Shown here: piece after piece, positions 1 to 64,000 of the stretch
How the letters are laid out: each line of letters starts with the position of its first letter
Position numbering within the stretch: the stretch's first letter is position 1
Origin: Acidisoma cellulosilyticum
GTDB taxonomy: Bacteria > Pseudomonadota > Alphaproteobacteria > Acetobacterales > Acetobacteraceae
Direction: 5' to 3'
Assembly: GCF_020621385.1 (NCBI RefSeq)
Contig: NZ_JAESVA010000002.1
Location: 806,001 to 870,000 of the forward strand
DNA: 64,000 nt
The notes under the pieces: model-generated
Database searches by the model: none
What the model was told of the DNA's origin: nothing
Seen by the model: the letters and a program-made list of their open reading frames with translations, nothing else
Translations under genes and position numbers: made by a program

Positions 1-1
1 C

Positions 2-49
2 GTCCGCCAGACCATGGCGCGTAAGCAGATGGCGCTGGCCGCCGACTGA
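2..49 (+). CDS. 3' end of a gene cut by the left edge
   Basis: An open frame reads from the window edge (VRQTMARKQMALAAD) to a TGA. It is followed 21 bases later by a strong intrinsic terminator, which is what one expects of the last codons of a plus-strand gene. Only 15 residues are visible, so no function can be given. Confidence 0.4.
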   Translation, partial: VRQTMARKQMALAAD

Positions 50-70
50 GGCTTTTCGCCGATCAGGCTT

Positions 71-116
71 TGCAAAACCGGATGGCGCAGGCTTGCGCCA
101 TCCGGTTTTGCATTTT
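71..116 (+). terminator. Intrinsic terminator, 19-bp perfect stem
   Basis: A perfect 19-bp inverted repeat (71-89 pairs with 94-112) closes a GGCT loop and is followed by TTTT. It terminates the plus-strand gene entering from the left. The stem begins with a run of A, so it could also act on the minus-strand oxidase transcript that ends at 172. Confidence 0.85.
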
Positions 117-171
117 CAGGAAACTCGTTTTACATAAATAACGATTTGCCGCACTGCAGCATAAACGGCAG

Positions 172-1320
172 TCAATTGAAGTGAACCAGGCTGCCGCCGC
201 CTGCCCGCAGCTCCGCGACGCTGCTGAGGCCCATCAAAGCCAAAGTCGAGTCGAGTTCGCCCGCCAGAAGCGCGATGGCGCGCGCGACGCCCGCCTCCCC
301 GCCGGCGGCCAATCCCCAGGCATAGGGCCGGCCGACCGAGACAGCCGAGGCACCGAGCGCCAAAGCGAGGGCGATATGCCAGCCGCGACGAAAACCGCCA
401 TCGACCAGCACATCCATCCTGCCAGCCACAGCCTCGGCAATCGCCGGCAAGGCCATGATGGTGGAGGACGCGCCGTCCAGCTGCCGGCCGCCGTGGTTGG
501 AAACCACAATGCCGTCCGCCCCGGCGTCCAACGCGCGCCGCGCATCCTCAGGCTCCAGAATCCCTTTGATCACCAGCTTGCGCGGCCAGCGCCGGCGCAG
601 CCAATCGACATCGGACCAGCTTAAGCCCGGGTCGATCTGCCGGGCCAGATTGCCCGCCTGTTCCATGACGCCCCGGCCGAAACCAGCGGCACGGGCATGC
701 CCCACCTCAGGCTTGCCGTCGCGGGTCATGGCCCAGCACCAGGATGGGCGGCCGAGGATATTGCACCACTGGCCCAGCGTCGGCCGGGTGAGATTGCGGA
801 AGCCGTTGCGGGCGTCACGCTCCCGCACTGGGGTCACGGCGGTATCGACGGTCAGGAACAGCGCTGCCGCCCCGGCGGCCTCGGCGCGGGCGATCAGTGT
901 TTCGGTCAGCGCGCGGTCCCGCAGCACGTAAAGCTGGGAGTAGAGGGTGCTGGCCGGATTCTCCCGCGCCACTTCGTCGATCGGGCGGATGGCGAAAGCC
1001 GAGACACAGCTTGGTATCCCGGCAGCGCCAGCCGCCCGCGCCGCCGCCACTTCGCCGCGACGGCCGAACATGCCCAGAAAACCGATCGGCCCCAGCATCA
1101 GCGGCAAGGCGTGGCTGGCGCCCAGAAAGGTCGCGGAAAGATCGCGTGTCGAAACATCACGCAGCACATGCTGGCGCAGGCGCCAGCGAGCGAAATCGCT
1201 CTCATTCGCCCCCAGCGTCAGCTCGCTATGCGAACCGCCATCGATATAGTCCGAGAAAATGCGCGGCAGGCGCCGTCCCGCCATACGGCGGAGGTCGGCG
1301 ATATTATGGCAGTCCTTCAT
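172..1320 (-). CDS. FMN-dependent alpha-hydroxy acid oxidase/dehydrogenase (LldD family)
   Basis: Predicted to oxidise an L-2-hydroxy acid (lactate, glycolate, mandelate or similar) to the 2-oxo acid with FMN. The 382 residues cover a whole TIM-barrel enzyme of the family. Active-site features are visible: Tyr25 in FSDYIDGG, the FMN-binding Lys252 (KGI), the signature SNHGGRQLDGA at 274-284 with the catalytic His276 and Arg279, DGGFRRG near 307-313, and GRPYAWG at 330. The start codon overlaps the stop of the upstream LysR gene by ATGA, so the two are co-transcribed and the regulator probably responds to a related metabolite. The exact substrate cannot be read from the sequence; lactate dehydrogenase is only one option. 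Confidence 0.87.
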   Translation of the reverse strand: MKDCHNIADLRRMAGRRLPRIFSDYIDGGSHSELTLGANESDFARWRLRQHVLRDVSTRDLSATFLGASHALPLMLGPIGFLGMFGRRGEVAAARAAGAAGIPSCVSAFAIRPIDEVARENPASTLYSQLYVLRDRALTETLIARAEAAGAAALFLTVDTAVTPVRERDARNGFRNLTRPTLGQWCNILGRPSWCWAMTRDGKPEVGHARAAGFGRGVMEQAGNLARQIDPGLSWSDVDWLRRRWPRKLVIKGILEPEDARRALDAGADGIVVSNHGGRQLDGASSTIMALPAIAEAVAGRMDVLVDGGFRRGWHIALALALGASAVSVGRPYAWGLAAGGEAGVARAIALLAGELDSTLALMGLSSVAELRAGGGSLVHFN

Positions 1321-2243
1321 GAAGCCTTCCGCCCGCCGCGCCCCAGGCGCGCAATCATCCAGGACCGAAACACGCTGATCGCCGGATCACCGAGATCTTC
1401 AGGGTGGAGCGCCAGATAATAACCGTAGCCGTCCTCGGACACCGCCTCATAGGGGGCGACCAGACGCCCGGCCGCGATATCGGCAGCGAACATATCCATA
1501 TCGGCCAGCACGACGCCTTGCCCCGCCATGGCGTATTGCGCGGCCAGCGTGACGGTTTCGAAAGCCATGCCCCGCGCCGTATCGAGCGAAAACCCCTGGG
1601 CGCGGGCGAAATGCGTCCAATGCGCGCCGATCGGCTGGCCCGGCAGTTTGACATGCAGCAATTCCTGACGCGCCAGAAAATCCGGCAGCGCGAGGTCCGC
1701 CGCCTGAGCCGCCACGGCGGGCGCGCAGACCGGACTGCCGCGCACGGACCACAGCAGATCGCGCACCGTATCGCCGCCCTGCGGCCGGTCATAGACCACG
1801 GCCACATCGACCTCGGTCGGCGGCAGGCCGGTGCCGAGGCTGCTCGACACGTCGATCAGAATATCGGGGAACTCACGCCGGAAATCGCCCAGGATCGGCA
1901 GCGCCACCTGATGCAGGAAGCTCGGCGGCATATGCACGCGCAGACGGCGTTGCCGGCCTGCCTCCTCCTGCAGGATGTCGTTCATGACCTCCTCCAGCCG
2001 GTCGAAGGACTTGCGCACCACGGGCAGAAGTGCCGCGCCGGCCGGGGTTAGCGCAAGACCCGAGGGACGGCGTTCCAACAACGGCCGGCCGAGCAGGTCT
2101 TCCAGCGACGCGACATGGCGACTGAGCGCAGACTGCGAGACATGCAGAAGCTGCGCGCCACCCGTAAAACTCAGTTGACGGCCGACCGCTTCGAACGCCC
2201 TGAGGGCGTTCAACGGCAGCCAGCGCCGATCAATCACCGCCAT
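1317..2243 (-). CDS. LysR-family transcriptional regulator (GcvA-like)
   Basis: A 308-residue LysR regulator. The N-terminal winged helix (about 9-68) opens with LPLNALRAFEAVGRQLSF, a beginning typical of the GcvA branch, and contains the recognition segment SQSALSRHVASLEDLLGRPL. The rest is the substrate-binding-like effector domain. It is the first gene of a two-gene unit with the hydroxy-acid oxidase and is divergent from the ABC importer operon starting at 2619. LysR proteins usually control the divergent neighbour and their own promoter. Two inverted repeats in the 375-bp gap (2296-2311 and 2357-2388) are candidate sites. The effector is unknown. Confidence 0.88.
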   Translation of the reverse strand: MAVIDRRWLPLNALRAFEAVGRQLSFTGGAQLLHVSQSALSRHVASLEDLLGRPLLERRPSGLALTPAGAALLPVVRKSFDRLEEVMNDILQEEAGRQRRLRVHMPPSFLHQVALPILGDFRREFPDILIDVSSSLGTGLPPTEVDVAVVYDRPQGGDTVRDLLWSVRGSPVCAPAVAAQAADLALPDFLARQELLHVKLPGQPIGAHWTHFARAQGFSLDTARGMAFETVTLAAQYAMAGQGVVLADMDMFAADIAAGRLVAPYEAVSEDGYGYYLALHPEDLGDPAISVFRSWMIARLGRGGRKAS

Positions 2244-2295
2244 TGCTTACGACCCACCACCCCATATCGCACCAGCCGGCACGCTCCGATATTGT

Positions 2296-2311
2296 CTAGG
2301 CATTTGCCTAG
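2296..2311. promoter_or_regulatory. Perfect inverted repeat, candidate LysR operator
   Basis: CTAGGC-ATTT-GCCTAG is a perfect 6-bp dyad about 50 bases upstream of the lysR start, in the divergent gap before the ABC importer operon. Its position and symmetry suit a LysR-type site, although it lacks the textbook T-N11-A form. Binding by the neighbouring regulator is an inference. Confidence 0.4.
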
Positions 2312-2356
2312 CGATCGTGCAAGGGAGCTTAGCAGCCTTGGGAGCCTCCTCCTTTT

Positions 2357-2388
2357 TGCCAGATCATTGAGCAAAAATTCATCTGGCA
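2357..2388. promoter_or_regulatory. 8-bp inverted repeat with 16-nt spacer in the divergent promoter region
   Basis: TGCCAGAT at 2357-2364 and ATCTGGCA at 2381-2388 are exact reverse complements flanking an AT-rich spacer. The element may be a second regulator site, or a stem-loop in the leader of the importer mRNA. The rest of the 2244-2618 gap shows no gene. Confidence 0.35.
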
Positions 2389-2618
2389 TCATCCTTGCTG
2401 TCCCTTGCTTTCGACATCGGCCAAAGGCCGGCCCTGATCGCCATCTTTTTCGACTTTTTCGCGTCTTGCCAGGAGCACGAGCCACACGAATTGACAACGG
2501 CGGGTTTTCCGGCCGTGATCCTATTCCAGCAGCGCATAGGCGCTCAGCGTGAATTACCTAACACCGAAGTTCTTCCGCTTTCCCGCCGTTTTTGACCGGG
2601 CCTTACCAAGAGGGTGCA

Positions 2619-4283
2619 ATGTCCAAGAGCGATAAGCTGATCTCTGCCGTCCGCCGAAACCTTTCAGAGGTCGAAAACGATCTCATGGACAACGCCCTCG
2701 CGGGCCAGGTCGATCGTCGCGGCTTCCTCAGGCATGGCACGCGGCTCGGCCTGTCGCTGCCGCTGCTCGGCGCGCTGGGTGGCGCCATGGGCATGGCCAG
2801 CACGCGCCCGGCGCGCGCGGCCGGCACGCCCGGCGGCACGCTGCGCATCGCGATGACGGTACCGTCCGGCGCCATCGACCCCGTGACCATCGCCGATGAC
2901 GGCGGTCTGACCCTGCTGATCCAGACGGCGGACTTCCTCTGCGCGCTCAACCCGGATTCCACGCTGCGCCCAGTGCTGGCCACCAGTTGGTCGCCCAATC
3001 AGGACGGTTCCGTCTGGACCTTCAAACTCCGCCAGGGCGTGAAGTTCACGAACGGCGAGCCGATGAATGCGGATGCCGTGGTGAACAGCGTAGAGAGACT
3101 GGTCAACCCGAAGAACGCATCCAACGCGCTGTCGGCCTTCAAGGGCGTTCTGTCGCCCGGCGCGTCGAAGAAGGTTGATGACTATACCGTCGCTTTCCAT
3201 CTCGACGCGCCGAACGGCAATTTCCCCTATACGCTCTCCTCCGACAACTACAACATGGTCATCCTGCCCGCGAACTACAGCGGCGGTTTCGAGCAGAGCT
3301 TCGTCGGCACGGGCCCCTTCAAGATCGAGAAATATATCCCGAAGGTCGGCTGCTCCTTCGTGCGCAACGACGATTATTGGGGTCCGAAGGCGCTGCTCGA
3401 TCGCGTGGAATTCACCTTCTACACGGATATGCAGCCGCAGGTTCTGGCGCTGCAAGGCGGTCAGGTCGATATGCTGGCGCAGATGCCGGTCGCGGCCGGC
3501 CGCGCCATTCTGCATGACCCGCAGTTCAAGGTCATCCGCTGCAAGTCGAGCGCGCATGAGCAGGTCCATATGCAATGCGATGCCGGCCCGTTCAAAGACA
3601 AGCGCGTGCGTCAGGCTTTGGCTTTGTCCATCAACCGCAAGGCGCTGGTGAAGGGCCTGTTCCAGGGCTATGCCGATGTCGGCAATGACAGCCCCTTCTG
3701 CCCGGCCTTCCCGTCCACCGACTCATCCGTGCCGCAGCGCGAGATCGACCTGAAGAAGGCGCGCGACCTGCTGGAACAGGCGGGCGTCGGCCATGGCTTC
3801 TCCGTCACGCTGACGACCGAACAGTTCCTGGAAATCCCCGACTACGCGGTTCTGATCGCCAGCTTCGCCAAGAAGATCGGCATCGACATCAAGCTGCATA
3901 TCGAAAGCCAGGACGCCTATTACGGCAAGGCCGTGCCCGGCCAGTCCGACTGGCTGGACGTGCCGCTCGGCATTACCGATTACGGCAATCGCGGCGTGCC
4001 GAACGTCTTCCTCAACGCGCCGCTGACCAGCACCGGCACCTGGAATGCTGCCCGCTTCAAGAACCCGACCTATGACGGGCTTGTCACCGATTACGTGAAG
4101 GCGCTCGATCTGACCGGCCAGAAGGCGGTGTCCGGCAAGATCGAAACATTGCTGCTGGATGAGACGCCGATCATCTTCGGCTATTTCTACAACTTCCTGT
4201 ATGCGACTTCGAAGGCCGTCTCGGGCGTCTCGCCCGTCGGTGACCGGTTGTTCCTGCAAACGGTCAGCATCAGCCAAAGCTGA
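2619..4283 (+). CDS. ABC importer, family 5 extracytoplasmic solute-binding protein (Tat-exported)
   Basis: Periplasmic ligand-binding component of a peptide/nickel/opine-type ABC importer; 554 residues, the usual length. The ATG at 2619 is preferred because AGAGGG lies 4 nt upstream; a TTG 27 bases earlier lacks such a site. The export signal sits deep: a twin-arginine motif RRGFLRHG at residues 33-40, then a hydrophobic stretch and an alanine-rich cleavage site near 65-67 (PARAAG), which predicts folded export by Tat. The mature part has the family pattern LRVGLTP-like start, then VWTFKLRQGVKFTNGEP near residue 130. It heads a four-gene operon with two permeases and a double ATPase. The substrate cannot be told from sequence. 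Confidence 0.88.
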   Translation: MSKSDKLISAVRRNLSEVENDLMDNALAGQVDRRGFLRHGTRLGLSLPLLGALGGAMGMASTRPARAAGTPGGTLRIAMTVPSGAIDPVTIADDGGLTLLIQTADFLCALNPDSTLRPVLATSWSPNQDGSVWTFKLRQGVKFTNGEPMNADAVVNSVERLVNPKNASNALSAFKGVLSPGASKKVDDYTVAFHLDAPNGNFPYTLSSDNYNMVILPANYSGGFEQSFVGTGPFKIEKYIPKVGCSFVRNDDYWGPKALLDRVEFTFYTDMQPQVLALQGGQVDMLAQMPVAAGRAILHDPQFKVIRCKSSAHEQVHMQCDAGPFKDKRVRQALALSINRKALVKGLFQGYADVGNDSPFCPAFPSTDSSVPQREIDLKKARDLLEQAGVGHGFSVTLTTEQFLEIPDYAVLIASFAKKIGIDIKLHIESQDAYYGKAVPGQSDWLDVPLGITDYGNRGVPNVFLNAPLTSTGTWNAARFKNPTYDGLVTDYVKALDLTGQKAVSGKIETLLLDETPIIFGYFYNFLYATSKAVSGVSPVGDRLFLQTVSISQS

Positions 4284-4310
4284 AGATAGAGTTAGGAGGC
4301 GACTGCCAGC

Positions 4311-5270
4311 ATGGGTCTTTATCGCGCGATTTTCTACCGGCTTGTCCTGGCGGTCGTCACTCTTCTGCTGCTGAGTATCATCGTCTTTGCGGGATGCCAG
4401 ATCCTGCCGGGCGATGTCGGGCGCGCGATCCTCGGCCCCTTCGCCGATGCGCGCGCGGTCGCCGCGCTGAACCATCAGCTTGGCATCGACCGTCCCTTGC
4501 TCGTGCAATATTGGAGCTGGATCACCGGCATGGTGCAGGGGAATATGGGCATGTCCTATACCTATCGCGAGCCGGTCGCGCCCTTCGTCATCCAGGCGAT
4601 GCTCAATTCCATGAAGCTTGCGGCAATCGCGTTCGTCCTCGTCGTGCCGCTGGGCATTCTGGGCGGCATCGTGGCGGCGCTGAAGGCGAATAGCTGGATC
4701 GACCGCACCATCGTCATCGCCGGATTATCCGCGACCGTGGTGCCGGAATTCGTCTCCGGCATCGTCTTCATCATGGTCTTCAGCATCTGGCTGCATATCT
4801 TTCCGCTGACCGGCACCGCACCGCATCATGCCGGGCCGGTGACGCAGATCTATTATCTGCTGATGCCCTCCATCCCGTTGTTCATGATCCTGTTCGGCTA
4901 TATCGCGCGCATGGCCCGCGCCGGCATGATCGAAGCGCTGAACTCCGACTATACGCGCACCGCCGTGCTGAAGGGCCTCAGCCGTCGCCAGGTCATCTGG
5001 CGTCATGTCATGCGCAATGCGCTGCTGCCGACCATCACCGTCATCGCCACCCAATGCGGCTATCTGATCGGCGGTCTTGTGGTGGTGGAGACGCTGTTCA
5101 ACTACCACGGCATCGGCAGCCTGATCTTCTCGGCCGCCAAGGCGAAGGATTTCCCGATGCTCGCCGCCGGCATCCTTGTCATCGGCACCGTCTATGTCAG
5201 CGTCAATCTGATCGCTGACCTTCTCTATTCCGCGCTCAACCCGCGCATCTCCTTCGGAGGCAGCCGATGA
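4311..5270 (+). CDS. ABC importer permease, DppB/OppB type
   Basis: Inner-membrane permease of 319 residues with six predicted helices. It begins with the DppB-type first helix (FYRLVLAVVTLLLLSIIVFAG) and the large first periplasmic segment. The coupling EAA-type loop that contacts the ATPase is seen as EALNSDYTRTAVLKGLS followed by RHVMRNALLP. A strong TAGGAGG site precedes the ATG. It forms a heterodimer with the next gene, whose start overlaps its stop by ATGA. Confidence 0.9.
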   Translation: MGLYRAIFYRLVLAVVTLLLLSIIVFAGCQILPGDVGRAILGPFADARAVAALNHQLGIDRPLLVQYWSWITGMVQGNMGMSYTYREPVAPFVIQAMLNSMKLAAIAFVLVVPLGILGGIVAALKANSWIDRTIVIAGLSATVVPEFVSGIVFIMVFSIWLHIFPLTGTAPHHAGPVTQIYYLLMPSIPLFMILFGYIARMARAGMIEALNSDYTRTAVLKGLSRRQVIWRHVMRNALLPTITVIATQCGYLIGGLVVVETLFNYHGIGSLIFSAAKAKDFPMLAAGILVIGTVYVSVNLIADLLYSALNPRISFGGSR

Positions 5271-6154
5271 GCGCAGAGATGACCGTGGGGGCACCTGCCC
5301 CCGAACAGGCCATGGAAACGCCGAAGCGCATCTCGCGCGAACGCATCTCCATGCTGCTGCGCTCCGCGCCCTTCGTCGTTGGCATGCTGATCCTGATCTT
5401 CTGGGTGGTGATGGCGATCGTCGGACCCTGGATCGTGCCTTACGGCGCTGACGACACCAATCTGTTGAACACGCTGACGCCGCCGGCGTCTGATCATTGG
5501 TTCGGCACCGATCAGTTCGGCCGCGACGTCTTTTCCCGCGTCATCGTGGGTTCCCGCGATATCCTGATCGTGGCACCGCTCGCCACATTGCTCGGCACGC
5601 TGGTCGGCACCGTGCTCGGCCTCGTCACCGGCTATGCGCGCGGCCTGACCGACGATGTCATCAGCCGCATCGTCGAAGCTTTCCTGGCGCTGCCGCTGCT
5701 GATCCTCGCCATGCTGGTCATCACCGCGCTCGGTGCCTCCAACGCCACGGTGATCGTCGTCATCGGCCTCTCCTTCGGGCTGATCGTCGGGCGCACGGTG
5801 CGCGCGGCGGTGCTCGGCGAACGGGATTTGGACTATGTCGCCGCCGCCAATCTGCGCGGCGAGAAGCCGATCTACATCCTGTTCGTCGAAATCCTGCCCA
5901 ATATCCTGCCGCCGATCCTGGTGGAGACGACGGTGCGTCTGGGCTACGCGATTTTCACCGTAGCCTCGCTGAGCTTCCTCGGCCTCGGCATTCAACCGCC
6001 CTCGCCCGACTGGGGGCTGTCGATTTCGCAGAATTACGGCCTGATCGGCGGCGGCTATTGGTGGACGGTGCTGTTCTACGCCATCGCCATCGGCAGCCTG
6101 GTCGTCGGCGTCAACCTGACAGCAGATGGTGTGCAATCGGTGATCGATGCTTGA
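5267..6154 (+). CDS. ABC importer permease, DppC/OppC type
   Basis: Second permease subunit, 295 residues. It carries the N-terminal helix of the OppC_N type followed by a loop with HWFGTDQFGRDVFSRV, the hallmark 'FGTDxxGRD' segment of DppC/OppC proteins. The EAA coupling loop reads GERDLDYVAAANLRGEKP. CGGAGG precedes the ATG. The stop overlaps the start of the ATPase gene by 8 bases, so translation is likely coupled. Confidence 0.9.
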   Translation: MSAEMTVGAPAPEQAMETPKRISRERISMLLRSAPFVVGMLILIFWVVMAIVGPWIVPYGADDTNLLNTLTPPASDHWFGTDQFGRDVFSRVIVGSRDILIVAPLATLLGTLVGTVLGLVTGYARGLTDDVISRIVEAFLALPLLILAMLVITALGASNATVIVVIGLSFGLIVGRTVRAAVLGERDLDYVAAANLRGEKPIYILFVEILPNILPPILVETTVRLGYAIFTVASLSFLGLGIQPPSPDWGLSISQNYGLIGGGYWWTVLFYAIAIGSLVVGVNLTADGVQSVIDA

Positions 6155-8183
6155 CGCTCTGACCCCCATGCAGGACGCAACCGCCGCCGCACTCGACGTG
6201 CGCGACCTCGACATCGCCTATCGGGTGCGCCGTCGCGACCGGCAGGTCATTCGTGGCCTGTCCTTCCGGATTGGCCAGGGGGAGACCTTCGGCCTGGTCG
6301 GGGAATCCGGCTGCGGCAAGTCGACCGTGGCGCTGGCCGTCGCGCGCTACCTGCCCGATAACGGCCGCGTGCGCACGGGTTCCATCCATATCGGCGGCGC
6401 CGACGCGCTATCGATGCAGGGCGAGGCGCTGCGCCAGTTCCGCACGCGCAGCATTTCCATGGTCTATCAGGACCCTGGCCGCGCGCTGAACCCCTCCATC
6501 CGCATCGGCGCGCAGATGGCCGAGGTTTTCGAGGTCGCCGGCGTGCCGGCGTCCGAGCGCATGGGCAAGGTCGAGGCTATCCTCAACCGCGTGCGCATCG
6601 TCGATGCCGGACGCGTCATGGGCCGCTATCCGCATGAGCTTTCGGGCGGCATGCTGCAGCGTGTCGTCATCGCCATGGCGCTCGCCGTCGACCCGACGCT
6701 GCTCATTCTGGATGAGCCGACAACGGCGCTGGATGCGACGGTCGAGGCCGAGGTGCTGGACCTGATCGAGACCCTGCGGGCGGAGATGGGCAGTTCCGTC
6801 CTGTTCATCGGGCATAACCTTGCCGTCATCCGCCGCATGTGCGCGCGTGTCGGCGTGCTTTACGCGGGAACGCTGGTCGAGGAAGGCCCGACGCGGGAGA
6901 TTTTCAGCCAACCACGCCATCCCTACACGGTCGGGCTGCTGCGCTGCCTGCCAAGGCCGGGCCTGTCGAAACATCAGACCCGGCTGGACACCATTCCGGG
7001 CTTCCTGCCGACCAGCCTCGCCGACGTTAAGGGCTGCGTCTTCGCGCCGCGCTGCGGCTTGGCGCAGGATATCTGCCGCACCACCGAGCCGCCGCTGATC
7101 CCGGTGTCGGAAGGCCGGGTCAGCCGCTGCCATTTCCATGAACAGGCGCCCGATCTGCCGCGCACCACGCCCCCCGCGCCGCCGACGGACCGCAAAAAGG
7201 TCCCGGCCTTCCGGCCCGTGATCCGCGCCGACAATATCAGCAAGACCTTCGGTAATGCCGCGGCGCCGGTCTACGCCCTGCGCGATGTCTCGGTCGAAAT
7301 CTGGCCGGGTGAAACGCTGGGACTGGTCGGCGAATCCGGCAGCGGCAAGACCACGCTCGCGAAGCTGTTGATGGGCCTGACGCCTCCGGACCCCAACGCC
7401 ATCATCGAGCTGAACGGCCAGAAGCTGGCGCATCTGGCGACCGCGCGGCAGCCGGCCGAGTTGGAGGCGCTGCAAATCGTCTTCCAGAACCCGGATGCGG
7501 CGCTGAACCGCAGCCAGACCATTCGCGGCATCATCAGCCGGCCGATGAAGAAGCTCGGCGGCTATCGCGGTGCGGCGCTGGCCGACAAGCTCCGTGGGTT
7601 GATGAGCCATATCCGGCTGGCGGAGCGCTATCTGCCCATGCGGCCGCGCCAGCTCTCCGGCGGGTTGAAACAGCGCGTCGCGATCGCCCGCGCCTTCGCC
7701 GGTGACCCCCGCATCGTCGTCTGCGATGAGCCGACATCGGCGCTGGACGTTTCGGTGCAGGCCGCGATCCTCAACCTGCTTGCCGATCTGCAGGCGGAAC
7801 AAGGCGTGAGCTACCTGTTCGTCAGCCACGATCTGCGGGTGGTGCGCTATATTTCGGACCGGATCGCCGTCCTGTATCTGGGCCGGCTGATGGAAATCGG
7901 CCCGGCGGAGGCCGTCTTCAACGGGCCACATCATCCTTATACCGAGAGCCTGATGGCGGCTTCGGCGGCTGAGGAAGCCAGCGGTCAGCTGCGACTGAAG
8001 GGGGAGATCCCGAGTGCCATGCGCCCACCCTCGGGCTGCGTCTTCCACACCCGCTGCCCGCGCAAGATCGGCACCATCTGCGAGACGACGGAGCCCGAAC
8101 TGGTCCAGCGCGAGGGCGACCACGGCATCCGCTGCCATCTCGACCTGGATCAGATGGGACGGGCGGTGACGATCGAGGCTTGA
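6147..8183 (+). CDS. ABC importer double ATPase (DppD-DppF fusion)
   Basis: One 678-residue polypeptide carries both ATP-binding cassettes that energise the importer; in many systems these are two genes. Cassette 1 has Walker [10 protein letters not shown] at 52-60, signature LSGGMLQRV and Walker B LLILDEPT. Cassette 2 has GESGSGKTT near 393, LSGGLKQRV and [12 protein letters not shown]. Each cassette ends with the cysteine-containing oligopeptide-transport tail (GCVFAPRC...C and GCVFHTRC...C), which in this family can hold an iron-sulfur cluster. Both nucleotide sites look intact. It is the last gene of the operon; a GGGCGCTT/GAAGCGCCC dyad and a REP-like element follow. Confidence 0.9.
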
Positions 8184-8189
8184 GGTAAA

Positions 8190-8230
8190 GGGCGCTTTCT
8201 ACAGTCTGTCAGGTTTGATCGGAAGCGCCC
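8190..8230 (+). terminator. Possible hairpin terminator after the ABC operon
   Basis: GGGCGCTTTC at 8190-8199 pairs with GGAAGCGCCC at 8221-8230 with one mismatch, leaving a loop of about 21 nt. There is no T-run, so intrinsic termination is weak at best. Its right half coincides with the conserved flank of the REP-like element at 8202-8340. Confidence 0.3.
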
Positions 8231-8340
8231 CCAAATCTGTCGTGCGCGGGCTCTGACCCGCGCATCTACCCGAGTTTGCAGGCACGCGATCGGCCAGGCG
8301 CCGCAGCGGGTAGACCCGCGGAACAAGTCCGCGGGCGACA
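8202..8340. repeat. REP-like inverted pair (BIME), copy 1
   Basis: Two facing copies of a roughly 33-nt palindromic unit: left arm 8238-8271 and right arm 8308-8340. The right arm starts GGGTAGACC, forms a hairpin CCGCGGA-ACAAG-TCCGCGG and ends GCGACA. The left arm is the same unit reversed (ends CTACCC). About 35 bases before the left arm are also shared with the copy at 12690, including CCCAAATCTGTCG. The GTAG head and hairpin match the definition of REP elements mobilised by RAYT transposases in other bacteria. No such transposase lies in this window. Confidence 0.75.
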
Positions 8341-8420
8341 AGACAACAAAAGCCGCCTTGTATCCTCATCTCCAATCCTGACCCAGGGATGTGCAGGTTT
8401 AGGCTGGCTTTCTCCGCCCC

Positions 8421-9239
8421 TCACTGCCCCGGTTTCGGATAATCCATCGTCTCCACCGCCATGGTCAGCGCCTGGAAGGGCTCGACCGAGACATGGCTTG
8501 AGCCGAGAAAGGGATTGTCGAGCAGCACGATGACGACAAGCACGAGGCCGATGGAGGCGCCGAGCAGCCCGACCATGGCCGCGTGCATCGACAGGCGTGC
8601 AGCCCCGAACAGACAGCTGAAGGTGATCAGGATGCCGGCGCCGATGGTGAGGTTCCACCAGACGACCGCCGGCAGATCGGATTCGGCGGCATGGAAGCGC
8701 CCGCGCCGCACATCATACAGCTTGCGCAATGTCTCCAGCATCGTGCTTTGCGCCGCCAATCCCGTCCCGTCCGCAGGCTTATAGCCGACGAGCGCGAGGT
8801 GGAAACTGTCGAGAATGCGCCAGCCTTTGAGATGCGCGGGCATCGCCGCTTCCATATGCGGCCATTCCTTCTGCACAACCGTTTCGGCGTAGTTGAACAG
8901 GTCCTGCCTTAGCTCAAGCGCCAGGCCGGGCGGCAGGCTGATGGTGTCCCGATAGAGATCATCCACCATATTCGCTTCCGTCTGCACCAGATTGCCGACA
9001 TCGGCGTAACTCTCCCAGACCGCAACCGCGATGAAGGCGAGCAGCACGGCGTAGATGACACCGACGATCGCCAGCACGAAGCCCGCGAGGTCGTTATGCT
9101 GGCTGCGCAGCCCATGCGGAATGATCGCATGCGCCACAAACAGGACGCCCACCGATAGCGCCGCCGAACCGAGCACGGCGATCGCGACGGCGGCGGCCGT
9201 CGGCATCAGGCACAACCATTGCGCAAAGCCTGTCAGCAT
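8421..9239 (-). CDS. DUF4239 (bestrophin-like) membrane protein
   Basis: A 272-residue membrane protein matching the DUF4239 pattern: two N-terminal helices, with HNDLAGFVLAIVGVIYAVLLAF as the conserved second helix, then VWESYADVGNLVQTEANMVDDLYR, an alpha-helical cytosolic part, and two C-terminal helices with a segment LGASIGLVLVVIVLLDNPFLG. The start at 9239 is chosen because it begins the first hydrophobic helix; the open frame runs further upstream but that part is arginine- and aspartate-rich and antisense to the next gene. The function of the family is unknown; an anion-channel relation to bestrophins has been suggested only from fold similarity. Confidence 0.75.
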   Translation of the reverse strand: MLTGFAQWLCLMPTAAAVAIAVLGSAALSVGVLFVAHAIIPHGLRSQHNDLAGFVLAIVGVIYAVLLAFIAVAVWESYADVGNLVQTEANMVDDLYRDTISLPPGLALELRQDLFNYAETVVQKEWPHMEAAMPAHLKGWRILDSFHLALVGYKPADGTGLAAQSTMLETLRKLYDVRRGRFHAAESDLPAVVWWNLTIGAGILITFSCLFGAARLSMHAAMVGLLGASIGLVLVVIVLLDNPFLGSSHVSVEPFQALTMAVETMDYPKPGQ

Positions 9240-9359
9240 CGGCCGTCCCCTATTCAACAATCCACCCGCATCATACGGGAAACGGGATCGCCGCGTTACC
9301 TTGACCGCGAAGACCGATCCAGCCTTGATAATGCGGCACTGGAACGACAGGGAGCTCGG

Positions 9360-10067
9360 ATGCCGACCATCATCCTGCCGCTCGCGGACGCGGATTTCTA
9401 TCACACGGTGCTGCTCACCTTTTCGGCGCTGTTCGCGATCGTCAATCCCGTCGTCAATGCCATCATCTTCGGCCAGATCACCGCCGATCGCACCCATCCC
9501 GAGCGGATGAGACTGGCCCGGCGCGTCGGCCTCTATTCGCTCGCTTTGCTGCTTTTCTCGCTCTGGGTCAGCTCCTATGTGCTGAATTTCTTCGGCATAT
9601 CGCTCGGCGCATTGCAGGTGGCGGGAGGATTGATCATCGCCGTCGGCGCCTGGCATTTGCTGCATACGCCGGAAAAGCGCGAGGTCGAGAAGCAAAGCCA
9701 AGTGCGGCAGGACGGCCGCACGGTTGCGGCCGAGAATGTGAACGACATCGCCTTCTTTCCGGTCAGCATTCCCTTCACCATCGGGCCAGGCACCATATCG
9801 GTCTGCATCACGCTGAGCGCCGACCGGCCCACCCACGGCTCGGTCTTGCCCTATCTTCTGGCGCTCAGCACGGCCGCTGTCGTCATGGCGATCACGATCT
9901 GGATCATCTTCAGCTTCGCCGACCGCCTGGCCCCCTTGTTCGGACGCACCGGCGCGCGCGCCATCACCCGGCTGTTCGCTCTGCTGTTGCTATGCATCGG
10001 CGTGCAGATCGTGGCGGGGGGCGTGGAGACGCTGCTGCTGCCGATCATCGCGGCCGCGAAGGGCTGA
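9360..10067 (+). CDS. MarC-family integral membrane protein (first of a tandem pair)
   Basis: A 235-residue six-helix protein of the MarC/UPF0056 family. Recognisable blocks are FSALFAIVNPVVNAIIFGQIT near the N-terminus, LQVAGGLIIAVGAWHLL in the third helix and FFPVSIPFTIGPGTISVCITL in the fourth, the last containing the family's 'P-lxxGPG-is' motif. The ATG at 9360 is preceded by AGGGAG. It is followed 10 bases later by a second MarC gene, so the two are surely co-transcribed. Despite its name, no role in antibiotic resistance has been proven for MarC; its transport substrate is unknown. Confidence 0.85.
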   Translation: MPTIILPLADADFYHTVLLTFSALFAIVNPVVNAIIFGQITADRTHPERMRLARRVGLYSLALLLFSLWVSSYVLNFFGISLGALQVAGGLIIAVGAWHLLHTPEKREVEKQSQVRQDGRTVAAENVNDIAFFPVSIPFTIGPGTISVCITLSADRPTHGSVLPYLLALSTAAVVMAITIWIIFSFADRLAPLFGRTGARAITRLFALLLLCIGVQIVAGGVETLLLPIIAAAKG

Positions 10068-10077
10068 GGGACCGGGC

Positions 10078-10788
10078 ATGCAGCTGCTTTCCGCCCTCGG
10101 CGCGTTTTCCACCCTGCCGCAAGGCCTGCTGCTGGGTTTCCCGGCGCTGTTTTCGATCACCGATCCGCTCGGCAATTCCGTCATCTTCAGCCAGATGGCG
10201 GCGGACCGCAGCCATGCCGAGCGGCGCGCCATTGCCGCGCGCGTCGGCCTCTATGCCGCACTTTTTCTGCTCGCCTCCCTGTGGGCGGGGTCGCCGGTTC
10301 TGCATTTCTTCGGTGTCAGCCTGCCGGCCCTGAAAGTCGGCGGCGGGCTGGTGGTGGCAGCCAATGGCTGGCGCCTGCTCTTTTCGGAGGAGGAGGCAGC
10401 CACCGGTCCGCCAGACGACGGCGCGGAGGAAGCGGCCGCGGCGCGACCATCGGCGGCCGATTTCGCCTTCTTCCCCATCGCGATGCCGCTGGTCGTGGGA
10501 CCGGGCGCGATCTCGGTCGCCATCACCCTCGGCGCGGCCACACCGCCCGGATTGCACACGCCCTATCTGGTCGGCGTCTCGCTGGCGGCGCTGATCGTCT
10601 GCGGGATCATCGTGCTTCTGTTTCGCTCAGCCAATGTCATCGGCCGCGTGCTGGGCCCCGCCGGATCCCGCGCCGTGAAACGGCTGGTGGCACTGCTGCT
10701 GCTCTCGATCGGCGTGCAGATCATCGCCCTCGGCCTGCAGGCGATGCTGGTGCCTTTCGTGCAGAGTGCGATTCACGCGGTGCCTTGA
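10078..10788 (+). CDS. MarC-family integral membrane protein (second of a tandem pair)
   Basis: A 236-residue paralogue of the preceding gene with the same blocks: FPALFSITDPLGNSVIFSQMA, LKVGGGLVVAANGWRLLF and FFPIAMPLVVGPGAISVAITL. The central cytosolic loop (about 100-125) is longer and acidic and differs most from the first copy. Two adjacent but clearly diverged copies suggest an old duplication and possibly a heteromeric complex; that is inference. Confidence 0.85.
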   Translation: MQLLSALGAFSTLPQGLLLGFPALFSITDPLGNSVIFSQMAADRSHAERRAIAARVGLYAALFLLASLWAGSPVLHFFGVSLPALKVGGGLVVAANGWRLLFSEEEAATGPPDDGAEEAAAARPSAADFAFFPIAMPLVVGPGAISVAITLGAATPPGLHTPYLVGVSLAALIVCGIIVLLFRSANVIGRVLGPAGSRAVKRLVALLLLSIGVQIIALGLQAMLVPFVQSAIHAVP

Positions 10789-10865
10789 ACCGTCACGCCC
10801 AGCCCCTTGCGCCCATGCCTTGCCCCGTGGAGAAGAGGAGCCCAGACCGCAGGAGAGCCAAGACA

Positions 10866-12689
10866 GTGCCGTTCAAGAAAGCACGCATCGCGATCCCCTC
10901 CTTCATTGTGCTTGTCGCTGTGGCGGCCGGCGGCGCCCAGCTTTGGGCCGAGCATCAGGCCCGCGTCCGGGTGAATGAGACCTTCGCCGCCCTGCCCGCC
11001 GGAACCACCGGTCATTATGACGATCTCCACTACAACCTGTTCACGCAGACGCTGCGGATGTCCGGCCTGTCCGTCGCCCGGGCCGGCCAGCCGCAACTGG
11101 CGGTCCAAAAGGTGGTGCTGCACCATGTCTCCGGCAACGGCACGGTCGAAACCCCCTATCGCACCAGCACGGTCACCCTCGTCGGCATCGATGTCTGGCG
11201 CGGGGCCCATCACATCAAAATCGGCGATGCCTCGGCCAAAAATGTGTCGATCCTGGCGCCCGGCATCCCGGCGCCCGCCGGCACACCGCGCTGGCTGATC
11301 GCGCCGGAGAACGGCACGCCCGTCGCGGTCGGGTCGCTTCTCGCCAATACGATCAGCGACGATCAGGGCATGAGCGTCGTCGCCTTGTCGCTCACGGATT
11401 ACCAAACCGGCCAGCTGCGGCAAATCAGCCTCAACCACTATACGGACAGCCATGGCAATACGATCGAGAACGCGGCGGCGACGGCCGTCGATCTCGACGG
11501 GCTCGACCGTGTCTTCAACCCGGCGCGCTATACGCCGGACGCAGAAAGCTGGACCGCGCCGCGCCCGCTTCTTGGCCATCTGGAGATTGCCAATCTCACC
11601 ACCAAGGGCCGGCAACGCGACAGCCATTTTGATCATCTGACGCTCGATACCCTGACAGGTCGGCCCTTTGCCGCCGCCCCGATGCCCGAGACCGTCAAAA
11701 CCCCTGCTTTCGCGCGGGATGCGGCCGCCGCCATCGGCATCGGCAATGCGACTGTCGTCAACCTCACGCTTCAGGACAGCGGCACCGCGTCGACAGCGAT
11801 CATCAATCACGTCGCACTCACCGGCTATTCGGATGGGGCCGTCGGCCGCTTCGCCATCGGTCATGTCACGGTGCAGGAGAAAGGCAAGACCACCGCCAGC
11901 CTGGGCCATTTCGAGTTCAGCGGCCTGAATGCGACCGCCCTGCTGCATGCGCCGGCGGATGCCTCGCTCAGTGACCTGGTCGCCACGGCCCAGAATGGCG
12001 GGCTGAAGCTCTCCAGTCTCGCTATCGCCGGTCTCAGCGCCCCCTTGCCCAATGGCGGCACGGTGACGCTGAAGGATCTGAAGGACAGCGTCACCTACGG
12101 CACGCCCGTCCAGACAGATATGTCCCTGAACGGCCTCAGCATTCCGGCCGTGGCGACGCCTGACCTGGAGAAGCTGCTGCAGCCGCTCGGCATCGACCCG
12201 CTGGTGCTCTCCTTCTCCGAGCGCGGCAGCTACGACGAGGCGAGCGGCGATACGCATCTCGATGCGTCCAAGCTCTCCGCCGCAGGCCTCGGCAGCATCA
12301 GCTTGAGCGGCCAGTTCACCAATCTGCCCCGCAGCCTGCCGGCGAACGACGATTTCGCCGCGGCGCTCGGCCAGACGGGCATCGGTGCCTTCCGCATCAG
12401 TTTCAGCAATGAAAGCCTGGTGCAGCGGATCACCGCCATGATGGCGAAACAGGCGGGCAAAACCCCGGCCGAGATCACCGACGGCGCGCGCGCCGCAGCG
12501 GCCTTCTTCGCGGCCGCGCTGGTGCCGGGTCAGGCTGATGCCGGGGTGCAGATCGCGAACTTCCTGAGCGATCCGAAGACCCTAACCCTGACAGCGGCCC
12601 CGGCGGCGCCAGTGGCGGTCGGGTCCTTCACCGGAGCCGACCTTCATGCCGCGCAGGCGGCGCTGAATTTGCACCTGTCGGCGAATTAG
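10866..12689 (+). CDS. Large membrane-anchored or secreted protein of unknown function
   Basis: A GTG start at 10866 with AGGAGA about 9 nt upstream gives 607 residues. An N-terminal hydrophobic segment (about 8-25, ARIAIPSFIVLVAVAAGGA) is an uncleaved anchor or a signal peptide. The rest is soluble and repetitive in style, with many short beta-prone blocks rich in Gly, Thr, Ala and Leu such as LHYNLFTQTLRMSGLSVARAG, FEFSGLNATALLHAP and LSAAGLGSISLSGQFTNLP. The layout (anchor plus a long periplasmic domain, with an early 'YDDLHYNLFTQTLRMSGLSV' strand pair) recalls AsmA- or DUF945/YdgA-like proteins, but I do not recognise a family with certainty. It follows the MarC pair by 77 bases and may share their transcript. 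Confidence 0.7.
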   Translation: MPFKKARIAIPSFIVLVAVAAGGAQLWAEHQARVRVNETFAALPAGTTGHYDDLHYNLFTQTLRMSGLSVARAGQPQLAVQKVVLHHVSGNGTVETPYRTSTVTLVGIDVWRGAHHIKIGDASAKNVSILAPGIPAPAGTPRWLIAPENGTPVAVGSLLANTISDDQGMSVVALSLTDYQTGQLRQISLNHYTDSHGNTIENAAATAVDLDGLDRVFNPARYTPDAESWTAPRPLLGHLEIANLTTKGRQRDSHFDHLTLDTLTGRPFAAAPMPETVKTPAFARDAAAAIGIGNATVVNLTLQDSGTASTAIINHVALTGYSDGAVGRFAIGHVTVQEKGKTTASLGHFEFSGLNATALLHAPADASLSDLVATAQNGGLKLSSLAIAGLSAPLPNGGTVTLKDLKDSVTYGTPVQTDMSLNGLSIPAVATPDLEKLLQPLGIDPLVLSFSERGSYDEASGDTHLDASKLSAAGLGSISLSGQFTNLPRSLPANDDFAAALGQTGIGAFRISFSNESLVQRITAMMAKQAGKTPAEITDGARAAAAFFAAALVPGQADAGVQIANFLSDPKTLTLTAAPAAPVAVGSFTGADLHAAQAALNLHLSAN

Positions 12690-12824
12690 AGTCCGTCTGG
12701 TCTAGTTGGAAACGACCCAAATCTGTCGCCCGCGGCCTCGTGCCGCGGGTCTACCCGTTCCGGCGCCCAGACGCCGATGTGGCGCGGCGGAGGGTAGGTC
12801 CGCGCAACAAGTGCGCGGATGACA
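12690..12824. repeat. REP-like inverted pair (BIME), copy 2
   Basis: Same architecture as the copy at 8202: left arm 12724-12756 (TGTCGCC...TCTACCC) and right arm 12792-12824 (GGGTAGGTCCGCGC-AACAAG-TGCGCGGATGACA). The stem bases differ from copy 1 but still pair, for example CGCGC with GCGCG instead of CGCGG with CCGCG. The flank before the left arm (AGTCCGTCTGG...) is also shared with copy 1. It lies between the convergent ends of the unknown protein and the flavin reductase. Confidence 0.75.
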
Positions 12825-12850
12825 GGAGAGAAGAGCGGTTGCCGAAAGCC

Positions 12851-13783
12851 TCAGCCCTCGGCCTCGTCCTCGAAACTATGGACGATCTTGGCCAGGAAGC
12901 GACGGAACAGAGCGACTTCATGCGGCGAGAGAGTAGAAAGCGCCGCCTGCTCGATGCTCTCGATATCCAAGGTCACGCCCTGCAGCGCCGCCTCGCCTTC
13001 TTCCGTCAGCGTGATGGGGCCGCCCTTCGGCGCGTCCAGATAGCCGCGCTCGGCCAGGTCTTCGACCAGAACCAGAATCGTGGTGTCGAGGCCGGGGCCT
13101 GCCATCTCCTCCAGCTCTTCGACGTTCAGCACGCTGTCGGAAACGCTGCGCAGAACCTCGAACTCAGGCAAGGAAATCTCGGCCTCGCTCAGCTCGTCCT
13201 CGATCTGGCGGATAAGCCCGTCTTCGGCACGCACCAGCAATTCCGATAGCAGCGCTTCCTCGGCCGGCGCCTGACCCGGCACGGCGGGGTCATTCCGCAC
13301 GAACATGCCGTAGCGGCCGCCATGGAAGGCGAGCGGCGCATGATCGTCATGGTCGAAATCGCTGACCTCACCGACGATAATATAGTGGTCGCCGGCTTCG
13401 TGCCGGAACGCCGTGCGGCACTGGAAGCGCGCCGCACAGCCCTTCAGCATCGGCACATCACCCTGGCCACGCTCGACCTCGATACCCGCGAACTTGTCGG
13501 TGCCCGATTTCGCGAAACGGCCCGAAAGCGCCTCCTGATCAGTCGCCAGGATATGCACGACGAAGTTTTCCGCCTGCATGAAGGCAGCGAGGCTGGAGGA
13601 GTTCTTGCCGATGCTCCACAGGATCATCGGCGGATCGAGCGAGACCGAGTTGAAGCTATTGGCGGTGACGCCGACATCCGCGCCATCCGCCGCGCGGGCG
13701 GTGATGACGGTGACGCCGGTCGCGAAGGAACCCAGCGCATTGCGGAACATGCGGGCGCTGTCGACGGGGGCTGTCTTGGACAT
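12851..13783 (-). CDS. Flavin reductase fused to a C-terminal MarR-like winged-helix domain
   Basis: A 310-residue two-domain protein. Residues 1-165 are an NAD(P)H:flavin oxidoreductase of the split-barrel family: FRNALGSFATGVTVIT, the flavin-binding TANSFNSVSLDPPMILWSIGK, FVVHILATDQEALSGRFA and HGGRYGMF. Residues about 180-310 form a MarR-like helical/winged-helix region (LLVRAEDGLIRQIEDEL, LPEFEVLRSV, LVEDLAERGYLDAP, ITLTEEGEAAL). The same order is known from reductase C1 of the Acinetobacter p-hydroxyphenylacetate hydroxylase, where the MarR-like part senses the aromatic substrate. Its ATG overlaps the dxs stop (TGATG), so it is the last gene of the isoprenoid operon. No partner monooxygenase is nearby. 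Confidence 0.85.
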   Translation of the reverse strand: MSKTAPVDSARMFRNALGSFATGVTVITARAADGADVGVTANSFNSVSLDPPMILWSIGKNSSSLAAFMQAENFVVHILATDQEALSGRFAKSGTDKFAGIEVERGQGDVPMLKGCAARFQCRTAFRHEAGDHYIIVGEVSDFDHDDHAPLAFHGGRYGMFVRNDPAVPGQAPAEEALLSELLVRAEDGLIRQIEDELSEAEISLPEFEVLRSVSDSVLNVEELEEMAGPGLDTTILVLVEDLAERGYLDAPKGGPITLTEEGEAALQGVTLDIESIEQAALSTLSPHEVALFRRFLAKIVHSFEDEAEG

Positions 13784-15723
13784 CAGGCGCGCACCGCTGA
13801 ACCGGAGGACGTGGAGCCGGACGCGTCGGCCACGCCAAGCGCCGTCAGTGCCGTCGCGACGATATCCTTGGCCGTCAAACCAGCCTCGATCGACTGAGCG
13901 GCCGGCGTGTTGTGGTCAATCAACCGGTCAGGAATCACCATGGGACGCACCTTCACTCCACGATCCAACAGGCCGGAAACGGCCATGTAGTGCAGCACGG
14001 CCGAGCCAAAGCCGCCAGAGACATTGTCCTCGATCGTGATGACAACTTCATGGTTTCGCGCCAGTTGGGTGATGAGATCGGTATCCAGCGGCTTCATGAA
14101 GCGCGCATCGGCGACCGTGGTGCTGAAGCCGCGGGCGGCCAGCTCGTCCGCCGCCTTCATCGCCTCATACAGGCGCGGGCCGAGGGCGAGGACCGCGATC
14201 TTGCTGCCTTCGCGCATCACGCGGCCACGGCCGAGTTCCAAAACCTTGCCGCGCGCGGGCAGATCCAGCCCGAAACCGTCGCCGCGCGGGTAGCGGAAGG
14301 CGCTGGGACGGTCGTCGATGGCGGCAGCCGTCGCCACCACATCCATCAGCTCCAGCTCGTCGGAGGGCGCCATCACCACCATGCCGGGCAGACAGCCCAT
14401 GAAGCAAAGGTCATAGACACCGGCATGGGTGTGGCCGTCGGCGCCGACCATGCCGGCACGATCCATGGCGAAGCGCACGGGCAGGCTTTGGATCGCCACG
14501 TCATGCACGACCTGATCGTAACCGCGCTGCAGGAAGGTGGAATAGATGGCAACGAAGGGTTTGATGCCTTCGGTCGCCATGCCGGCGGCGAAAGTCACCG
14601 CATGCTGCTCGGCAATGCCGACGTCGAAGGTGCGGTCAGGGAACCTTTTGCCGAAGCTGTCCAGACCGGTGCCCGTCGGCATCGCCGCCGTGACCGCGAC
14701 GATGCGCGGATCGGCTTCGGCTTCGGCTATCAGCGCCTTGGCGAAGACCTTGGTATAGCTCGGCGGACCCGGCGGTGCCTTGCCCTGCTCGCCGGTGACG
14801 ACGTTGAAACGCGTCACACCGTGATACTTGTCGGGGCTCTGCTCGGCCGGGGCATAGCCCTTGCCCTTCTGCGTCACGACATGCAGCAGGACCGGGCCGC
14901 CTTCCTCATGGTCGCGCAGATTGCGCAGCACGGGCAGAAGATGGTCCATGTTATGGCCGTCGATAGGGCCGACGTAATAGAAGCCCAGTTCCTCGAACAG
15001 CGTGCCGCCGGTCAGAATCCCACGGGCATATTCCTCGGCGCGCTTGGCCGTGCGCTCGATCGAGCGCGGGAAACGCTTCGCCATCTTGGCGGCCAGATCG
15101 CGCAGGTTGAGGAAGGAGCGCGAGGAGATCAGCCGCGACAGATAGGCGCTCATGGCACCCACGGGCGGCGCAATCGACATGTCATTGTCGTTGAGGATGA
15201 CGATCAGCCGGCTCTTCATCGAGCCGGCATTGTTCATCGCCTCATAGGCCATGCCCGCGCTCATCGAGCCGTCCCCGATCACGCAGATGATCTGCTTGTC
15301 GGGATCATCGCCCTTCAGGTCGCGCGCCACCGCCATGCCGAGACCGGCGGAGATGGAGGTGGAGGAATGGGCAGCGCCGAAAGGGTCGTATTCGCTTTCG
15401 CTGCGGCGCGTGAAGCCGGACAGGCCGCCCGGCTGGCGCAGCGTGCGAATACGGTCGCGCCGGCCGGTCAGCGTCTTATGCGGATAGGCCTGATGGCCGA
15501 CATCCCAGATCAGCCGGTCATTGGGCGTATCGAAAACGGCATGGATCGCGACCGTGAGTTCGATCACACCCAGCGCCGAGCCAAGATGGCCGCCGGTGAC
15601 CGAGACGGTGTCGACGACCTCGGCCCGAAGTTCCTCCGCGACCTGCGCCAACTGCTCGGCCGAGAAATTGCGCAGATCGGCCGGATAAGTCACGCGGTCG
15701 AGTAAGGGGGTATGCGGGGGCAT
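13783..15723 (-). CDS. dxs: 1-deoxy-D-xylulose-5-phosphate synthase
   Basis: First and committing enzyme of the MEP isoprenoid pathway: condenses pyruvate and glyceraldehyde 3-phosphate with thiamine diphosphate to DXP. The 646 residues have the usual length. Visible features are [20 protein letters not shown] with an active-site His, the thiamine-diphosphate motif [18 protein letters not shown], the transketolase pyrimidine-domain segment [18 protein letters not shown] and [15 protein letters not shown]. The ATG at 15723 ([11 protein letters not shown]) is preferred over a TTG two codons earlier; GGAG inside the end of ispA precedes it. It belongs to the operon xseB-ispA-dxs-flavin reductase. 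Confidence 0.95.
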
Positions 15724-15729
15724 GGGCAA

Positions 15730-16671
15730 TCAGCTCCGTCTCGAAACCACGAAATCGGTAAGCGCGACCAGATTGGCGGCTTTCTCTCCAAAACTGGAGA
15801 GATAGTTCGCCGCCTGTTCGGCCAGCATCGACGCATGCGCGCGGGCCTGTTCCAGCCCCATGATCGAAACCATGGTGGCCTTGCCCGCGGCCTCGTCCTT
15901 GCCGGCGGTCTTGCCGATTTCTTCAGCCGTGCCTTCGGTATCCAGGATATCGTCGGCAATCTGGAAAGCGGCCCCGAGGTCGCGGCCGAAAGCCGCGATC
16001 AGATGCCGCTGGTGGGAAGGCGCGCGACCTAGAATGGCGCCGGCCTCGGCGCTATACTGGATCAGCCGCCCGGTCTTGAGCGCCTGCAGGCGCGTGACCT
16101 CGGCGCCGGACAGGTCCTGGCCTTCCGACAGCATATCGATCATCTGGCCGCCGACCATGCCGCGCGCGCCGGAAGCGGCGCCAAGGGCGGCCACCAGCTC
16201 GCAACGCGCCTGCGAATCGGAATGCGTGTCGACATCGACCAGCACTTCGAAGGCGCGGGTCAGCAGCGCATCACCGGCCAGAATAGCCGTCGCCTCGTCG
16301 AAAGCCTTGTGACAGGAGGGCTGGCCACGGCGCAGGTCGTCATCATCCATCGCCGGCAGATCGTCATGCACCAGGGAATAGGCGTGCAGCATCTCGACCG
16401 AGGCAGCCACGCGCGCGGCGCAGGCTGGCGCCACCGAGAACAGGCTCGCCACTTCCATGACCAGAAAGCCGCGCAGCCGCTTGCCGCCGCCGAGCACGGC
16501 GTAGCGCATAGCCTCGATCAGGCGCTTCTCCGGCCCTTCGGGCAGCGGCAGCAGAACGTCCAGCGCCCGCTCGACCTCCTGCGCCCGCTTCTTCATGACC
16601 TCGGCGAGCTTTGTCGCCTGCTCGCTTCCGACTACCTGCATCCGCGTTCCATTTTGTTCAAAATCATTCAT
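15730..16671 (-). CDS. ispA: Farnesyl/geranyl diphosphate synthase
   Basis: Short-chain trans-prenyl diphosphate synthase of 313 residues that condenses IPP with DMAPP/GPP to FPP. Both aspartate-rich metal sites are intact: LVHDDLPAMDDDDLRRGQPS (first motif) and FQIADDILD (second). GGGKRLRGFLVMEVA marks the IPP-binding region. The FPP product supplies squalene for hopanoids as well as undecaprenyl and quinone chains. The start overlaps the xseB stop by ATGA and dxs follows 6 bases later, an arrangement common in alphaproteobacteria. Confidence 0.93.
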   Translation of the reverse strand: MNDFEQNGTRMQVVGSEQATKLAEVMKKRAQEVERALDVLLPLPEGPEKRLIEAMRYAVLGGGKRLRGFLVMEVASLFSVAPACAARVAASVEMLHAYSLVHDDLPAMDDDDLRRGQPSCHKAFDEATAILAGDALLTRAFEVLVDVDTHSDSQARCELVAALGAASGARGMVGGQMIDMLSEGQDLSGAEVTRLQALKTGRLIQYSAEAGAILGRAPSHQRHLIAAFGRDLGAAFQIADDILDTEGTAEEIGKTAGKDEAAGKATMVSIMGLEQARAHASMLAEQAANYLSSFGEKAANLVALTDFVVSRRS

Positions 16672-16946
16672 TCGACGGGCCGGGTGGTCAGCGCGCCATC
16701 AGCCCGTTCGACAATCGCCTGGATTCGCGTCTCGGCCTCGGCCAGCTTCGCTTCGCAATGGCGGCGCAGCTGGCTGCCACGCTCGAAAGCGGTGATCGCC
16801 TCTTCCAGTTTCTGCTGTCCGCTTTCCAGGCCACGGACGATTTTTTCGAGCTCGGCCAAGGCCTCCTCGAAGGACAGATGAGACACATCGCTGACAGCGC
16901 CTGAAGCAGCGGACAGCGTAGAATCGGAAGCGGACGAAGCGGACAT
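16668..16946 (-). CDS. xseB: Exodeoxyribonuclease VII small subunit
   Basis: A 92-residue all-helical protein with the XseB core SFEEALAELEKIVRGLESGQQKLEEAITAFERGSQLRRHCEAKL, which packs onto XseA to form ExoVII. The start at 16946 (MSASSASDS) gives a short serine-rich leader before the core; no good ribosome-binding site is visible there, and a start inside the leader cannot be excluded. First gene of the xseB-ispA-dxs operon. The large subunit xseA is not in the window. Confidence 0.9.
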   Translation of the reverse strand: MSASSASDSTLSAASGAVSDVSHLSFEEALAELEKIVRGLESGQQKLEEAITAFERGSQLRRHCEAKLAEAETRIQAIVERADGALTTRPVE

Positions 16947-17185
16947 CAGGAAATCCACTCGCGCGAACAGAGCCGGGAATGCAACATGACCATTCTCGTA
17001 ATCCTTTTGCACCGAGAGCGCCAACCCCTCCTGACCGGCCGGCCGCCGGCGCAGCAGGCAACCAGGGATGTGACTAAAACAAGGCAGTGCCTGACGCACG
17101 CCTCCCCTGTTACGGAAAAGGTCGCGAAACGCTGACGCTTTGGTCTATGACGCGCTTCTTTTGCTGGTGGATCCCCGAAACCAAT

Positions 17186-19057
17186 ATGCCCTTTCCGACC
17201 CCCCACGCCGCTCTGGCGCAGGCCCTAGAGGCTCGCGGCTATTCCGAACCGACCTCTGTCCAGGCCGCTATTCTGGCAGCTGAACCCGGCCGGGACCTGC
17301 TTGTCTCCGCCCAGACCGGTTCTGGCAAGACGGTCGCCTATGGCCTTGCCTTCGCCGAGACGCTGTTCGCCGGTGCCGAGCATCTGCCCCAGGCCGGCGC
17401 GCCGCTGGCCCTGATCATCGCGCCGACCCGCGAATTGGCCCAGCAGGTTCACGCTGAGCTGACCTGGCTTTATGCCGAGGCCCGCGCCCGCATCGTGTCC
17501 TGCGTCGGTGGCATGGATGCCCGCACCGAGGCCCGTGCGCTCGCGCGCGGTGCCCATATCGTGGTCGGCACCCCCGGCCGCCTGAAGGACCATCTGGAGC
17601 GCCGTCAGCTCGATTCCTCACAACTGCGTGTGGTCGTGCTGGACGAAGCGGATGAGATGCTCGATCTCGGCTTCCGCGAGGAGCTGGAATTCATCCTCGA
17701 CGCGGCCCCGGCCGAGCGTCGCACCCTGCTGTTCTCGGCGACCATCGCGCGTGAAATCGCGAATATGGCGCGCCGCTTCCAGAAGGACGCGCTGCGCATC
17801 GACACCGTCGACCGCAGCCAGCCGCATGCCGATATCGAATACCGCGCCATGAAGATCGACCCGAGCCTGGTCGAAGCGGCGACGGTGAACACGCTGCGCC
17901 TGATCGACAGCCCGGCCATCATCTTCTGCGCCCGTCGCGACGGCGTGCGCACCATGACGGATGCGCTGAACGCACGCGGCTTCAATGCCGTGGCGCTGTC
18001 CGGCGAATTGTCGCAGCAGGAGCGTAACAACGCGCTGCAGGCCGTGCGTGACGGCCGCGCCCGCGTCTGCGTCGCGACCGATGTCGCGGCCCGCGGCCTC
18101 GACCTGCCGGAACTCGGCCTCGTCATCCACGCCGATCTGCCGACGAATAAGGAAACGCTCCTTCACCGTTCCGGCCGCACCGGCCGTGCGGGTCGCAAGG
18201 GCATCTGCGTGCTGATGGTGGCGCATTCGCGTCGCCGCCGGGCCGAGATGCTGATCAACACCGCCGGCATCACGGCGCGGTGGAGCACGGCGCCCTCGGC
18301 CGCGGAAATTCGCGAGCAGGACCAGCAGCGCCTTCTGAACGACGCCATCATCTCCGAGCCGACGGCCGAGGATGACGCGGCTTTGGCCTATCAGATGGCC
18401 GAGCGTTACGGCGCCGAAGCCATGGCTGCTGCCTTCATTCGTGTGCGCCGCCAGTCCCTGCCGGCGCCGGCCGATATCGAAGGCGCGCGTCCCGGCTTCG
18501 AGGAGGCCCGTCCCGGCTTCCGCGAGCGCGACCGCGAAAAGGCGCCGCGCGACTACAGCGAACGCCGCGAACGCAATTTCGACCGCGCCCCCGATCAGGG
18601 TGGCGAAGGTCCGCGCGCGAATTTCTATGAGAATGCCGGCGAGCCGATGGTGTGGTTCCGCACCAGCGTTGGCCGCAGCAAAAAGGCCGATCCGAAGTGG
18701 CTGCTGCCGCTGATCTGCCGCCTCGGCACTGTCACCAAAAAAGATGTCGGCGCGATCCGCATCACCGATCATGAGACGCGGTTCCAGATCAGCGCGGCGG
18801 CCTCCGAAGCCTTCATGGCCTCGGTCGGCGAAGCCGGCGACAACGAAATCCGTATCGAGCATGCCGACGGCCCGCCGGCGGCGGAAAGCCCCCGCCCGCG
18901 CGGTGACTTCAACCGCAGCAGCCGTCCGCCGCGCCGCGATGGCGATCGCCCCAGCGGCGACCGTCCGGATTACGCCGCCCGCAAGCCCAGCTTCGGCAAG
19001 GGCCCGGGTGCTGGTGGCGGCTATAACCGCTCTGTCCGCACCCGCGCCAAGGGCTGA
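17186..19057 (+). CDS. DEAD-box ATP-dependent RNA helicase with DbpA-type RNA-binding domain (DeaD/CsdA-like)
   Basis: A 623-residue RNA helicase. Core motifs run in order: Q motif region EPTSVQAAIL, Walker A AQTGSGKT at 42-49, PTRELAQQ at 80, TPGR at 129, DEAD at 153-156, SAT in LLFSATIAR, and motif VI HRSGRTGRAG. After a charged linker (about 420-500) comes a DbpA-like RNA-binding fold (VWFRTSVGRSKKADPKWLL...KKDVGAIRITDHETRFQI), and then an arginine- and glycine-rich tail with RPPRRDGDRPSGDRP. This order matches DeaD/CsdA proteins used in ribosome assembly and cold adaptation. The ATG at 17186 is chosen because the helicase homology starts there; the frame is open upstream and an ATG at 17147 is possible. 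Confidence 0.9.
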   Translation: MPFPTPHAALAQALEARGYSEPTSVQAAILAAEPGRDLLVSAQTGSGKTVAYGLAFAETLFAGAEHLPQAGAPLALIIAPTRELAQQVHAELTWLYAEARARIVSCVGGMDARTEARALARGAHIVVGTPGRLKDHLERRQLDSSQLRVVVLDEADEMLDLGFREELEFILDAAPAERRTLLFSATIAREIANMARRFQKDALRIDTVDRSQPHADIEYRAMKIDPSLVEAATVNTLRLIDSPAIIFCARRDGVRTMTDALNARGFNAVALSGELSQQERNNALQAVRDGRARVCVATDVAARGLDLPELGLVIHADLPTNKETLLHRSGRTGRAGRKGICVLMVAHSRRRRAEMLINTAGITARWSTAPSAAEIREQDQQRLLNDAIISEPTAEDDAALAYQMAERYGAEAMAAAFIRVRRQSLPAPADIEGARPGFEEARPGFRERDREKAPRDYSERRERNFDRAPDQGGEGPRANFYENAGEPMVWFRTSVGRSKKADPKWLLPLICRLGTVTKKDVGAIRITDHETRFQISAAASEAFMASVGEAGDNEIRIEHADGPPAAESPRPRGDFNRSSRPPRRDGDRPSGDRPDYAARKPSFGKGPGAGGGYNRSVRTRAKG

Positions 19058-19080
19058 GGAACGTCCAAGCAATGATCGAG

Positions 19081-19105
19081 GCTGGGCTTCAACGCGAAGC
19101 CCAGC
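19081..19105 (+). terminator. Hairpin after the RNA helicase gene
   Basis: GCTGGGCTTC at 19081-19090 pairs perfectly with GAAGCCCAGC at 19096-19105 across a 5-nt loop, 24 bases past the helicase stop. No T-run follows, so it may stabilise the 3' end rather than terminate on its own. Confidence 0.55.
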
Positions 19106-19222
19106 ACTCGACATAGCCGATGTTCACGTTATGTTTGATTCCACGCCTTGAATGGAATAGCATGCGGAGCGTGATGTCGATGCTGCGGTGACGCTGGCCC
19201 GACAAGACGCAGCAGAGAAGGA

Positions 19223-19291
19223 ATGGGGATCATGAGGGAAACCTCTGGCTATACGCCCGTCTTCCAGATGCCGAAGCCGCCGCCGCGCTGA
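19223..19291 (+). CDS. Possible small protein (19-22 residues, proline-rich end)
   Basis: In the 236-bp gap between the helicase and the next gene a short frame reads MGIMRETSGYTPVFQMPKPPPR and stops three bases before the convergent gene's stop at 19294. AGAAGGA sits directly before the first ATG (19223) and 9 bases before the second (19232), so the second is the likelier start, giving 19 residues. There is no homology evidence. The match between ribosome-binding site and start is the only support. Confidence 0.25.
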   Translation: MGIMRETSGYTPVFQMPKPPPR

Positions 19292-19293
19292 GT

Positions 19294-20145
19294 TCAGCTA
19301 TTCGGCAGGCGGCGCTTCGCGCGCGGTAACAGCACCTTCGGTTCGTAGTCGATCGTCTCCGCTAGAAGCCAATGAGCATGCTCCAACCGCCGCCCTTCTT
19401 CATCCGGCGATTGCGGCGTTGGTTTAGAGTCATCCTTCAGGGATTGGATATAGACCCCGTAGATCCGAAGCGTCTCGCGCAGCGGACCTTCAAGCACGCC
19501 AAAGACATCATCCATGGCGATATAGTCTTTGCGCGCCAGAAACCCTAAATTTTCGAGCCTGAGAAGAAATTGCCGCAAGGCAAGCATCGACGGATAGTTT
19601 GCAGGCCATGACCTGATAATATGGTTGACGTAGGTGCCGATGGAATCGGGCTCATCCTGCTTCGGCACTCCGCCGAAATAGACGATGTAGCGCTCGGTCA
19701 ATTCCAGGGTCAGCGTTTCGATGGCCTGAAAGTCAGCAACCATTCCCTCAAAAAGCCCGATATAGGTTTCGCCTTTTGAGCTTTTTTCCGCTGATTTTCG
19801 TTGCTCCTCCACCGATCTGAGCTGGTTCCAGGCGATGAGAAGCGCGATCACCGTGATGATCGGCATCAGGATGTTAGCGACGTCATAGACAATATCGAGA
19901 TCGAATTTCTCGTCCGCGCTATTGCCCGTCAAAGTCCAGGCAATAAGTCTGAACGCGTCCATGACGAGCGCGACGATGACAATGGCAAAGATGAGGAACG
20001 ACAGGGCCAGACAAACGCCCCAGATTTTTTCGCTCCATCGTGGATCTCTCCACGCGGTTTTAACCGCATCCCACACCATCGCGGGCTCTATGACTTGAGA
20101 CGATGTGACAACGGGCGCACCCCAAATCCGCCTGTGTTGTTGCAC
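19294..20145 (-). CDS. Two-helix membrane protein of unknown function
   Basis: A 283-residue protein with two predicted transmembrane helices (about 43-70, VCLALSFLIFAIVIVALVMDAF; and 88-105, VANILMPIITVIALLIAW). A basic/glutamine-rich coil (NQLRSVEEQRKSAEKSS) and a mostly helical cytosolic domain of about 160 residues follow. The layout (helix pair, coil, then a domain counting residues such as LTERYIVYFGGVP) resembles DUF4760-like proteins of unknown function. The first start is a GTG at 20145 without a clear ribosome-binding site; an ATG at 20079 is an alternative. Codon use is less GC-biased than in neighbouring genes and the gene stands alone, which fits acquired DNA. Confidence 0.65.
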   Translation of the reverse strand: MQQHRRIWGAPVVTSSQVIEPAMVWDAVKTAWRDPRWSEKIWGVCLALSFLIFAIVIVALVMDAFRLIAWTLTGNSADEKFDLDIVYDVANILMPIITVIALLIAWNQLRSVEEQRKSAEKSSKGETYIGLFEGMVADFQAIETLTLELTERYIVYFGGVPKQDEPDSIGTYVNHIIRSWPANYPSMLALRQFLLRLENLGFLARKDYIAMDDVFGVLEGPLRETLRIYGVYIQSLKDDSKPTPQSPDEEGRRLEHAHWLLAETIDYEPKVLLPRAKRRLPNS

Positions 20146-20191
20146 TTATGAGTAGATTTTTAAAGCGCGGTCTTGCTCGCATTTTCACATA

Positions 20192-20227
20192 AAAAACGCG
20201 CCGGGGATTTCTCCCCGGCGCGTTTTT
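20192..20227 (-). terminator. Bidirectional intrinsic terminator
   Basis: A 16-bp perfect stem (20192-20207 with 20212-20227) of AAAAACGCGCCGGGGA type with a TTTC loop and A/T runs on both sides. It lies 17 bases beyond the stop of the minus-strand binding-protein gene and ends the ABC importer operon. Confidence 0.9.
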
Positions 20228-20244
20228 GTGGGAGCGGCTGGCGC

Positions 20245-21243
20245 TTATTTGTCGATGAAGGACGGGTCGATGACGTCCGGATAGGTGATCGGCATTTTGA
20301 TCGTGGAGAGCTTGCCCCAGATCTGCAGGCCGAGCTTCATGACGTCCTGAGCCTGGCCCGGCGCCGCGAGCGTGCCGAAATAGCTCTTGTTCATGGCAGC
20401 GGTGTAGAAGTTCACGCCACCGGCGGCGGAGGCGAAATCAGCCGGCTTGGACAGATAGCCGCCGACGCTCTTCGCCATATCGGCATAGGCCTCGTCCGGA
20501 TGGGCCTTGGTGTAATCCACGGCTTCCAGAATGCCGTCGACCAGCGCCTGCACATCCTGCGGGTCGTTCTTGATGGTGTCGCACCGCAGCACCAGCACGT
20601 CGAGGATAACGCCCGGCGTGGCAGCCGAGCTGATCAGCACCTTGCCCTTGTTGTGTTCCTTGACGAAGGACAGGTTCGGCTCCCAGGTCACGGCGGCGGG
20701 GATGCGGCCCGCGATGAAGGCGGCGGCCGCGTCATCGGCCGTCATGTTCACGACCTTGAAGTCGCTCTGCGTCATGCCCTGCTTGCTGAGCAGATAATTG
20801 AACCAGAACTGGCTGGTGGAGCCTTCGTTCATGGCAATCGTCTTGCCCTTGAGGTCGGCGATACTGTTGACGCTGTCACCCGTCACCATGCCGTCGGCGC
20901 CATGGCTGTCATCCAGCGCCATCACCGTCTTGAAGCAGAATTCCGGCGAGCGATATTTCAGGATCTCGTCCAGCGTCACCGCCGTGCCCTGAATCTGTCC
21001 CGCCGCCATGGCACCCATGGAAAGCGAGCTGTCGCTCACGATCGTCAGCTTCGCGTCCAGCCCGCGCTTCTTGAAGAAGCCCATGTCGCGCGCCAGGAAG
21101 ATCGGGCCGTAGCCGACCCAGACGGTCATGGAGAGCTGCAACTTGCCGGCTTCGGCGGGCTTCGCGACGCCGACGGTAGCCGCCGCCGCCAGCACCAGGC
21201 CCATGGCCGCACCCGCGTAACGGCGCCAGTTCGGGATCTTCAT
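20245..21243 (-). CDS. ABC importer substrate-binding protein, nitrate/sulfonate/taurine (TauA/SsuA) type
   Basis: Periplasmic binding protein of 332 residues. AAGGAG lies 7 bases before the ATG at 21243, which fixes the start. A signal peptide (about 1-32, ending PAEAGK) is followed by LQLSMTVWVGYGPIFLARDMGFFKKRGLDAKL, the typical opening of TauA/SsuA-like (NMT1-like) domains. ADLKGKTIAMNEGSTSQFWFNYLL and PAAVTWEPN mark the ligand cleft. It is the last gene of a permease-ATPase-binding-protein operon. The divergent deacylase and DUF1028 genes suggest an acylated nitrogen compound rather than taurine, but this is inference. Confidence 0.88.
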   Translation of the reverse strand: MKIPNWRRYAGAAMGLVLAAAATVGVAKPAEAGKLQLSMTVWVGYGPIFLARDMGFFKKRGLDAKLTIVSDSSLSMGAMAAGQIQGTAVTLDEILKYRSPEFCFKTVMALDDSHGADGMVTGDSVNSIADLKGKTIAMNEGSTSQFWFNYLLSKQGMTQSDFKVVNMTADDAAAAFIAGRIPAAVTWEPNLSFVKEHNKGKVLISSAATPGVILDVLVLRCDTIKNDPQDVQALVDGILEAVDYTKAHPDEAYADMAKSVGGYLSKPADFASAAGGVNFYTAAMNKSYFGTLAAPGQAQDVMKLGLQIWGKLSTIKMPITYPDVIDPSFIDK

Positions 21244-21314
21244 CGAAGTCGTCTCCTTGATTGCTTGGTCAAAAGGGTTGCGGCGGGAAGGCTCGCGGAC
21301 AGCATGATGACGGA

Positions 21315-22127
21315 TCAATGATCCTCGTCGATCTCGTCATGCAGCAGACCGAGAATTTGGCGTTTGATGGCGATGAAGTCAGGGTCAAGCATCATGTCCA
21401 GCGAACGCGGACGCGGAATGTCGATCTTGACCGTCGCCTTCATGCGGCCGGGACGTGCCGTCATGACATGCACGCGGTCGCCGAGGATGATGGCCTCGTC
21501 GATATCATGCGTCACGAAGAGCACGGTCTTATGGCTGTGATCCCAGACACGCAGCAGCAGCTTCTGCATGGTGGCGCGCGTCTGACTGTCGAGCGCGCCG
21601 AAAGGCTCATCCATCAGCAGGACCTTGGGGTCGTTCGCCAGCGCGCGGGCAATGGCCACGCGCTGCTTCATGCCGCCCGACAGCTGCTTCGGGTAATGGT
21701 TGCCGAACTGCGCCAGTCCCACTTCATTGAGATAATAGCTGACGATCTCGCGCCGCTCGGCCGCCGGCATGCGCCGCCGCTTGAGGCCGAATTCGATATT
21801 CTCGGCGACCGTCAGCCAGGGAAACAGCGTGTAGGCCTGGAAGACCATGCCACGATCGCGGCCCGGACCATCCACTTCCTCGCCACCGACGATAATCTCC
21901 CCACCCGTCGATTCCAAAAGCCCGGCGGCCAGATAGAGCAGGCTGGACTTGCCGCAGCCGGAGGGGCCGACGATGACGGCGAATTCCTTCTCCCGCACGT
22001 CCAGCGACACGCGGTCCAGCGCGAGGACGGAACTGGTGCCGCTATTGTAGCGCAGCTCGACCGAACGCGCCTCCAGAAGCGGGGCGCCGGCGATCTCCGT
22101 GACGGGCTTGTTCATGACCGCGCTCAT
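21315..22127 (-). CDS. ABC importer ATPase, TauB/SsuB type
   Basis: ATP-binding subunit of 270 residues: Walker A GPSGCGKSS, Q-loop VFQAYTLFPWLTV, signature [19 protein letters not shown], Walker B VLLMDEPFGALD and the H-loop FVTHDIDEA. The ATG at 22127 overlaps the permease stop by ATGA; a GTG nine bases upstream also lies in frame. All nucleotide-binding residues are intact. It pairs with the permease upstream and the binding protein downstream. Confidence 0.9.
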   Translation of the reverse strand: MSAVMNKPVTEIAGAPLLEARSVELRYNSGTSSVLALDRVSLDVREKEFAVIVGPSGCGKSSLLYLAAGLLESTGGEIIVGGEEVDGPGRDRGMVFQAYTLFPWLTVAENIEFGLKRRRMPAAERREIVSYYLNEVGLAQFGNHYPKQLSGGMKQRVAIARALANDPKVLLMDEPFGALDSQTRATMQKLLLRVWDHSHKTVLFVTHDIDEAIILGDRVHVMTARPGRMKATVKIDIPRPRSLDMMLDPDFIAIKRQILGLLHDEIDEDH

Positions 22128-23014
22128 GCTGCCCACCCTGCCGTCTTGGCCCGCAGAAGCCGGAAGAAACTATCGGTGATCAGGCCCAGGATGCCGATGA
22201 TGCCGATGGCCAGGAAAATCTTGTCCACCTGAAAGCCGCGCATCGCCTGCATGCTCATATAGCCAAGACCGCTATCGGCCGCGACGAGTTCCGCGACCAC
22301 GAGATAGGTCCAGGCCCAGCCCATGGTGATGCGCAGCGTATCGATGATGCCGGGCTTGGCCGCCGGCAGAATGACATGCGTCAGCACGTCGCGCCGGGAG
22401 GAGCCCAGTGTATAGGACGCGTTGAGCATATCCTCCGGCACCGCGCGCACACCGTCCATGATCATGACCAGCTGCTGGAAGAAGGTGCCGAAGATGATGA
22501 TGGCGACGCGCTGCGACAGGCCGAGGCCAATCCACAGAATGAACAGCGGCACGAAGGCCGTGACCGGCAGGTAGCGAATGAAATTGACCAGCGGCTCCAG
22601 CGCCGCCTGAACGATGCGGAAGGTGCCCATCAGCAGGCCGAGCGGCACGGCGACGACGGAGGAGATGATGAAGCCGAGCAGGATGACCTCGATCGAGGAC
22701 CACATATTCGGCCAGATCGTCCCGTCCGACACCATCGAAATGCCGCGCTCGATCACGGCTGAGGGTGACGGCAGGAAAATGTCCGGCATGACGCCGCCAT
22801 AGGTCAGCAGCGACCAGACGCCGAGGACGATGGCCCAGACGACCAGGCCGGCAATTAGCGCGGCGCGGGCCGAGATGGGCGCGCGTGGTGTCAGCGCACG
22901 ATCGACGAAGCCACGGCGGCGCTTCGGCCGCGACGGTGTCACGCTGGCCGCGCCAGGGAGGGAGGCAGCGCCCGAACCGCCATCGGCGGGCGCGAAGGTT
23001 TTATCGAATCTCAT
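22124..23014 (-). CDS. ABC importer permease, TauC/SsuC type
   Basis: Inner-membrane subunit of 296 residues. A basic, proline-rich leader of about 55 residues (PSRPKRRRGFVDRALTPRAP) precedes the first helix, longer than usual for TauC. The permease core has PSPSAVIERG, VAVPLGLLMGTFR, RYLPVTAFVPLFILWIGLGLSQR and the coupling loop NASYTLGSSRRDVLTHVILPAAKPGI. The start at 23014 (MRFDKTFAP) leaves 80 bases for two divergent promoters toward this operon and the M20 deacylase at 23095. Confidence 0.88.
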   Translation of the reverse strand: MRFDKTFAPADGGSGAASLPGAASVTPSRPKRRRGFVDRALTPRAPISARAALIAGLVVWAIVLGVWSLLTYGGVMPDIFLPSPSAVIERGISMVSDGTIWPNMWSSIEVILLGFIISSVVAVPLGLLMGTFRIVQAALEPLVNFIRYLPVTAFVPLFILWIGLGLSQRVAIIIFGTFFQQLVMIMDGVRAVPEDMLNASYTLGSSRRDVLTHVILPAAKPGIIDTLRITMGWAWTYLVVAELVAADSGLGYMSMQAMRGFQVDKIFLAIGIIGILGLITDSFFRLLRAKTAGWAA

Positions 23015-23094
23015 GAACCATCCCACGCAAGAACCGTTCCAACCCGCAGCGGCAGGCTGGCGCACCGCGCCATAAAGGATGCTAAAAACTTGCC

Positions 23095-24228
23095 ATGACA
23101 AACACTATCGAAACCTTGAGCGCACTCGTCGGCTTTCCGACCTTGGCCGGCGGTCCGAACCTGGACCTGATGGGCTGGTTGCAACAGCGCCTCTCTGACT
23201 TAGGCGCTCACGTTCGCGTTATGCCCGGAACCGATGCGAACCGGATCAACCTTTGGGCAAAACTCGGGCCGGACGGACCGGACGGCATCCTGCTCTCGGC
23301 GCATGAGGATGTCGTGCCGGTCGCGGGACAAGCCTGGACCACCGACCCGTTCCGGTTGAGGGAGGGTGACGGCAAGCTGTTCGGGCGCGGTTCCGTCGAT
23401 ATGAAGGGCTTCCTGGCTTGCATGGTGACGGCGGCCGAAACCGCCAGCCGGTTGACGCTGCGGCGTCCGCTGCATCTGGCCATTTCCCATGACGAGGAAA
23501 TCGGCTGCGTCGGCGTCCGCCCGATGCTGCAGGCCATGGCGGCCGAAGGGTTCCGGGCGCGCGCCTGTATCGTCGGCGAACCGACCGGCCTTGTCATCGC
23601 GACCGGGCATAAGGGCAAGGTCGCTGTGCGCGTCACCTGCCAGGGACAGGCCGCGCATTCCGCCAATCCGGGTCTCGGCGTCAATGCCATCGGCATGGCG
23701 GCGGCGATGGTGGCCGAGGTCGAGGCGGTGGCGGCCTGGCTTGCCGAACAAGGCGTGCGGGACAAGGCCTATGCCGTGCCGCACGGGACCGCGCAGGTCG
23801 GCACCATCAGCGGCGGCACCGCGCTCAACATCGTGCCGGCGGAGGCGAGCCTGGCGTTCGAAATCCGCTTTCCGGCCGGCGAGGATTACGAAGCGCTGCT
23901 GATCCGTCTGCGCGACCGCGCAGCTGCCATTGCCGCCGCACGCGGCGGTGCGATCAGCATCGCGGTCACCAATGCCTATCCGGGCCTGGCCGAGCCCGAA
24001 ACCTCACCCGCCGTCGCACTCGCGACCTTGGCCGGCGGTTCGACCCATTTCACGAAACTCGATTTCGGCACGGAAGCCGGCTTGTTCCGCGACATGCTCG
24101 GTCTGCCGAGCGTGGTCTGCGGGCCCGGCTCCATCGACCGCGCCCATAAGCCGGACGAGTTCATCACGCGGGATGAACTCGCGGCCGGCGATGCGTTTCT
24201 GACGCGCGTGGTGGAAAGTCTGGTTTAG
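23095..24228 (+). CDS. argE: M20-family amidohydrolase, acetylornithine deacetylase (ArgE) type
   Basis: A 377-residue zinc-dependent deacylase. Metal ligands are seen in LLSAHEDVVPV (HxD) and GRGSVDMKGFLACM, the catalytic glutamates in SHDEEIGCVGV, and the later ligand in CIVGEPTGL. The dimerisation domain carries GKVAVRVTCQGQAAHSANP. ArgE converts N-acetylornithine to ornithine in arginine synthesis, but here the gene is divergent from a TauABC-type importer and near a DUF1028 gene. A catabolic deacylase acting on an imported N-acyl compound is therefore an alternative. Its stop overlaps that of the convergent HAD gene by 4 bases. Confidence 0.82.
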   Translation: MTNTIETLSALVGFPTLAGGPNLDLMGWLQQRLSDLGAHVRVMPGTDANRINLWAKLGPDGPDGILLSAHEDVVPVAGQAWTTDPFRLREGDGKLFGRGSVDMKGFLACMVTAAETASRLTLRRPLHLAISHDEEIGCVGVRPMLQAMAAEGFRARACIVGEPTGLVIATGHKGKVAVRVTCQGQAAHSANPGLGVNAIGMAAAMVAEVEAVAAWLAEQGVRDKAYAVPHGTAQVGTISGGTALNIVPAEASLAFEIRFPAGEDYEALLIRLRDRAAAIAAARGGAISIAVTNAYPGLAEPETSPAVALATLAGGSTHFTKLDFGTEAGLFRDMLGLPSVVCGPGSIDRAHKPDEFITRDELAAGDAFLTRVVESLV

Positions 24229-25049
24229 GACTTCAGAACATAGGTGCGGATGGCATCCGCCCAGCCCGGGCCGTCATTGTCGCCGGTCACCACCATCGAC
24301 GCTGCCTTCACGCTCTCGGCCGCATTGCCCATGGCGATGGAAAGGCCTGCGATCTTCAGCATCGGCACATCGACATTCATGTCGCCCAGGCAAGCCATCT
24401 CCTCCGGCGTCACGCCCGCGATCCTGGCGAGGGCCAGCGCCGCATGGCCCTTGTTCGCGTCCATATGGGTGACATCGCAATAATAGGGCGAGGATCGGTT
24501 GACCGAGGCCTGGCCGTGCAGATTGGCCTGCAATTCCTCCTCCACCCGGCCGACGAGATCGAAATCCTTCGACGAGGACATGATCTTGTTGGTGTTCGAC
24601 AGGTAAGGGCTGAAATCCTCGACGACGGTGAAGGTATTGCGCGTCACCTCGGCCTCATGCGCGACATAGGGGCCATTGGCGCTTTTCACATACCAGCCGT
24701 TGCCGGCGAAAACCCAGACATCCAGCCCGGCGGCCGTCATGTGGTCCACCGCCACGCGGGCGGCGTCCTCCGGGATCGCCAGCTCATCCAGAATGGTCTT
24801 GTTGTCGGCGGCGACGATCTGGCCGCCATTGAAACCGGCATGGGGCGTCGTGATGCCCAGCGGCTCCAGATACATTTCCATGCCGCGCGGCGGCCGGGAG
24901 GAGGCGAGGCAAAGCACGATGCCTGCGGCCTTCAGCTCCTGCGCGGCCTTGATGGTTTCCGGATGCAAGGTCTTGTCCTTGCGGACCAGCGTGCCGTCGA
25001 CATCCGTGACGACGAGGCGGATGGGTTTGGAGAGAGTAATGTCGGTCAT
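24225..25049 (-). CDS. Cof-type HAD-IIB phosphatase
   Basis: A 274-residue haloacid dehalogenase-superfamily phosphatase. Motif I is VVTDVDGTLV (nucleophile and acid Asp), motif II lies in CLASSRPP, and motif IV in ACLGDMNVDVPML with the metal-binding aspartates, followed by IAMGNAAESVKAAS. The large cap between about 85 and 190 is of the IIB class, as in Cof/YbiV sugar-phosphate phosphatases. GGAGG six bases before the ATG fixes the start. Substrate unknown. Confidence 0.88.
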   Translation of the reverse strand: MTDITLSKPIRLVVTDVDGTLVRKDKTLHPETIKAAQELKAAGIVLCLASSRPPRGMEMYLEPLGITTPHAGFNGGQIVAADNKTILDELAIPEDAARVAVDHMTAAGLDVWVFAGNGWYVKSANGPYVAHEAEVTRNTFTVVEDFSPYLSNTNKIMSSSKDFDLVGRVEEELQANLHGQASVNRSSPYYCDVTHMDANKGHAALALARIAGVTPEEMACLGDMNVDVPMLKIAGLSIAMGNAAESVKAASMVVTGDNDGPGWADAIRTYVLKS

Positions 25050-25124
25050 GCTGGCCTCCGGGGGAAAGATCGCGACAAAGAGAGAGGCTTGCGGCCGCAG
25101 GGTCAAGGCGGGCAGGAATGACAT

Positions 25125-25799
25125 ATGACATTCTCCATCGCTGCCCGCTGTGCGACGACCGGCCGCTTCGCGGTCGCCGTCGCCTCCTCCTCCCCCGCCG
25201 TCGCCGCCCGCTGCGCCTATGCCCGCGCCGGCGTGGGTGCCGCGACCACGCAGAACATCACCGACCCGAGGCTTGGACCGAAAGCGCTGGACCTTATGGC
25301 GCTTGGCGCCGACGCGGCCGCGGCCCGCGCGGTTCTGGTCGCGGTGACGCCCCATATCGATCACCGTCAGCTGACCATGATCGATGCCCAAGGCCGCACC
25401 GCCGTCTTCTCGGGTAGCGGCACGCTCGGCACCCACGGAGAGGCCGAGGGACAGGATGTCGTTTCGGCGGGCAATCTGCTCGCCAATCCCGACGTGCCGC
25501 AGGCGATCGTCGCGGCTTTCGAGGCGAGCGCAGGCCAGGACCTGGGCGACCGTATCATCGCCGCCATGGCGGCCGGATTGGCAGCCGGTGGCGAGGCCGG
25601 GCCGATCTTTTCCGCCGGCATGCAGATGGTGGGCGAGGTTTCCTGGCCGATTGCCGATCTGCGGGTCGACTGGCATGAGACGCCGATCGCCGAACTCGGC
25701 CGGCTCTGGAATATCTACAAGCCGCAGATGGAGGCCTACGTCACCAGGGCGCTGAACCCGGTGGCGGCGCCGTCCTACGGCGTTCCCGGCGACGAATAA
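25125..25799 (+). CDS. DUF1028 family protein (Ntn-hydrolase-like fold)
   Basis: A 224-residue DUF1028 protein. It begins MTFSIAARCATTGRFAVAVASSSPAVAARCAYARAGVGA; the residue after Met is Thr. The family's conserved blocks follow: ATTQNITDPRLGPKALDL, a Gly-rich segment FSGSGTLGTHGEAEGQDVVSAGNLLAN, and DLRVDWHETPIAELGRLWNIY. DUF1028 genes are frequently found beside M20 deacylases and ABC importers, as here, but no reaction is proven. AGGA lies 7 bases upstream of the ATG. It is divergent from the HAD phosphatase. Confidence 0.85.
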   Translation: MTFSIAARCATTGRFAVAVASSSPAVAARCAYARAGVGAATTQNITDPRLGPKALDLMALGADAAAARAVLVAVTPHIDHRQLTMIDAQGRTAVFSGSGTLGTHGEAEGQDVVSAGNLLANPDVPQAIVAAFEASAGQDLGDRIIAAMAAGLAAGGEAGPIFSAGMQMVGEVSWPIADLRVDWHETPIAELGRLWNIYKPQMEAYVTRALNPVAAPSYGVPGDE

Positions 25800-25905
25800 C
25801 GCCGCAGCGTTTGGCAGCCTCCCGTCCGCTCAGGCTTTATTTCCGCGCGGATGGGCCAAACTCTGCGGCATAGGAAAGACCTCTTGTGTCAGGAGACGGC
25901 TGCCC

Positions 25906-27735
25906 ATGCCCGATAGTCAGAGCGACGTTTACCGGCCCGCCCTCATCGAAGATTACGGGATGATCGGCGATTGCCGGACCTGCGCGCTCGTCAGCCGGGA
26001 CGGGTCCATCGATTGGCTTTGCCTGCCGCGTTTCGACAGTGCCGCCTGCATGGCCGCTCTTCTCGGAACCGCCGAGCACGGGCGTTGGCGCCTGGGTGCT
26101 GCGACCGATGACGCGCGGGTCAGCCGCGCCTACCGTGACGGCAGCGTCGTCATCGACACCATCATCGAAACCGAGACCGGCCGCGCCAGGGTGACGGATT
26201 TCATGCCGGTCGGCGCCAGCGAAACCGCCATCATCCGCATCGTCGAAGGGCTGACAGGTGAGGTCGATATGGCGCTCGATCTTACGCTCCGCTTCGATTA
26301 CGGCAGCACCATCCCCTGGGTCATCGGATTGGAAGATCAAAGCGGGTTGCAGGCGATCTGCGGACCGGATCGCATCACGCTCTTTTCCTCGATCCCGCTG
26401 ATCAGCGAACACATGGTGACGGAGGCGCGCTTCAAGGTGACGCCGGGCGAGCGGCAGAGCTTCTGCCTGGTCCATAACGCCTCGCATCTCAATCTGCCCG
26501 AACTGCCGGACGCCGATCAGTTGCTGGCGGATACCGTTCTGTTCTGGGAGGATTGGTCCAAGGTCTCGACCTATGACGGCGAATGGACGGAAGAAGTCCG
26601 CCGCTCCCTGATCGTGCTGAAGGCGCTGACCTATGCGCCGACCGGCGGTATCGTGGCGGCGGCAACAACCTCCCTGCCCGAACAGCTGGGTGGCCCGCGC
26701 AACTGGGATTATCGCTATTGCTGGCTGCGCGATGCGACGCTGACCCTGGGGTCCCTGCTCCGCGCCGGCTACCGCACGGAAGCGCGGGACTGGCGGGACT
26801 GGCTGATGCGCGCCGCCGCCGGCATGCCGGACCAGATCCAGATCATGTACGGCATCGCCGGTGAGCGGCGCTTGGACGAATGGGAAGTGCCCTGGCTGCC
26901 AGGTTATGAGAATTCGGCCCCCGTCCGCGTCGGCAACGCCGCCTCCGGCCAATTGCAGCTGGATGTCTTCGGCGAGGTGATGTCGGTGCTCTCCGCCGGT
27001 CGGCGGCTTGGCCTGGCGGACACGCCGGACGGTTGGGGCCTGCAATGCGCGCTGACCGACCATATCTGCGATATCTGGCGCCAGAATGACGACAGCCTGT
27101 GGGAAGTGCGCAGCGGCCGCCAGCCCTTCACCTTCTCCAAGATCATGTGCTGGGTGGCGCTCGACCGCTCCGTCCGCGATGTCGAGGCCCATGGTTTCAC
27201 CGCACCGATCGAGCGCTGGCGGACCGAGCGCGCGGCGGTGCGGGAGGAGATCCTGACCCGCGGCTTCAACAAAAAGCTGAACAGCTTCACCCAGGTTTTT
27301 GACGGTGACGAGTTGGACGCCAGCCTATTGCTGATCCCGCATGTGCATTTCATGGATGCGCATGATCCGCGCATGATCGGCACGGTCGAGGCGATCGAAA
27401 AAGGGCTCGTCGTCGATGGGCTGGTGCGCCGCTACGATACCCATGACAGCGATGACGGTCTGCCACCGGGCGAAGGCGTGTTTCTGGCCTGCAGCTTCTG
27501 GCTGGTCGATAACCTCGCCTTTCAGGGAAGGCTGGACGAGGCGACAACATTGTTCCGTCGGCTGGTCGGCCTCGCCAACGATCTCGGCCTGATCGCCGAG
27601 GAATATGCCCCCGATCTGAAGCGCCAGATGGGGAATTTCCCGCAGGCCTTCACCCATGTGGCACTCGTCAATACCGCCTTCACCATCGCCGATGCGCATA
27701 AGGGCCAGCGCGGCGCGCGGCAGATGGGCGAATGA
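25906..27735 (+). CDS. Glycoside hydrolase family 15 protein (glucoamylase/trehalase-like)
   Basis: A 609-residue cytosolic glycosidase without signal peptide. The N-terminal beta-rich domain opens IEDYGMIGDCRTCALVSRDGSIDWLCLPRFDS, diagnostic of bacterial GH15 proteins. The (alpha/alpha)6 catalytic barrel has GGPRNWDYRYCWLRDATLTL and, near the end, EEYAPDLKRQMGNFPQAFTHVALVNTAF with the catalytic-base region. Members hydrolyse alpha-glucosidic bonds of oligosaccharides, starch or trehalose; which one cannot be told here. AGGAGA precedes the ATG. Its stop abuts the stop of the convergent MFS gene. Confidence 0.88.
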   Translation: MPDSQSDVYRPALIEDYGMIGDCRTCALVSRDGSIDWLCLPRFDSAACMAALLGTAEHGRWRLGAATDDARVSRAYRDGSVVIDTIIETETGRARVTDFMPVGASETAIIRIVEGLTGEVDMALDLTLRFDYGSTIPWVIGLEDQSGLQAICGPDRITLFSSIPLISEHMVTEARFKVTPGERQSFCLVHNASHLNLPELPDADQLLADTVLFWEDWSKVSTYDGEWTEEVRRSLIVLKALTYAPTGGIVAAATTSLPEQLGGPRNWDYRYCWLRDATLTLGSLLRAGYRTEARDWRDWLMRAAAGMPDQIQIMYGIAGERRLDEWEVPWLPGYENSAPVRVGNAASGQLQLDVFGEVMSVLSAGRRLGLADTPDGWGLQCALTDHICDIWRQNDDSLWEVRSGRQPFTFSKIMCWVALDRSVRDVEAHGFTAPIERWRTERAAVREEILTRGFNKKLNSFTQVFDGDELDASLLLIPHVHFMDAHDPRMIGTVEAIEKGLVVDGLVRRYDTHDSDDGLPPGEGVFLACSFWLVDNLAFQGRLDEATTLFRRLVGLANDLGLIAEEYAPDLKRQMGNFPQAFTHVALVNTAFTIADAHKGQRGARQMGE

Positions 27736-28962
27736 TCAGGCGGCCGATGGTGTCGGGCGCGGCCGCCTGAGCCGCGCGCCGAGGCCCAGCATCATGACGC
27801 CAGCGACGATCGCAGCGAAGGCCGCGAGCAGAAAGATCGCGGAATAGCCGTAGAAGCCGACCAATAGGCCGGCGAGCGGTCCGGTGAGGCCGAGAGCGAC
27901 GTCGAGGAAGACAGAGAAGACGCCGAGCGCCGCACCGCGGCTGGTGGCCGGCACGCGATTAAAGGCCTCCACCCCCAAAGCCGGGAAAATCAACGCGAAG
28001 CCGAAGCCGGTGACGGCAGCGCCGATGGTCGCGATCAAGGGAGAGCCCGCGAAGGTCAGCATGAAAAGACCGGCGGCCTCGACCATGAAGGAATAGAACG
28101 AGACGCGCAGCGCGCCTTCGCGGGCGATGATACCGACGAACATGAAGCGCGAGGCGATGAAGAAGACGCCAAAAGCCGTCACCGCCAGCGCCGCATCGGG
28201 CCAATGGCGGCTGGCATAGAACAGCGTAACGAATGACGCGATGGTGCCGAAGCCGATCGAACCCAAAGCCAATGCCATGCCATGCGGCAGCACGCGCCCG
28301 AAGACGCTTTTCATCGGCAGCTGCTCGCCGCGAACGCGCTTGGTGACAGGCCCCTTCATCGCAAAAGGATAAGCGATCAGCGGCACCAAGATCATGACGA
28401 CGCCGATCGTCCAGAAGGCGAACAGATTTTCGATGACGATGCCGAGCGGAGCGCCGAGGGCGATGGCGCCGTAGGTCGCGACCCCGTTCCAGGAAATGAC
28501 CTTGGCGCTATGCGCGGGTGAGGTGCGGCCGATGGCCCAGGCGATGGACCCGGTCGCAACGCCGCTTTCCCCCGCACCCAGGAACAGCCGGCCGATCAGG
28601 ATCAGCGTCAGGCTGACGGCCTGATGATGGTACAGGGCTCCGCCGATCAGCGTCATCACTCCGGACCCGGCGCAGCAAAGCAGGCCGAACAGCACCATCT
28701 GCTTCGGGCCCACCGTATCGGTCATGCGGCCGACCGGTGCGCGGGTGATGAAGGTCGCCAGATACTGCACGCTGACGGACAGGCCCGCGAGCACGGAACT
28801 ATAGGCGAGCGTGTTGTGGACGAAGACCGGTAGCGCCGCGAGTGGCAGGCCGACGACGAGATAGCCGACGAAGGTGAAGACGACGGTCGCCAGTATCTGC
28901 CGCAAGGCGGCACGACCGGATCCTCGCGGTGTCGGGACGGGCGTTGGTGCAGTCACAGTCAT
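27736..28962 (-). CDS. MFS transporter, YhhS/arabinose-efflux-like
   Basis: A 408-residue twelve-helix transporter. The A-loop motif between helices 2 and 3 is seen as GRMTDTVGPKQMVLFG (RAPVGRMTD...). ILIGRLFLGAGESGVATGSIAWAIGR in helix 4 is typical of the YhhS/YfcJ group. The second half carries the matching halves up to a short basic tail. Efflux of sugars or drugs has been proposed for relatives; the substrate here is unknown. It is convergent and directly adjacent to the GH15 gene. Confidence 0.83.
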   Translation of the reverse strand: MTVTAPTPVPTPRGSGRAALRQILATVVFTFVGYLVVGLPLAALPVFVHNTLAYSSVLAGLSVSVQYLATFITRAPVGRMTDTVGPKQMVLFGLLCCAGSGVMTLIGGALYHHQAVSLTLILIGRLFLGAGESGVATGSIAWAIGRTSPAHSAKVISWNGVATYGAIALGAPLGIVIENLFAFWTIGVVMILVPLIAYPFAMKGPVTKRVRGEQLPMKSVFGRVLPHGMALALGSIGFGTIASFVTLFYASRHWPDAALAVTAFGVFFIASRFMFVGIIAREGALRVSFYSFMVEAAGLFMLTFAGSPLIATIGAAVTGFGFALIFPALGVEAFNRVPATSRGAALGVFSVFLDVALGLTGPLAGLLVGFYGYSAIFLLAAFAAIVAGVMMLGLGARLRRPRPTPSAA

Positions 28963-29148
28963 TCAGTCGCTCGCGGAAGGCATGGGACGGGAAGGACTTC
29001 CTTATAGCGTAGTCACTTCGCAACGATGAATGACCAAGGTCGGGACCATGGCGTGCAATAGGGAGATAACACAAAAGATTGCGCAACCAGACACAAGCCT
29101 CACGCCCGGCATCTGGCTATTGCGCCCAATCGCCCTAAGGTCGGGCGC

Positions 29149-30438
29149 ATGTCCCAGTCCCCTGCTCTTCCGGCTCATCGCCGTCCTTTCGGCGCCCGCT
29201 ATGCCTTCGTGGTCGTGGGTGTGATCTTTGTCTGCCTGCTCGTCTCCGCCGGCGTTCGCGGTGCGCCGGGCGTGCTGATCATCCCTTGGCAGAATAGTTT
29301 CGGCTGGAGCCGTGCGACCGTCAGCCTGGCGGCGGCCATCGGCATTCTTCTCTATGGGCTTTGCGGTCCCTTCGCGGCTGCCTTTATCCAGCGCTACGGC
29401 GTCCGGCATGTGACGATGCTGGCCTTCGGCCTGCTGGCCCTCTCGACCTTCGCCAGCAGCTTCATGCGCGCACCCTGGCAATTGATGCTGACCTGGGGCG
29501 TGCTCTCCGGCATGGCGACCGGCTGCGTCGCCAATGTTCTGGGCGCGATTGTCGCGACCCGCTGGTTCACTGCCCGTCGCGGACTGGTCATGGGCATCCT
29601 CACCGCCAGCACGGCGACGGGCACGCTGATCTTCACGCCGGTCCTTTCGACGATCGCCATTTCGGACGGCTGGCGGCCGGTTGTGCTGATCATCGCCGCC
29701 GCTGCCGCGCTGATGATCCCGCTGATCGGTTTTCTGATCCCGGAGCGTCCGTCCTCCATCGGTCTGCTGCCCTGGGGCGCCAAGCCGGGAACGGTTCCGG
29801 CCGTCGCCCCCGTGGGCTCGCTCTTCGCGCAGGCGTTCGGCGGCCTGATGCTGGGCGCGAAAAGCCGCACCTTCTGGCTGCTGTTTGCCAGTTTCTATAT
29901 CTGCGGCTTCACGACCAACGGCCTGGTGGGCGTGCATATGATCGCGCTTTGCGCCGATCACGGCATTCCGGAAACCCGCGCCGCCGGTCTGCTCGCCATG
30001 ATGGGTTTCTTCGATCTTATCGGCACGACGCTATCGGGCTGGCTGACCGACCGCTTCGACAGCCGCAAGCTGCTGTTCATGTATTACGCGCTGCGCGGCC
30101 TGGCCCTGATCTACCTGCCCTATTCGGGTTTCGGCCTGTACGGCCTCGCAGCCTTCGGCGTCTTCTTCGGGCTCGACTGGATCGCGACCGTGCCGCCGAC
30201 GGTGCGCCTGGCGACGGAGACCTTCGGCGATCATCGCATGCCCGTTATCTTCGGCTGGATCGTCGCCGGCCATCAGCTGGGGGCCGCGAGTGCCGCCTTC
30301 ATCGCCGGCCTCAGCCGGTCGCTGGAAGGGTCTTACCTGCCTGCCTTCCTGTTCGCCGGCATGCTGGGCGTCGTCGCGGCCTTCCTGTCCATCTTCATCG
30401 GCAATGCCGATCGCCGCGCCGCCGAACGGCTGGCTTGA
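29149..30438 (+). CDS. MFS transporter, monocarboxylate/oxalate-formate (OxlT/MCT) type
   Basis: A 429-residue twelve-helix transporter. The first helix region reads YAFVVVGVIFVCLLVSAGVRGAPGVLIIP, followed by WQNSFGWSRATVSLAAAIGILLYGLCGPFAA, characteristic of the OxlT/MCT subfamily. GRMGDR-type loops appear as QRYGVRHVTMLAF and GWLTDRFDSRKLLFMYY. Relatives move small carboxylates by proton symport or exchange. It is divergent from the other MFS gene across a 186-bp gap that shows no further gene. Confidence 0.83.
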   Translation: MSQSPALPAHRRPFGARYAFVVVGVIFVCLLVSAGVRGAPGVLIIPWQNSFGWSRATVSLAAAIGILLYGLCGPFAAAFIQRYGVRHVTMLAFGLLALSTFASSFMRAPWQLMLTWGVLSGMATGCVANVLGAIVATRWFTARRGLVMGILTASTATGTLIFTPVLSTIAISDGWRPVVLIIAAAAALMIPLIGFLIPERPSSIGLLPWGAKPGTVPAVAPVGSLFAQAFGGLMLGAKSRTFWLLFASFYICGFTTNGLVGVHMIALCADHGIPETRAAGLLAMMGFFDLIGTTLSGWLTDRFDSRKLLFMYYALRGLALIYLPYSGFGLYGLAAFGVFFGLDWIATVPPTVRLATETFGDHRMPVIFGWIVAGHQLGAASAAFIAGLSRSLEGSYLPAFLFAGMLGVVAAFLSIFIGNADRRAAERLA

Positions 30439-30441
30439 TGG

Positions 30442-30753
30442 TCAGCCAGAGACGTCTTCGGACGTCTTCTGCTCCAGCGGCAGCGCCGCAAGCCTGAAGC
30501 CGAGGGCGCCTGCAACCCCAAGCAGCGTCGTCAGCCGCGGATCCCCATCGTCGCTCAGGGACTTATACAGTCCCTCGCGACTGACCCCGGCTTTACGCGC
30601 GACATCGCTCATGCCGCGGGATCGGGCAATGAGGCCCAGCGCATGCCCGACATAGGTCGCTTCTCCTGAAGCAAAAGCATCGTTCAGCAAAGCAAGCCGC
30701 GCTTCCGGCGTATCAAGATACTTCGCCAGATCAAGGGGTTCGGTCTTTACCAT
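30442..30753 (-). CDS. Antitoxin of a HI1419/HI1420-type toxin-antitoxin pair
   Basis: A 103-residue DNA-binding antitoxin of the 'addiction module antidote' family. It opens LDLAKYLDTPEARLALLNDAFASG, a helix found in these proteins, followed by a helix-turn-helix SDVARKAGVSREGLYKSLSDDGDPRLTTLLGVAGALG. It binds and neutralises the toxin encoded 9 bases upstream and is expected to repress the shared promoter. The gene order toxin first, antitoxin second fits this family. Confidence 0.85.
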   Translation of the reverse strand: MVKTEPLDLAKYLDTPEARLALLNDAFASGEATYVGHALGLIARSRGMSDVARKAGVSREGLYKSLSDDGDPRLTTLLGVAGALGFRLAALPLEQKTSEDVSG

Positions 30754-30762
30754 TGCGCTCGC

Positions 30763-31056
30763 CTAATTTTCCAAACTGGCCGCCAATCGCCGCGCCCACT
30801 TGATGTCACGATCCTGATTGCGCTTATCGCCACCACACAGAAGAACGATCAAAGTCCGACCACGCTGGACGAAATAGACGCGATAGCCTGGTCCGTAATC
30901 GACGCGTAGCTCTGAGACACCGTCACCAACCGGCCGCACATCTCCGAACAATCCGGCTTCCAGCCGAGCGAGCCTGACGATGATGCGGCGAAGCGCTTCC
31001 TGGTCCGTCAGGCGGTCAAGCCAATCTGCAAATTCGCGGGTGCGTCGCAGTTCCAT
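30763..31056 (-). CDS. RelE/ParE-superfamily toxin (HI1419/Gp49-like)
   Basis: A 97-residue toxin with the RelE fold typical of the HI1419 group: MELRRTREFADWLDRLTD, RIIVRLARLEAGLFGDVRPVGDGVSELRVDYGPGYRVYFVQRGRTLIVLLCGGDKRNQDRDI. The basic and aromatic residues in RVDYGPGYRVYF and GGDKRNQ match the presumed RNase active surface. It is transcribed before its antitoxin from a promoter carrying an imperfect palindrome at 31065-31096. The family likely cleaves mRNA on ribosomes. Confidence 0.87.
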   Translation of the reverse strand: MELRRTREFADWLDRLTDQEALRRIIVRLARLEAGLFGDVRPVGDGVSELRVDYGPGYRVYFVQRGRTLIVLLCGGDKRNQDRDIKWARRLAASLEN

Positions 31057-31064
31057 TTTGTTAT

Positions 31065-31096
31065 CTATACTTCACAGACCTATCTGTAAACTATAG
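31065..31096 (-). promoter_or_regulatory. Palindromic operator candidate of the toxin-antitoxin operon
   Basis: CTATACTTCACAGA at 31065-31078 and TCTGTAAACTATAG at 31083-31096 are reverse complements in 12 of 14 positions around CCTA. The dyad ends 8 bases before the toxin ATG and overlaps the only promoter-like sequences (TTTACA and TATAGA on the minus strand, spaced 15). It is the expected place for autoregulation by the antitoxin-toxin complex. Confidence 0.55.
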
Positions 31097-31120
31097 GCGA
31101 CAAATCGTTCCTTATCCGCA

Positions 31121-31151
31121 AACAAAAAAGGGGAGCGGTTGCCCGCTCCCC
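31121..31151 (-). terminator. Intrinsic terminator of the cyo operon
   Basis: On the minus strand GGGGAGCGG pairs with CCGCTCCCC (31143-31151 with 31130-31138) across a GCAA loop and is followed by TTTTTTGTTT. It lies 35 bases beyond the cyoD stop. Confidence 0.85.
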
Positions 31152-31185
31152 CCTTTCCCAATCAAACGCTGAAAGCAACGAGGCT

Positions 31186-31578
31186 TTAGCCCTGCTGCTC
31201 CTGCAGACCCGGAAGGGACTGCTGCATCTGCGGCATCATGCGGTCGGTCATGTTGTGGATGATCCACAGCGAACCACCGATGACGATGAGAACGACAATC
31301 CCCGCGAAAGCGAAGGCCGTGATGTTCCAGCGCTGCTCGGACGAGAAGTTGAGGTGCAGGAAGTAATAGAGATGCACGAACACCTGCACGATGGCGAGGA
31401 TCACGATGGTTGTGACCGTCGCGCCCGGCGACATCGCATGGCTCATCACCGCCCAGAAGGCAGCCGCCGTCAGAATGACGGAGAGAACGAAGCCGATAGC
31501 ATAGGATGTGTAGCTGCCGTGCGAAGCGCCGGCAGCATCGACATGACCATGGCTATGGCCGTGTGCGCTGTGGTCCAT
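31186..31578 (-). CDS. cyoD: Cytochrome bo3 quinol oxidase subunit IV
   Basis: A 130-residue subunit with three helices. It starts with a histidine-rich leader (MDHSAHGHSHGHVDAAGASHG) and then SYAIGFVLSVILTAAAFWAVM, IVILAIVQVFVHLYYFLHLNFSSEQRWN and FAGIVVLIVIGGSLWIIHNM, the CyoD pattern. Subunit IV assists assembly of subunit I and its metal centre. The ATG lies 2 bases past the cyoC stop. The C-terminus is extended by a glutamine/methionine-rich tail. Confidence 0.92.
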   Translation of the reverse strand: MDHSAHGHSHGHVDAAGASHGSYTSYAIGFVLSVILTAAAFWAVMSHAMSPGATVTTIVILAIVQVFVHLYYFLHLNFSSEQRWNITAFAFAGIVVLIVIGGSLWIIHNMTDRMMPQMQQSLPGLQEQQG

Positions 31579-31580
31579 AT

Positions 31581-32204
31581 TTATATGACCCCCATCAGAT
31601 AGACGACCGTGAAGACGCAGATCCAGACGATGTCCAGAAAGTGCCAGAACAGGCTGAGGCAGGTCAGGCGGCTCATATAGGTCGTGTTGAGCGGCTTGCC
31701 CATCACACCCATCTGGAACATCAGCGTCGCCATCCACAGCAGGCCGGCCGTCACGTGGCAACCATGGGTCGCGACGAGCAGGAAGAAGGACGACAGGAAG
31801 GCGCTACGCTCAGGCCCGTTGCCGTCGGCGACGAGATGCATGAATTCCTTCACTTCGAACCCGATAAAGCCGAGGCCGAACAGGAAGGTGATGCCAAGCC
31901 AAAGCATGACCTGCGACTTGTTGTTGCGATGCGCCGCCAGCATGGCGAAACCGTAGGTCACCGAGCTGAAGAGCAGGCAGGCGGTTTCGATGATGACGCC
32001 GTTAAGCTCGAAGATATCCTTGCCCGTCGGCCCGCCGGCATAGGAATGCCGGTTGACCGCCACGCCCGCAAAGGCGGTGGCGAACAGGATGCAGTCGGTC
32101 ATCAGGTAGAGCCAGAAGCCGAAGACCTTATTGGCCAGCTGTTCCTGGGCGTGATCGTGGTGGTGGTCGTGGCCGCCGTGGGCGGCGACCGCATCAGTCG
32201 GCAT
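31581..32204 (-). CDS. cyoC: Cytochrome bo3 quinol oxidase subunit III
   Basis: A 207-residue five-helix subunit. After a histidine-rich leader ([14 protein letters not shown]) come [45 protein letters not shown] and [20 protein letters not shown], all typical CyoC blocks. Subunit III stabilises the complex and lacks redox centres. Its start overlaps the end of cyoB by 11 bases. Confidence 0.94.
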
Positions 32205-34194
32205 GCTGCTTCTCCGTCTCGAGCGAGGCGACCTTCAGGAAATGCGCTTTTTCGATGCGCGCGACCTCTTCACCCGGCACGTAGTAGTCGATGTCGTCAT
32301 TACAGGTACGAATGATCAGCGTGAGGATGATGCCGACGACGCTGAGGATGGCGAGCCACCAGATATACCAGATCATCGCGAAGCCCATGATTCCGGCGAA
32401 GACGGCGATGATGAAGCCGGCCCCCGTATTCTTAGGCATGTGGATGTCTTCGTAGTGGTCACGGGCCTGACGCTCGATCGTGCCGCGCTGCTTCGCATCC
32501 CACAGCGGTTCGGCATCGGCGACCGTCGGCGTGGTGGCGAAGTTGTAGAAGGGCGGCGGGGATGAGATCGCCCATTCCAGCGTGCGGCCGCCCCAGATGT
32601 CGCCGGTCACGTCCTGCAGCTTGGCGCGGTCACGGATCGAGACCACGATCTGCAGAATGGAGCAGACGATACCGCAGAAGATCAGGACGGCACCCAGCAG
32701 GGCGACCCACATATAGGGGACCCAGGCAGGGTTGTCGTAGTGCTCCATACGGCGCGTGGCGCCCATGAAGCCCAGCGCATAGAGCGGCACGAAGGCGACA
32801 TAGAAGCCGACCAGCCAGAACCAGAAGGAGCGCGTGCCCCACTTGGCTTCCAGCTTGAAGCCGAACATTTTCGGGAACCAGTAGTTCAGTCCGGCGAAGC
32901 AGCCGAAGACCACGCCGCCGATGATCACGTTATGGAAATGCGCGATCAGGAACAGGCTGTTGTGGACGATGAAGTCGATACCCGGCACGGCCATCATGAC
33001 GCCGGTCATGCCACCGATGGTGAAGGTCACCATGAAGCCCACGGTCCAGAGCATCGCGGGCTCGTATCGCACGCGGCCGCCATACATGGTGAAAAGCCAG
33101 TTGAAGATCTTCACGCCCGTCGGGATGGCGATGACCATCGTCGAGATGCCGAAGAAGGCATTCACATCCGCACCGGAACCCATGGTGAAGAAGTGATGCA
33201 GCCAGACGACGAAGGAGAGGACGGTAATCGAGACGGTCGCCCAGACCATCGAGGTATAGGCAAACAGCCGCTTGCTGGAATAGGTCGAGACGACTTCGGA
33301 GAAGACGCCGAAGACCGGCAGGATGAGAATATAAACCTCCGGATGCCCCCAGGCCCAGATGAGGTTCACATACATCATCTGGTTGCCGCCACCGTCATTG
33401 GTGAAGAAGTGGAAGTCCAGATAACGGTCGAGCGTCAGCATGCCGATGGTCGCGGTCAGCACCGGGAAGGCGGCCATGATGAGGATGGAGGTGCAAAGGA
33501 TCGTCCAGACGAAGACCGGCATGCGCATGAAGGTCATGCCCGGCGCCCGCATCTTGATTATCGTGACGAAGAAGTTCACGCCCGTCAGCAGGGTGCCGAT
33601 ACCGGAAATCTGCAGCGACCAGATCCAGTAATCGATGCCGCTGCCGGGGCTGTATTTCAGCTCGGAGAGCGGCGGATAGGCGAGCCAGCCGGCCTGACCG
33701 AACTCACCGATCGCAAGCGACAGATTGACCAGCGCCATGCCGACGAAGGTCAGCCAGAAGCTGATCGAGTTCAGGAAGGGGAAGGCCACGTCGCGCGCGC
33801 CGATCTGCAAGGGCACGGCCACGTTCATGAACCCGATGACGAAGGGCATCGCCACGAAGAAGATCATGATGACGCCGTGCGCCGAGAAGATCTGGTCGTA
33901 ATGTTCCGGCGGCAGATAGCCGTGGCTGGCGCCATGAGAGAAAGCCAGCTGCGTGCGCATCATGATCGCATCGGCGAAGCCGCGGAGCAGCATCACCAGC
34001 GCCATCAGGATGTACATGATGCCGATCTTCTTGTGGTCGATCGTGGTGATCCACTCTTTCCACAAATAGACCCAAAGATTGTAACGGGCGATGAAGCCCA
34101 GCACGATGAGCACGACGATGCCCATCAGGCCGACCGCGCCCATTTCAATAGGATTATCCAGCGGGATCGCCGCCCAGGTTAGTCTTCCGAGCAT
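32194..34194 (-). CDS. cyoB: Cytochrome bo3 quinol oxidase subunit I
   Basis: Catalytic subunit of 666 residues that oxidises ubiquinol, reduces oxygen to water and pumps protons. Heme-copper ligands are visible: the low-spin heme His near [19 protein letters not shown], the Cu-B His and cross-linked Tyr in [17 protein letters not shown], the His pair in WLHHFFTMG, and the heme histidines in [13 protein letters not shown]. The proton-pathway glutamate of HPEVY is present, so the A-type pump architecture is intact. A long antisense frame of 480 codons across this gene is a GC-bias artefact. Confidence 0.96.
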
Positions 34195-34221
34195 GTCACT
34201 GCACCTTCATCTCGCTGAGCA

Positions 34222-35163
34222 TCACATCCCGCTCATGCCGTTCGAGCCGCCCGTCGTCTTCGCGGAGGCCTGGTCGCCATTGCCCTTCATGGTCTTCATC
34301 GACGGGGGCGAGCCAACGAAGGACGCGATTTGCTCGCCAAAAATATCGCCGTTCACTGTGCCGTAATAGGACACGGGAACGTTTTCAGAGGCTTTGGACA
34401 GAAGCGCAAAGCTTTGCGTGTCAAGCACCTGGCTGGAACCGCGGACCTTCTGCACCCAGGCGTCAAACCCGGCCTTGTCCGTCGCGATGGCCTTGAACGT
34501 CATGCCCGAGAAGCCGTTGCCGCTGAAATTCGCCGAAAGGCCCTGGTAGATGCCGGCATGGTCGGCCGACAGATGCACTTCAGTCTGCATTCCGCCCATC
34601 GCATAAATCTGCGTGCCGAGCTGCGGGATGAAGAAAGCGTTCATCACGGTGCCGGAGGTGATGCGGAAGTCGACAGACGCACCGACCGGCATCGCCAGCT
34701 CGTTCACGCTCGCGATATGCAGCTGAGGATAGACGAACAGCCACTTCCAATCGAGGGCGATGACGTCAACCTCGATCGGCTTCTCGCCATTTTGAGCGAC
34801 AAGCGGCTTGTAGGGGTCCAGCGCGTGGGTGGTTTTCCAGGTCAGAATGCCGAGTGCGAGCACGATCAGGCAGGGGACGACCCAGACGATGATTTCGATC
34901 GTCGTCGAGTGATGGAAGTCCGGACGATAGACGGCCTTCTTGTTGCTGGCGCGAAAGTGCCAGGCAAAGACAAGGGTCAGCACGATGACCGGCACAACGA
35001 CGATCAGCATGAGAATAACGGCGGTGAAGACCAGGCTCTTCTCAGCCCGGCCGATCGGCCCCTGCGGGTCCATGATGGCCCAGTTGCTACAGCCGGACAG
35101 AAGCAGCAGGGGGAGGAGAAGCAACGGTTTCCGCCGCGCTACCTGCCTGAAAAACTCTCTCAT
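34222..35163 (-). CDS. cyoA: Cytochrome bo3 quinol oxidase subunit II (lipoprotein)
   Basis: A 313-residue subunit. The lipobox LLSGC puts the acylated cysteine at position 25. Two transmembrane helices follow (ILMLIVVVPVIVLTLVFAWHF and IVWVVPCLIVLALGILTW), then a periplasmic cupredoxin domain (VDVIALDWKWLFVYPQ, FFIPQLGTQIYAMGG). The Cu-A cysteines of cytochrome c oxidases are absent, which separates quinol from cytochrome c oxidases. First gene of cyoABCD; no cyoE heme farnesyltransferase lies nearby. The end is rich in Gly, Met and Ser. Confidence 0.95.
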   Translation of the reverse strand: MREFFRQVARRKPLLLLPLLLLSGCSNWAIMDPQGPIGRAEKSLVFTAVILMLIVVVPVIVLTLVFAWHFRASNKKAVYRPDFHHSTTIEIIVWVVPCLIVLALGILTWKTTHALDPYKPLVAQNGEKPIEVDVIALDWKWLFVYPQLHIASVNELAMPVGASVDFRITSGTVMNAFFIPQLGTQIYAMGGMQTEVHLSADHAGIYQGLSANFSGNGFSGMTFKAIATDKAGFDAWVQKVRGSSQVLDTQSFALLSKASENVPVSYYGTVNGDIFGEQIASFVGSPPSMKTMKGNGDQASAKTTGGSNGMSGM

Positions 35164-35633
35164 CGCGTATCTCTTGCCATTTCGATCATTTTTGAAATCT
35201 TCGAACCCGTTGAAAGCCGGTCTAGGCAGGTCGTCAAGCGTCAGCTCGATCGCGACATCGCTCTGGCGGCATGGGAGGAATGCGTCGACCGCCCCTGTCT
35301 GTTACGAAACCTAAGATCGCCGCGGTCGCCCGAACATGGAGGATCGTCAATCTCCGGGATAACTTCTCGGTAGGTGTCTTTTAGAAACGCGGCTGTCAAC
35401 AAAGATCATCATGACAACCGAGCGGCACGACGGTTTCAGGACCTCCGCCAAACCGGATAGAGACGGTCTGGCTTGCCAAAAACGCAAAGCTGCGTTTGCC
35501 ATGTTACGCCGCTTAGGCAGCCGAGTCTTTGATCCAGGGCATTGATCGCCGCAGCCAGGCTCTCATCCGTGTAAGATCGCGCTCGCCGGTCGCGGTCTTG
35601 CCCGCCCGGCCAAAACACGGTGCGGAGGAAGCT
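35164..35633. other. 470-bp gap: upstream region of the cyo operon and the VOC gene
   Basis: No convincing gene is present. A 44-codon plus-strand frame starting at 35411 (MTTERHDGF...) lacks a ribosome-binding site. A short dyad AAACGCA-AAGC-TGCGTTT lies at about 35478-35495. Promoters for both divergent genes must be here, but I cannot assign boxes with confidence. Confidence 0.4.
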
Positions 35634-36059
35634 ATGAAGGTTCAAACCTATCTTTTCTTCGAAGGTCGCTGCGAGGAGGCGCTGGCATTCTACCGGCAGA
35701 CGCTCGCCGCCGAGATCGGCCCGCTGATGCGCTTTCGGGACAACCCTGACGACCCCGATCATACCATGTTTCCGCCCGGCGCGGGCGAGATGGTGATGCA
35801 TGCCGAGATGACGATCGGCGAGACGACGGTCTTTCTGTCGGATGGACGCTGCGGCGGCAGTCCGAACTTCACCGGCATGTGCCTGACCTTGGTTCTTAAA
35901 AAGCCGGAGGAAGCGGAAACGCTGTTCCGGGCCTTGGCCGAGACCGGGCAGGTGCGCATGCCGCTGCGTCCGACCTTCTTTTCGCCCGCCTTCGGCATGG
36001 TCGCCGATAAATTCGGCCTCGGCTGGATGATCTATACGGAGCAGGCGCGGCCAGCCTGA
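35634..36059 (+). CDS. VOC-superfamily protein, PhnB-like
   Basis: A 141-residue vicinal-oxygen-chelate protein of the PhnB type: MKVQTYLFFEGRCEEALAFYRQTLAAEIGPLMRF, VMHAEMTIGETTVFLSDG and FSPAFGMVADKFGLGWMIY. Relatives (PhnB, 3-demethylubiquinone-like VOC proteins) mostly lack a proven reaction. GGAGGAA four bases before the ATG at 35634 fixes the start. It is convergent with the cysteine hydrolase. Confidence 0.87.
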   Translation: MKVQTYLFFEGRCEEALAFYRQTLAAEIGPLMRFRDNPDDPDHTMFPPGAGEMVMHAEMTIGETTVFLSDGRCGGSPNFTGMCLTLVLKKPEEAETLFRALAETGQVRMPLRPTFFSPAFGMVADKFGLGWMIYTEQARPA

Positions 36060-36071
36060 CGCCGCGCTGGT

Positions 36072-36620
36072 TCAGTCGGCCAGCAAAGCGCCCGTCGTGA
36101 CGAGGCTGACCATCGGCGCGAAACCGGAGAGGATCGCGCAGGCTTGGTCATGCCCGTCCGGCGTGCCGCCGGCACAGGCATCGGTGACGACACGAACGAA
36201 GCGCCCGGCGTCGACCGCGCCGAGGACAGTGCCCAGCACGCAGCATTCCGTCGCGACCCCGCAGACCGCGACGCGGCTGTCGGGCCCGACCAGCTGCGCC
36301 ATCCGTGCGTCCCATTTGCTGAAGGTCTCGCGCGTTTCGACCAGAGCCCCCTCACCCACCGGCAGCGCCAGATCCCAGATGGCGTCGTCCTCGGCGCGCA
36401 GTACCGAGGGGAAAGCCGCAAAATAGGGAATCCAGGCACCGGTCGGCGGCATCGGCGCCACGTAACGGGTCAGGATGACGCGGCCGCGATAGGCTTCGAC
36501 CAGCCGCATCACCTGCGGCAGCGCCCGATAGAAATCCGGCGAAGCCCAGGGGCTGGGCGCATCGGCGAAAACCCGCTGCATATCGATCACCAGCAACCAT
36601 TCATCACCCGGAACCGGCAT
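36072..36620 (-). CDS. Cysteine hydrolase (isochorismatase-like)
   Basis: A 182-residue hydrolase of the isochorismatase/nicotinamidase superfamily. The catalytic triad is visible as Asp13 (LLVIDMQRVF), Lys102 (RETFSKWDARM) and Cys127 in VCGVATECCVLGT. Relatives hydrolyse amides such as nicotinamide, carbamoylsarcosine or ureidoacrylate, or the isochorismate ether bond. The substrate is not deducible. The region between its start and the K+ channel gene holds two nested inverted repeats. Confidence 0.85.
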   Translation of the reverse strand: MPVPGDEWLLVIDMQRVFADAPSPWASPDFYRALPQVMRLVEAYRGRVILTRYVAPMPPTGAWIPYFAAFPSVLRAEDDAIWDLALPVGEGALVETRETFSKWDARMAQLVGPDSRVAVCGVATECCVLGTVLGAVDAGRFVRVVTDACAGGTPDGHDQACAILSGFAPMVSLVTTGALLAD

Positions 36621-36626
36621 GCCACC

Positions 36627-36725
36627 CCCTATCGCGCGTAAGCCAAGCCGATAGGGCTGGCACCGTTACGCGTCCAGCGCAAAGACTCCGCAGTTTCACA
36701 GCACAAACGCTGGACCCGCCGCCTG
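36627..36725. repeat. Two inverted repeats in the divergent gap
   Basis: CCCTATCG (36627-36634) with CGATAGGG (36649-36656), and GTCCAGCG (36672-36679) with CGCTGGAC (36718-36725), both exact. They lie between the divergent cysteine hydrolase and potassium channel genes and could be regulator sites or RNA hairpins. Confidence 0.4.
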
Positions 36726-36772
36726 CGGCGCGGCAGAAAGGTCGTTACACTTCGGAAGCGTCACCAGGCGGC

Positions 36773-37882
36773 ATGGCGAGACGAAACCCTAAGCTCGCGC
36801 GCGGCAAACGTCCGCTGCCGTTTCGCATCTGGCTGGGCCGGCTGCTCGGCTCCCCCATCCGCAATCTCGTGCTCGGCGGGCTGTTCGTCTTCATCATCTG
36901 CGTCGCCGCGACCTGCGGCTATCTGGCCGCCGGATGGAGCCTGAGCGACGCCCTCTACATGGTCGTCATCACCATCTATACGGTCGGTTATGACGAGGTG
37001 CGGACGATCAGCACGCCCTTCCTGCGCGCCAATACGATGATGCTGATTGTCCTCGGCTGCACGGGCATGATCTTCCTCACCGGTGCCTTGGTGCAGTTCA
37101 TCACCATCACCCAGTTCCAGCAGCTTTTCGGCACGAGGCGCATGAAGCACGACATCGACCAACTCGACGGGCATGTCATCGTCTGCGGCTTCGGCCGCAT
37201 CGGCTATACCCTGGCGCAGGAGCTATCGGCCGGGCAGATGCCCTTCATCATATTGGAACGGAGCGAGCGCCGCTTCGCGGAAATCCGCGACCTCGGCTAT
37301 CTCTGCCTTCAGGCGGACGCGACGGATGAGCATACCTTGCAGCAGGCGGGCATCGAGCGGGCGCGCGTTCTGGCGACCGTCCTGCCGGACGATGCGGCCA
37401 ATGTCTTCATCACGCTCAGCGCCCGCAGCCTCAATCCGGGTTTGGAAATCATCGCGCGCGGCGAGGTTGCCTCGACCGAGCGCAAGCTGATCCAGGCCGG
37501 CGCCAATCGCGTCGTCATGCCCGCCAATATTGGTGCCGAGCGCATGGCGCAGATGATCCTCTTTCCGGAAAGCGAGCAGTTCCTGCAAGGGAGCGAGCGT
37601 ATGCGCGCCTTTCAGAACCAGCTTCTGCGCCTCGGCCTCAACGTGCTGACCCATCCCGTCGCGGCCGAGAGCCGCTGTGTCGGTCTCAGCCTCGCGCAGA
37701 CGGAAAGCGCGGGCGCCGGCAGTTTCTTCATCGTGGGGCTGGAGCGGCCGGACGAACAGTCAATCAGCCGGCCGCCGCCGGATACCGTGCTTCAGGCGGG
37801 CGACGGCGTGGTGCTGGTCAGCCGCGATGGCCATGCGCAGGTCATCGCTTCGATCTTCAGCTCGCCGCACGGCACGATCTGA
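36773..37882 (+). CDS. Two-helix potassium channel with cytosolic RCK (TrkA-N/TrkA-C) domains
   Basis: A 369-residue channel subunit built like MthK: two transmembrane helices (about 31-53 and 86-110) around a pore loop, then an RCK_N domain with the Rossmann motif GHVIVCGFGRIG at 133-144, and a TrkA-C lobe at about 285-365. The selectivity filter reads TVGYDE at 70-75, whereas most K+ channels have TVGYGD/E; the second glycine is replaced by Asp. Four subunits would form the pore and the RCK ring gates it by ions or nucleotides. It stands alone between divergent and convergent neighbours. Confidence 0.87.
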   Translation: MARRNPKLARGKRPLPFRIWLGRLLGSPIRNLVLGGLFVFIICVAATCGYLAAGWSLSDALYMVVITIYTVGYDEVRTISTPFLRANTMMLIVLGCTGMIFLTGALVQFITITQFQQLFGTRRMKHDIDQLDGHVIVCGFGRIGYTLAQELSAGQMPFIILERSERRFAEIRDLGYLCLQADATDEHTLQQAGIERARVLATVLPDDAANVFITLSARSLNPGLEIIARGEVASTERKLIQAGANRVVMPANIGAERMAQMILFPESEQFLQGSERMRAFQNQLLRLGLNVLTHPVAAESRCVGLSLAQTESAGAGSFFIVGLERPDEQSISRPPPDTVLQAGDGVVLVSRDGHAQVIASIFSSPHGTI

Positions 37883-37919
37883 GCGGCAGGCGGTTCCGCC
37901 TGATGGGATAGCGCGCCCG

Positions 37920-38696
37920 TCAGTCGGCGGCGGTCGAGAGCCGCTGGCCGCCCGTGCGATAGGACGCAACCGCATCGGCGAAGGACAGGAAAATGCGGCG
38001 GGACACCGGTTCCGAGTCCATGTCGTATTCCGGATGCCATTGGACGCCGACGGCGAAACCCGGCGCCTGGGCGACACGAAAGGCTTCGATCGTCCCGTCC
38101 GGCGCATAGCCTTCGGCGACCAGGCCCGGCGCCAAGCGATCGACACCCTGGTTGTGCAGGGAATTCACCGCAATGTCCCGCGCCTGGGCGACGCGATGCA
38201 GCCAGCTGCCGGGTACCACGCGAATCGCATGGGCCTTGGCATGACGTATCACCGCCAGCTTCTGCATCGGCGTCGAATGATCCATACGGTCGGGCAGATC
38301 CTGCAAGCGCTGATGCAGACTGCCGCCGAGCGCGACATTCATCTCCTGAAAGCCGCGGCAGATCCCCAGAAGCGGCAAGCCCAGCGCGATGGCCGATCGC
38401 ACCAGCGGCAAGGTGACCGCGTCGCGAAATTTGTCCTCAGGCGTTTCAGGCGGATGCGGCTCACCGCCATACAGCGCCGGCTCGACATTCGATGGGCTGC
38501 CGGTCAGGATAATGCCGTCCAGCCGCTCAATGAGGCATTCGATATCGGCCCGCGATCCATTGGCCGGAATCAGCACCGGAACACCGCCCACCAGCTCTCC
38601 CACCGCGCGGACATAAGTGTCCGACACCGCGTGATTGAGCATCGCGAAGCGACCGAAGGCTTTCTGGCAGCAGGATATCCCGATCAAAGACTTCAT
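37920..38696 (-). CDS. Class I glutamine amidotransferase-like hydrolase (PuuD family)
   Basis: A 258-residue gamma-glutamyl-gamma-aminobutyrate hydrolase-type protein. Nucleophile Cys113 sits in LLGICRGFQEMNVALGG, and His221/Glu223 in VQWHPEYD complete the triad. GIILTGSPSNVEPALYGG is the oxyanion-strand segment. PuuD frees GABA in putrescine degradation; no other puu gene is near, so a different gamma-glutamyl amide is possible. The start at 38696 begins the conserved domain, but no clear ribosome-binding site is seen, and the frame is open 30 codons upstream. Confidence 0.85.
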   Translation of the reverse strand: MKSLIGISCCQKAFGRFAMLNHAVSDTYVRAVGELVGGVPVLIPANGSRADIECLIERLDGIILTGSPSNVEPALYGGEPHPPETPEDKFRDAVTLPLVRSAIALGLPLLGICRGFQEMNVALGGSLHQRLQDLPDRMDHSTPMQKLAVIRHAKAHAIRVVPGSWLHRVAQARDIAVNSLHNQGVDRLAPGLVAEGYAPDGTIEAFRVAQAPGFAVGVQWHPEYDMDSEPVSRRIFLSFADAVASYRTGGQRLSTAAD

Positions 38697-38849
38697 TTGA
38701 ATGACAATGGGCCAGAAGTTGTCCGTGAGAAAAGTGATTCTACGGTATGGCCGAAAATGATTCTGATTATGGCAAGTCTGTATCACTCCGAATCACGCAT
38801 AGGCGCGGCTCGGAGCATCAGACTAGTCTCGGCCGGGATGGCGCACCAC

Positions 38850-38957
38850 CTAGAGCGTCTCCTGCTCGATTACGCTCACCGATACCGTTCTAGATTATTG
38901 TTTTTGCGAGCATCTTCACACAGTCAGATGATTCCATCTGGCTGTGATCTGCTCTAG
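38850..38957. repeat. Palindromic intergenic repeat resembling the widespread alphaproteobacterial element
   Basis: About 108 bases bounded by CTAGAGC and GCTCTAG. Inside are TTCTAGATTATTGTTTTTGCG and a stem-loop CACAGTCAGATG-ATTC-CATCTGGCTGTG at 38919-38946 with one G-T pair. The TCTAGA...TTGTTTT...GCTCTAGA layout is that of a repeat common between genes in Rhizobiales and Rhodospirillales. It fills the 325-bp gap between the PuuD-like hydrolase and the DUF2934 gene, where I see no gene. Confidence 0.55.
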
Positions 38958-39021
38958 ACGACGGCAGCGCGGATATCATTTGCAAAGATAAGGCCGGTCC
39001 TGGCCTGGATGGAGACGATAG

Positions 39022-39354
39022 ATGACGAATCCGCTGAAATTCGACCCCGCGCGCGAGGAAGCGATCCGCGAGCGCGCCTATCACATGTGGGAGAGTGAGG
39101 GCCGGCCCCATGGCCGTGCGGTCGAATTCTGGGAACGCGCCGCAGAACTCGTGCTCATGGAAGAAAGCGGCAATCCCGGCCAGCTACCTAACCCGATTGC
39201 CGAAGGTATCGACCCGTCCGCGCCGGTCGGCGTCGAGGAAGCCGCGATCCAGGAAAATCTGGGCGAATTTCCCGGCCAGCTGACCGATCAGGGCGATGTC
39301 GCGCCGACGCCGCGCCCGCGCAAACCCCGCGCCAAAAAGCCCAAAACGACCTGA
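39022..39354 (+). CDS. DUF2934 domain protein
   Basis: A 110-residue protein whose first half is DUF2934: REEAIRERAYHMWESEGRPHGRAVEFWERAAEL, a helical motif common in alphaproteobacteria. The second half is acidic and ends in a lysine/arginine/proline-rich tail (RPRKPRAKKPKTT), suggestive of nucleic-acid or surface binding. GGAGA precedes the ATG. Function unknown. Confidence 0.82.
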   Translation: MTNPLKFDPAREEAIRERAYHMWESEGRPHGRAVEFWERAAELVLMEESGNPGQLPNPIAEGIDPSAPVGVEEAAIQENLGEFPGQLTDQGDVAPTPRPRKPRAKKPKTT

Positions 39355-39370
39355 CCGATCAGGCGTCCAA

Positions 39371-40462
39371 TCAGGACGCGTGCCAACCGTAGCGCTGCAT
39401 GATCGTGGCGCGCAGCGCGCTCATCATGCTGGGGCCGCCGGCCATCTGCGTGAACAGGGCAGCCGCGCAGCCCCCCGTCAGGAAGCGCACGCCCTGCGGC
39501 ACGGAGACCGCTGCAACCGACAGGCTATCCGTTCCGGCCTGCGCGCCGCGGCGCCAGGTCGCGATTGTCTCGGCGCGGACCAGATCCGGGATGACCGCCG
39601 CGAAGCAGGTCGCCGCTGCCGCCGCTGCCGCGTCATAGCCCCCGAAGTTGGGCAATTGCGGCGCGTCGATCGCAAGGGATGCCGCCGCCTCGACGAAGCT
39701 TGGCACATTCGGCAGCAGCGGATCGCGCTTGCCCGGACCATCGCAGCCTTGCGCCCCGGTCGAGAACAGCGGCGTAGCGCCGGCACCGGCGGCCGTCAGC
39801 AGTGATTGCTTGATCTTTGGCCCTGACAGGAAGGCAAGGTCGATCGCGCGACGGCGCAGCCCGTCCGCGAGGCTGGTCGCGTCGCCCATGCCGAACACGG
39901 GCACAGCCGGAACGCCGATCAGATCAAGCGCCAGCAATGCCGCGAGTTCCGGCCCGATCGGGTTTGTCGCCCCAATCCGCAACGGCCGGCGACGGCCCGG
40001 CGTGAGAGAGACCCCATGGCGGCCGACCAGAACGGCCGGGGTCAACCCGACGACAATCGGCGTCCAATGATCCGGCGCGTATTTCACGCGACTGTCGCCT
40101 TCCAGCCAGGCGAGCAGCGCCGCGCCGGGCGCGACCATCAGCGTGCTGCCGTCAGGGTCCATCCGGGCACCGAAGGCATTGCCGACCGTCACGCCATCGG
40201 GACCGCCCATGGCGTCGAAGGTCGCCGTCACGTCATGCGGCAGCGCGCCCAATAAATGCGGGGTCAGCAATTTGGTCCAGCCCGCGACATAGCCGTAGGC
40301 CGGACCGCTGCTCAGAACCGAAACCCCGTTCTCAAAGACCGCGGGTCCGGTCGCTTGGGTCCCCGCAGCCTGAACTTGGGCGAAAGCCGGCCCTGCGGCG
40401 AGGCCAAGCGGCAGAGCGGAGAGACGAAGGACGCTGCGGCGTGAATATCCGGAACGCGACAT
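39371..40462 (-). CDS. TctC-like periplasmic binding protein (tripartite tricarboxylate transporter type), Tat signal
   Basis: A 363-residue exported protein. The N-terminus has a twin-arginine motif SRRSVLRLSA at 8-17 and a cleavage site PAFAQ near 28-30. The mature part resembles TctC/Bug solute-binding proteins (GPAYGYVAGWTKLL, GNAFGARMDPDGSTLMVAP, RIGATNPIGPELAALLALDLIG, ADGLRRRAIDLAFLSG) but is diverged. No TctA or TctB membrane gene is adjacent, as is common for orphan Bug proteins, which may act as sensors or with distant transporters. The family assignment is moderate. Confidence 0.65.
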   Translation of the reverse strand: MSRSGYSRRSVLRLSALPLGLAAGPAFAQVQAAGTQATGPAVFENGVSVLSSGPAYGYVAGWTKLLTPHLLGALPHDVTATFDAMGGPDGVTVGNAFGARMDPDGSTLMVAPGAALLAWLEGDSRVKYAPDHWTPIVVGLTPAVLVGRHGVSLTPGRRRPLRIGATNPIGPELAALLALDLIGVPAVPVFGMGDATSLADGLRRRAIDLAFLSGPKIKQSLLTAAGAGATPLFSTGAQGCDGPGKRDPLLPNVPSFVEAAASLAIDAPQLPNFGGYDAAAAAAATCFAAVIPDLVRAETIATWRRGAQAGTDSLSVAAVSVPQGVRFLTGGCAAALFTQMAGGPSMMSALRATIMQRYGWHAS

Positions 40463-40483
40463 GCGGCGGACCCAGCCCGGCCG

Positions 40484-40999
40484 TCAGCTGTCGTATTGCA
40501 GCAGGGACGCGAAAGGCACGTCGATCAGGTCACGGCCCGACAGGAAGGACAGTTCGATCAGGGTGACAGCGGCCGGAACCTCAGCACCCAACTGGCGCAG
40601 CAGGCGAATGCCGGCGGATAAGGTACCGCCCGTGGCCAGCAGATCGTCCACCACCACCACGCGCGCGCCCGGCGGCACGGCATCGGCCTGCGCCTCGATC
40701 CGGTCGGTGCGGTATTCCAGCGTATAGTCGAGACCGACGACATTGCCCGGCAGCTTGCCTGGCTTGCGCAGCATCACGAAGCCGCAGCCGAGCTTGAGCG
40801 CGAGCGGGGCGGCAAACAGAAAGCCGCGGCTTTCCAACCCGGCCAGATAGTCCGGCTTATAGTCGCGAATGATATCCGCCATGCGGGTCATCGCTACCTG
40901 CCAGGCATCGGCATCCCGCAACAAGGTCGAGATGTCATAGAAAAGAATGCCGGGCTTCGGAAAATCCGGGATCGACCGGATATGCGTTTTGAGGTCCAT
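40484..40999 (-). CDS. apt: Adenine phosphoribosyltransferase
   Basis: Salvage enzyme converting adenine and PRPP to AMP; 171 residues as usual. It begins [26 protein letters not shown] and carries the PRPP-binding motif [14 protein letters not shown] at 114-127 and [22 protein letters not shown]-type loop residues appear as [10 protein letters not shown]. It also could recycle the adenine freed by HpnG encoded later in the window. It precedes the TctC-like gene by 21 bases. Confidence 0.95.
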
Positions 41000-41090
41000 G
41001 GCCGCTGTATAGCGGAGCGATCAGGGGGGGCAAAGCGCTTCAGGCGTTATTTCGTCCCAAATTGCCCTGCATAGCCGCCCCCCGGCTTGA

Positions 41091-41651
41091 TCAGCCACCC
41101 ACATAGATGCCGAAAGCAAAGGCTGCCGTATGGCTCGCCGCATTGTTGAGCGCCGGCAGATAGGGAAGATTGGCGAGGCGCTGCGCGGTCTCGGCCGGCG
41201 GCAGCGAGAAGATCGGCGCGGCCAAAAGCTTGTCGACCGCCGCCTGGTCCCCGGCACGATAGGCATATTCTAGACCGACCATGGTATCGACCACCGCCTG
41301 CGACGGCACATCGGGGCTGATGCCCAGCAACCCGCGCACCTGATTGCGTCCGTCCAGCATCTGCAGCCGGAACAGGGACGGGATAATCTGCCAGCGCGGC
41401 GATGTATTGAGCTGGCCGCCGAGATAATCGAGCGCCGCAACCGTTTCTGCCGAGAGCGCCGGATCGCCCTGCAGCTCCTTATAATGGCCGAAGCCATAGG
41501 CCACGAGATTGATCGCCCGCACATCGACATCGCCATTGGTCTGCAAGGCGGCGGGCTGCAGCACGGCGGTCGACGGAAGCGGATCGGCATACATGCATCC
41601 GCCGAGCAGGGTCATCACCGCGAAACTGGCAACAGGGGCGAAACGCTTCAT
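41091..41651 (-). CDS. Putative lipoprotein of unknown function
   Basis: A 186-residue protein with a lipoprotein signal: MKRFAPVASFAVMTLLGGC, acylated Cys19. The residue after it is Met, so outer-membrane sorting is expected. The mature part is mainly helical (DVRAINLVAYGFGHYKELQGDPALSAETVAALDYLGGQL; AVVDTMVGLEYAYRAGDQAAVDKLLAAP) and resembles no family I can name. AAAGGT precedes the ATG at 41651. It may be co-transcribed with the gamma carbonic anhydrase upstream (60-bp gap). Confidence 0.75.
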   Translation of the reverse strand: MKRFAPVASFAVMTLLGGCMYADPLPSTAVLQPAALQTNGDVDVRAINLVAYGFGHYKELQGDPALSAETVAALDYLGGQLNTSPRWQIIPSLFRLQMLDGRNQVRGLLGISPDVPSQAVVDTMVGLEYAYRAGDQAAVDKLLAAPIFSLPPAETAQRLANLPYLPALNNAASHTAAFAFGIYVGG

Positions 41652-41711
41652 GACGCATACCTTTGCAAGATTGCAACTATTACGGGCAGATTTGCCAAAC
41701 GGATGCAAAGG

Positions 41712-42233
41712 CTAGGTGCCGCTGCGGTGACGCTCGGCCAATGCCACGTAATGCGCGCCGGTCGCCGTGAAGCGCGCCCGCTCCTCCTCACCCAGCACCC
41801 GCACGAAACGGGCCGGGCTGCCCGCCCAAAGCTCGTTCGGGCCCATCTTTTTATTGGGCGTCAGCAGCGCGCCGGCGGCCAGCACCGCGCCCGAGGCGAC
41901 GACGGCACCGTCCAGCACGGTCGCGCCCATACCGACGAAACCGCCGTCTTCGACCGTGCAGGCATGAACGATGGCGCCATGCCCGACCGTTACGTCATCA
42001 CCCAGAATGCACGCGAATGTGTCACGGTTCACATGCAGGATGGAGCCGTCCTGGATATTGGTGCGCGCACCGATGCGAATGACGTTCGTGTCGCCGCGCA
42101 GCACGCAATGATACCAGACGCTGGACCCTGCCCCGATCGTGACATCGCCGATCACCACGGCGGTCGGCGCCACCCAGGCGGTCGGGTCGATGCGCGGCGC
42201 CTTGCCTTCGAAACTCAGGATCGTCGCCGCCAT
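41712..42233 (-). CDS. Gamma carbonic anhydrase-like protein (YrdA/PaaY family)
   Basis: A 173-residue left-handed beta-helix protein built of hexapeptide repeats (VIGDVTIGAGSSVWYHCVLRGD, IGARTNIQDGSILHV). The three zinc histidines of the gamma class are at 67, 85 and 90 (ILHV, VGHGAIVH). Relatives include carbonic anhydrases and thioester hydrolases, so activity is uncertain. It lies 5 bases downstream of argC and is probably in the rplM-rpsI-argC transcript. Confidence 0.87.
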   Translation of the reverse strand: MAATILSFEGKAPRIDPTAWVAPTAVVIGDVTIGAGSSVWYHCVLRGDTNVIRIGARTNIQDGSILHVNRDTFACILGDDVTVGHGAIVHACTVEDGGFVGMGATVLDGAVVASGAVLAAGALLTPNKKMGPNELWAGSPARFVRVLGEEERARFTATGAHYVALAERHRSGT

Positions 42234-42238
42234 CCGGT

Positions 42239-43174
42239 TCAGCCGTCCAGCCCGAGCATGAGTTTAACGTTCTGGACAGCGGCGCCCGAGGCGCCTTTGC
42301 CGAGATTGTCGAGCTGCGCGACCAGCAGCGCATGCCGCCGCTCTGGATGCGAGAATACGCGCAGCGACATACGGTTGGTGTCGTTCAACGCTTCCGGCCG
42401 CAGGCTGCCGATGGGCTCGGCCGAAACCTCGATCTCATGCGCACCAGCGTAATGGGCCGCCAGCACCTCGGTCAGCTCCGCCGCCGTCGGGCAGCGCGGC
42501 AAGGTGTCGAGATGGAGCGGGATCGAGACCAGCATGCCCTGGCGGAAATGCCCGACCGACGGCACGAAGACCGGCGGCCGACTGAGCCCCGCCTGGATTT
42601 CGATTTCCGGCACATGCTTATGGCCAAGACCCAGCGCGTAAAGCTCGAAAGCCGGGCCGCCTTCGGCCTCATGCGCCTCGATCATCGTGCGGCCACCGCC
42701 GGAATAGCCGCTGACGGCATTGATGGTGAGCGGCGTATGGGGCGCGATCTTGCCGGCCTCGACCAGCGGGCGCAGCAGCGCGATGGCGCCGGTCGAATAG
42801 CAGCCGGGGTTGGAGACATGGGTCGCCGCGCGAATCCGATCGGCCTGGCCGGCGGTCAGTTCGGGGAAGCCGAAAGCCCAGTCCGGGTCGACGCGATAGG
42901 CCGTGCTGGCGTCCAGCACGCGCGGCGCATCGGGGCCGAGGGCAGCAGCCAGCGCCACCGCTTCGCGGGACGCAGCATCGGGCAGGCAAAGAATGATGAG
43001 ATCGGCTTCCGCCATCCGCTTCTGACGCTCGGCCGGATTTTTCCGGTCGGCATCGGGGATGCTGAGCAGCCTGACTTCGGGGAGGCCGGACAGGCGCTGG
43101 CGAATGCCAAGCCCCGTGGTTCCAGCCTCGCCGTCGATAAAGATTGTCGGCACCACACTCTCCTGGATGACCAT
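42239..43174 (-). CDS. argC: N-acetyl-gamma-glutamyl-phosphate reductase (short type 2 form)
   Basis: Reduces N-acetylglutamyl phosphate to the semialdehyde with NADPH in arginine synthesis. The 311-residue length and the opening PTIFIDGEAGTTGLGIRQRL mark the type 2 subfamily. The catalytic Cys125 is in THVSNPGCYSTGAIALL. The start at 43174 is a moderate choice; no strong ribosome-binding site is seen. It follows rpsI by 32 bases, an order common in alphaproteobacteria. Confidence 0.93.
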   Translation of the reverse strand: MVIQESVVPTIFIDGEAGTTGLGIRQRLSGLPEVRLLSIPDADRKNPAERQKRMAEADLIILCLPDAASREAVALAAALGPDAPRVLDASTAYRVDPDWAFGFPELTAGQADRIRAATHVSNPGCYSTGAIALLRPLVEAGKIAPHTPLTINAVSGYSGGGRTMIEAHEAEGGPAFELYALGLGHKHVPEIEIQAGLSRPPVFVPSVGHFRQGMLVSIPLHLDTLPRCPTAAELTEVLAAHYAGAHEIEVSAEPIGSLRPEALNDTNRMSLRVFSHPERRHALLVAQLDNLGKGASGAAVQNVKLMLGLDG

Positions 43175-43206
43175 CGGCCCCGGGAGAGGTGGCACCGACG
43201 GGTAGA

Positions 43207-43695
43207 TCAACGCTTGCTGAACTGGAAGCTACGGCGGGCCTTGGCCTTACCATACTTCTTACGTTCAACCGTGCGACTATCACGCGTCAAGAAGCCGGCA
43301 ACCTTGAGGATGCCGCGCAGCTCGGGCTCGTAATAGGTCAGCGCGCGGCTGATGCCGTGACGGACCGCGCCAGCCTGGCCGGACAGACCGCCGCCCTTGA
43401 CCGTGCAGATGACGTCGAACTGGTTATAGCGGTCGGCCACCAGGAAGGGCTGCGTGATCAGCATGCGCAGCACGGGGCGTGCGAAATAGGTCGCCGCCTT
43501 CTTGCCGTTGATGGAAATCTCGCCCTTGCCGGGCTTGATCCAAACGCGGGCAGTGGATTCCTTGCGGCGGCCGGTCGCGTAGGAGCGGCCGAATTCGTCG
43601 CGCTTCGGCTCAACGCGCGTGACCAGGGCCTCGGCGCTGGTTGCGATCGGAGCGTCGGCGAGATCAGCGAGCGTGCGGGTCTGGGTCTCTGACAT
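43207..43695 (-). CDS. rpsI: 30S ribosomal protein S9
   Basis: A 162-residue S9 with a short N-terminal extension ([16 protein letters not shown]...) usual in this group. The core shows [27 protein letters not shown] and ends [17 protein letters not shown], the universally conserved tail that reaches the P-site tRNA. It follows rplM by 2 bases. Confidence 0.98.
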
Positions 43696-43697
43696 GA

Positions 43698-44162
43698 TCA
43701 GGCCCTCCGATTCTTGGAGTTGAGGGCACCGACATCCAGCACGGTCGGCTGCTGGCCGGCATGCGGATGGACATCATCGGCGTAGACATAAAGGTGACGC
43801 ATCTGCTGGCGCTGCAGCGGGCCGCGCGTGATCATGCGCTCAACCGCCTTTTCGACCACCCGCTCGGGATGGGCGGATGCCAGACGCTGGCCGACGGTAC
43901 GGCCTTTGATGCCGCCCGCATAACCGGTGTGATAGTAGAAGACGGACTGCTCAGCCTTCTTGCCCGTGACCTGCACCTTGCGCGCATTCACAATGATGAC
44001 GTGGTCGCCGCAATCGACATGCGGGGTGAACTGGGGCTTGTGCTTACCGCGCAGACGGTTGGCAACAACGACCGCCAAGCGGCCGAGAACCAGACCTTCC
44101 GCGTCGATGATCACCCAGTTCTTGCGAGCCTCAGTGGGCTTCAGCGAGAGGGTTGTCTTCAT
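43698..44162 (-). CDS. rplM: 50S ribosomal protein L13
   Basis: A 154-residue L13 with [58 protein letters not shown] and [12 protein letters not shown]. First gene of rplM-rpsI-argC. In Escherichia coli L13 represses its own operon through the mRNA leader; here the upstream gap is 440 bp and holds two hairpins. Confidence 0.98.
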
Positions 44163-44601
44163 CCGAACTCGGTTCCTTTTAGAGTGCGCGGCTTATGGCC
44201 GCTTCCCCTTGGTCGGTCAAGGCTTTTGCCTTGTGGTATTATAATACCGCATTTGATTTCGCGCAGTGCGAAGCCCTGCCCTCGCCATCATCGCAGAGCG
44301 CAAAACCTCAAGTATGGGACTGAAAAGATTGGGAAGGGGAAATGCAAATAAGCAGGGATTAACCTCGGCCAATCCCTGCTTATTCCGGCTGATCTTTGCC
44401 AACCGAGCATGACTGGTTTGAAAAACCAGCCCGCCAGACGTCTCCCTAAACTTGGCCGCCGAAATTGGTCCTCGAGAGACATCTCGGCTCAGTCAGTGTG
44501 GCTAAATTGTTGCAATTGGGCAAGTCTATTCCCAGGCTTCGCTCCTGCCTGCGCTTGGCGAGGCTGCCGCCTATGACTACAAAAATCGGAAGAACCGTTT
44601 C
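44163..44601. other. 439-bp gap upstream of rplM with two hairpins
   Basis: Two clear dyads: TAAGCAGGGATT/AATCCCTGCTTA (44349-44360 with 44371-44382) and CTGGTTT/AAACCAG (44413-44419 with 44423-44429). Read on the minus strand, the first is followed by TTTGCATTT and could be an attenuator in the ribosomal operon leader. No open frame here looks real and I recognise no known RNA. Confidence 0.4.
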
Positions 44602-45066
44602 ATGCCCAGCCATCTCCCCGTCGCGACCTCCGCGGATGTAACAAATGCTACAATCCGCGAGGTTCTGACTCGCTATAAACGCGTGGCTTTGGTCGGCGCT
44701 TCGGCGAAAGCAGAGCGTCCGTCGCATGGCGTCATGGGCTTTTTGCTGCGCCACGGATTCGCGGTGACGCCGGTCAACCCGGGAATCGCCGGGCAGACCA
44801 TTCACGGCCAAACCGTGGTCGCCAGCCTGGATGACGCCGCCCCGCTCGAAATCGTCGATATCTTCCGCGCCGCCGACCAGGTCGGGCCCGTGGTCGCGGA
44901 CGCGATCCGCCTGGGGGCGAAGGTGATCTGGATGCAGCTCGGCGTGGTCAATCAGGACGCCGCCGCGGCCGCGCGCGCGGCCGGGCTGACCGTCGTCATT
45001 GATCGCTGCCCGGCGATCGAATGGCCGCGTCTGGGACTGAGTGCCGCGCAGTCCTCGGCCGATTAA
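44602..45066 (+). CDS. CoA-binding (YccU-like) protein
   Basis: A 154-residue Rossmann-fold protein of the CoA_binding_2 family. KRVALVGASAKAERPSHGVMGFLLRHGFAVTPVNPG is the nucleotide-binding segment, followed by IVDIFRAADQVGPVVADAIRLGAKVIWMQLGVVN and a final VIDRCPAIEWPRL, all standard. The family is related to the CoA-binding part of succinyl-CoA ligase, but its role is unknown. Confidence 0.88.
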   Translation: MPSHLPVATSADVTNATIREVLTRYKRVALVGASAKAERPSHGVMGFLLRHGFAVTPVNPGIAGQTIHGQTVVASLDDAAPLEIVDIFRAADQVGPVVADAIRLGAKVIWMQLGVVNQDAAAAARAAGLTVVIDRCPAIEWPRLGLSAAQSSAD

Positions 45067-45178
45067 GTGCCAGCTGAACCACAGCTGTCTTTTCGGTAAG
45101 ATAACACGGGCGCGATAGACAGAACGCCCGTCCGCCACCAAATCTGCGGTCGAAACACTTTCCTGAACAGGATACCCA

Positions 45179-46030
45179 ATGACCCCCGAGGAACGCGATA
45201 TCATCTCCCGCTTCGTGCAGCGGGTGGCCGGCGCCCCAACGGCGGGCTCGGTTCCCAGCACGCAGACCTCCCTGCCCCCGGTCGATACCGATGCGGACGG
45301 CCATCTGGCCGGTCTGTTCCAGCAATATCCGGAAGCGCGCTATCGCATGACGCAATTCGCCTTCGGGCAGGAACAGGCGCTGCAGGGCGCGGCCCAGCAG
45401 CTTCAGGTGCTGCAGCAGGAAAATGCGGCGCTGCGTCAGCAGGTGCAGCAGGTCGTGGCACAGCCTGCAGGCTTCGGCGGCGGCCAACCCCAGCAGGGCG
45501 GCGGGTTTTTCAGCCGCATGTTCGGCGGCGGCCAGCCCCAGCAGGGCGGCTATCAGCAGCCCCCCTATTCCCAGCCTTATCCCAACCAGGGCTATGCCCA
45601 GCAGCAGCCGGGCTTCGGCGCCCCGCCCCCCGGCTATAACCAGGGCGGCTATAATCAGGGTTACGGCCAGCAGGGCATGATGGCCCAGCGCGGCGGTAGT
45701 GGTTTCCTGGGCTCAGCCCTGACGACCGCCGCCGGCGTCGCGGGCGGCATGCTCGCCTTCAACGCGATCGAAGGTCTGTTCACCGACAAGGGTGCGGCCG
45801 CGACCGCGGCGGGTGCCGCCGGCGATCAGTCCGGCTGGGCTTCGGTGCCGGATCAGGGCGCGGCCGATAATTCCGGCTGGGGCGGCAATGCGGCCGATAA
45901 TAGCGGCTGGCAAACCATGCCGGACCAGACGACGCAGGATAACAGCGGCTGGACGGACGATTCCTCGGCCGGCGGCGACAGCAGCTGGGATGACAGCGGC
46001 GGTGGCGGCGGCAGCGACGATTGGGTGTGA
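45179..46030 (+). CDS. DUF2076 family protein with low-complexity tail
   Basis: A 283-residue protein. The N-terminus MTPEERDIISRFVQRVAG and the helix QQLQVLQQENAALRQQVQQV are the DUF2076 core. Next comes a Gln/Gly/Tyr/Pro-rich region (about 95-175) with two copies of FGGGQPQQGG, one hydrophobic stretch FLGSALTTAAGVAGGMLAFNAIEGLF, and an acidic tail with repeated DNSGW units (around residues 225, 235, 250) ending DSGGGGGSDDWV. The function is unknown; relatives are found throughout alpha- and betaproteobacteria. Confidence 0.83.
   Translation: MTPEERDIISRFVQRVAGAPTAGSVPSTQTSLPPVDTDADGHLAGLFQQYPEARYRMTQFAFGQEQALQGAAQQLQVLQQENAALRQQVQQVVAQPAGFGGGQPQQGGGFFSRMFGGGQPQQGGYQQPPYSQPYPNQGYAQQQPGFGAPPPGYNQGGYNQGYGQQGMMAQRGGSGFLGSALTTAAGVAGGMLAFNAIEGLFTDKGAAATAAGAAGDQSGWASVPDQGAADNSGWGGNAADNSGWQTMPDQTTQDNSGWTDDSSAGGDSSWDDSGGGGGSDDWV
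45473..45550 (+). repeat. 30-bp direct repeat inside the DUF2076 gene
   Basis: Two 30-base copies (45473-45502 and 45521-45550), period 48, differ at a single base and encode FGGGQPQQGG twice. This is a recent in-gene duplication in the low-complexity region. Confidence 0.8.
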
Positions 46031-46130
46031 CCCTCGCTTAGCCGTCAGGGGGCCAGGCAACTGGCTCCCTTTTTTTGCCCAGACCTCTCATTCCGCCTAT
46101 AAAACAAGCGCAAACGGGAATGGGGACAGC

Positions 46131-46598
46131 ATGGTCGAGATCATCCACATCGGCGCCATGGAATTGCGGTTCCTGCACAGCAAACACGATACCGGTGGCA
46201 TGCTCGACATGTTCGAGATGGTGCTGCACCCCAATGCGGCGATGCCCGTCGCGCATTCGCATCGCGATTGGGAGGAGACGATCTACGGCCTGTCAGGCGT
46301 CAGCCGCTGGACCCTGGACGGCACGACCCTCGACCTTCCGGCCGGCGAGAGCCTTTTCATCCCGCGCGGCATTGTCCACGGGTTCGACAATAAAAGCGGG
46401 GATGTCGCCCGCTGCCTCGTCATTCTGACCCCCGGCGCCTTGGGGCCTGATTATTTCCGAGAGGTCGCGGCCGCCATTCCGGCCGAGGGACCGCCGGACG
46501 TCGCGCGCATGCGGGAGATTATGGGCCGCTATGGTCTGATTCCGGCGCCACCGCGCCCGCGTCCCGATCAGCCGAGCGAAAATCCGGGGAACGGATAA
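46131..46598 (+). CDS. Cupin-domain protein
   Basis: A 155-residue single-cupin protein. The first cupin motif is seen in MPVAHSHRDWEETIYGLSGVSRWTLDG (two His and a Glu as metal ligands) and the second in GESLFIPRGIVHGFDNKSGDVARCLVIL (His). GGGGA lies before the ATG at 46131. The C-terminus is proline-rich. Function unknown; quercetinase-like or sensing roles are possible. Confidence 0.83.
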   Translation: MVEIIHIGAMELRFLHSKHDTGGMLDMFEMVLHPNAAMPVAHSHRDWEETIYGLSGVSRWTLDGTTLDLPAGESLFIPRGIVHGFDNKSGDVARCLVILTPGALGPDYFREVAAAIPAEGPPDVARMREIMGRYGLIPAPPRPRPDQPSENPGNG

Positions 46599-47176
46599 AG
46601 CGTGATCAGCGACACGATCGCGCTGAAAGCGACGTCGACCAATACCAGCAAAGCGGCACCGCTCGGCGACAGGCCCAGCACCAGCCGCGCCGTCCACCAT
46701 TCCAGCCAAAGCGCCCAGCCGTAACCGACCAGCGCCGCCGTCTCCGACAGGATCGACGGCGCATGGAGCAACAGCGGCACCGAGGTCAGCATCAGCAGCA
46801 CATACTGGGCGAGATTGCTCCAGTTCCAGGCCGCGATGAAACGCGGCCACATCGCTTCCAGACCCAGCATGCGCAGCAAAGGCACAGCGATCAGCGCATA
46901 GCCGGCCCAGGAGATCGGATAGCTCAGCAGGTCCAGAATGAGAGCATGTGTGCTCTCCAGCGGTCCTGTCCCGGCCAGCCAATCCATATAGTGAAACAGC
47001 ACGAAGATCGGGAAAGCGAACAGCGCGGTGATGAAGCTGCGCCGCGTGGCCGACAGGTCATTCGTGAAGGACCGGGCACCCTCGGGCCGGCCGAAGGTGA
47101 GCATGGCAATGCCGCGGGCAGAGAGCGCGATCTCCTGCGCCCAAAGGCGCAAACCCTGCTTGGCGCCGTCGCTCAT
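46568..47176 (-). CDS. Membrane protein, second of a paralogous pair downstream of dapE
   Basis: A 202-residue protein with about five helices (FITALFAFPIFVLFHYMDWLAG; LLSYPISWAGYALIAVPLL; WSNLAQYVLLMLTSVPLLLH; LVGYGWALWLEWWTARLVLGL; ALLVLVDVAFSAIVSLITLY). The block AAWNWSNLAQYVLL...GYxxWLxWWxARxxLxLS matches the preceding gene ([10 protein letters not shown]...[18 protein letters not shown]), so the two are paralogues. The start at 47176 overlaps the upstream stop by ATGA; the open frame upstream of it is antisense-like noise. Function unknown. Confidence 0.7.
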   Translation of the reverse strand: MSDGAKQGLRLWAQEIALSARGIAMLTFGRPEGARSFTNDLSATRRSFITALFAFPIFVLFHYMDWLAGTGPLESTHALILDLLSYPISWAGYALIAVPLLRMLGLEAMWPRFIAAWNWSNLAQYVLLMLTSVPLLLHAPSILSETAALVGYGWALWLEWWTARLVLGLSPSGAALLVLVDVAFSAIVSLITLYPFPGFSLG

Positions 47177-47778
47177 CCTGGCGGCAGCGGCGACGACCCA
47201 CCGGCCGCCATGGCGATCAGCTGCGGCCCCGCCACCAGCGCGATGGTCAGCATATTGATGATGACGACCAGCAGAATCGCTCGTCCCACGCTCAGCGCCA
47301 AAGCATGCCGCGCCAGAAACCAATGCAGCCAGAAGGCATAGCCCAGCAGCAGGCAGCAGAGCACGATGACGATCGGACGCAGCGGCAGACCTGCCTGAAC
47401 CAGAATGCCGGCCAGAATCACCAGGGCGGCCCCCAGCACCGGAAGCACCCATTGGCACCAGTTGAAGGCGGTCGCGAATCGGTACCAGCCGGCTTCCCGC
47501 CCCCAGCGCTTGACCAGGGAGAAGGACAGCACCGGCGGCGCCAGGATGGCGACGAGAGAGGCGAGGAAGTCGGTCATGCCGTCCTGCACGCGCCCTTGCA
47601 TCGCCATCAGCGCACAACCGACGAGCGGAAAAGCGATCATCGGCGCGAGGCTCGACAGGAAGGCTTCCGGTCCGCTGCCGATTTCTGTCAGGCCGCCGGC
47701 CTTGCCGCGACAGATCAGGAATATGCCGCGCAGGATATTGGCGCGCCCCGGCTTCGCGTTCATGCCCTGCCCCATCAT
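47173..47778 (-). CDS. Membrane protein, first of a paralogous pair downstream of dapE
   Basis: A 201-residue protein with about five helices: [78 protein letters not shown] and [18 protein letters not shown]. Its ATG overlaps the dapE stop by ATGA and its own stop overlaps the next gene in the same way, so dapD-dapE and the two membrane genes form a tightly coupled operon. The pair resembles Yip1-like membrane proteins only in layout; no function can be given. Confidence 0.7.
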
Positions 47779-48920
47779 GCCGAGAAACGCTCCAGCACCG
47801 TCGCGTAAGCGCCGGCCAGCGCGCGAAGATCCGCGACCGTCGTCTGCTCGTCCAGCTTATGCATGCTTTGCCCGACGAGGCCGAATTCGGCGACCGGACA
47901 GAGATGCGTGATGAACCGCGCGTCCGACGTGCCGCCACCGGTATCGAGTTTCGGCGTTCTGCCGAAAACCTCACCCAGAACCTCGGCCAGTTTCTCGACC
48001 TCGCCGCCCGGATCGGTCAGGAAACTCTCACCGGTGCGATGAAAGGCAATCGTCGCGCCAGGGGCGTGACGTTCAGCCTCGGCCATAATCCAAGCCTCCA
48101 GGCTCGCCGCGCTATGGGCATCGTTATAGCGGATATTGAGCTTGGCTGTGGCCCTGGCCGGAATGACATTGGTCGCCGGATTGCCGACATCGACGCTCGT
48201 GACCTGCAGCGAGGACGGCTGAAACCAGCGATTGCCCTCATCCAGCCGATGCGTCACCAGCGCCTGTAACAAGGCCAGCAACTTGTGGATGGGATTGTCC
48301 GCCAGATGCGGATAGGCCGCATGGCCTTGAACGCCCGGCACGGCGATCGCCGCACTCAAGCTGCCGCGACGACCGATTTTGATGATATCGCCCAGCGCCT
48401 CAGGGTTGGTCGGCTCGCCGACCAGGCAGAAATCCGGGACCTCGCCCTGCGCGCGCATCCAGTCGACGACGCGGACGGTGCCATCGCGCGCCGGCCCTTC
48501 CTCGTCCCCGGTGATGAGCAGCGAGACCGAGCCCCGCAGCTTGCCGGCGTCCTTGGCCTGGGCGACGCCGGCCACGAAAGCCGCGATCGCCGCCTTCATG
48601 TCGCAGGCGCCACGGCCATACAGAATGCCGTCCGCCACCACCCCGCCGAAGGGATCAAAGGTCCAGCCTTCGCCCGGCGGCACCACGTCCGTATGACCCG
48701 CGAAGCAGAAATGCGGTCCCTCGGTCCCGAGACGCGCATAGAGATTGGGCGTCTCCCCGAAGGGCAGCCGGTTGATGGTGAAGCCCAGCGCCGACAGCGC
48801 CTCCGCCAGCACATCCTGGGCGCCGGCATCGGCCGGCGTCACCGACGCGCAGCGCAGCAGAGCCTGCGCCAGCGGCAACGGATCGGTCAGGGCTTGCAGC
48901 GAGAGGTCGGGCAAACTCAC
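47775..48920 (-). CDS. dapE: Succinyl-diaminopimelate desuccinylase
   Basis: Zinc-dependent M20 enzyme that removes succinate from N-succinyl-LL-DAP in lysine and peptidoglycan precursor synthesis. The 381 residues show [14 protein letters not shown] (HxD), [14 protein letters not shown], the catalytic TGDEEGPA and [13 protein letters not shown] start at 48920 overlaps the dapD stop (GTGA), so translation is coupled. It looks complete. Confidence 0.94.
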
Positions 48921-49771
48921 GTCCGCAGAAGGTCGTTGATGGAGGTCTTCTCCCGCGTGCGCTGATCGACGCGCTTGACGATGACGGCGCAGGCGAGCGA
49001 GGGGCCCGGCGTGCCATCCGGCAGCGGCTTGCCCGGCAGCGTGCCCGGAACCACCACGGAATAAGCCGGAACGCGGCCCTGGAAAATTTCGCCACTGGCA
49101 CGGTCGATGATCTTGGTCGAGGCGCCAAGGAAGACGCCCATGGAAATGACCGAGCCACGCTCGACGATGAAGCCTTCGGCGACTTCCGACCGCGCGCCGA
49201 TGAAGCAATCGTCTTCGATCACGACCGGATTGGCCTGCAAGGGTTCCAGCACGCCGCCCAGACCGACGCCGCCGCTGATATGGCAGTTGCGGCCGACCTG
49301 CGCACAGGACCCGACGGTCGACCAGGTATCGATCATCGTGCCTTCGCCGACATAGGCGCCGACATTCACGAAAGACGGCATCAGCACGACGTTGCGGGCG
49401 ATGAAGGCCGAACGGCGCACGATCGCGCCCGGCACGGCACGGAAACCGGCATCGGCGAAGCGATTGTCGCCCCAGCCCTCAAACTTCATCGGCACCTTGT
49501 CATAGACGGGCGCACCGCCGGCCCCTGGCACCGCGACGCTGTCCTGCAGACGGAAGGACAGCAGCACAGCCTTCTTCAGCCACTGATTGACCTGCCAGCC
49601 GCTCGCGCTCGGCTCGGCCACGCGTGCCTCGCCCGATTCCAGCAAGGCCAACGCCGCATCGACGGCATCACGGTCGGCGCCCCTCGTTTTCGACGAAATC
49701 TCGGTGCGGCGATCCCACAGGGCATCGATCAGCGGGGCCAGTTCAGGAGCGGCCAGACTCGCGCTCGTCAT
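48917..49771 (-). CDS. dapD: 2,3,4,5-tetrahydropyridine-2,6-dicarboxylate N-succinyltransferase
   Basis: Trimeric left-handed beta-helix enzyme of 284 residues transferring succinyl from CoA to tetrahydrodipicolinate. Hexapeptide blocks include [32 protein letters not shown] and [28 protein letters not shown] and the C-terminal [18 protein letters not shown] are typical. The ATG at 49771 (MTSASLAAP) has GGAGA 5 bases upstream and is preferred to an ATG four codons earlier. Confidence 0.95.
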
Positions 49772-49822
49772 ATCAGTCTCCATCCGGGAAGCGGCGGACC
49801 TTTAAGCCCCCGGCCGATCCTG

Positions 49823-50707
49823 TCAACGCAAGAGCATTGTTTCGTGGGACTGAGACCATGTGGTCAGCGCCACCCCGGCCGATCGGAAGGCATCGGCCAG
49901 GCGCGGGCTGGTCAAGGCGGCAAGCTCTGCCTCATGCTCATAGCTTGGCATAAAACGATCCAGCAGCGCGTCGCGGCCGGCCGCCGGGTGGAAATAGAGT
50001 TCCGAAAGGCCCGGCGGCAGGCGGGGAATGAGCCGTAGCAGCCGATCCTCGGTCATATGGCCGCTCCAGGCGATGCCGAAGGCATGGTCATTGGTCTGCA
50101 GTTTGGCCCGCCGCGCTTGCCCGCGCAGCAACTGCGTCCAGGCCAGCAGCGCCCGCGCGCCAGGACCCTGCGGAACATCAAGGGATGCCATGACACCCGC
50201 CGGCTCGGCCGGAATGCGCAGCGCGCGCAGGCCGTATTGCTGGCCGGCCGCGATCATCATCTGCCCGACGACAGGATGCAGATGCATATGCTTATGGGCA
50301 TTGGCATGGTCCAGCGTCAGGCCGGTCGCGGCGAAGGTGCGGAATTGCGCCGCGATCTCCCGGCTCAACTGCGCCCGCACCCGCGCGTTGAAGGCGTAGC
50401 GCAGGCCAAGGCCGAGCTGATCCGAGGGGATGCGCCCCTCCCCGTCCAACAGCGCCGCGATCTCCCCCGGCGGCAGAACCGCCGGACCTTCGATGGCGAC
50501 GATATGCAGGCCGAGCTTCAGATCCGGCATCGTCCGCGCCCGGCGCAGGGCATCGACGGCGGCGTCGCCCGCGACCATCAGGCTCGCGGTCGACAGCAGC
50601 CCATTGCGATGGGCGCGCTCGATACCCTCATTGACGGCGATGGACAGGCCGAAATCATCGGCGGAGATGATGGCGCGGCGGCGATCATCCGTCATGCGCG
50701 GCGTCAT
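49823..50707 (-). CDS. hpnK: Hopanoid deacetylase HpnK (YdjC/ChbG family)
   Basis: A 294-residue carbohydrate deacetylase-like protein. Metal-site residues of the YdjC fold are visible: IISADDFGLSIAVNEGI (Asp pair), LKLGLHI (His) and LDHANAHKHMHLHP (His cluster). Beside HpnI and HpnJ it is expected to deacetylate N-acetylglucosaminyl bacteriohopanetetrol to the glucosamine form, as shown for Burkholderia. Two in-frame ATGs (50707 and 50695) both lie inside the left arm of a REP-like palindrome, so the natural start may have been replaced by the insertion. The gap to hpnJ is 84 bases. Confidence 0.85.
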   Translation of the reverse strand: MTPRMTDDRRRAIISADDFGLSIAVNEGIERAHRNGLLSTASLMVAGDAAVDALRRARTMPDLKLGLHIVAIEGPAVLPPGEIAALLDGEGRIPSDQLGLGLRYAFNARVRAQLSREIAAQFRTFAATGLTLDHANAHKHMHLHPVVGQMMIAAGQQYGLRALRIPAEPAGVMASLDVPQGPGARALLAWTQLLRGQARRAKLQTNDHAFGIAWSGHMTEDRLLRLIPRLPPGLSELYFHPAAGRDALLDRFMPSYEHEAELAALTSPRLADAFRSAGVALTTWSQSHETMLLR

Positions 50708-50771
50708 GCCGCGTACCTACCCGTGGTGGTGCCGTCAGCGGTAGACCCGCGTGACAAGCACGCGGGCGACA
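50690..50771. repeat. REP-like inverted pair (BIME), copy 3, overlapping the start of hpnK
   Basis: Left arm 50690-50722 (CGTCATGCGCGGC...CTACCC) and right arm 50739-50771 (CGGTAGACCCGCGTG-ACAAG-CACGCGGGCGACA). The right arm shares GGTAGACC, the ACAAG loop and the GCGACA end with the copy at 8308; its stem pair differs but is compensated (GTG with CAC). The spacer between the arms is only 16 bases, shorter than in copies 1 and 2, and the flank before the left arm is hpnK coding sequence. Confidence 0.65.
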
Positions 50772-50791
50772 GCTTTGAACAAGACAGCGCC

Positions 50792-52222
50792 TTAGGCAGC
50801 GATCTTGTGACGCTCGCGCAGGAACTGGAAGAATTCCACGCCCTCGCGCAGACGGCGCACCAGCATCTGCCGGCTGCCCAGCATCTCCCATACGATGGAG
50901 CCGATCTTGGACCGGCGGAAGTAGAAGCGCTTGTAGAAGACTTCCACGTTATCGAAGATTTCCTGGTGCGTCAGATGCTCGTAGCTCAGCGGCGCAATCT
51001 GGATGCCGCTGTCGTCGATCAGCTCGGCGTTTTTCGCGTCCAGCCAGCCGTTTTCCAGCGCCTGCTTATAGAGTGCCGTGCCCGGATAGGGCGCGGCCAG
51101 CGAAACCTGGATGGTATGCGGATTGATACGGGTCGCGAACTGGATCGTTTCCTCGATCGTCTCCTTGGTCTCGCCGGGCAGACCGAGGATGAAGGTGCCG
51201 TGGATCTTGATGCCGAGTTCGTGGCAGTCCTTGGTGAATTGCTCGGCCGTCGTGACCAGCATGCCCTTCTTGATATTGTGCAAGATCTGCTGATTACCGC
51301 TCTCGTAGCCGACGAGCAGCAGGCGCAGGCCGTTGGCCTTCAGCACTTCCAGCGTCTTGCGCGGCACATTGGCCTTGGCATTGCAGGACCAGGTGACGCC
51401 AAGCTTGCCGAGTTCCTTGGCGATTTCCTCGGAGCGCGGCAGGTTGTCGGTGAAGGTATCGTCGTCGAAGAAGAATTCCTTAACCTGCGGGAAGTCCTTC
51501 ATCGCCTGCTTGATTTCCGCCGCCACATGTTCGGGGCTGCGCACGCGGTAGCGATGGCCGCCGACCGTCTGCGGCCAAAGACAGAAGGTGCAGCGGGACT
51601 TGCAGCCGCGCCCCGTATAGATCGAAATATAGGGGTGCTGCAGATAGCCGATGAAATAGTCTTCGATCTTCAGATCGCGCTTATAGACGTCGGTCACGAA
51701 GGGCAGCTGATCCATGTCTTCCAGGATCGCGCGGTCGCGGTTGTGCTTCAACGCGCCGGTCGCGTCGCGGTAGGAGATGCCGTCGACCTCCGCCCAGTCA
51801 CGACCTTCCGCGATCTCCTTGATCGTGAAGTCGAACTCGTTGCGGGCGACGAAATCGATGGCCGTGGAGGCGGCCAGGCTCTCGGTCGGCTGCACCGCGA
51901 CCTTGGCGCCGACGAAGCCGATCTTCACGGCCGGATTGGCCTGCTTGATCTGCTCGGCGACCTTGACGTCGTTCTGGAAGGACGGCGTCGAGGTGTGGAT
52001 GATGACGAGGTCGCGGTCCTTCACATCGGCCAGGATCGGCTCCATGCCCATGCGGGCCGGCGGTGCATCGATCAGGCGGCTGCCGGGCACGAGTGCCGCA
52101 GGCTGAGCCAGCCAAGTCGGGTACCAAAAGGATTTGATTTCCCGCCGCGCCTGGTAGCGGGAGCCCGCGCCCCCGTCGAAACCGTCGAAAGAGGGCGGCT
52201 GCAGGAACAGTGTCTTCATCAT
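50792..52222 (-). CDS. hpnJ: Hopanoid radical SAM protein HpnJ (B12-binding domain)
   Basis: A 476-residue radical SAM enzyme with an N-terminal cobalamin-binding-like domain (about 1-150; ILADVKDRDLVIIHTSTPSFQNDVKVAEQI) and the cluster motif C207xxxC211xxC214 in GCKSRCTFCLWP. It is required in Burkholderia to turn the glucosaminyl hopanoid into the cyclitol ether, a ring contraction. The start overlaps the hpnI stop by ATGA. A 723-codon antisense frame spans this gene and hpnK and is rejected as a GC artefact. Confidence 0.9.
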   Translation of the reverse strand: MMKTLFLQPPSFDGFDGGAGSRYQARREIKSFWYPTWLAQPAALVPGSRLIDAPPARMGMEPILADVKDRDLVIIHTSTPSFQNDVKVAEQIKQANPAVKIGFVGAKVAVQPTESLAASTAIDFVARNEFDFTIKEIAEGRDWAEVDGISYRDATGALKHNRDRAILEDMDQLPFVTDVYKRDLKIEDYFIGYLQHPYISIYTGRGCKSRCTFCLWPQTVGGHRYRVRSPEHVAAEIKQAMKDFPQVKEFFFDDDTFTDNLPRSEEIAKELGKLGVTWSCNAKANVPRKTLEVLKANGLRLLLVGYESGNQQILHNIKKGMLVTTAEQFTKDCHELGIKIHGTFILGLPGETKETIEETIQFATRINPHTIQVSLAAPYPGTALYKQALENGWLDAKNAELIDDSGIQIAPLSYEHLTHQEIFDNVEVFYKRFYFRRSKIGSIVWEMLGSRQMLVRRLREGVEFFQFLRERHKIAA

Positions 52223-53421
52223 AGCTGATTGATACCCCGAGTAAGGCGGCCTGTCTTGCCGAAGCGTAGTCTACCGAAACCAAGCCAGCCAGAGCCGGCC
52301 CCGAACTGCTGGCGATCAGAAACGGCAGCCATGCTGTTGCCGCGCCAGACGACACGATTGCCAAGATAGCTGGCAACCAGAACCGACAGCGAGAAAATTT
52401 CTCGCGCAGGCAGCAGCCAGCCGGAAAAACGCCCTCGCCCGAGTTGGCGCGTCACTGCCTGAAGCAGCAAGGCGCGCAAAATCCAGACCGAGGCCGCGAA
52501 GATCACAGACCACCAGGCAAAACCGGCGGTCAGGATGGTCATCAAGCCCCAGAAGACCGGGAACTGAAGGGCGGTCGTCGCATAGGTGACCGGCTCCAGC
52601 GCGCGGATGGTGCGCGCCCAGCGCAGCTCATGCGCAAAAAGCGCGCGGATGCTGTCCTCGGAAACCGTCGTGACGACAAGGCCGGAGATCAGCGCGATGC
52701 GCTGGCCGGTGGCCCGGACCAGCCGGCCAAGGGCGAAATCATCGGCCAGATGCGGCAGCAGCGCCGGAAAGCCGCCAACGGCATCCAGCGTCTCACGCCG
52801 CAGCGCGATCGCCGCCCCCAGACAGTCCTGCCGGCCGAGCACGCGCCCGACCATCACGCCCGGCAAAAAAATGTGGTTGATCTGCGCGGCACCGAAAGGC
52901 CCGACTATGCCGGGCCGGCTGGCGACCCCGGTATAGAGTGCCGTCACCAGACCGATATCCGGCTCTGCCAGCCCCGCCACCACGCGTTCCAGAAAATGGG
53001 GCGTCACATGCACATCCGAGTCGGCCAGGACGATGACGTCATGCCGCGCGGCGGACCACATGTTGATGAGGTTCGCGATCTTGCGATTGCCGCCATGCTG
53101 CGTCTCATCGACGATCAGCGTTATGTCGCGGTTCGGAAAAATCGCCTGGAGCTTTTCGACCACGGGAATCGCCGGGTCGTTGGCGTCCTGGACGCCGAAG
53201 ACAATCTGATATTCGGGATAGGACTGCGTGCAGAAGGACGCGAGGGCGGCCTCCAGCAGCGGTTCGTCGCCCTTCAGCGGCTTGAGAATCGTAACTGCCG
53301 GCCGGTCGGTCAATTGCGGCCGCGCACGCTGGTTGAAGCGCTTCAATGCCTGCCACGCTCCGCCCGCCTGCACCAGGCCGGCTGCGGAGAAGAGAGCCGT
53401 TACGTCGGCGAGCAGGGTCAA
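52219..53421 (-). CDS. hpnI: Hopanoid glycosyltransferase HpnI (GT2, ceramide glucosyltransferase-like)
   Basis: A 400-residue membrane-associated glycosyltransferase. Visible motifs: VTILKPLKGDEPLLEAALASF, the nucleotide-sugar site VLADSDVHV (DxD), the acceptor-side ADDFALGRLV, and the QxxRW-type motif HELRWARTIRA, followed by C-terminal helices (FPVFWGLMTILTAGFAWWSVIF). HpnI adds N-acetylglucosamine to bacteriohopanetetrol, the first step to the cyclitol ether. The first possible start is a TTG at 53421, with GGAG 10 bases upstream; no ATG fits. It lies 21 bases after hpnM. Confidence 0.9.
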   Translation of the reverse strand: MTLLADVTALFSAAGLVQAGGAWQALKRFNQRARPQLTDRPAVTILKPLKGDEPLLEAALASFCTQSYPEYQIVFGVQDANDPAIPVVEKLQAIFPNRDITLIVDETQHGGNRKIANLINMWSAARHDVIVLADSDVHVTPHFLERVVAGLAEPDIGLVTALYTGVASRPGIVGPFGAAQINHIFLPGVMVGRVLGRQDCLGAAIALRRETLDAVGGFPALLPHLADDFALGRLVRATGQRIALISGLVVTTVSEDSIRALFAHELRWARTIRALEPVTYATTALQFPVFWGLMTILTAGFAWWSVIFAASVWILRALLLQAVTRQLGRGRFSGWLLPAREIFSLSVLVASYLGNRVVWRGNSMAAVSDRQQFGAGSGWLGFGRLRFGKTGRLTRGINQL

Positions 53422-53442
53422 GGCCTGAAGGCTCCTAACGGT

Positions 53443-54075
53443 TCAAGAACTGATCGCACCAGCCGAAAGGGTCGAGACTTTCTGCTCCAGACTGGCGATC
53501 AGCTGCGTGGCGTTGCCGTCCGATAGCAGAGAGGCGAAATCGGATCGCTGCACCGCAACACGGCTGATTGTTCCGTCTAGCAAAATATCCTGGATTTTCC
53601 AGCCCGCTGTCGCCTGCCCCATCACATAATCGATGCGCCAACTGTCGCCCGAAGGCTTGGCGAGCAGGCTTGTCACCACCTGCTCCGCCCCGACGCTGCG
53701 GGTCTGGGGCGATATGGAGGAGACCTCGCCGTTATAGCTTTGAAAATTCGCGACATAGGTCGCGATGATGAAGCTGCGGAAAACCTGTTGCAGCTTCTGC
53801 TGCTGGGCCGCCGGCAGCCCGCTCCAATAGGACCCGACCGAAATGCGCAGAATGCGCGGCAGATCGAAGACCTGATCCACAATCGGCGCCAGTGTCTGGA
53901 ACCGCTGCAGGAAGGGCGTCTGCTCGCCCGCCTTCATGATAGAGATCAGACCTGCATTGAGCGCGCTGACGGGCGCCGTCGGCGAACCGGACGCTGTCTG
54001 GGCAAACGCCCCCACGGGAAAAAGCGCCGTGGAACAGACCGCCGCCAGAAGAAACCGTCGTGACCGCAGCATCAT
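53443..54075 (-). CDS. hpnM: Hopanoid-associated periplasmic protein HpnM (MlaC/Ttg2D-like)
   Basis: A 210-residue exported protein with a signal peptide (RRFLLAAVCSTALFPVGAFAQ, cut near 27). The mature part is an MlaC-like helix/sheet fold (DQVFDLPRILRISVGSYWSGLPAAQQQKLQQVFRSFI; VGAEQVVTSLLAKPSGDSWRIDYVM; WKIQDILLDGTISRVAVQRSDF), the phospholipid-carrier family also annotated HpnM in hopanoid loci. A role in hopanoid transport with HpnN is proposed; hpnN is not in the window. First gene of the minus-strand run, divergent from ispH. Confidence 0.85.
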   Translation of the reverse strand: MMLRSRRFLLAAVCSTALFPVGAFAQTASGSPTAPVSALNAGLISIMKAGEQTPFLQRFQTLAPIVDQVFDLPRILRISVGSYWSGLPAAQQQKLQQVFRSFIIATYVANFQSYNGEVSSISPQTRSVGAEQVVTSLLAKPSGDSWRIDYVMGQATAGWKIQDILLDGTISRVAVQRSDFASLLSDGNATQLIASLEQKVSTLSAGAISS

Positions 54076-54465
54076 GCTATGTCGCGGCCACGGGGACCGC
54101 CCTCCAAAATCTTCTTAACCCGCACCTTGCCTTACCGTCGGACATCGTCGGCGTGCCACAGAACGAGGAGGAGTAAACCGCCATCCGCAAGCTGGCTTCG
54201 GCGTTCAATCTGCGACGCCGGCTGAAACGTGCGGCGCGGTTGTACCTAAGGCCGGACCGAAAACAAGTGTCACTCGCCGTGACCTTGCCCCTCACCTGCC
54301 CACGGCTTTGTGAACTGGCCGATTGCAATGCAGCAAAACCTTGCTCAGGCTTCGGCAATTGCTTATCCCGTGATATGAGTGGCTTGCGAGCCATCATGAC
54401 TTAGGCCCGTCGTTGCCCCCTGTTCCGGGACGTCCGGCCAAGGATTTTTGGAGAAGACCAGACAT
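54076..54465. other. 390-bp divergent gap between hpnM and ispH
   Basis: Holds the promoters of the hpnMIJK run and of ispH-hpnH. I see no believable gene; a 106-codon minus frame is arginine/serine-rich and starts without a ribosome-binding site. GGAGAAG at 54450-54456 serves ispH. Confidence 0.4.
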
Positions 54466-55395
54466 ATGCGTGTCCTCCTCGCCCAGCCGCGCGGCTTTTG
54501 TGCTGGCGTCGTTCGCGCGATCGATATCGTGGAACGTGCCCTCAAGAAATACGGCCCGCCGATCTATGTGCGGCATGAGATCGTCCATAACCGTCATGTC
54601 GTCGAGGATCTGCGCCAGCGCGGCGCCGTGTTCGTCGATGAGTTGGATGAGGTGCCGGAAGGCGCCATCACCGTCTTCAGTGCCCATGGCGTTGCCAAAA
54701 AGGTGCAGGATGAGGCCGTCAGCCTTGGTCTGCCGGTGATCGACGCCACCTGCCCGCTTGTCGCCAAGGTCCATGCCGAAGGCCGCCGCTATGCGTCCCA
54801 GGAGCGTGAGATCGTGCTCATCGGCCATGCCGGCCATGCCGAGGTCGAAGGCACGATCGGCCAAATCCCGGCCAAGGTTCATCTGGTGCAGACGGTTGCC
54901 GACGTCGCGACGCTCGACGTCTCGGATGCCGACAAGCTTGCCTACGTGACCCAGACGACTCTGTCGGTCGATGATACGCGCGGCATTATCCAGGCGCTGC
55001 AGACCCGATTCCCGACCATCATGGGACCGGACGTGCGCGATATCTGTTATGCCACTCAGAATAGGCAACAGGCCGTGCGTGATCTGGCACGGGAAGTCGA
55101 CGTCATTCTGGTCGTCGGCTCCCGGAACAGTTCCAATTCGAATCGCCTGCGCGAACTCGGCGAAGAACTTGGTTGCCGCTCCTACCTCATCGATGATGAA
55201 AAAGGGCTGAAGTCCGAGTGGTTCGACGGTATCGACCGCGTCGGTGTCACCGCCGGTGCTTCCGCCCCGGAAGTGCTGGTCCAAAACGTGCTTGATGGCC
55301 TGCGCCAGTTCGGCGAGGTCGAGGTCGGCCTGCTCGATGGCGTGCCGGAAGATGTTCGTTTCCGCCTGCCGCCCGAAGTGGCGGATGTCGCTTAA
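54466..55395 (+). CDS. ispH: 4-hydroxy-3-methylbut-2-enyl diphosphate reductase
   Basis: Last enzyme of the MEP pathway, reducing HMBPP to IPP and DMAPP with a [4Fe-4S] cluster. The three cluster cysteines are C12 (GFCAGV), C96 (DATCPLV) and C194 (DICYATQ); catalytic His and Glu sit in SAHGV and HAEVEGT. 309 residues, complete. The ATG at 54466 follows GGAGAAG by 9 bases. hpnH starts 19 bases after its stop, tying isoprenoid supply to hopanoid synthesis. Confidence 0.96.
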
Positions 55396-55414
55396 CAATA
55401 GGGGCTGACCACTT

Positions 55415-56587
55415 ATGGGTGTTCCACTCAATCAAGCGCTCCGCGTTGGCGCCTATGTCGTCAAACAGCATCTCATCGGCAACAAGCGCTACCCGCTGGT
55501 GCTGATGCTGGAGCCGCTATTCCGCTGCAACCTGGCCTGCAACGGCTGCGGCAAGATCGATTACCCGGCGCCGATCCTCAACCAGCGCCTGACAGTCGAG
55601 GAATGCCTGGAGGCAGCCGACGAATGCGGCGCGCCGATCGTCGCCATCGCGGGCGGCGAGCCGCTGCTGCACAAGGAAATGCCGCAGATCATCGAGGGCC
55701 TTCTGAAGCGCGGCAAGTTCATCTATCTCTGCACGAACGCGCTGCTGCTTGAGAAGAAGATCGACCTCTACAAGCCGCACAAGAACTTCGCCTGGGATAT
55801 CCATCTCGATGGTGACCAGGAAATGCACGACAACGCCGTGAGCCAGGAAGGCACCTATGATGTCGCCGTCCGCGCCATCAAGAACGCCAAGGCGCGCGGC
55901 TTCCGCCTGTGCATCAACACGACGCTGTTCGACGGCGCGCAGCCCGAGCGGGTCGGCAAGTTCATCGACAGCGCGATGGATCTCGGCATCGACGGCGTGA
56001 TGATCTCACCCGGCTATGCGTATGAGCGCGCGCCCGACCGCGAGCATTTCCTCAACCGCCAGAAGACCAAGGAATTGTTCCGCGGCATCTTCCGCTACGG
56101 CAAGGGCCGCAAGTGGAAGTTCAACCAGTCGGCGCTGTTCCTGGACTTCCTGGCCGGTAACCAGACCTTCCATTGCACGCCCTGGGGCAAGCCCGCGCGC
56201 AACGTGTTCGGCTGGCAGCGCCCCTGCTATCTGCTCGGCGAAGGCTATACCAAGACCTATGCCGAACTGATGGCCACGACGGATTGGGACGCTTACGGCA
56301 CCGGCAATTACGAGAAATGCGCCGACTGCATGGTGCATTCCGGCTATGAGGCGACCGCCGTCATGGAAGCCATCCGTCACCCGATCAAGATGGCCGTCTC
56401 CGCCATTCGCGGGCCGAAGACGGAAGGGGCCATGGCCGCCGAAATCCCACTCGATAACCAACGGCCGGCCGACTACGCCGTGTTCAGCCGCCATGTCGAA
56501 GAGCGGATGGAAGAGCTGGCAGCTAAGTCACCGAAGGTTCGCGTTACCCGCAGCAAGGCCCCTGAGGCTTTCGGCACCGCGGATTAA
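55415..56587 (+). CDS. hpnH: Adenosyl-hopene transferase HpnH (radical SAM)
   Basis: A 390-residue radical SAM enzyme that joins the 5'-deoxyadenosyl group to diploptene, the first step of C35 hopanoids. The cluster motif is C38xxxC42xxC45 in FRCNLACNGCGKID, and ICTNALLL and IHLDGDQEMHD mark the barrel. A C-terminal part with CADCMVHSGYEATAV completes the family. The last 60 bases overlap the 3' end of hpnG on the other strand. Confidence 0.95.
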   Translation: MGVPLNQALRVGAYVVKQHLIGNKRYPLVLMLEPLFRCNLACNGCGKIDYPAPILNQRLTVEECLEAADECGAPIVAIAGGEPLLHKEMPQIIEGLLKRGKFIYLCTNALLLEKKIDLYKPHKNFAWDIHLDGDQEMHDNAVSQEGTYDVAVRAIKNAKARGFRLCINTTLFDGAQPERVGKFIDSAMDLGIDGVMISPGYAYERAPDREHFLNRQKTKELFRGIFRYGKGRKWKFNQSALFLDFLAGNQTFHCTPWGKPARNVFGWQRPCYLLGEGYTKTYAELMATTDWDAYGTGNYEKCADCMVHSGYEATAVMEAIRHPIKMAVSAIRGPKTEGAMAAEIPLDNQRPADYAVFSRHVEERMEELAAKSPKVRVTRSKAPEAFGTAD

Positions 56588-57253
56588 GGTTCTCCGCCCT
56601 CGGGCGGCGTCGCGGCCAAGGGCGATTAGACCGAGGATTTGCTGGGGATGGCGGGCCAATATGCCCGCCATTTTCATTGGTGCGATGCGGCCTGCCTCAT
56701 CCAGGGCTTCGATCGCAGCGCTCGGCAGATCGCGCGACGCGGGATCGCAGACGGCGCGCAATACCGCGAAAGGCAAGCCCCTCGCCGCTGCCACCTCGGC
56801 CACGGCCCCGCTTTCGAGATCGATCGCAGCCGCACCCGTCTGCCGCCAAAGCCGGTCCTTGTCGGCAGCCAAGCCCACAACACCGTCGCCCGCGAGCAAA
56901 AAATCCACCTGCTGGCCGACAGTCAGCAAAACGCGGGAGAGAGCGGGATCGCAGTCGTAAACCTGGCCCTGATGCAAGACCCTGCAGGGCACGACCGCCA
57001 CACCGGCCGCGAGCGCCGGGTCAAGCCCGCCGGCCAGACCAAAGCTGATCAACGCTGTCGCGCCGTCGGCCACCAGACGTTCGGCCATTTTCCGCGCACC
57101 CTGGGGCATTCCCCCACCGATCGCGACCGCGCAGCCGGCCCGCTGCGCTATCCGCGCTTCCGCGACCATGCCGACGATAATGCCAAGTCCAGAAATGGCG
57201 GCCTCCGACTTCCCTTGGACAAAGAAACGACTCAGTTTCCACAAGTCATACAC
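56528..57253 (-). CDS. hpnG: Adenosylhopane nucleosidase HpnG
   Basis: Nucleosidase/phosphorylase that removes adenine from adenosylhopane; core blocks are LGIIVGMVAEARIA, CAVAIGGGMP, ALISFGLAGGLDPALAAG, AIDLESGAVAEVAAARGLPFAVLRAVCDPA. The start is unclear: the longest frame begins with GTG at 57253 without a ribosome-binding site. A perfect GGAGG lies 5 bases before an ATT at 57196 that would give 222 residues and place the domain at the very N-terminus, where homologues begin. An ATG at 57169 would cut into the conserved segment. Convergent with hpnH, overlapping 60 bases. Confidence 0.87.
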   Translation of the reverse strand: MYDLWKLSRFFVQGKSEAAISGLGIIVGMVAEARIAQRAGCAVAIGGGMPQGARKMAERLVADGATALISFGLAGGLDPALAAGVAVVPCRVLHQGQVYDCDPALSRVLLTVGQQVDFLLAGDGVVGLAADKDRLWRQTGAAAIDLESGAVAEVAAARGLPFAVLRAVCDPASRDLPSAAIEALDEAGRIAPMKMAGILARHPQQILGLIALGRDAARGRRTLIRGAESLRGLAAGNANLR

Positions 57254-57301
57254 TTTGCCCAGACTGCGAGCCAGAAAACGAAAGCGAGGTTGCCCTCAAG
57301 A

Positions 57302-57332
57302 AAAGACCTGAGTTTGTTCAGCCCAGGTCTTT
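57302..57332 (-). terminator. Terminator of aspS
   Basis: On the minus strand AAAGACCTG pairs with CAGGTCTTT (9 bp, 57324-57332 with 57302-57310) and T-rich sequence follows. It lies 29 bases past the aspS stop. Confidence 0.75.
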
Positions 57333-57360
57333 CGTCAGGCCGATCATCATCGGCTTGCAA

Positions 57361-59148
57361 TCAGCTTTTCACGACCTTCGGCGGCAGCACGATCTGCAAA
57401 GACAATTCCCGCATCCGCTCCGGCGTCACCTCGGCCGGCGCACCCATCATCAGATCCTCGCCGCCCTGGTTGAGCGGGAAGAGGATGACCTCTCGGATAT
57501 TGGGCTCGTCCGCCAGCAGCATGACCATGCGGTCGACGCCCGGCGCCGAACCGCCATGCGGCGGCGCGCCGTAGCGGAAGGCCTGCAGCATGCCGCCGAA
57601 ACGGGCTTCCACGACATCGGCGCCATAGCCCGCGATCTCGAAAGCCCGCAGCATGATGTCCGGGCGATGGTTGCGAATGGCCCCGGACGACAGCTCGATG
57701 CCGTTACAGACGATGTCGTATTGGAAAGCGTTGATCGTCAGCGGGTCCTGATTGTTCAGCGCCTCCAGCCCGCCCTGCGGCATGGAGAAGGGGTTGTGGC
57801 TGAAATCGATCTTCCCCGTCTCTTCGTTCAGCTCATACATCGGGAAATCGGTGATCCAGCAGAAGCGGAAGGCGTTCTCCTCGATCAGACCCAGATCGGT
57901 GCCGAGTTTGGTGCGCACGGCGCCCGCGAATTTCGGCGTCACGTCCGGCTTGCCGGCAGCGAAGAAGACCGCGTCGCCGGGCCCGACGCCGCAGGCGGCC
58001 GCGATGGCAGCTGCACGGTCGGCTTCCAGGTTCTTGGCGATCGGACCCTTCGGACCCTCGGCGTCGAAGGTGATATAGCCCAGGCCGCCTGCCCCCTCGG
58101 CCCGCGCCCATTCATTGAGCTTATCGAAAAAGGAGCGCGGATTGCCGCCCGCACCCGGCGCCGGAATGGCGCGGATAATGCCGCCCGAGGCCGCGATCTT
58201 GGCAAAAAGCCCGAAACCCGAATCGGCGAAATGCGCCGTGACGTCGGTGATCTTGATCGGATTGCGCAGATCCGGCTTGTCCGAGCCATAGACGAGCAGT
58301 GATTCGGCATAGGGAATGCGCGGAAAGGGCGTCGGCGTTACGCTGCGACCGTTGCCGAATTCCTCGAAGACACCCGCCATCACCGGCTCGATCGTGTTGA
58401 AGACGTCTTCCTGGGTCACGAAGCTCATCTCGAAATCGAGCTGGTAGAATTCGCCAGGGCTGCGGTCGGCACGCGCCGCCTCGTCCCGGAAGCAGGGCGC
58501 GATCTGGAAATAGCGGTCGAAACCCGCGACCATGGCAAGCTGCTTGAACTGCTGCGGTGCCTGCGGCAGGGCGTAGAATTTGCCGGGATGGTTGCGCGCG
58601 GGCACCAGAAAGTCCCGCGCCCCTTCCGGCGATGAGGCCGTCAGGATCGGGGTCTGGAACTCGACAAATCCCTGATCGACCATCCGCCGGCGCAGCGAGG
58701 CGATAACCTGCGCGCGCAGCATGATGTTGCGGTGAACGCGATCGCGGCGCAGGTCGAGGAAGCGGTATTTCAGCCGCAGATCGTCCGGGTAGTTCTGATC
58801 GCCGGCAACCTGAATGGGCAGCACATCGGCGGAGGACTGAACCTCCAGCGCGCGGACGCGCAGCTCTATCCCGCCCGTCGGCAGGCGCGGATTAACCGTG
58901 GAAGGCTCGCGCAGCACGACCTCGCCGGTGACGGTGATGACGCTTTCGACGCGCAACTCATCCGCGGCCGCAAAGGATTCGGAACCTGCCGGCAGCACGA
59001 TTTGGGTCAGGCCGAAATGGTCGCGCAGGTCGATGAACAGCAGGCCGCCATGATCGCGCTTGCTATGAACCCAGCCGGACAGCCGGGCGGTGACGCCGGC
59101 ATCGGTGGTGCGCAAAGCGCCACAATGATGGGTGCGATAGGAATGCAT
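57361..59148 (-). CDS. aspS: Aspartyl-tRNA synthetase (bacterial type)
   Basis: Class II synthetase of 595 residues. The N-terminal OB fold ([24 protein letters not shown]) binds the anticodon. Motif 2 is [26 protein letters not shown], motif 3 [14 protein letters not shown], and the bacterial-specific GAD insertion (about 290-420) is present. Many alphaproteobacteria use a non-discriminating form together with GatCAB; the sequence alone does not settle that here. ATG at 59148. Confidence 0.96.
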
Positions 59149-59294
59149 GAGCGAAGGGTCCTGGTGATCAACGAAGCCGGGCGGGCAACAAGGCGCGGCC
59201 TCCCGGCGCTGTCAAGCTTTTGGACGCGTTGGCTGGGCGGCTGAGGGCGGTTTCGGTTCCGGCCCACCCAATCTTGCGCGCACGCGCTTTTTCT

Positions 59295-59313
59295 TGTTCC
59301 TAAAAATGGAACA
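59295..59313 (+). promoter_or_regulatory. Palindromic operator candidate of higBA
   Basis: TGTTCC-TAAAAAT-GGAACA is a perfect 6-bp dyad ending 15 bases before the higB ATG, in an AT-rich patch that contrasts with the surrounding DNA. HigA-type antitoxins bind such sites to repress their own promoter. Confidence 0.6.
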
Positions 59314-59328
59314 TGATAGTCACGGATC

Positions 59329-59622
59329 ATGCAGGTGATCGCACTCCGCATGCTTCGGGAGTTCTGGCACGAGCACCCGCGCGCTGAATTGCCGTTGCGA
59401 GCCTGGCACAGTCTGGTTTCCAAGGCGGACTGGTCAGGTCCCGCGGACATCCGCCGGATGTTCGGGGCCGCTGACTTCGTCGGCGACAACCGCGTCATCT
59501 TCGATATCGGCGGCAATAAATACCGGATAGTGGCGCATATCGCCTACCGCCATCATCGCGTGCTCATCAAGTTCGTCGGCAAGCACAGCGACTATGACCG
59601 TATCAACCCGGAGACCGTCTGA
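59329..59622 (+). CDS. higB: HigB mRNA interferase toxin
   Basis: A 97-residue RelE-like toxin of the HigB_toxin family. It shows MQVIALRMLREFWHEHPRAELPLRAWHSLV, NRVIFDIGGNKYRIVAHIAYRHHRVLIKFVGKHSDYDRI; the GGNKYRIVA and HSDYD blocks match the E. coli HigB (YgjN) type. It lies before its antitoxin, whose ATG overlaps the stop (TGATG). Confidence 0.92.
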   Translation: MQVIALRMLREFWHEHPRAELPLRAWHSLVSKADWSGPADIRRMFGAADFVGDNRVIFDIGGNKYRIVAHIAYRHHRVLIKFVGKHSDYDRINPETV

Positions 59623-59996
59623 TGGACATTCGACCGATCCGCACCGAGGCGGATTATGATTGGGCGCTTAGGGAAATAGAGCCTTATTTCACGCATGAAC
59701 CCCTGTTCGGCTCGCCGGAAGCTGATCGGTTTGACGTGCTCGCCACCCTCATCGCGGGATACGAGCGCCAATATCATCCAGTTGACGCCCCTGATCCGGT
59801 CGAGGTGGTGCGCTTTTACATGGAGCAGAACAATCTTGGGCAATCCGAACTTGCCTCCGTGCTCGGATCACGCTCGCGGGCCAGCGAATTCCTGGCCGGG
59901 CGCCGCAATCTCAGCCTGGCGATGATCAGCCTCATCCGTGCTGCGTGGGGCATACCGGCTGATCTACTGATCAGAGAGCAGACGGCAGTCGCCTGA
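59622..59996 (+). CDS. higA: HigA antitoxin
   Basis: A 124-residue antitoxin. The N-terminal part IRTEADYDWALREIEPYF is the usual toxin-contacting region and the C-terminal Xre helix-turn-helix is NNLGQSELASVLGSRSRASEFLAGRRNLSLAMISLI. It neutralises HigB and should bind the dyad at 59295. A short hairpin CAGGCG-AAAG-CGCCTG at 59999-60014 follows the stop. Confidence 0.92.
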   Translation: MDIRPIRTEADYDWALREIEPYFTHEPLFGSPEADRFDVLATLIAGYERQYHPVDAPDPVEVVRFYMEQNNLGQSELASVLGSRSRASEFLAGRRNLSLAMISLIRAAWGIPADLLIREQTAVA

Positions 59997-60113
59997 CCCA
60001 GGCGAAAGCGCCTGAGCACGAGCCGACCCGCAGGCCTGCCGCGCCCGGGGGACGATTTGCGAGCGTCGCCCGGCCGCCCTATCCTTCCGCTCAAGCAATC
60101 GAAAAGCAGATCG

Positions 60114-60416
60114 ATGGATAATGATTCCGGCTGGGCGGCCCAAACCATCACCCTGATCACCCATATGCCGGGCAGGCCGGACGAGAAGCTGACCCTTGCC
60201 TGCCGCTGGGTGGAACTGGTGCAGGCCTGGGACGGCGTGCAGGATGCCTATTTCCTTATTTCGGGTGTTGAAACGTCGGAAATCGTCCAGAAATCCTGGG
60301 TTTTCGTGACCTTCAAGGATTCACGCGGCAAGACCCATCACTATCCCATCTATGGCGCAGTCGCGCAGGGTCCGCACGCGCTCCGCCTGCCGCGAACACC
60401 GCACCAATCGGTCTGA
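60114..60416 (+). CDS. Small protein of unknown function
   Basis: A 100-residue cytosolic protein with no signal or helix. It reads as a small beta-rich domain (ITLITHMPGRPDEKLTLACRWVELVQAWDGVQDAYFLISGVETSEIV; SWVFVTFKDSRGKTHHYPIYGAV). I do not recognise a family. The frame could extend upstream, but the ATG at 60114 begins the ordered part. It lies between higBA and glgX, the latter 75 bases further. Confidence 0.5.
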   Translation: MDNDSGWAAQTITLITHMPGRPDEKLTLACRWVELVQAWDGVQDAYFLISGVETSEIVQKSWVFVTFKDSRGKTHHYPIYGAVAQGPHALRLPRTPHQSV

Positions 60417-60491
60417 AACCACCGCGCCCGCGTTGCGGCTGGCCGCGCCATCCCCATCTCCCTGACCGATAGACTGGGAATGGAGCAAGGC

Positions 60492-62795
60492 ATGGCACTC
60501 TTCGGCGGCACAATTCGGGAGGGCCTCCCCTACCCTCTGGGCGCCACCTGGACCGGCCTCGGCGTGAATTTCGCGCTCTTTTCCGCCAATGCGACCAAGG
60601 TCGAGCTTTGCCTGTTCGACGATCAGGGCGAGCGCGAAATCGAACGCATTCCGCTTCCTGAATATACGAATGAAATCTTTCACGGCTTCATTCCGGATCT
60701 GAGCCCAGGCACCTATTACGCCTATCGCGTCCATGGCCCTTACGAGCCCGATGCCGGGCATCGCTTCAACCCGAACAAGCTGGTGCTGGACCCCTATGCC
60801 AAGGCCGTGGTCGGCGAGCTGACCTGGGATCATGCGCTGTTTGGCTATACGATCGGCCATCCCGACGCCGACCTATCCTATGACGAGCGCGACAGCGCGC
60901 CCTTCATGCCGCGCTGCCGGGTGATCGACCCCGCCTTCACCTGGGGCCGGGACCATCCGCCCGCCGTGCCCTGGGAGCGGACAGTCATCTACGAAGCCCA
61001 TGTGCGCGGCCTGACGCGGCTGCACCCCGCTCTGCCGCCCGAGACCCGCGGGACGTTCCGCGGCCTCGCCTCCCCGCCCATGCTGCAGCATTTCCGCAAG
61101 CTGGGGGTGACGACGGTCGAGATCCTGCCCATCCACCGTTTCGCGGACGATTCCTATCTCGTCGAAAAAGGCCTGACGAATTACTGGGGCTATAACACCT
61201 TCAGCTTCTTCGCCCCGGCCCGGCGCTACGCCCAGGTGGCCGAGACCGCTTATTCCGAATTCAAGGAAATGGTGGCGCGCCTGCATGATTCCGGGATCGA
61301 GATCATCCTCGACGTCGTCTACAACCACACCGCCGAAGGGAATGAGCTGGGTCCGACGCTGTCCTTCAAGGGCATTGACAACGCAAGCTACTACCGCCTG
61401 CTGCCGGATCAGAAGCGCTACTACATCAACGATACCGGCACCGGAAACACCCTCAACCTCAGCCATCCTTCCACCATCCGCATGGTGACGGACAGCCTGC
61501 GCTACTGGGTGACGGAAATGCATGTCGACGGTTTCCGCTTCGACCTCGGCACCATTCTGGCGCGCGAGCCGCATGGCTTCGATGAGCAGTCAGGCTTCCT
61601 CAAGGCCGTGCAACAGGACCCGGCGCTGAGTGCGGTGAAGCTGATCGCCGAACCCTGGGATTGCGGACCCGGCGGCTATCAGGTCGGCGGCTTTCCGCCC
61701 GGCTGGGGCGAATGGAACGACAAATTCCGCGATACCGTGCGCGGCTTCTGGAAAGGCGATGACGGGCAGATGGCCGATCTCGCCTCCCGCCTCACCGGCT
61801 CGGCCGATCTGTTCGGCCGGCGCGGCCGCAAGCCCTGGGCCTCGGTCAATTTCATCACCTCGCATGACGGTTTCACGCTGAATGATCTCGTCAGCTTCAA
61901 CGACAAGCATAATGAGGCGAATGGCGAGAACAACCAGGACGGGCATTCCCATAATCTGAGCTGGAATTGCGGCGCCGAAGGCCCGACCGATGATCCTGAG
62001 ATCCAGGGCCTGCGCATCCGCCAGATGCGCAATATGCTGGCGACCTTGTTCCTGTCCAAAGGCACGCCCATGCTGCTGGCCGGTGACGAGATGGCGCGCA
62101 CCCAGCTGGGCAATAACAATGCCTATTGCCAGGATAACGAGGTCAGCTGGCTGAACTGGGAGATGGGACCGGAGGCGGAAGCGATGATGCGCTTCACGGC
62201 GCGCCTTTCGGCGCTGCGCCGCCGCTTCCCGCTACTCACGCGCGGTCGCTTCCTCAACGGCCAATGGGATGAGACGCTGGAACTGAAGGACGTCACCTGG
62301 CTGGCGCCGGACGCGACCGAAATGGCCGATGACCAATGGGGCGAGGGTCACGCCCGCTGTCTGGGCGTGCTGCTGGACGGTCGTGCGCAGGAAACCGGCA
62401 TCGTGCAGCGCGGCCGGGACGCGACGCTGCTGCTGATCCTCAACGCCTATCACGATGTGGTGGAATTCACCTTGCCCGAGGTCGTGGGCGGCCGGGAATG
62501 GCGCCTGCTGGTCGATACCAATCTCGATGACGAGGCCGTCGACCCGGAACCGCGTTTCGCCTTCGACCACAGCTATGAGGTGACCGGGCGATCTCTGCTT
62601 CTGTTCGAACTGGTCCTGGAGCCGAGCTACGGCAGTGCGCGGACCAAGCGCCGCGCCGTACATGTGCGGCCGCCGAAGCCAATACCCGTCACCACCGCCG
62701 TCTCAGACGATATCGCGCAGATCGAAACCGCCTATCCGGCGGCGGTGGAAGAACCGCCGCCGGACCCTGCCGCGCTCATCGGCGAAGACGCATAA
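60492..62795 (+). CDS. glgX: Glycogen debranching enzyme GlgX
   Basis: A 767-residue GH13 isoamylase-type enzyme cleaving alpha-1,6 branches of glycogen. An N-terminal CBM48 (LGATWTGLGVNFALFSANATKVELCLF) precedes the barrel. Catalytic residues lie in HVDGFRFDLGTIL (Asp), LIAEPWDCGPGGYQVG (Glu) and FITSHDGFTLNDLVS (Asp). The ATG at 60492 has GGAG and AAGG just upstream and is preferred to the ATG at 60480. No other glg gene is adjacent. A proline-rich tail of about 45 residues follows the usual end. Confidence 0.93.
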   Translation: MALFGGTIREGLPYPLGATWTGLGVNFALFSANATKVELCLFDDQGEREIERIPLPEYTNEIFHGFIPDLSPGTYYAYRVHGPYEPDAGHRFNPNKLVLDPYAKAVVGELTWDHALFGYTIGHPDADLSYDERDSAPFMPRCRVIDPAFTWGRDHPPAVPWERTVIYEAHVRGLTRLHPALPPETRGTFRGLASPPMLQHFRKLGVTTVEILPIHRFADDSYLVEKGLTNYWGYNTFSFFAPARRYAQVAETAYSEFKEMVARLHDSGIEIILDVVYNHTAEGNELGPTLSFKGIDNASYYRLLPDQKRYYINDTGTGNTLNLSHPSTIRMVTDSLRYWVTEMHVDGFRFDLGTILAREPHGFDEQSGFLKAVQQDPALSAVKLIAEPWDCGPGGYQVGGFPPGWGEWNDKFRDTVRGFWKGDDGQMADLASRLTGSADLFGRRGRKPWASVNFITSHDGFTLNDLVSFNDKHNEANGENNQDGHSHNLSWNCGAEGPTDDPEIQGLRIRQMRNMLATLFLSKGTPMLLAGDEMARTQLGNNNAYCQDNEVSWLNWEMGPEAEAMMRFTARLSALRRRFPLLTRGRFLNGQWDETLELKDVTWLAPDATEMADDQWGEGHARCLGVLLDGRAQETGIVQRGRDATLLLILNAYHDVVEFTLPEVVGGREWRLLVDTNLDDEAVDPEPRFAFDHSYEVTGRSLLLFELVLEPSYGSARTKRRAVHVRPPKPIPVTTAVSDDIAQIETAYPAAVEEPPPDPAALIGEDA

Positions 62796-62831
62796 AAAAG
62801 GGGGGAGGCCCGACGGCCTCCCCCCTTTTTT
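62794..62831 (+). terminator. Bidirectional intrinsic terminator
   Basis: A perfect 17-bp stem AAAAAAGGGGGGAGGCC (62794-62810 with 62815-62831) with a CGAC loop and flanking A/T runs. It begins just before the glgX stop and serves both convergent genes. Confidence 0.93.
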
Positions 62832-62848
62832 GTCTTCAAATTAATCCG

Positions 62849-63151
62849 TCAGCCCTGGGTGAACCCGGCGCTGTCAGCTTCCATCTTGCAGGCGAAGAAG
62901 CCGTGGCTGGCGCTGCCTGCGCCGGACTGCACGATCTTGTACGTCTTGCTCATGCCATTCGACCAGACGATGGTATCGCCCTGGCAATGATCCTGCGCCG
63001 CCGCGATGGTCGAGAAACGGTGATGCGCGCCAAGGCCCGTCGTCGCACCGTTGACGAGGCTCGACTGCGACGCCGATTGCGCGAAGGCGCCAGTGCTGAT
63101 GGCAAGGCCACCGAAAATCGTCAGGGCGGATAGCAGCTTGGTATTGATCAT
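62849..63151 (-). CDS. Small exported protein of unknown function
   Basis: A 100-residue protein with a clear signal peptide (LLSALTIFGGLAISTGAFAQ, cut after AFA near 24). The mature 76 residues contain two cysteines (C56 and C88) able to form one disulfide, around DTIVWSNGMSKTYKIVQSG and HGFFACKMEAD. It resembles short periplasmic proteins scattered in alphaproteobacteria that lack a known role. It stands alone, with a strong terminator behind it. Confidence 0.75.
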   Translation of the reverse strand: MINTKLLSALTIFGGLAISTGAFAQSASQSSLVNGATTGLGAHHRFSTIAAAQDHCQGDTIVWSNGMSKTYKIVQSGAGSASHGFFACKMEADSAGFTQG

Positions 63152-63291
63152 GGCTTAGTCTCCTCATTCTGTTCAGGCGGCCTTTGCCGCTCACTCCGAC
63201 CCGAATTGGCGCCGTCCCGAAAGTTTGCAAGGGCTGGCGCGGCAGAGGAGTATGCCAACGCCACCGCTTGATGTTTATGACACCGATATGA

Positions 63292-63999
63292 TCAGGCGGC
63301 CGCGAGGGCCGCGCTCAAGCTTTCGTCCAAGGGGGTCGTTTTCCGCCCGATGAGGCCGGACAGCGCCTGCCCGTCATCGAACAGGACATCATCGGCCGCC
63401 GCCGCACTGCTGTCGGAGACCAGTTCAGCGATCGGTTCCGGCAGGCCGACGCCCAGCAGGGCCGCCTTGTACTCAGCCTGCGGCATGTCCATATATTTGA
63501 CAGGCTTGTCGCCGCTCGCCCGGCTCAGCGCCGCCGCGAATTCCGGCAGCGTGAAGGCATTATCCCCGGCGAGTTCAAAAACTTGGCTGGCCGGCAGGCT
63601 GTCGGAGGTCAGCACCACGGCGGCGGCGGCGGCATAATCGGCACGCGGCGCGGCCGAGATGCGGCCCTCGCCCGAACTGCCCAGCACGACGCCATGGGCC
63701 AGCGCCGGGGCGATCGCGCCGAAATAATTCTCCGTATACCAGCCGTTGCGCAGCAGGGCATAAGCCAGGCCCGACTCCCGCAGGGCCAGCTCCGTCGCGC
63801 GATGATCGGCTGCCAGGCCGAGCGGCGAGACATCGGCATGCAGCACGCTGGTATAGGCGATGAAAGACACACCGGCTGCCTTGGCCGCCGCGATCACGGC
63901 CGCATGCTGGCCGATGCGATGGGCCAGATCGTTCGAGGAGATCAGCAGCAGTCGGTCGATCCCGGCCAGCGCCGCGGCCAAGGTATCGGGACGGTCATA
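63292..63999 (-). CDS. qorB: NmrA-like NAD(P)H:quinone oxidoreductase, QorB/YtfG type (5' end beyond the window)
   Basis: The visible 235 codons run off the right edge (first readable residues YDRPDTLAAALAGIDRLLLISSNDL). They match the QorB/YtfG pattern: AAKAAGVSFIAYTSVLHADVSPLGLAADHRATE, LLRNGWYTENY, ADYAAAAAVVLT and the end SGLIGRKTTPLDESL. Only the N-terminal Rossmann part with the GxxGxxG nucleotide motif is missing. Relatives reduce quinones two electrons at a time or sense NADPH. A TTG at 63981 is not the real start because the homology continues upstream. Confidence 0.85.
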   Translation of the reverse strand, partial: YDRPDTLAAALAGIDRLLLISSNDLAHRIGQHAAVIAAAKAAGVSFIAYTSVLHADVSPLGLAADHRATELALRESGLAYALLRNGWYTENYFGAIAPALAHGVVLGSSGEGRISAAPRADYAAAAAVVLTSDSLPASQVFELAGDNAFTLPEFAAALSRASGDKPVKYMDMPQAEYKAALLGVGLPEPIAELVSDSSAAAADDVLFDDGQALSGLIGRKTTPLDESLSAALAAA

Positions 64000-64000
64000 G

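Follow-up and report, generated by a model that had tools for sequence, protein, structure and literature searches.

Three loci in a 64,000-nt stretch of the Acidisoma cellulosilyticum genome (hereafter the window) carry facing copies of a short palindrome, six arms in all. The question that they raise is what kind of repeat this is and which enzyme, if any, has spread it.

The palindrome family in the window and in the genome

The arms lie at 8238-8270 (minus strand, 46.3 bits) and 8309-8340 (plus, 52.4 bits) in doublet 1, at 12724-12755 (minus, 51.6 bits) and 12793-12824 (plus, 49.5 bits) in doublet 2, and at 50690-50721 (minus, 42.3 bits) and 50740-50771 (plus, 51.1 bits) in doublet 3. All six start with GGTAG and five end with GACA, the arm at 50690 ending with GACG, which bears out the sequence-only reading of facing hairpin arms with a GGTAG head and a GACA end at three loci. 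Each has an 8-bp stem and a 5-base loop, apart from a 6-base loop in the arm at 8238 and one A.C mismatch in the arm at 50690, and the coordinated stem changes singled out in that reading (GGA/TCC, GCA/TGC and GTG/CAC) are present as described. With up to three mismatches allowed, the arm pattern matched four times in the window, compared to zero in each of 100 shuffles, and none of 200 shuffles folded as well as the three doublets (z -5.8, -5.2 and -3.0).

When the genome (6.0 Mb) was searched with a covariance model built from the six window arms, 150 arms reached E <= 0.01, a lower bound because 150 of the 5340 first-look candidates were scored. The family is thus not limited to the window copies, and these arms form at least 119 loci, 31 listed as pairs and 88 as single arms whose partner may be missing or merely unscored. 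The order is minus-plus in 23 of the 31 listed pairs. The loop reads ACAAG in 34 of 58 copies and ACGAG in 18 (fixed-length arms only), and Rfam returned nothing at gathering score. Furthermore, pairing is kept in the further copies: among 29 distinct arms of this genome, for whose choice the flanks alone were used, 229 of the 232 stem cells are paired, compared to a mean of 78.8% and a maximum of 84.9% when the halves were re-dealt 1000 times. The covariation is therefore real. The selection for the folded form that had been read from it is plausible but not the unique reading, because template switching inside palindromes generates paired stem changes too. As to whether the copies are intergenic, arms proved to be depleted in long ORFs (18/60 arms, against about 47/60 positions taken close to the ends of those stretches).

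Doublets of the window type differ in presence and absence between species when related genomes are compared; of the four relatives, the site of doublet 1 was resolved in three (all but G002) and that of doublet 2 in two (all but G002 and G003). The window family thus shows inverted doublets and presence or absence between species, and its doublet may be a replicating unit of the REPIN kind. Equal stems occurred in none of 60 doublets of this genome (5.4-5.8 expected) but in 17 of 45 doublets in named loci; consequently, unequal stems are no general rule.

GIY-YIG nuclease genes beside the palindromes

The genome holds two stand-alone GIY-YIG genes (97 aa) and a third PF01541 match within a 654-aa frame. 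One of the two genes lies between two window-family doublets and the other 20 nt before a GGAT-headed doublet. A mobility gene with this palindrome at its sides, which the sequence-only reading had proposed to look for, thus exists in this genome, but it encodes a GIY-YIG nuclease and not a RAYT. Across five genomes of the genus, all six GIY-YIG genes are flanked by palindromes, four as judged by model matches and two by eye. G000, G003 and G004 have two genes each and 119, 70 and 98 scored arms, and G001 and G002 have zero genes, with 1 and 0 scored arms, respectively.

Four of the nuclease proteins score 37.3-66.6 bits with PF01541 (cut-off, 22.6), all six catalytic-type residues are kept in 126 of 133 proteins, and two orthologues differ by a dN of 0.08 and a dS of 1.09. 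A nuclease profile of 32 rows matches PDB entries 1ZG2 (3.4e-07) and 1YWL (0.00031); fold matches in the PDB were weak (none at E <= 0.001), and phmmer found nothing there with one nuclease protein. Additionally, PADLOC gave no match for three of the proteins, and NCBIfam gave one weak match, below its cut-off, among four.

The association of these genes with the palindromes was seen at several scales. An arm lies within 200 nt at 75 of 128 usable GIY-YIG loci, compared to 7 of 72 control genes, and arms lie on both sides within that distance at 53 of 128 loci, compared to 1 of 72 controls; the other 53 of 128 loci, with no arm within 200 nt, count against the link. The arms are inverted in 46 of the 53 two-sided loci, most commonly as minus arm, gene, plus arm (32/53) and otherwise in the reverse layout (14/53). 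Among 289 genomes, without correction for phylogeny, the gene occurs in 32 of the 45 with at least five pattern copies and in 60 of the 244 others; in the remaining 13 of the 45, no match to the nuclease reached E <= 1e-15, and with the limit raised to at least 20 copies the link is weaker (gene in 11/20 versus 81/269 genomes, p 0.026). The pattern behind these class-wide counts is strict and overlooks arms with another head or loop; the 44 genomes that have the gene but not the pattern are therefore no proof of palindrome absence. The nuclease query included two G038 proteins first spotted beside palindromes, and its matches may lean to that clade.

The matching between flanks is specific to each gene. 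Over 129 loci, the two flanks of one gene scored 30.6 on average, against 11.2 for 1500 crossed pairs and 9.0 for shuffled sequences. In G145, whose ten nuclease genes are at most 67% identical, a flank match as good as that observed came up in 1 of 100000 permutations, and the own partner ranked first or second for nine of the ten genes and last for one. A complete unit was also caught as an insertion: in G004, a palindrome-gene-palindrome unit of about 375 nt lies inside a net insert of 422-425 nt, which is absent from all four relatives and extends past the unit at both ends, by about 35-47 nt at one and 12-16 nt at the other. None of the four relatives has a doublet at the insertion site. 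At another place, shared by G000 and G004, the GIY-YIG gene has different palindromes in each genome; the gene there consequently looks inherited, not freshly moved.

No link of GIY-YIG or COG2827 proteins to REP palindromes was found in open-access PMC, and an earlier report may exist elsewhere. One paper, as far as its gene table goes, names a RAYT and a GIY-YIG gene together and leaves them unlinked (PMC9465073).

Weighing the explanations

The sequence-only reading placed the palindromes with REP/BIME elements moved by RAYT transposases. A dispersed family of REP-like inverted pairs is indeed present, and the GTAG head, the short hairpin and a Y1 gene in G004 of the same genus also favor an element of the GTAG class. 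However, PF01797 (Y1) has no match in this genome (98.5% complete); it was found in 10 of 60 genomes searched, a set to which this one belongs. None of eight Y1 loci taken elsewhere had an arm within 450 nt, or as far as the sequence at that locus reached, and the loop and the foot are like those of the CGTC class. A RAYT partner was rejected on the first two grounds, and mobilization by RAYT, mostly refuted, is now scarcely credible. A different mobile element does touch the window copies. The left extensions that had been counted as part of the first two loci (spans 8202-8340 and 12690-12824) are not palindrome but left terminal repeats on the plus strand, at 8203-8231 and at 12690-12718, the latter where the upstream ORF stops; for neither was a right terminal repeat found, so that no complete element of this kind stands in the window, and doublet 3 has no terminal repeats. 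By eye, these ends read YTA...TAR, which we take to be those of a TA-target MITE of the IS630 type. With 77 terminal-repeat matches in the genome, and ends on both sides of 17 and on one side of 8 of 60 sampled loci, the palindromes could be merely the interior of such a MITE, and part of the doublet copy number has in these 25 loci another possible cause. Against this reading, which we regard as unlikely, 35 of the 60 loci have no ends, 24 loci from other genomes gave a single 4-mismatch match far from the arm, and the four IS630 DDE_3 (PF13358) fragments, on three small contigs, have no such ends nearby except for one 4-mismatch match. As a whole explanation it was dropped, since other genomes have doublets without such ends.

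The remaining alternatives accept the nuclease genes and differ on what they do. The gene could be a homing parasite that cleaves existing REP doublets and copies itself into them by repair while the doublets multiply otherwise. Homing enzymes of the GIY-YIG type are well established, the most frequent two-sided layout places the gene within a doublet, and the 13 genomes with pattern copies but no gene at threshold fit as well. Homing would, however, need many separate target families for the ten G145 genes with their largely different palindromes, and neither the opposite arrangement, which looks like a gene between two complete doublets, nor the lack of a doublet at the G004 insertion site in all four relatives agrees with it; we consider it possible but not probable. 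Alternatively, palindromes and genes might only tolerate the same intergenic gaps, the palindromes being RNA or topology elements. The avoidance of long ORFs suits this idea, but control genes and Y1 genes are mostly without arms, and the flanks on either side of a gene resemble each other far more closely than they do those of other genes, which makes it very unlikely.

Because the same repeats closely flank its genes, the GIY-YIG nuclease stands out strongly as a candidate for the enzyme that this class of repeats had lacked. We lean, with some caution, toward reading the window palindromes as non-autonomous REP doublets that owe their spread, past or present, to a cognate GIY-YIG nuclease. 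The complete element is best explained as a palindrome, a stand-alone GIY-YIG gene and a second palindrome, and the system as an analogue of RAYT with an unrelated enzyme. In such a system, the doublet would extrude as a cloverleaf with foot-foot pairing, two 8-bp hairpins and a head-head central stem; the small cognate nuclease would recognize and cut the doublet hairpin or junction; and the movement through cutting would place a copy of the freed or repaired doublet DNA elsewhere between genes. A separate TA-type MITE has taken up doublets in this genome as well and may have spread some of them.

Relation to known REP systems

By their sequence, the window palindromes appear to be a close variant of the published CGTC REPs, one in which the foot is TGTC and the tail GTAG. 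The published REPs are defined by CGTC (or TGTC/CCTC) unpaired at one end, with almost invariant A-T in the first two stem pairs and a tail that is mostly CCA (Di Nocera et al. 2013, PMC3733652). The arm ends GACA and GACG read TGTC and CGTC on the other strand. The 8-bp stem and 5-base loop (6 in one window arm) agree with the 8-9 bp and 4-5 bases of the class, and the copies are many and, among the listed pairs, mainly head-to-head. However, many stems open with C-G and CTACC forms the tail, which keeps the window family out of all four published CGTC families; by eye, the GGAT-headed sister family of the same genome fits both the A-T pairs and the CCA tail. Given this resemblance, the novelty of form suggested in the sequence-only reading holds only in part.

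A wider reading, to which we give even chances, joins CGTC REPs and COG2827-type nucleases in one superfamily of mobile elements with non-autonomous doublets, in which each nuclease would be adapted to a palindrome of its own. Such elements would form a class of bacterial transposons with a minimal GIY-YIG structure-specific nuclease as sole enzyme. If the nuclease moves the repeats, the pairing of REP and enzyme would have arisen on two or more occasions from unrelated enzymes. The superfamily reading spans the Alphaproteobacteria, and a single example was noted beyond the Proteobacteria. CGTC REPs occur in many alphaproteobacteria, and their description found a dedicated transposase apparently absent and left the question open in 2013; a specific small candidate makes it answerable at the bench (PMC3733652). 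The link would further explain what stand-alone GIY-YIG genes do, such as the three COG2827 genes of Caulobacter crescentus, whose role is left open in a paper with no words beginning palindrom- or repeat in its main text (PMC1839093).

Compared with known systems, the nucleases resemble the stand-alone GIY-YIG proteins of COG2827/UPF0213 (1ZG2, 1YWL) in profile match and in the same short single domain. Some copies in this genome share YTA...TAR-ended terminal repeats with TA-target IS630-type MITEs, but no autonomous copy with such ends was found, and the majority of the sampled loci lack them. With the CGTC REPs, the family shares the TGTC/CGTC foot, an 8-9-bp stem, a 4-5-base loop, head-to-head dimers, frequent heterodimers and a mainly alphaproteobacterial range (PMC3733652). 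It differs in its CTACC tail (GTAG on the other strand), in first stem pairs that are often not A-T and in the linked GIY-YIG gene, where that account names no transposase partner. Like the GTAG REPs and REPINs with RAYT (PMC3116915), it has an inverted REP doublet as its unit and a cognate single-gene enzyme near the same repeat, but the enzyme linked here is a GIY-YIG nuclease and not a Y1 transposase.

Paired hairpins in the window and across the genome

The sequence-only reading described six GGTAG-headed arms of about 33 nt in three facing pairs, with compensatory stem changes, and this observation holds, as all of these features were found at the positions reported (doublets 1, 2 and 3, at 8238-8340, 12724-12824 and 50690-50771). 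The arm pattern matched four times in the window and never in 100 shuffles, and each of the three doublets, folded as single-stranded DNA, scored better than every one of 200 shuffles. For the two longer doublets the fold is a cloverleaf, with a hairpin in each arm, pairing of the TGTC foot with GACA, and a central stem made by the two heads, CTAC and GTAG. An Rfam search of the window palindromes gave no family at gathering score. Doublets 1 and 2 are intergenic, and their ORF neighbors have ABC-transporter, bestrophin-like and flavin-reductase model matches, with none for the neighboring ORF at 10281-12689. Doublet 3 has minus-strand ORFs on both sides, a YdjC-like one, whose predicted start it overlaps by 18 nt, and a radical SAM one.

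A covariance model built from the six window arms and applied to the 6.0-Mb genome of A. cellulosilyticum (E <= 0.01) recovered at least 150 arms, a lower bound because 150 of 5340 candidates were scored, so the family is not confined to the window. These arms occupy 119 loci, 88 with one listed arm and 31 with two; the 31 listed pairs comprise 23 minus-plus, 6 plus-minus and 2 direct arrangements, with a spacing of 69-70 nt in 16. The loci are depleted in long ORFs: the midpoint fell inside an ORF of at least 150 aa at 18 of 60 random loci from the 119, versus about 47 of 60 comparison positions taken close to the stretch ends. Pairing is likewise conserved beyond the window: in 29 distinct arms of this genome, for which only the flanks guided the choice, pairing holds in 229 of 232 stem cells, versus 78.8% after re-dealing.

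Other regularities were observed among these copies. The bases before and after the 8-bp stem are A.C in 33 of 58 own-genome copies and G.T in 25, and never A.T or G.C, which looks like an enforced mismatch; arms of two genus relatives (G003 and G004) do have G.C and A.T there. None of 60 own-genome doublets has equal stems in both arms, versus 5.4-5.8 expected with descent-related copies counted together; unequal stems would favor the cloverleaf over a single long hairpin. At one locus (L028, 971-1463), arms recur about every 92 nt on one strand, six in all including a weak match, before a facing arm.

Turnover within the genus and an enclosing MITE

Of four genus relatives (G001 to G004), the doublet-1 site could be compared in G001, G003 and G004 and the doublet-2 site in G001 and G004. 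At the first site, G003 has about 65 nt between aligned flanks versus 268 in the window and lacks the doublet, and G001 and G004 carry different DNA in its place; in G004 (L265, about 2190-2660), a small toxin-antitoxin-like gene pair was recognized by eye in the repeat's place. At the second site, the doublet is absent from G001, and G004 has a different, GGAT-headed one. Under the window model, arms occur in 8 of 60 genomes, own included, with 98 in G004, 70 in G003, 1 in G001, none in G002 and 1 to 5 in four others. Together, the site differences and arm counts indicate that these repeats are gained and lost within the genus.

A TA-type MITE encloses both the GTAG-headed and the sister GGAT-headed doublets. 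Its end (AGTCYGTCAGGTTT...) has 77 own-genome copies with up to 3 mismatches, including 8203-8231 and 12690-12718 in the window and others at loci L039-L068. An end is present on at least one side of 25 of 60 sampled own-genome loci and on both sides of 17, and of the window's three doublets, two retain an end, on the left only. Consequently, some own-genome copies may have been multiplied by the MITE, an autonomous parent of which was looked for and not found.

GIY-YIG genes beside the palindromes

The lead came from another genome (G038), whose own repeats adjoin a small GIY-YIG gene. A. cellulosilyticum has two stand-alone GIY-YIG genes of 97 aa each, and a third PF01541 match within a 654-aa frame. 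One (L098) lies between two window-family doublets, the nearer at 15 nt, and the other (L097) has a GGAT-headed doublet at 20 nt. A candidate for the mobility gene flanked by the same palindrome, anticipated by the sequence-only reading, exists, but it encodes a GIY-YIG nuclease, not a RAYT. Across this genome, G003 and G004, all six stand-alone genes are palindrome-flanked (four by model matches, two by eye), one G003 gene having an in-frame TGA; in G001 and G002, with one arm and none, a search at E <= 1e-15 found no gene of this kind. A short operator-like palindrome was also seen at the start codon, overlapping it in L097 (1466-1501) and, by eye, just before the gene in L187.

For a wider sample, four query proteins, two from G038, were used, and the best 80 by protein similarity of 560 confirmed loci were joined with 57 whole-genome loci; the loci behind the original idea (two own, two from G038) were removed, which left 133, with G003 and G004 contributing four and G038 one more. 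The flanks were long enough in 128, of which 75 have an arm at most 200 nt away (upstream in 68, downstream in 60) versus 7 of 72 control genes from the same stretches, and 53 have arms on both sides versus 1 of 72; another 53 have none within this distance. The two-sided loci are arranged minus upstream/plus downstream in 32, the reverse in 14 and direct in 7. Within the best 80 of 560, a stricter count gave 52 loci with an arm and a looser one 55 within 350 nt, with arm density near the gene ten times that beyond 1 kb. Over 289 genomes of the class, the gene occurs in 32 of 45 with at least 5 strict-pattern copies versus 60 of 244 others (odds ratio 7.5, ignoring descent), 13 of the 45 having none at the threshold used; at 20 or more copies the figures are 11 of 20 versus 81 of 269 (odds ratio 2.8, ignoring descent). 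Outside Proteobacteria, matching palindromes bracket a GIY-YIG gene in a Candidatus Nomurabacteria locus (L130).

Gene-specific flank matching would not be expected from the neutral accumulation of a single common repeat. Over 129 loci, the mean alignment score between a gene's own two flanks was 30.6, versus 11.2 against flanks of other genes (1500 pairs) and 9.0 for shuffled ones. Genome G145 has ten GIY-YIG genes with at most 67% DNA identity and largely different palindromes; the own partner ranks first in six, second in three and last in one, and when the flanks were re-dealt 100000 times, the observed total was reached once. In G314 and G116, with four genes each, it ranks first or second for all. 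In G004, the two genes of an ABC-transporter pair, judged urea-type by eye, are separated by a net insert of 422-425 nt that contains a palindrome-gene-palindrome unit of about 375 nt. The insert is absent from G000 (A. cellulosilyticum), G001, G002 and G003, where the alignments place the corresponding flanks 1-13 nt from each other. Its edges do not match the palindrome ends.

As for the protein itself, 128 of 133 matched stretches lack an in-frame stop, 126 keep all six catalytic-type residues, and for the copies that G000 and G004 share at one position dN is 0.08 and dS 1.09 (simple count). The predicted structure (pLDDT 94.9) best matches UPF0213 proteins in the PDB and then, weakly, I-TevI and Slx1, a cutter of branched DNA, none at E <= 0.001. 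These features would suit a candidate nuclease acting on the extruded doublet. We consider the association with GIY-YIG genes strong and the proposed mechanism moderately supported; no report of this link was found in open-access PMC, and an earlier one elsewhere is possible.

Mobilization and class of repeat

The reading of these arms as GTAG REPs moved by RAYT transposases fails and was rejected. The Y1 domain (PF01797) is present in 10 of 60 genomes, but a search of the own genome found none, and none of eight Y1 loci checked elsewhere has a nearby arm. Di Nocera et al. (2013; PMC3733652) describe a class, the CGTC REPs, in which, according to these authors, transposase genes are not associated with the repeats and mobilization is left open. 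As defined there, CGTC REPs include a TGTC variant, have 8-9-bp stems and 4-5-base loops, and form head-to-head dimers, mainly in alpha-Proteobacteria. Read on the other strand, the window arms run TGTC/CGTC, 8-bp stem, 5-base loop, stem and CTACC. The suggestion that no family of this form had been described in this group therefore stands only in part: foot, stem length and loop length are alike, whereas the window tail and first stem pairs differ from those of the published repeats, which makes the family a close variant of the described class, outside the four published CGTC families.
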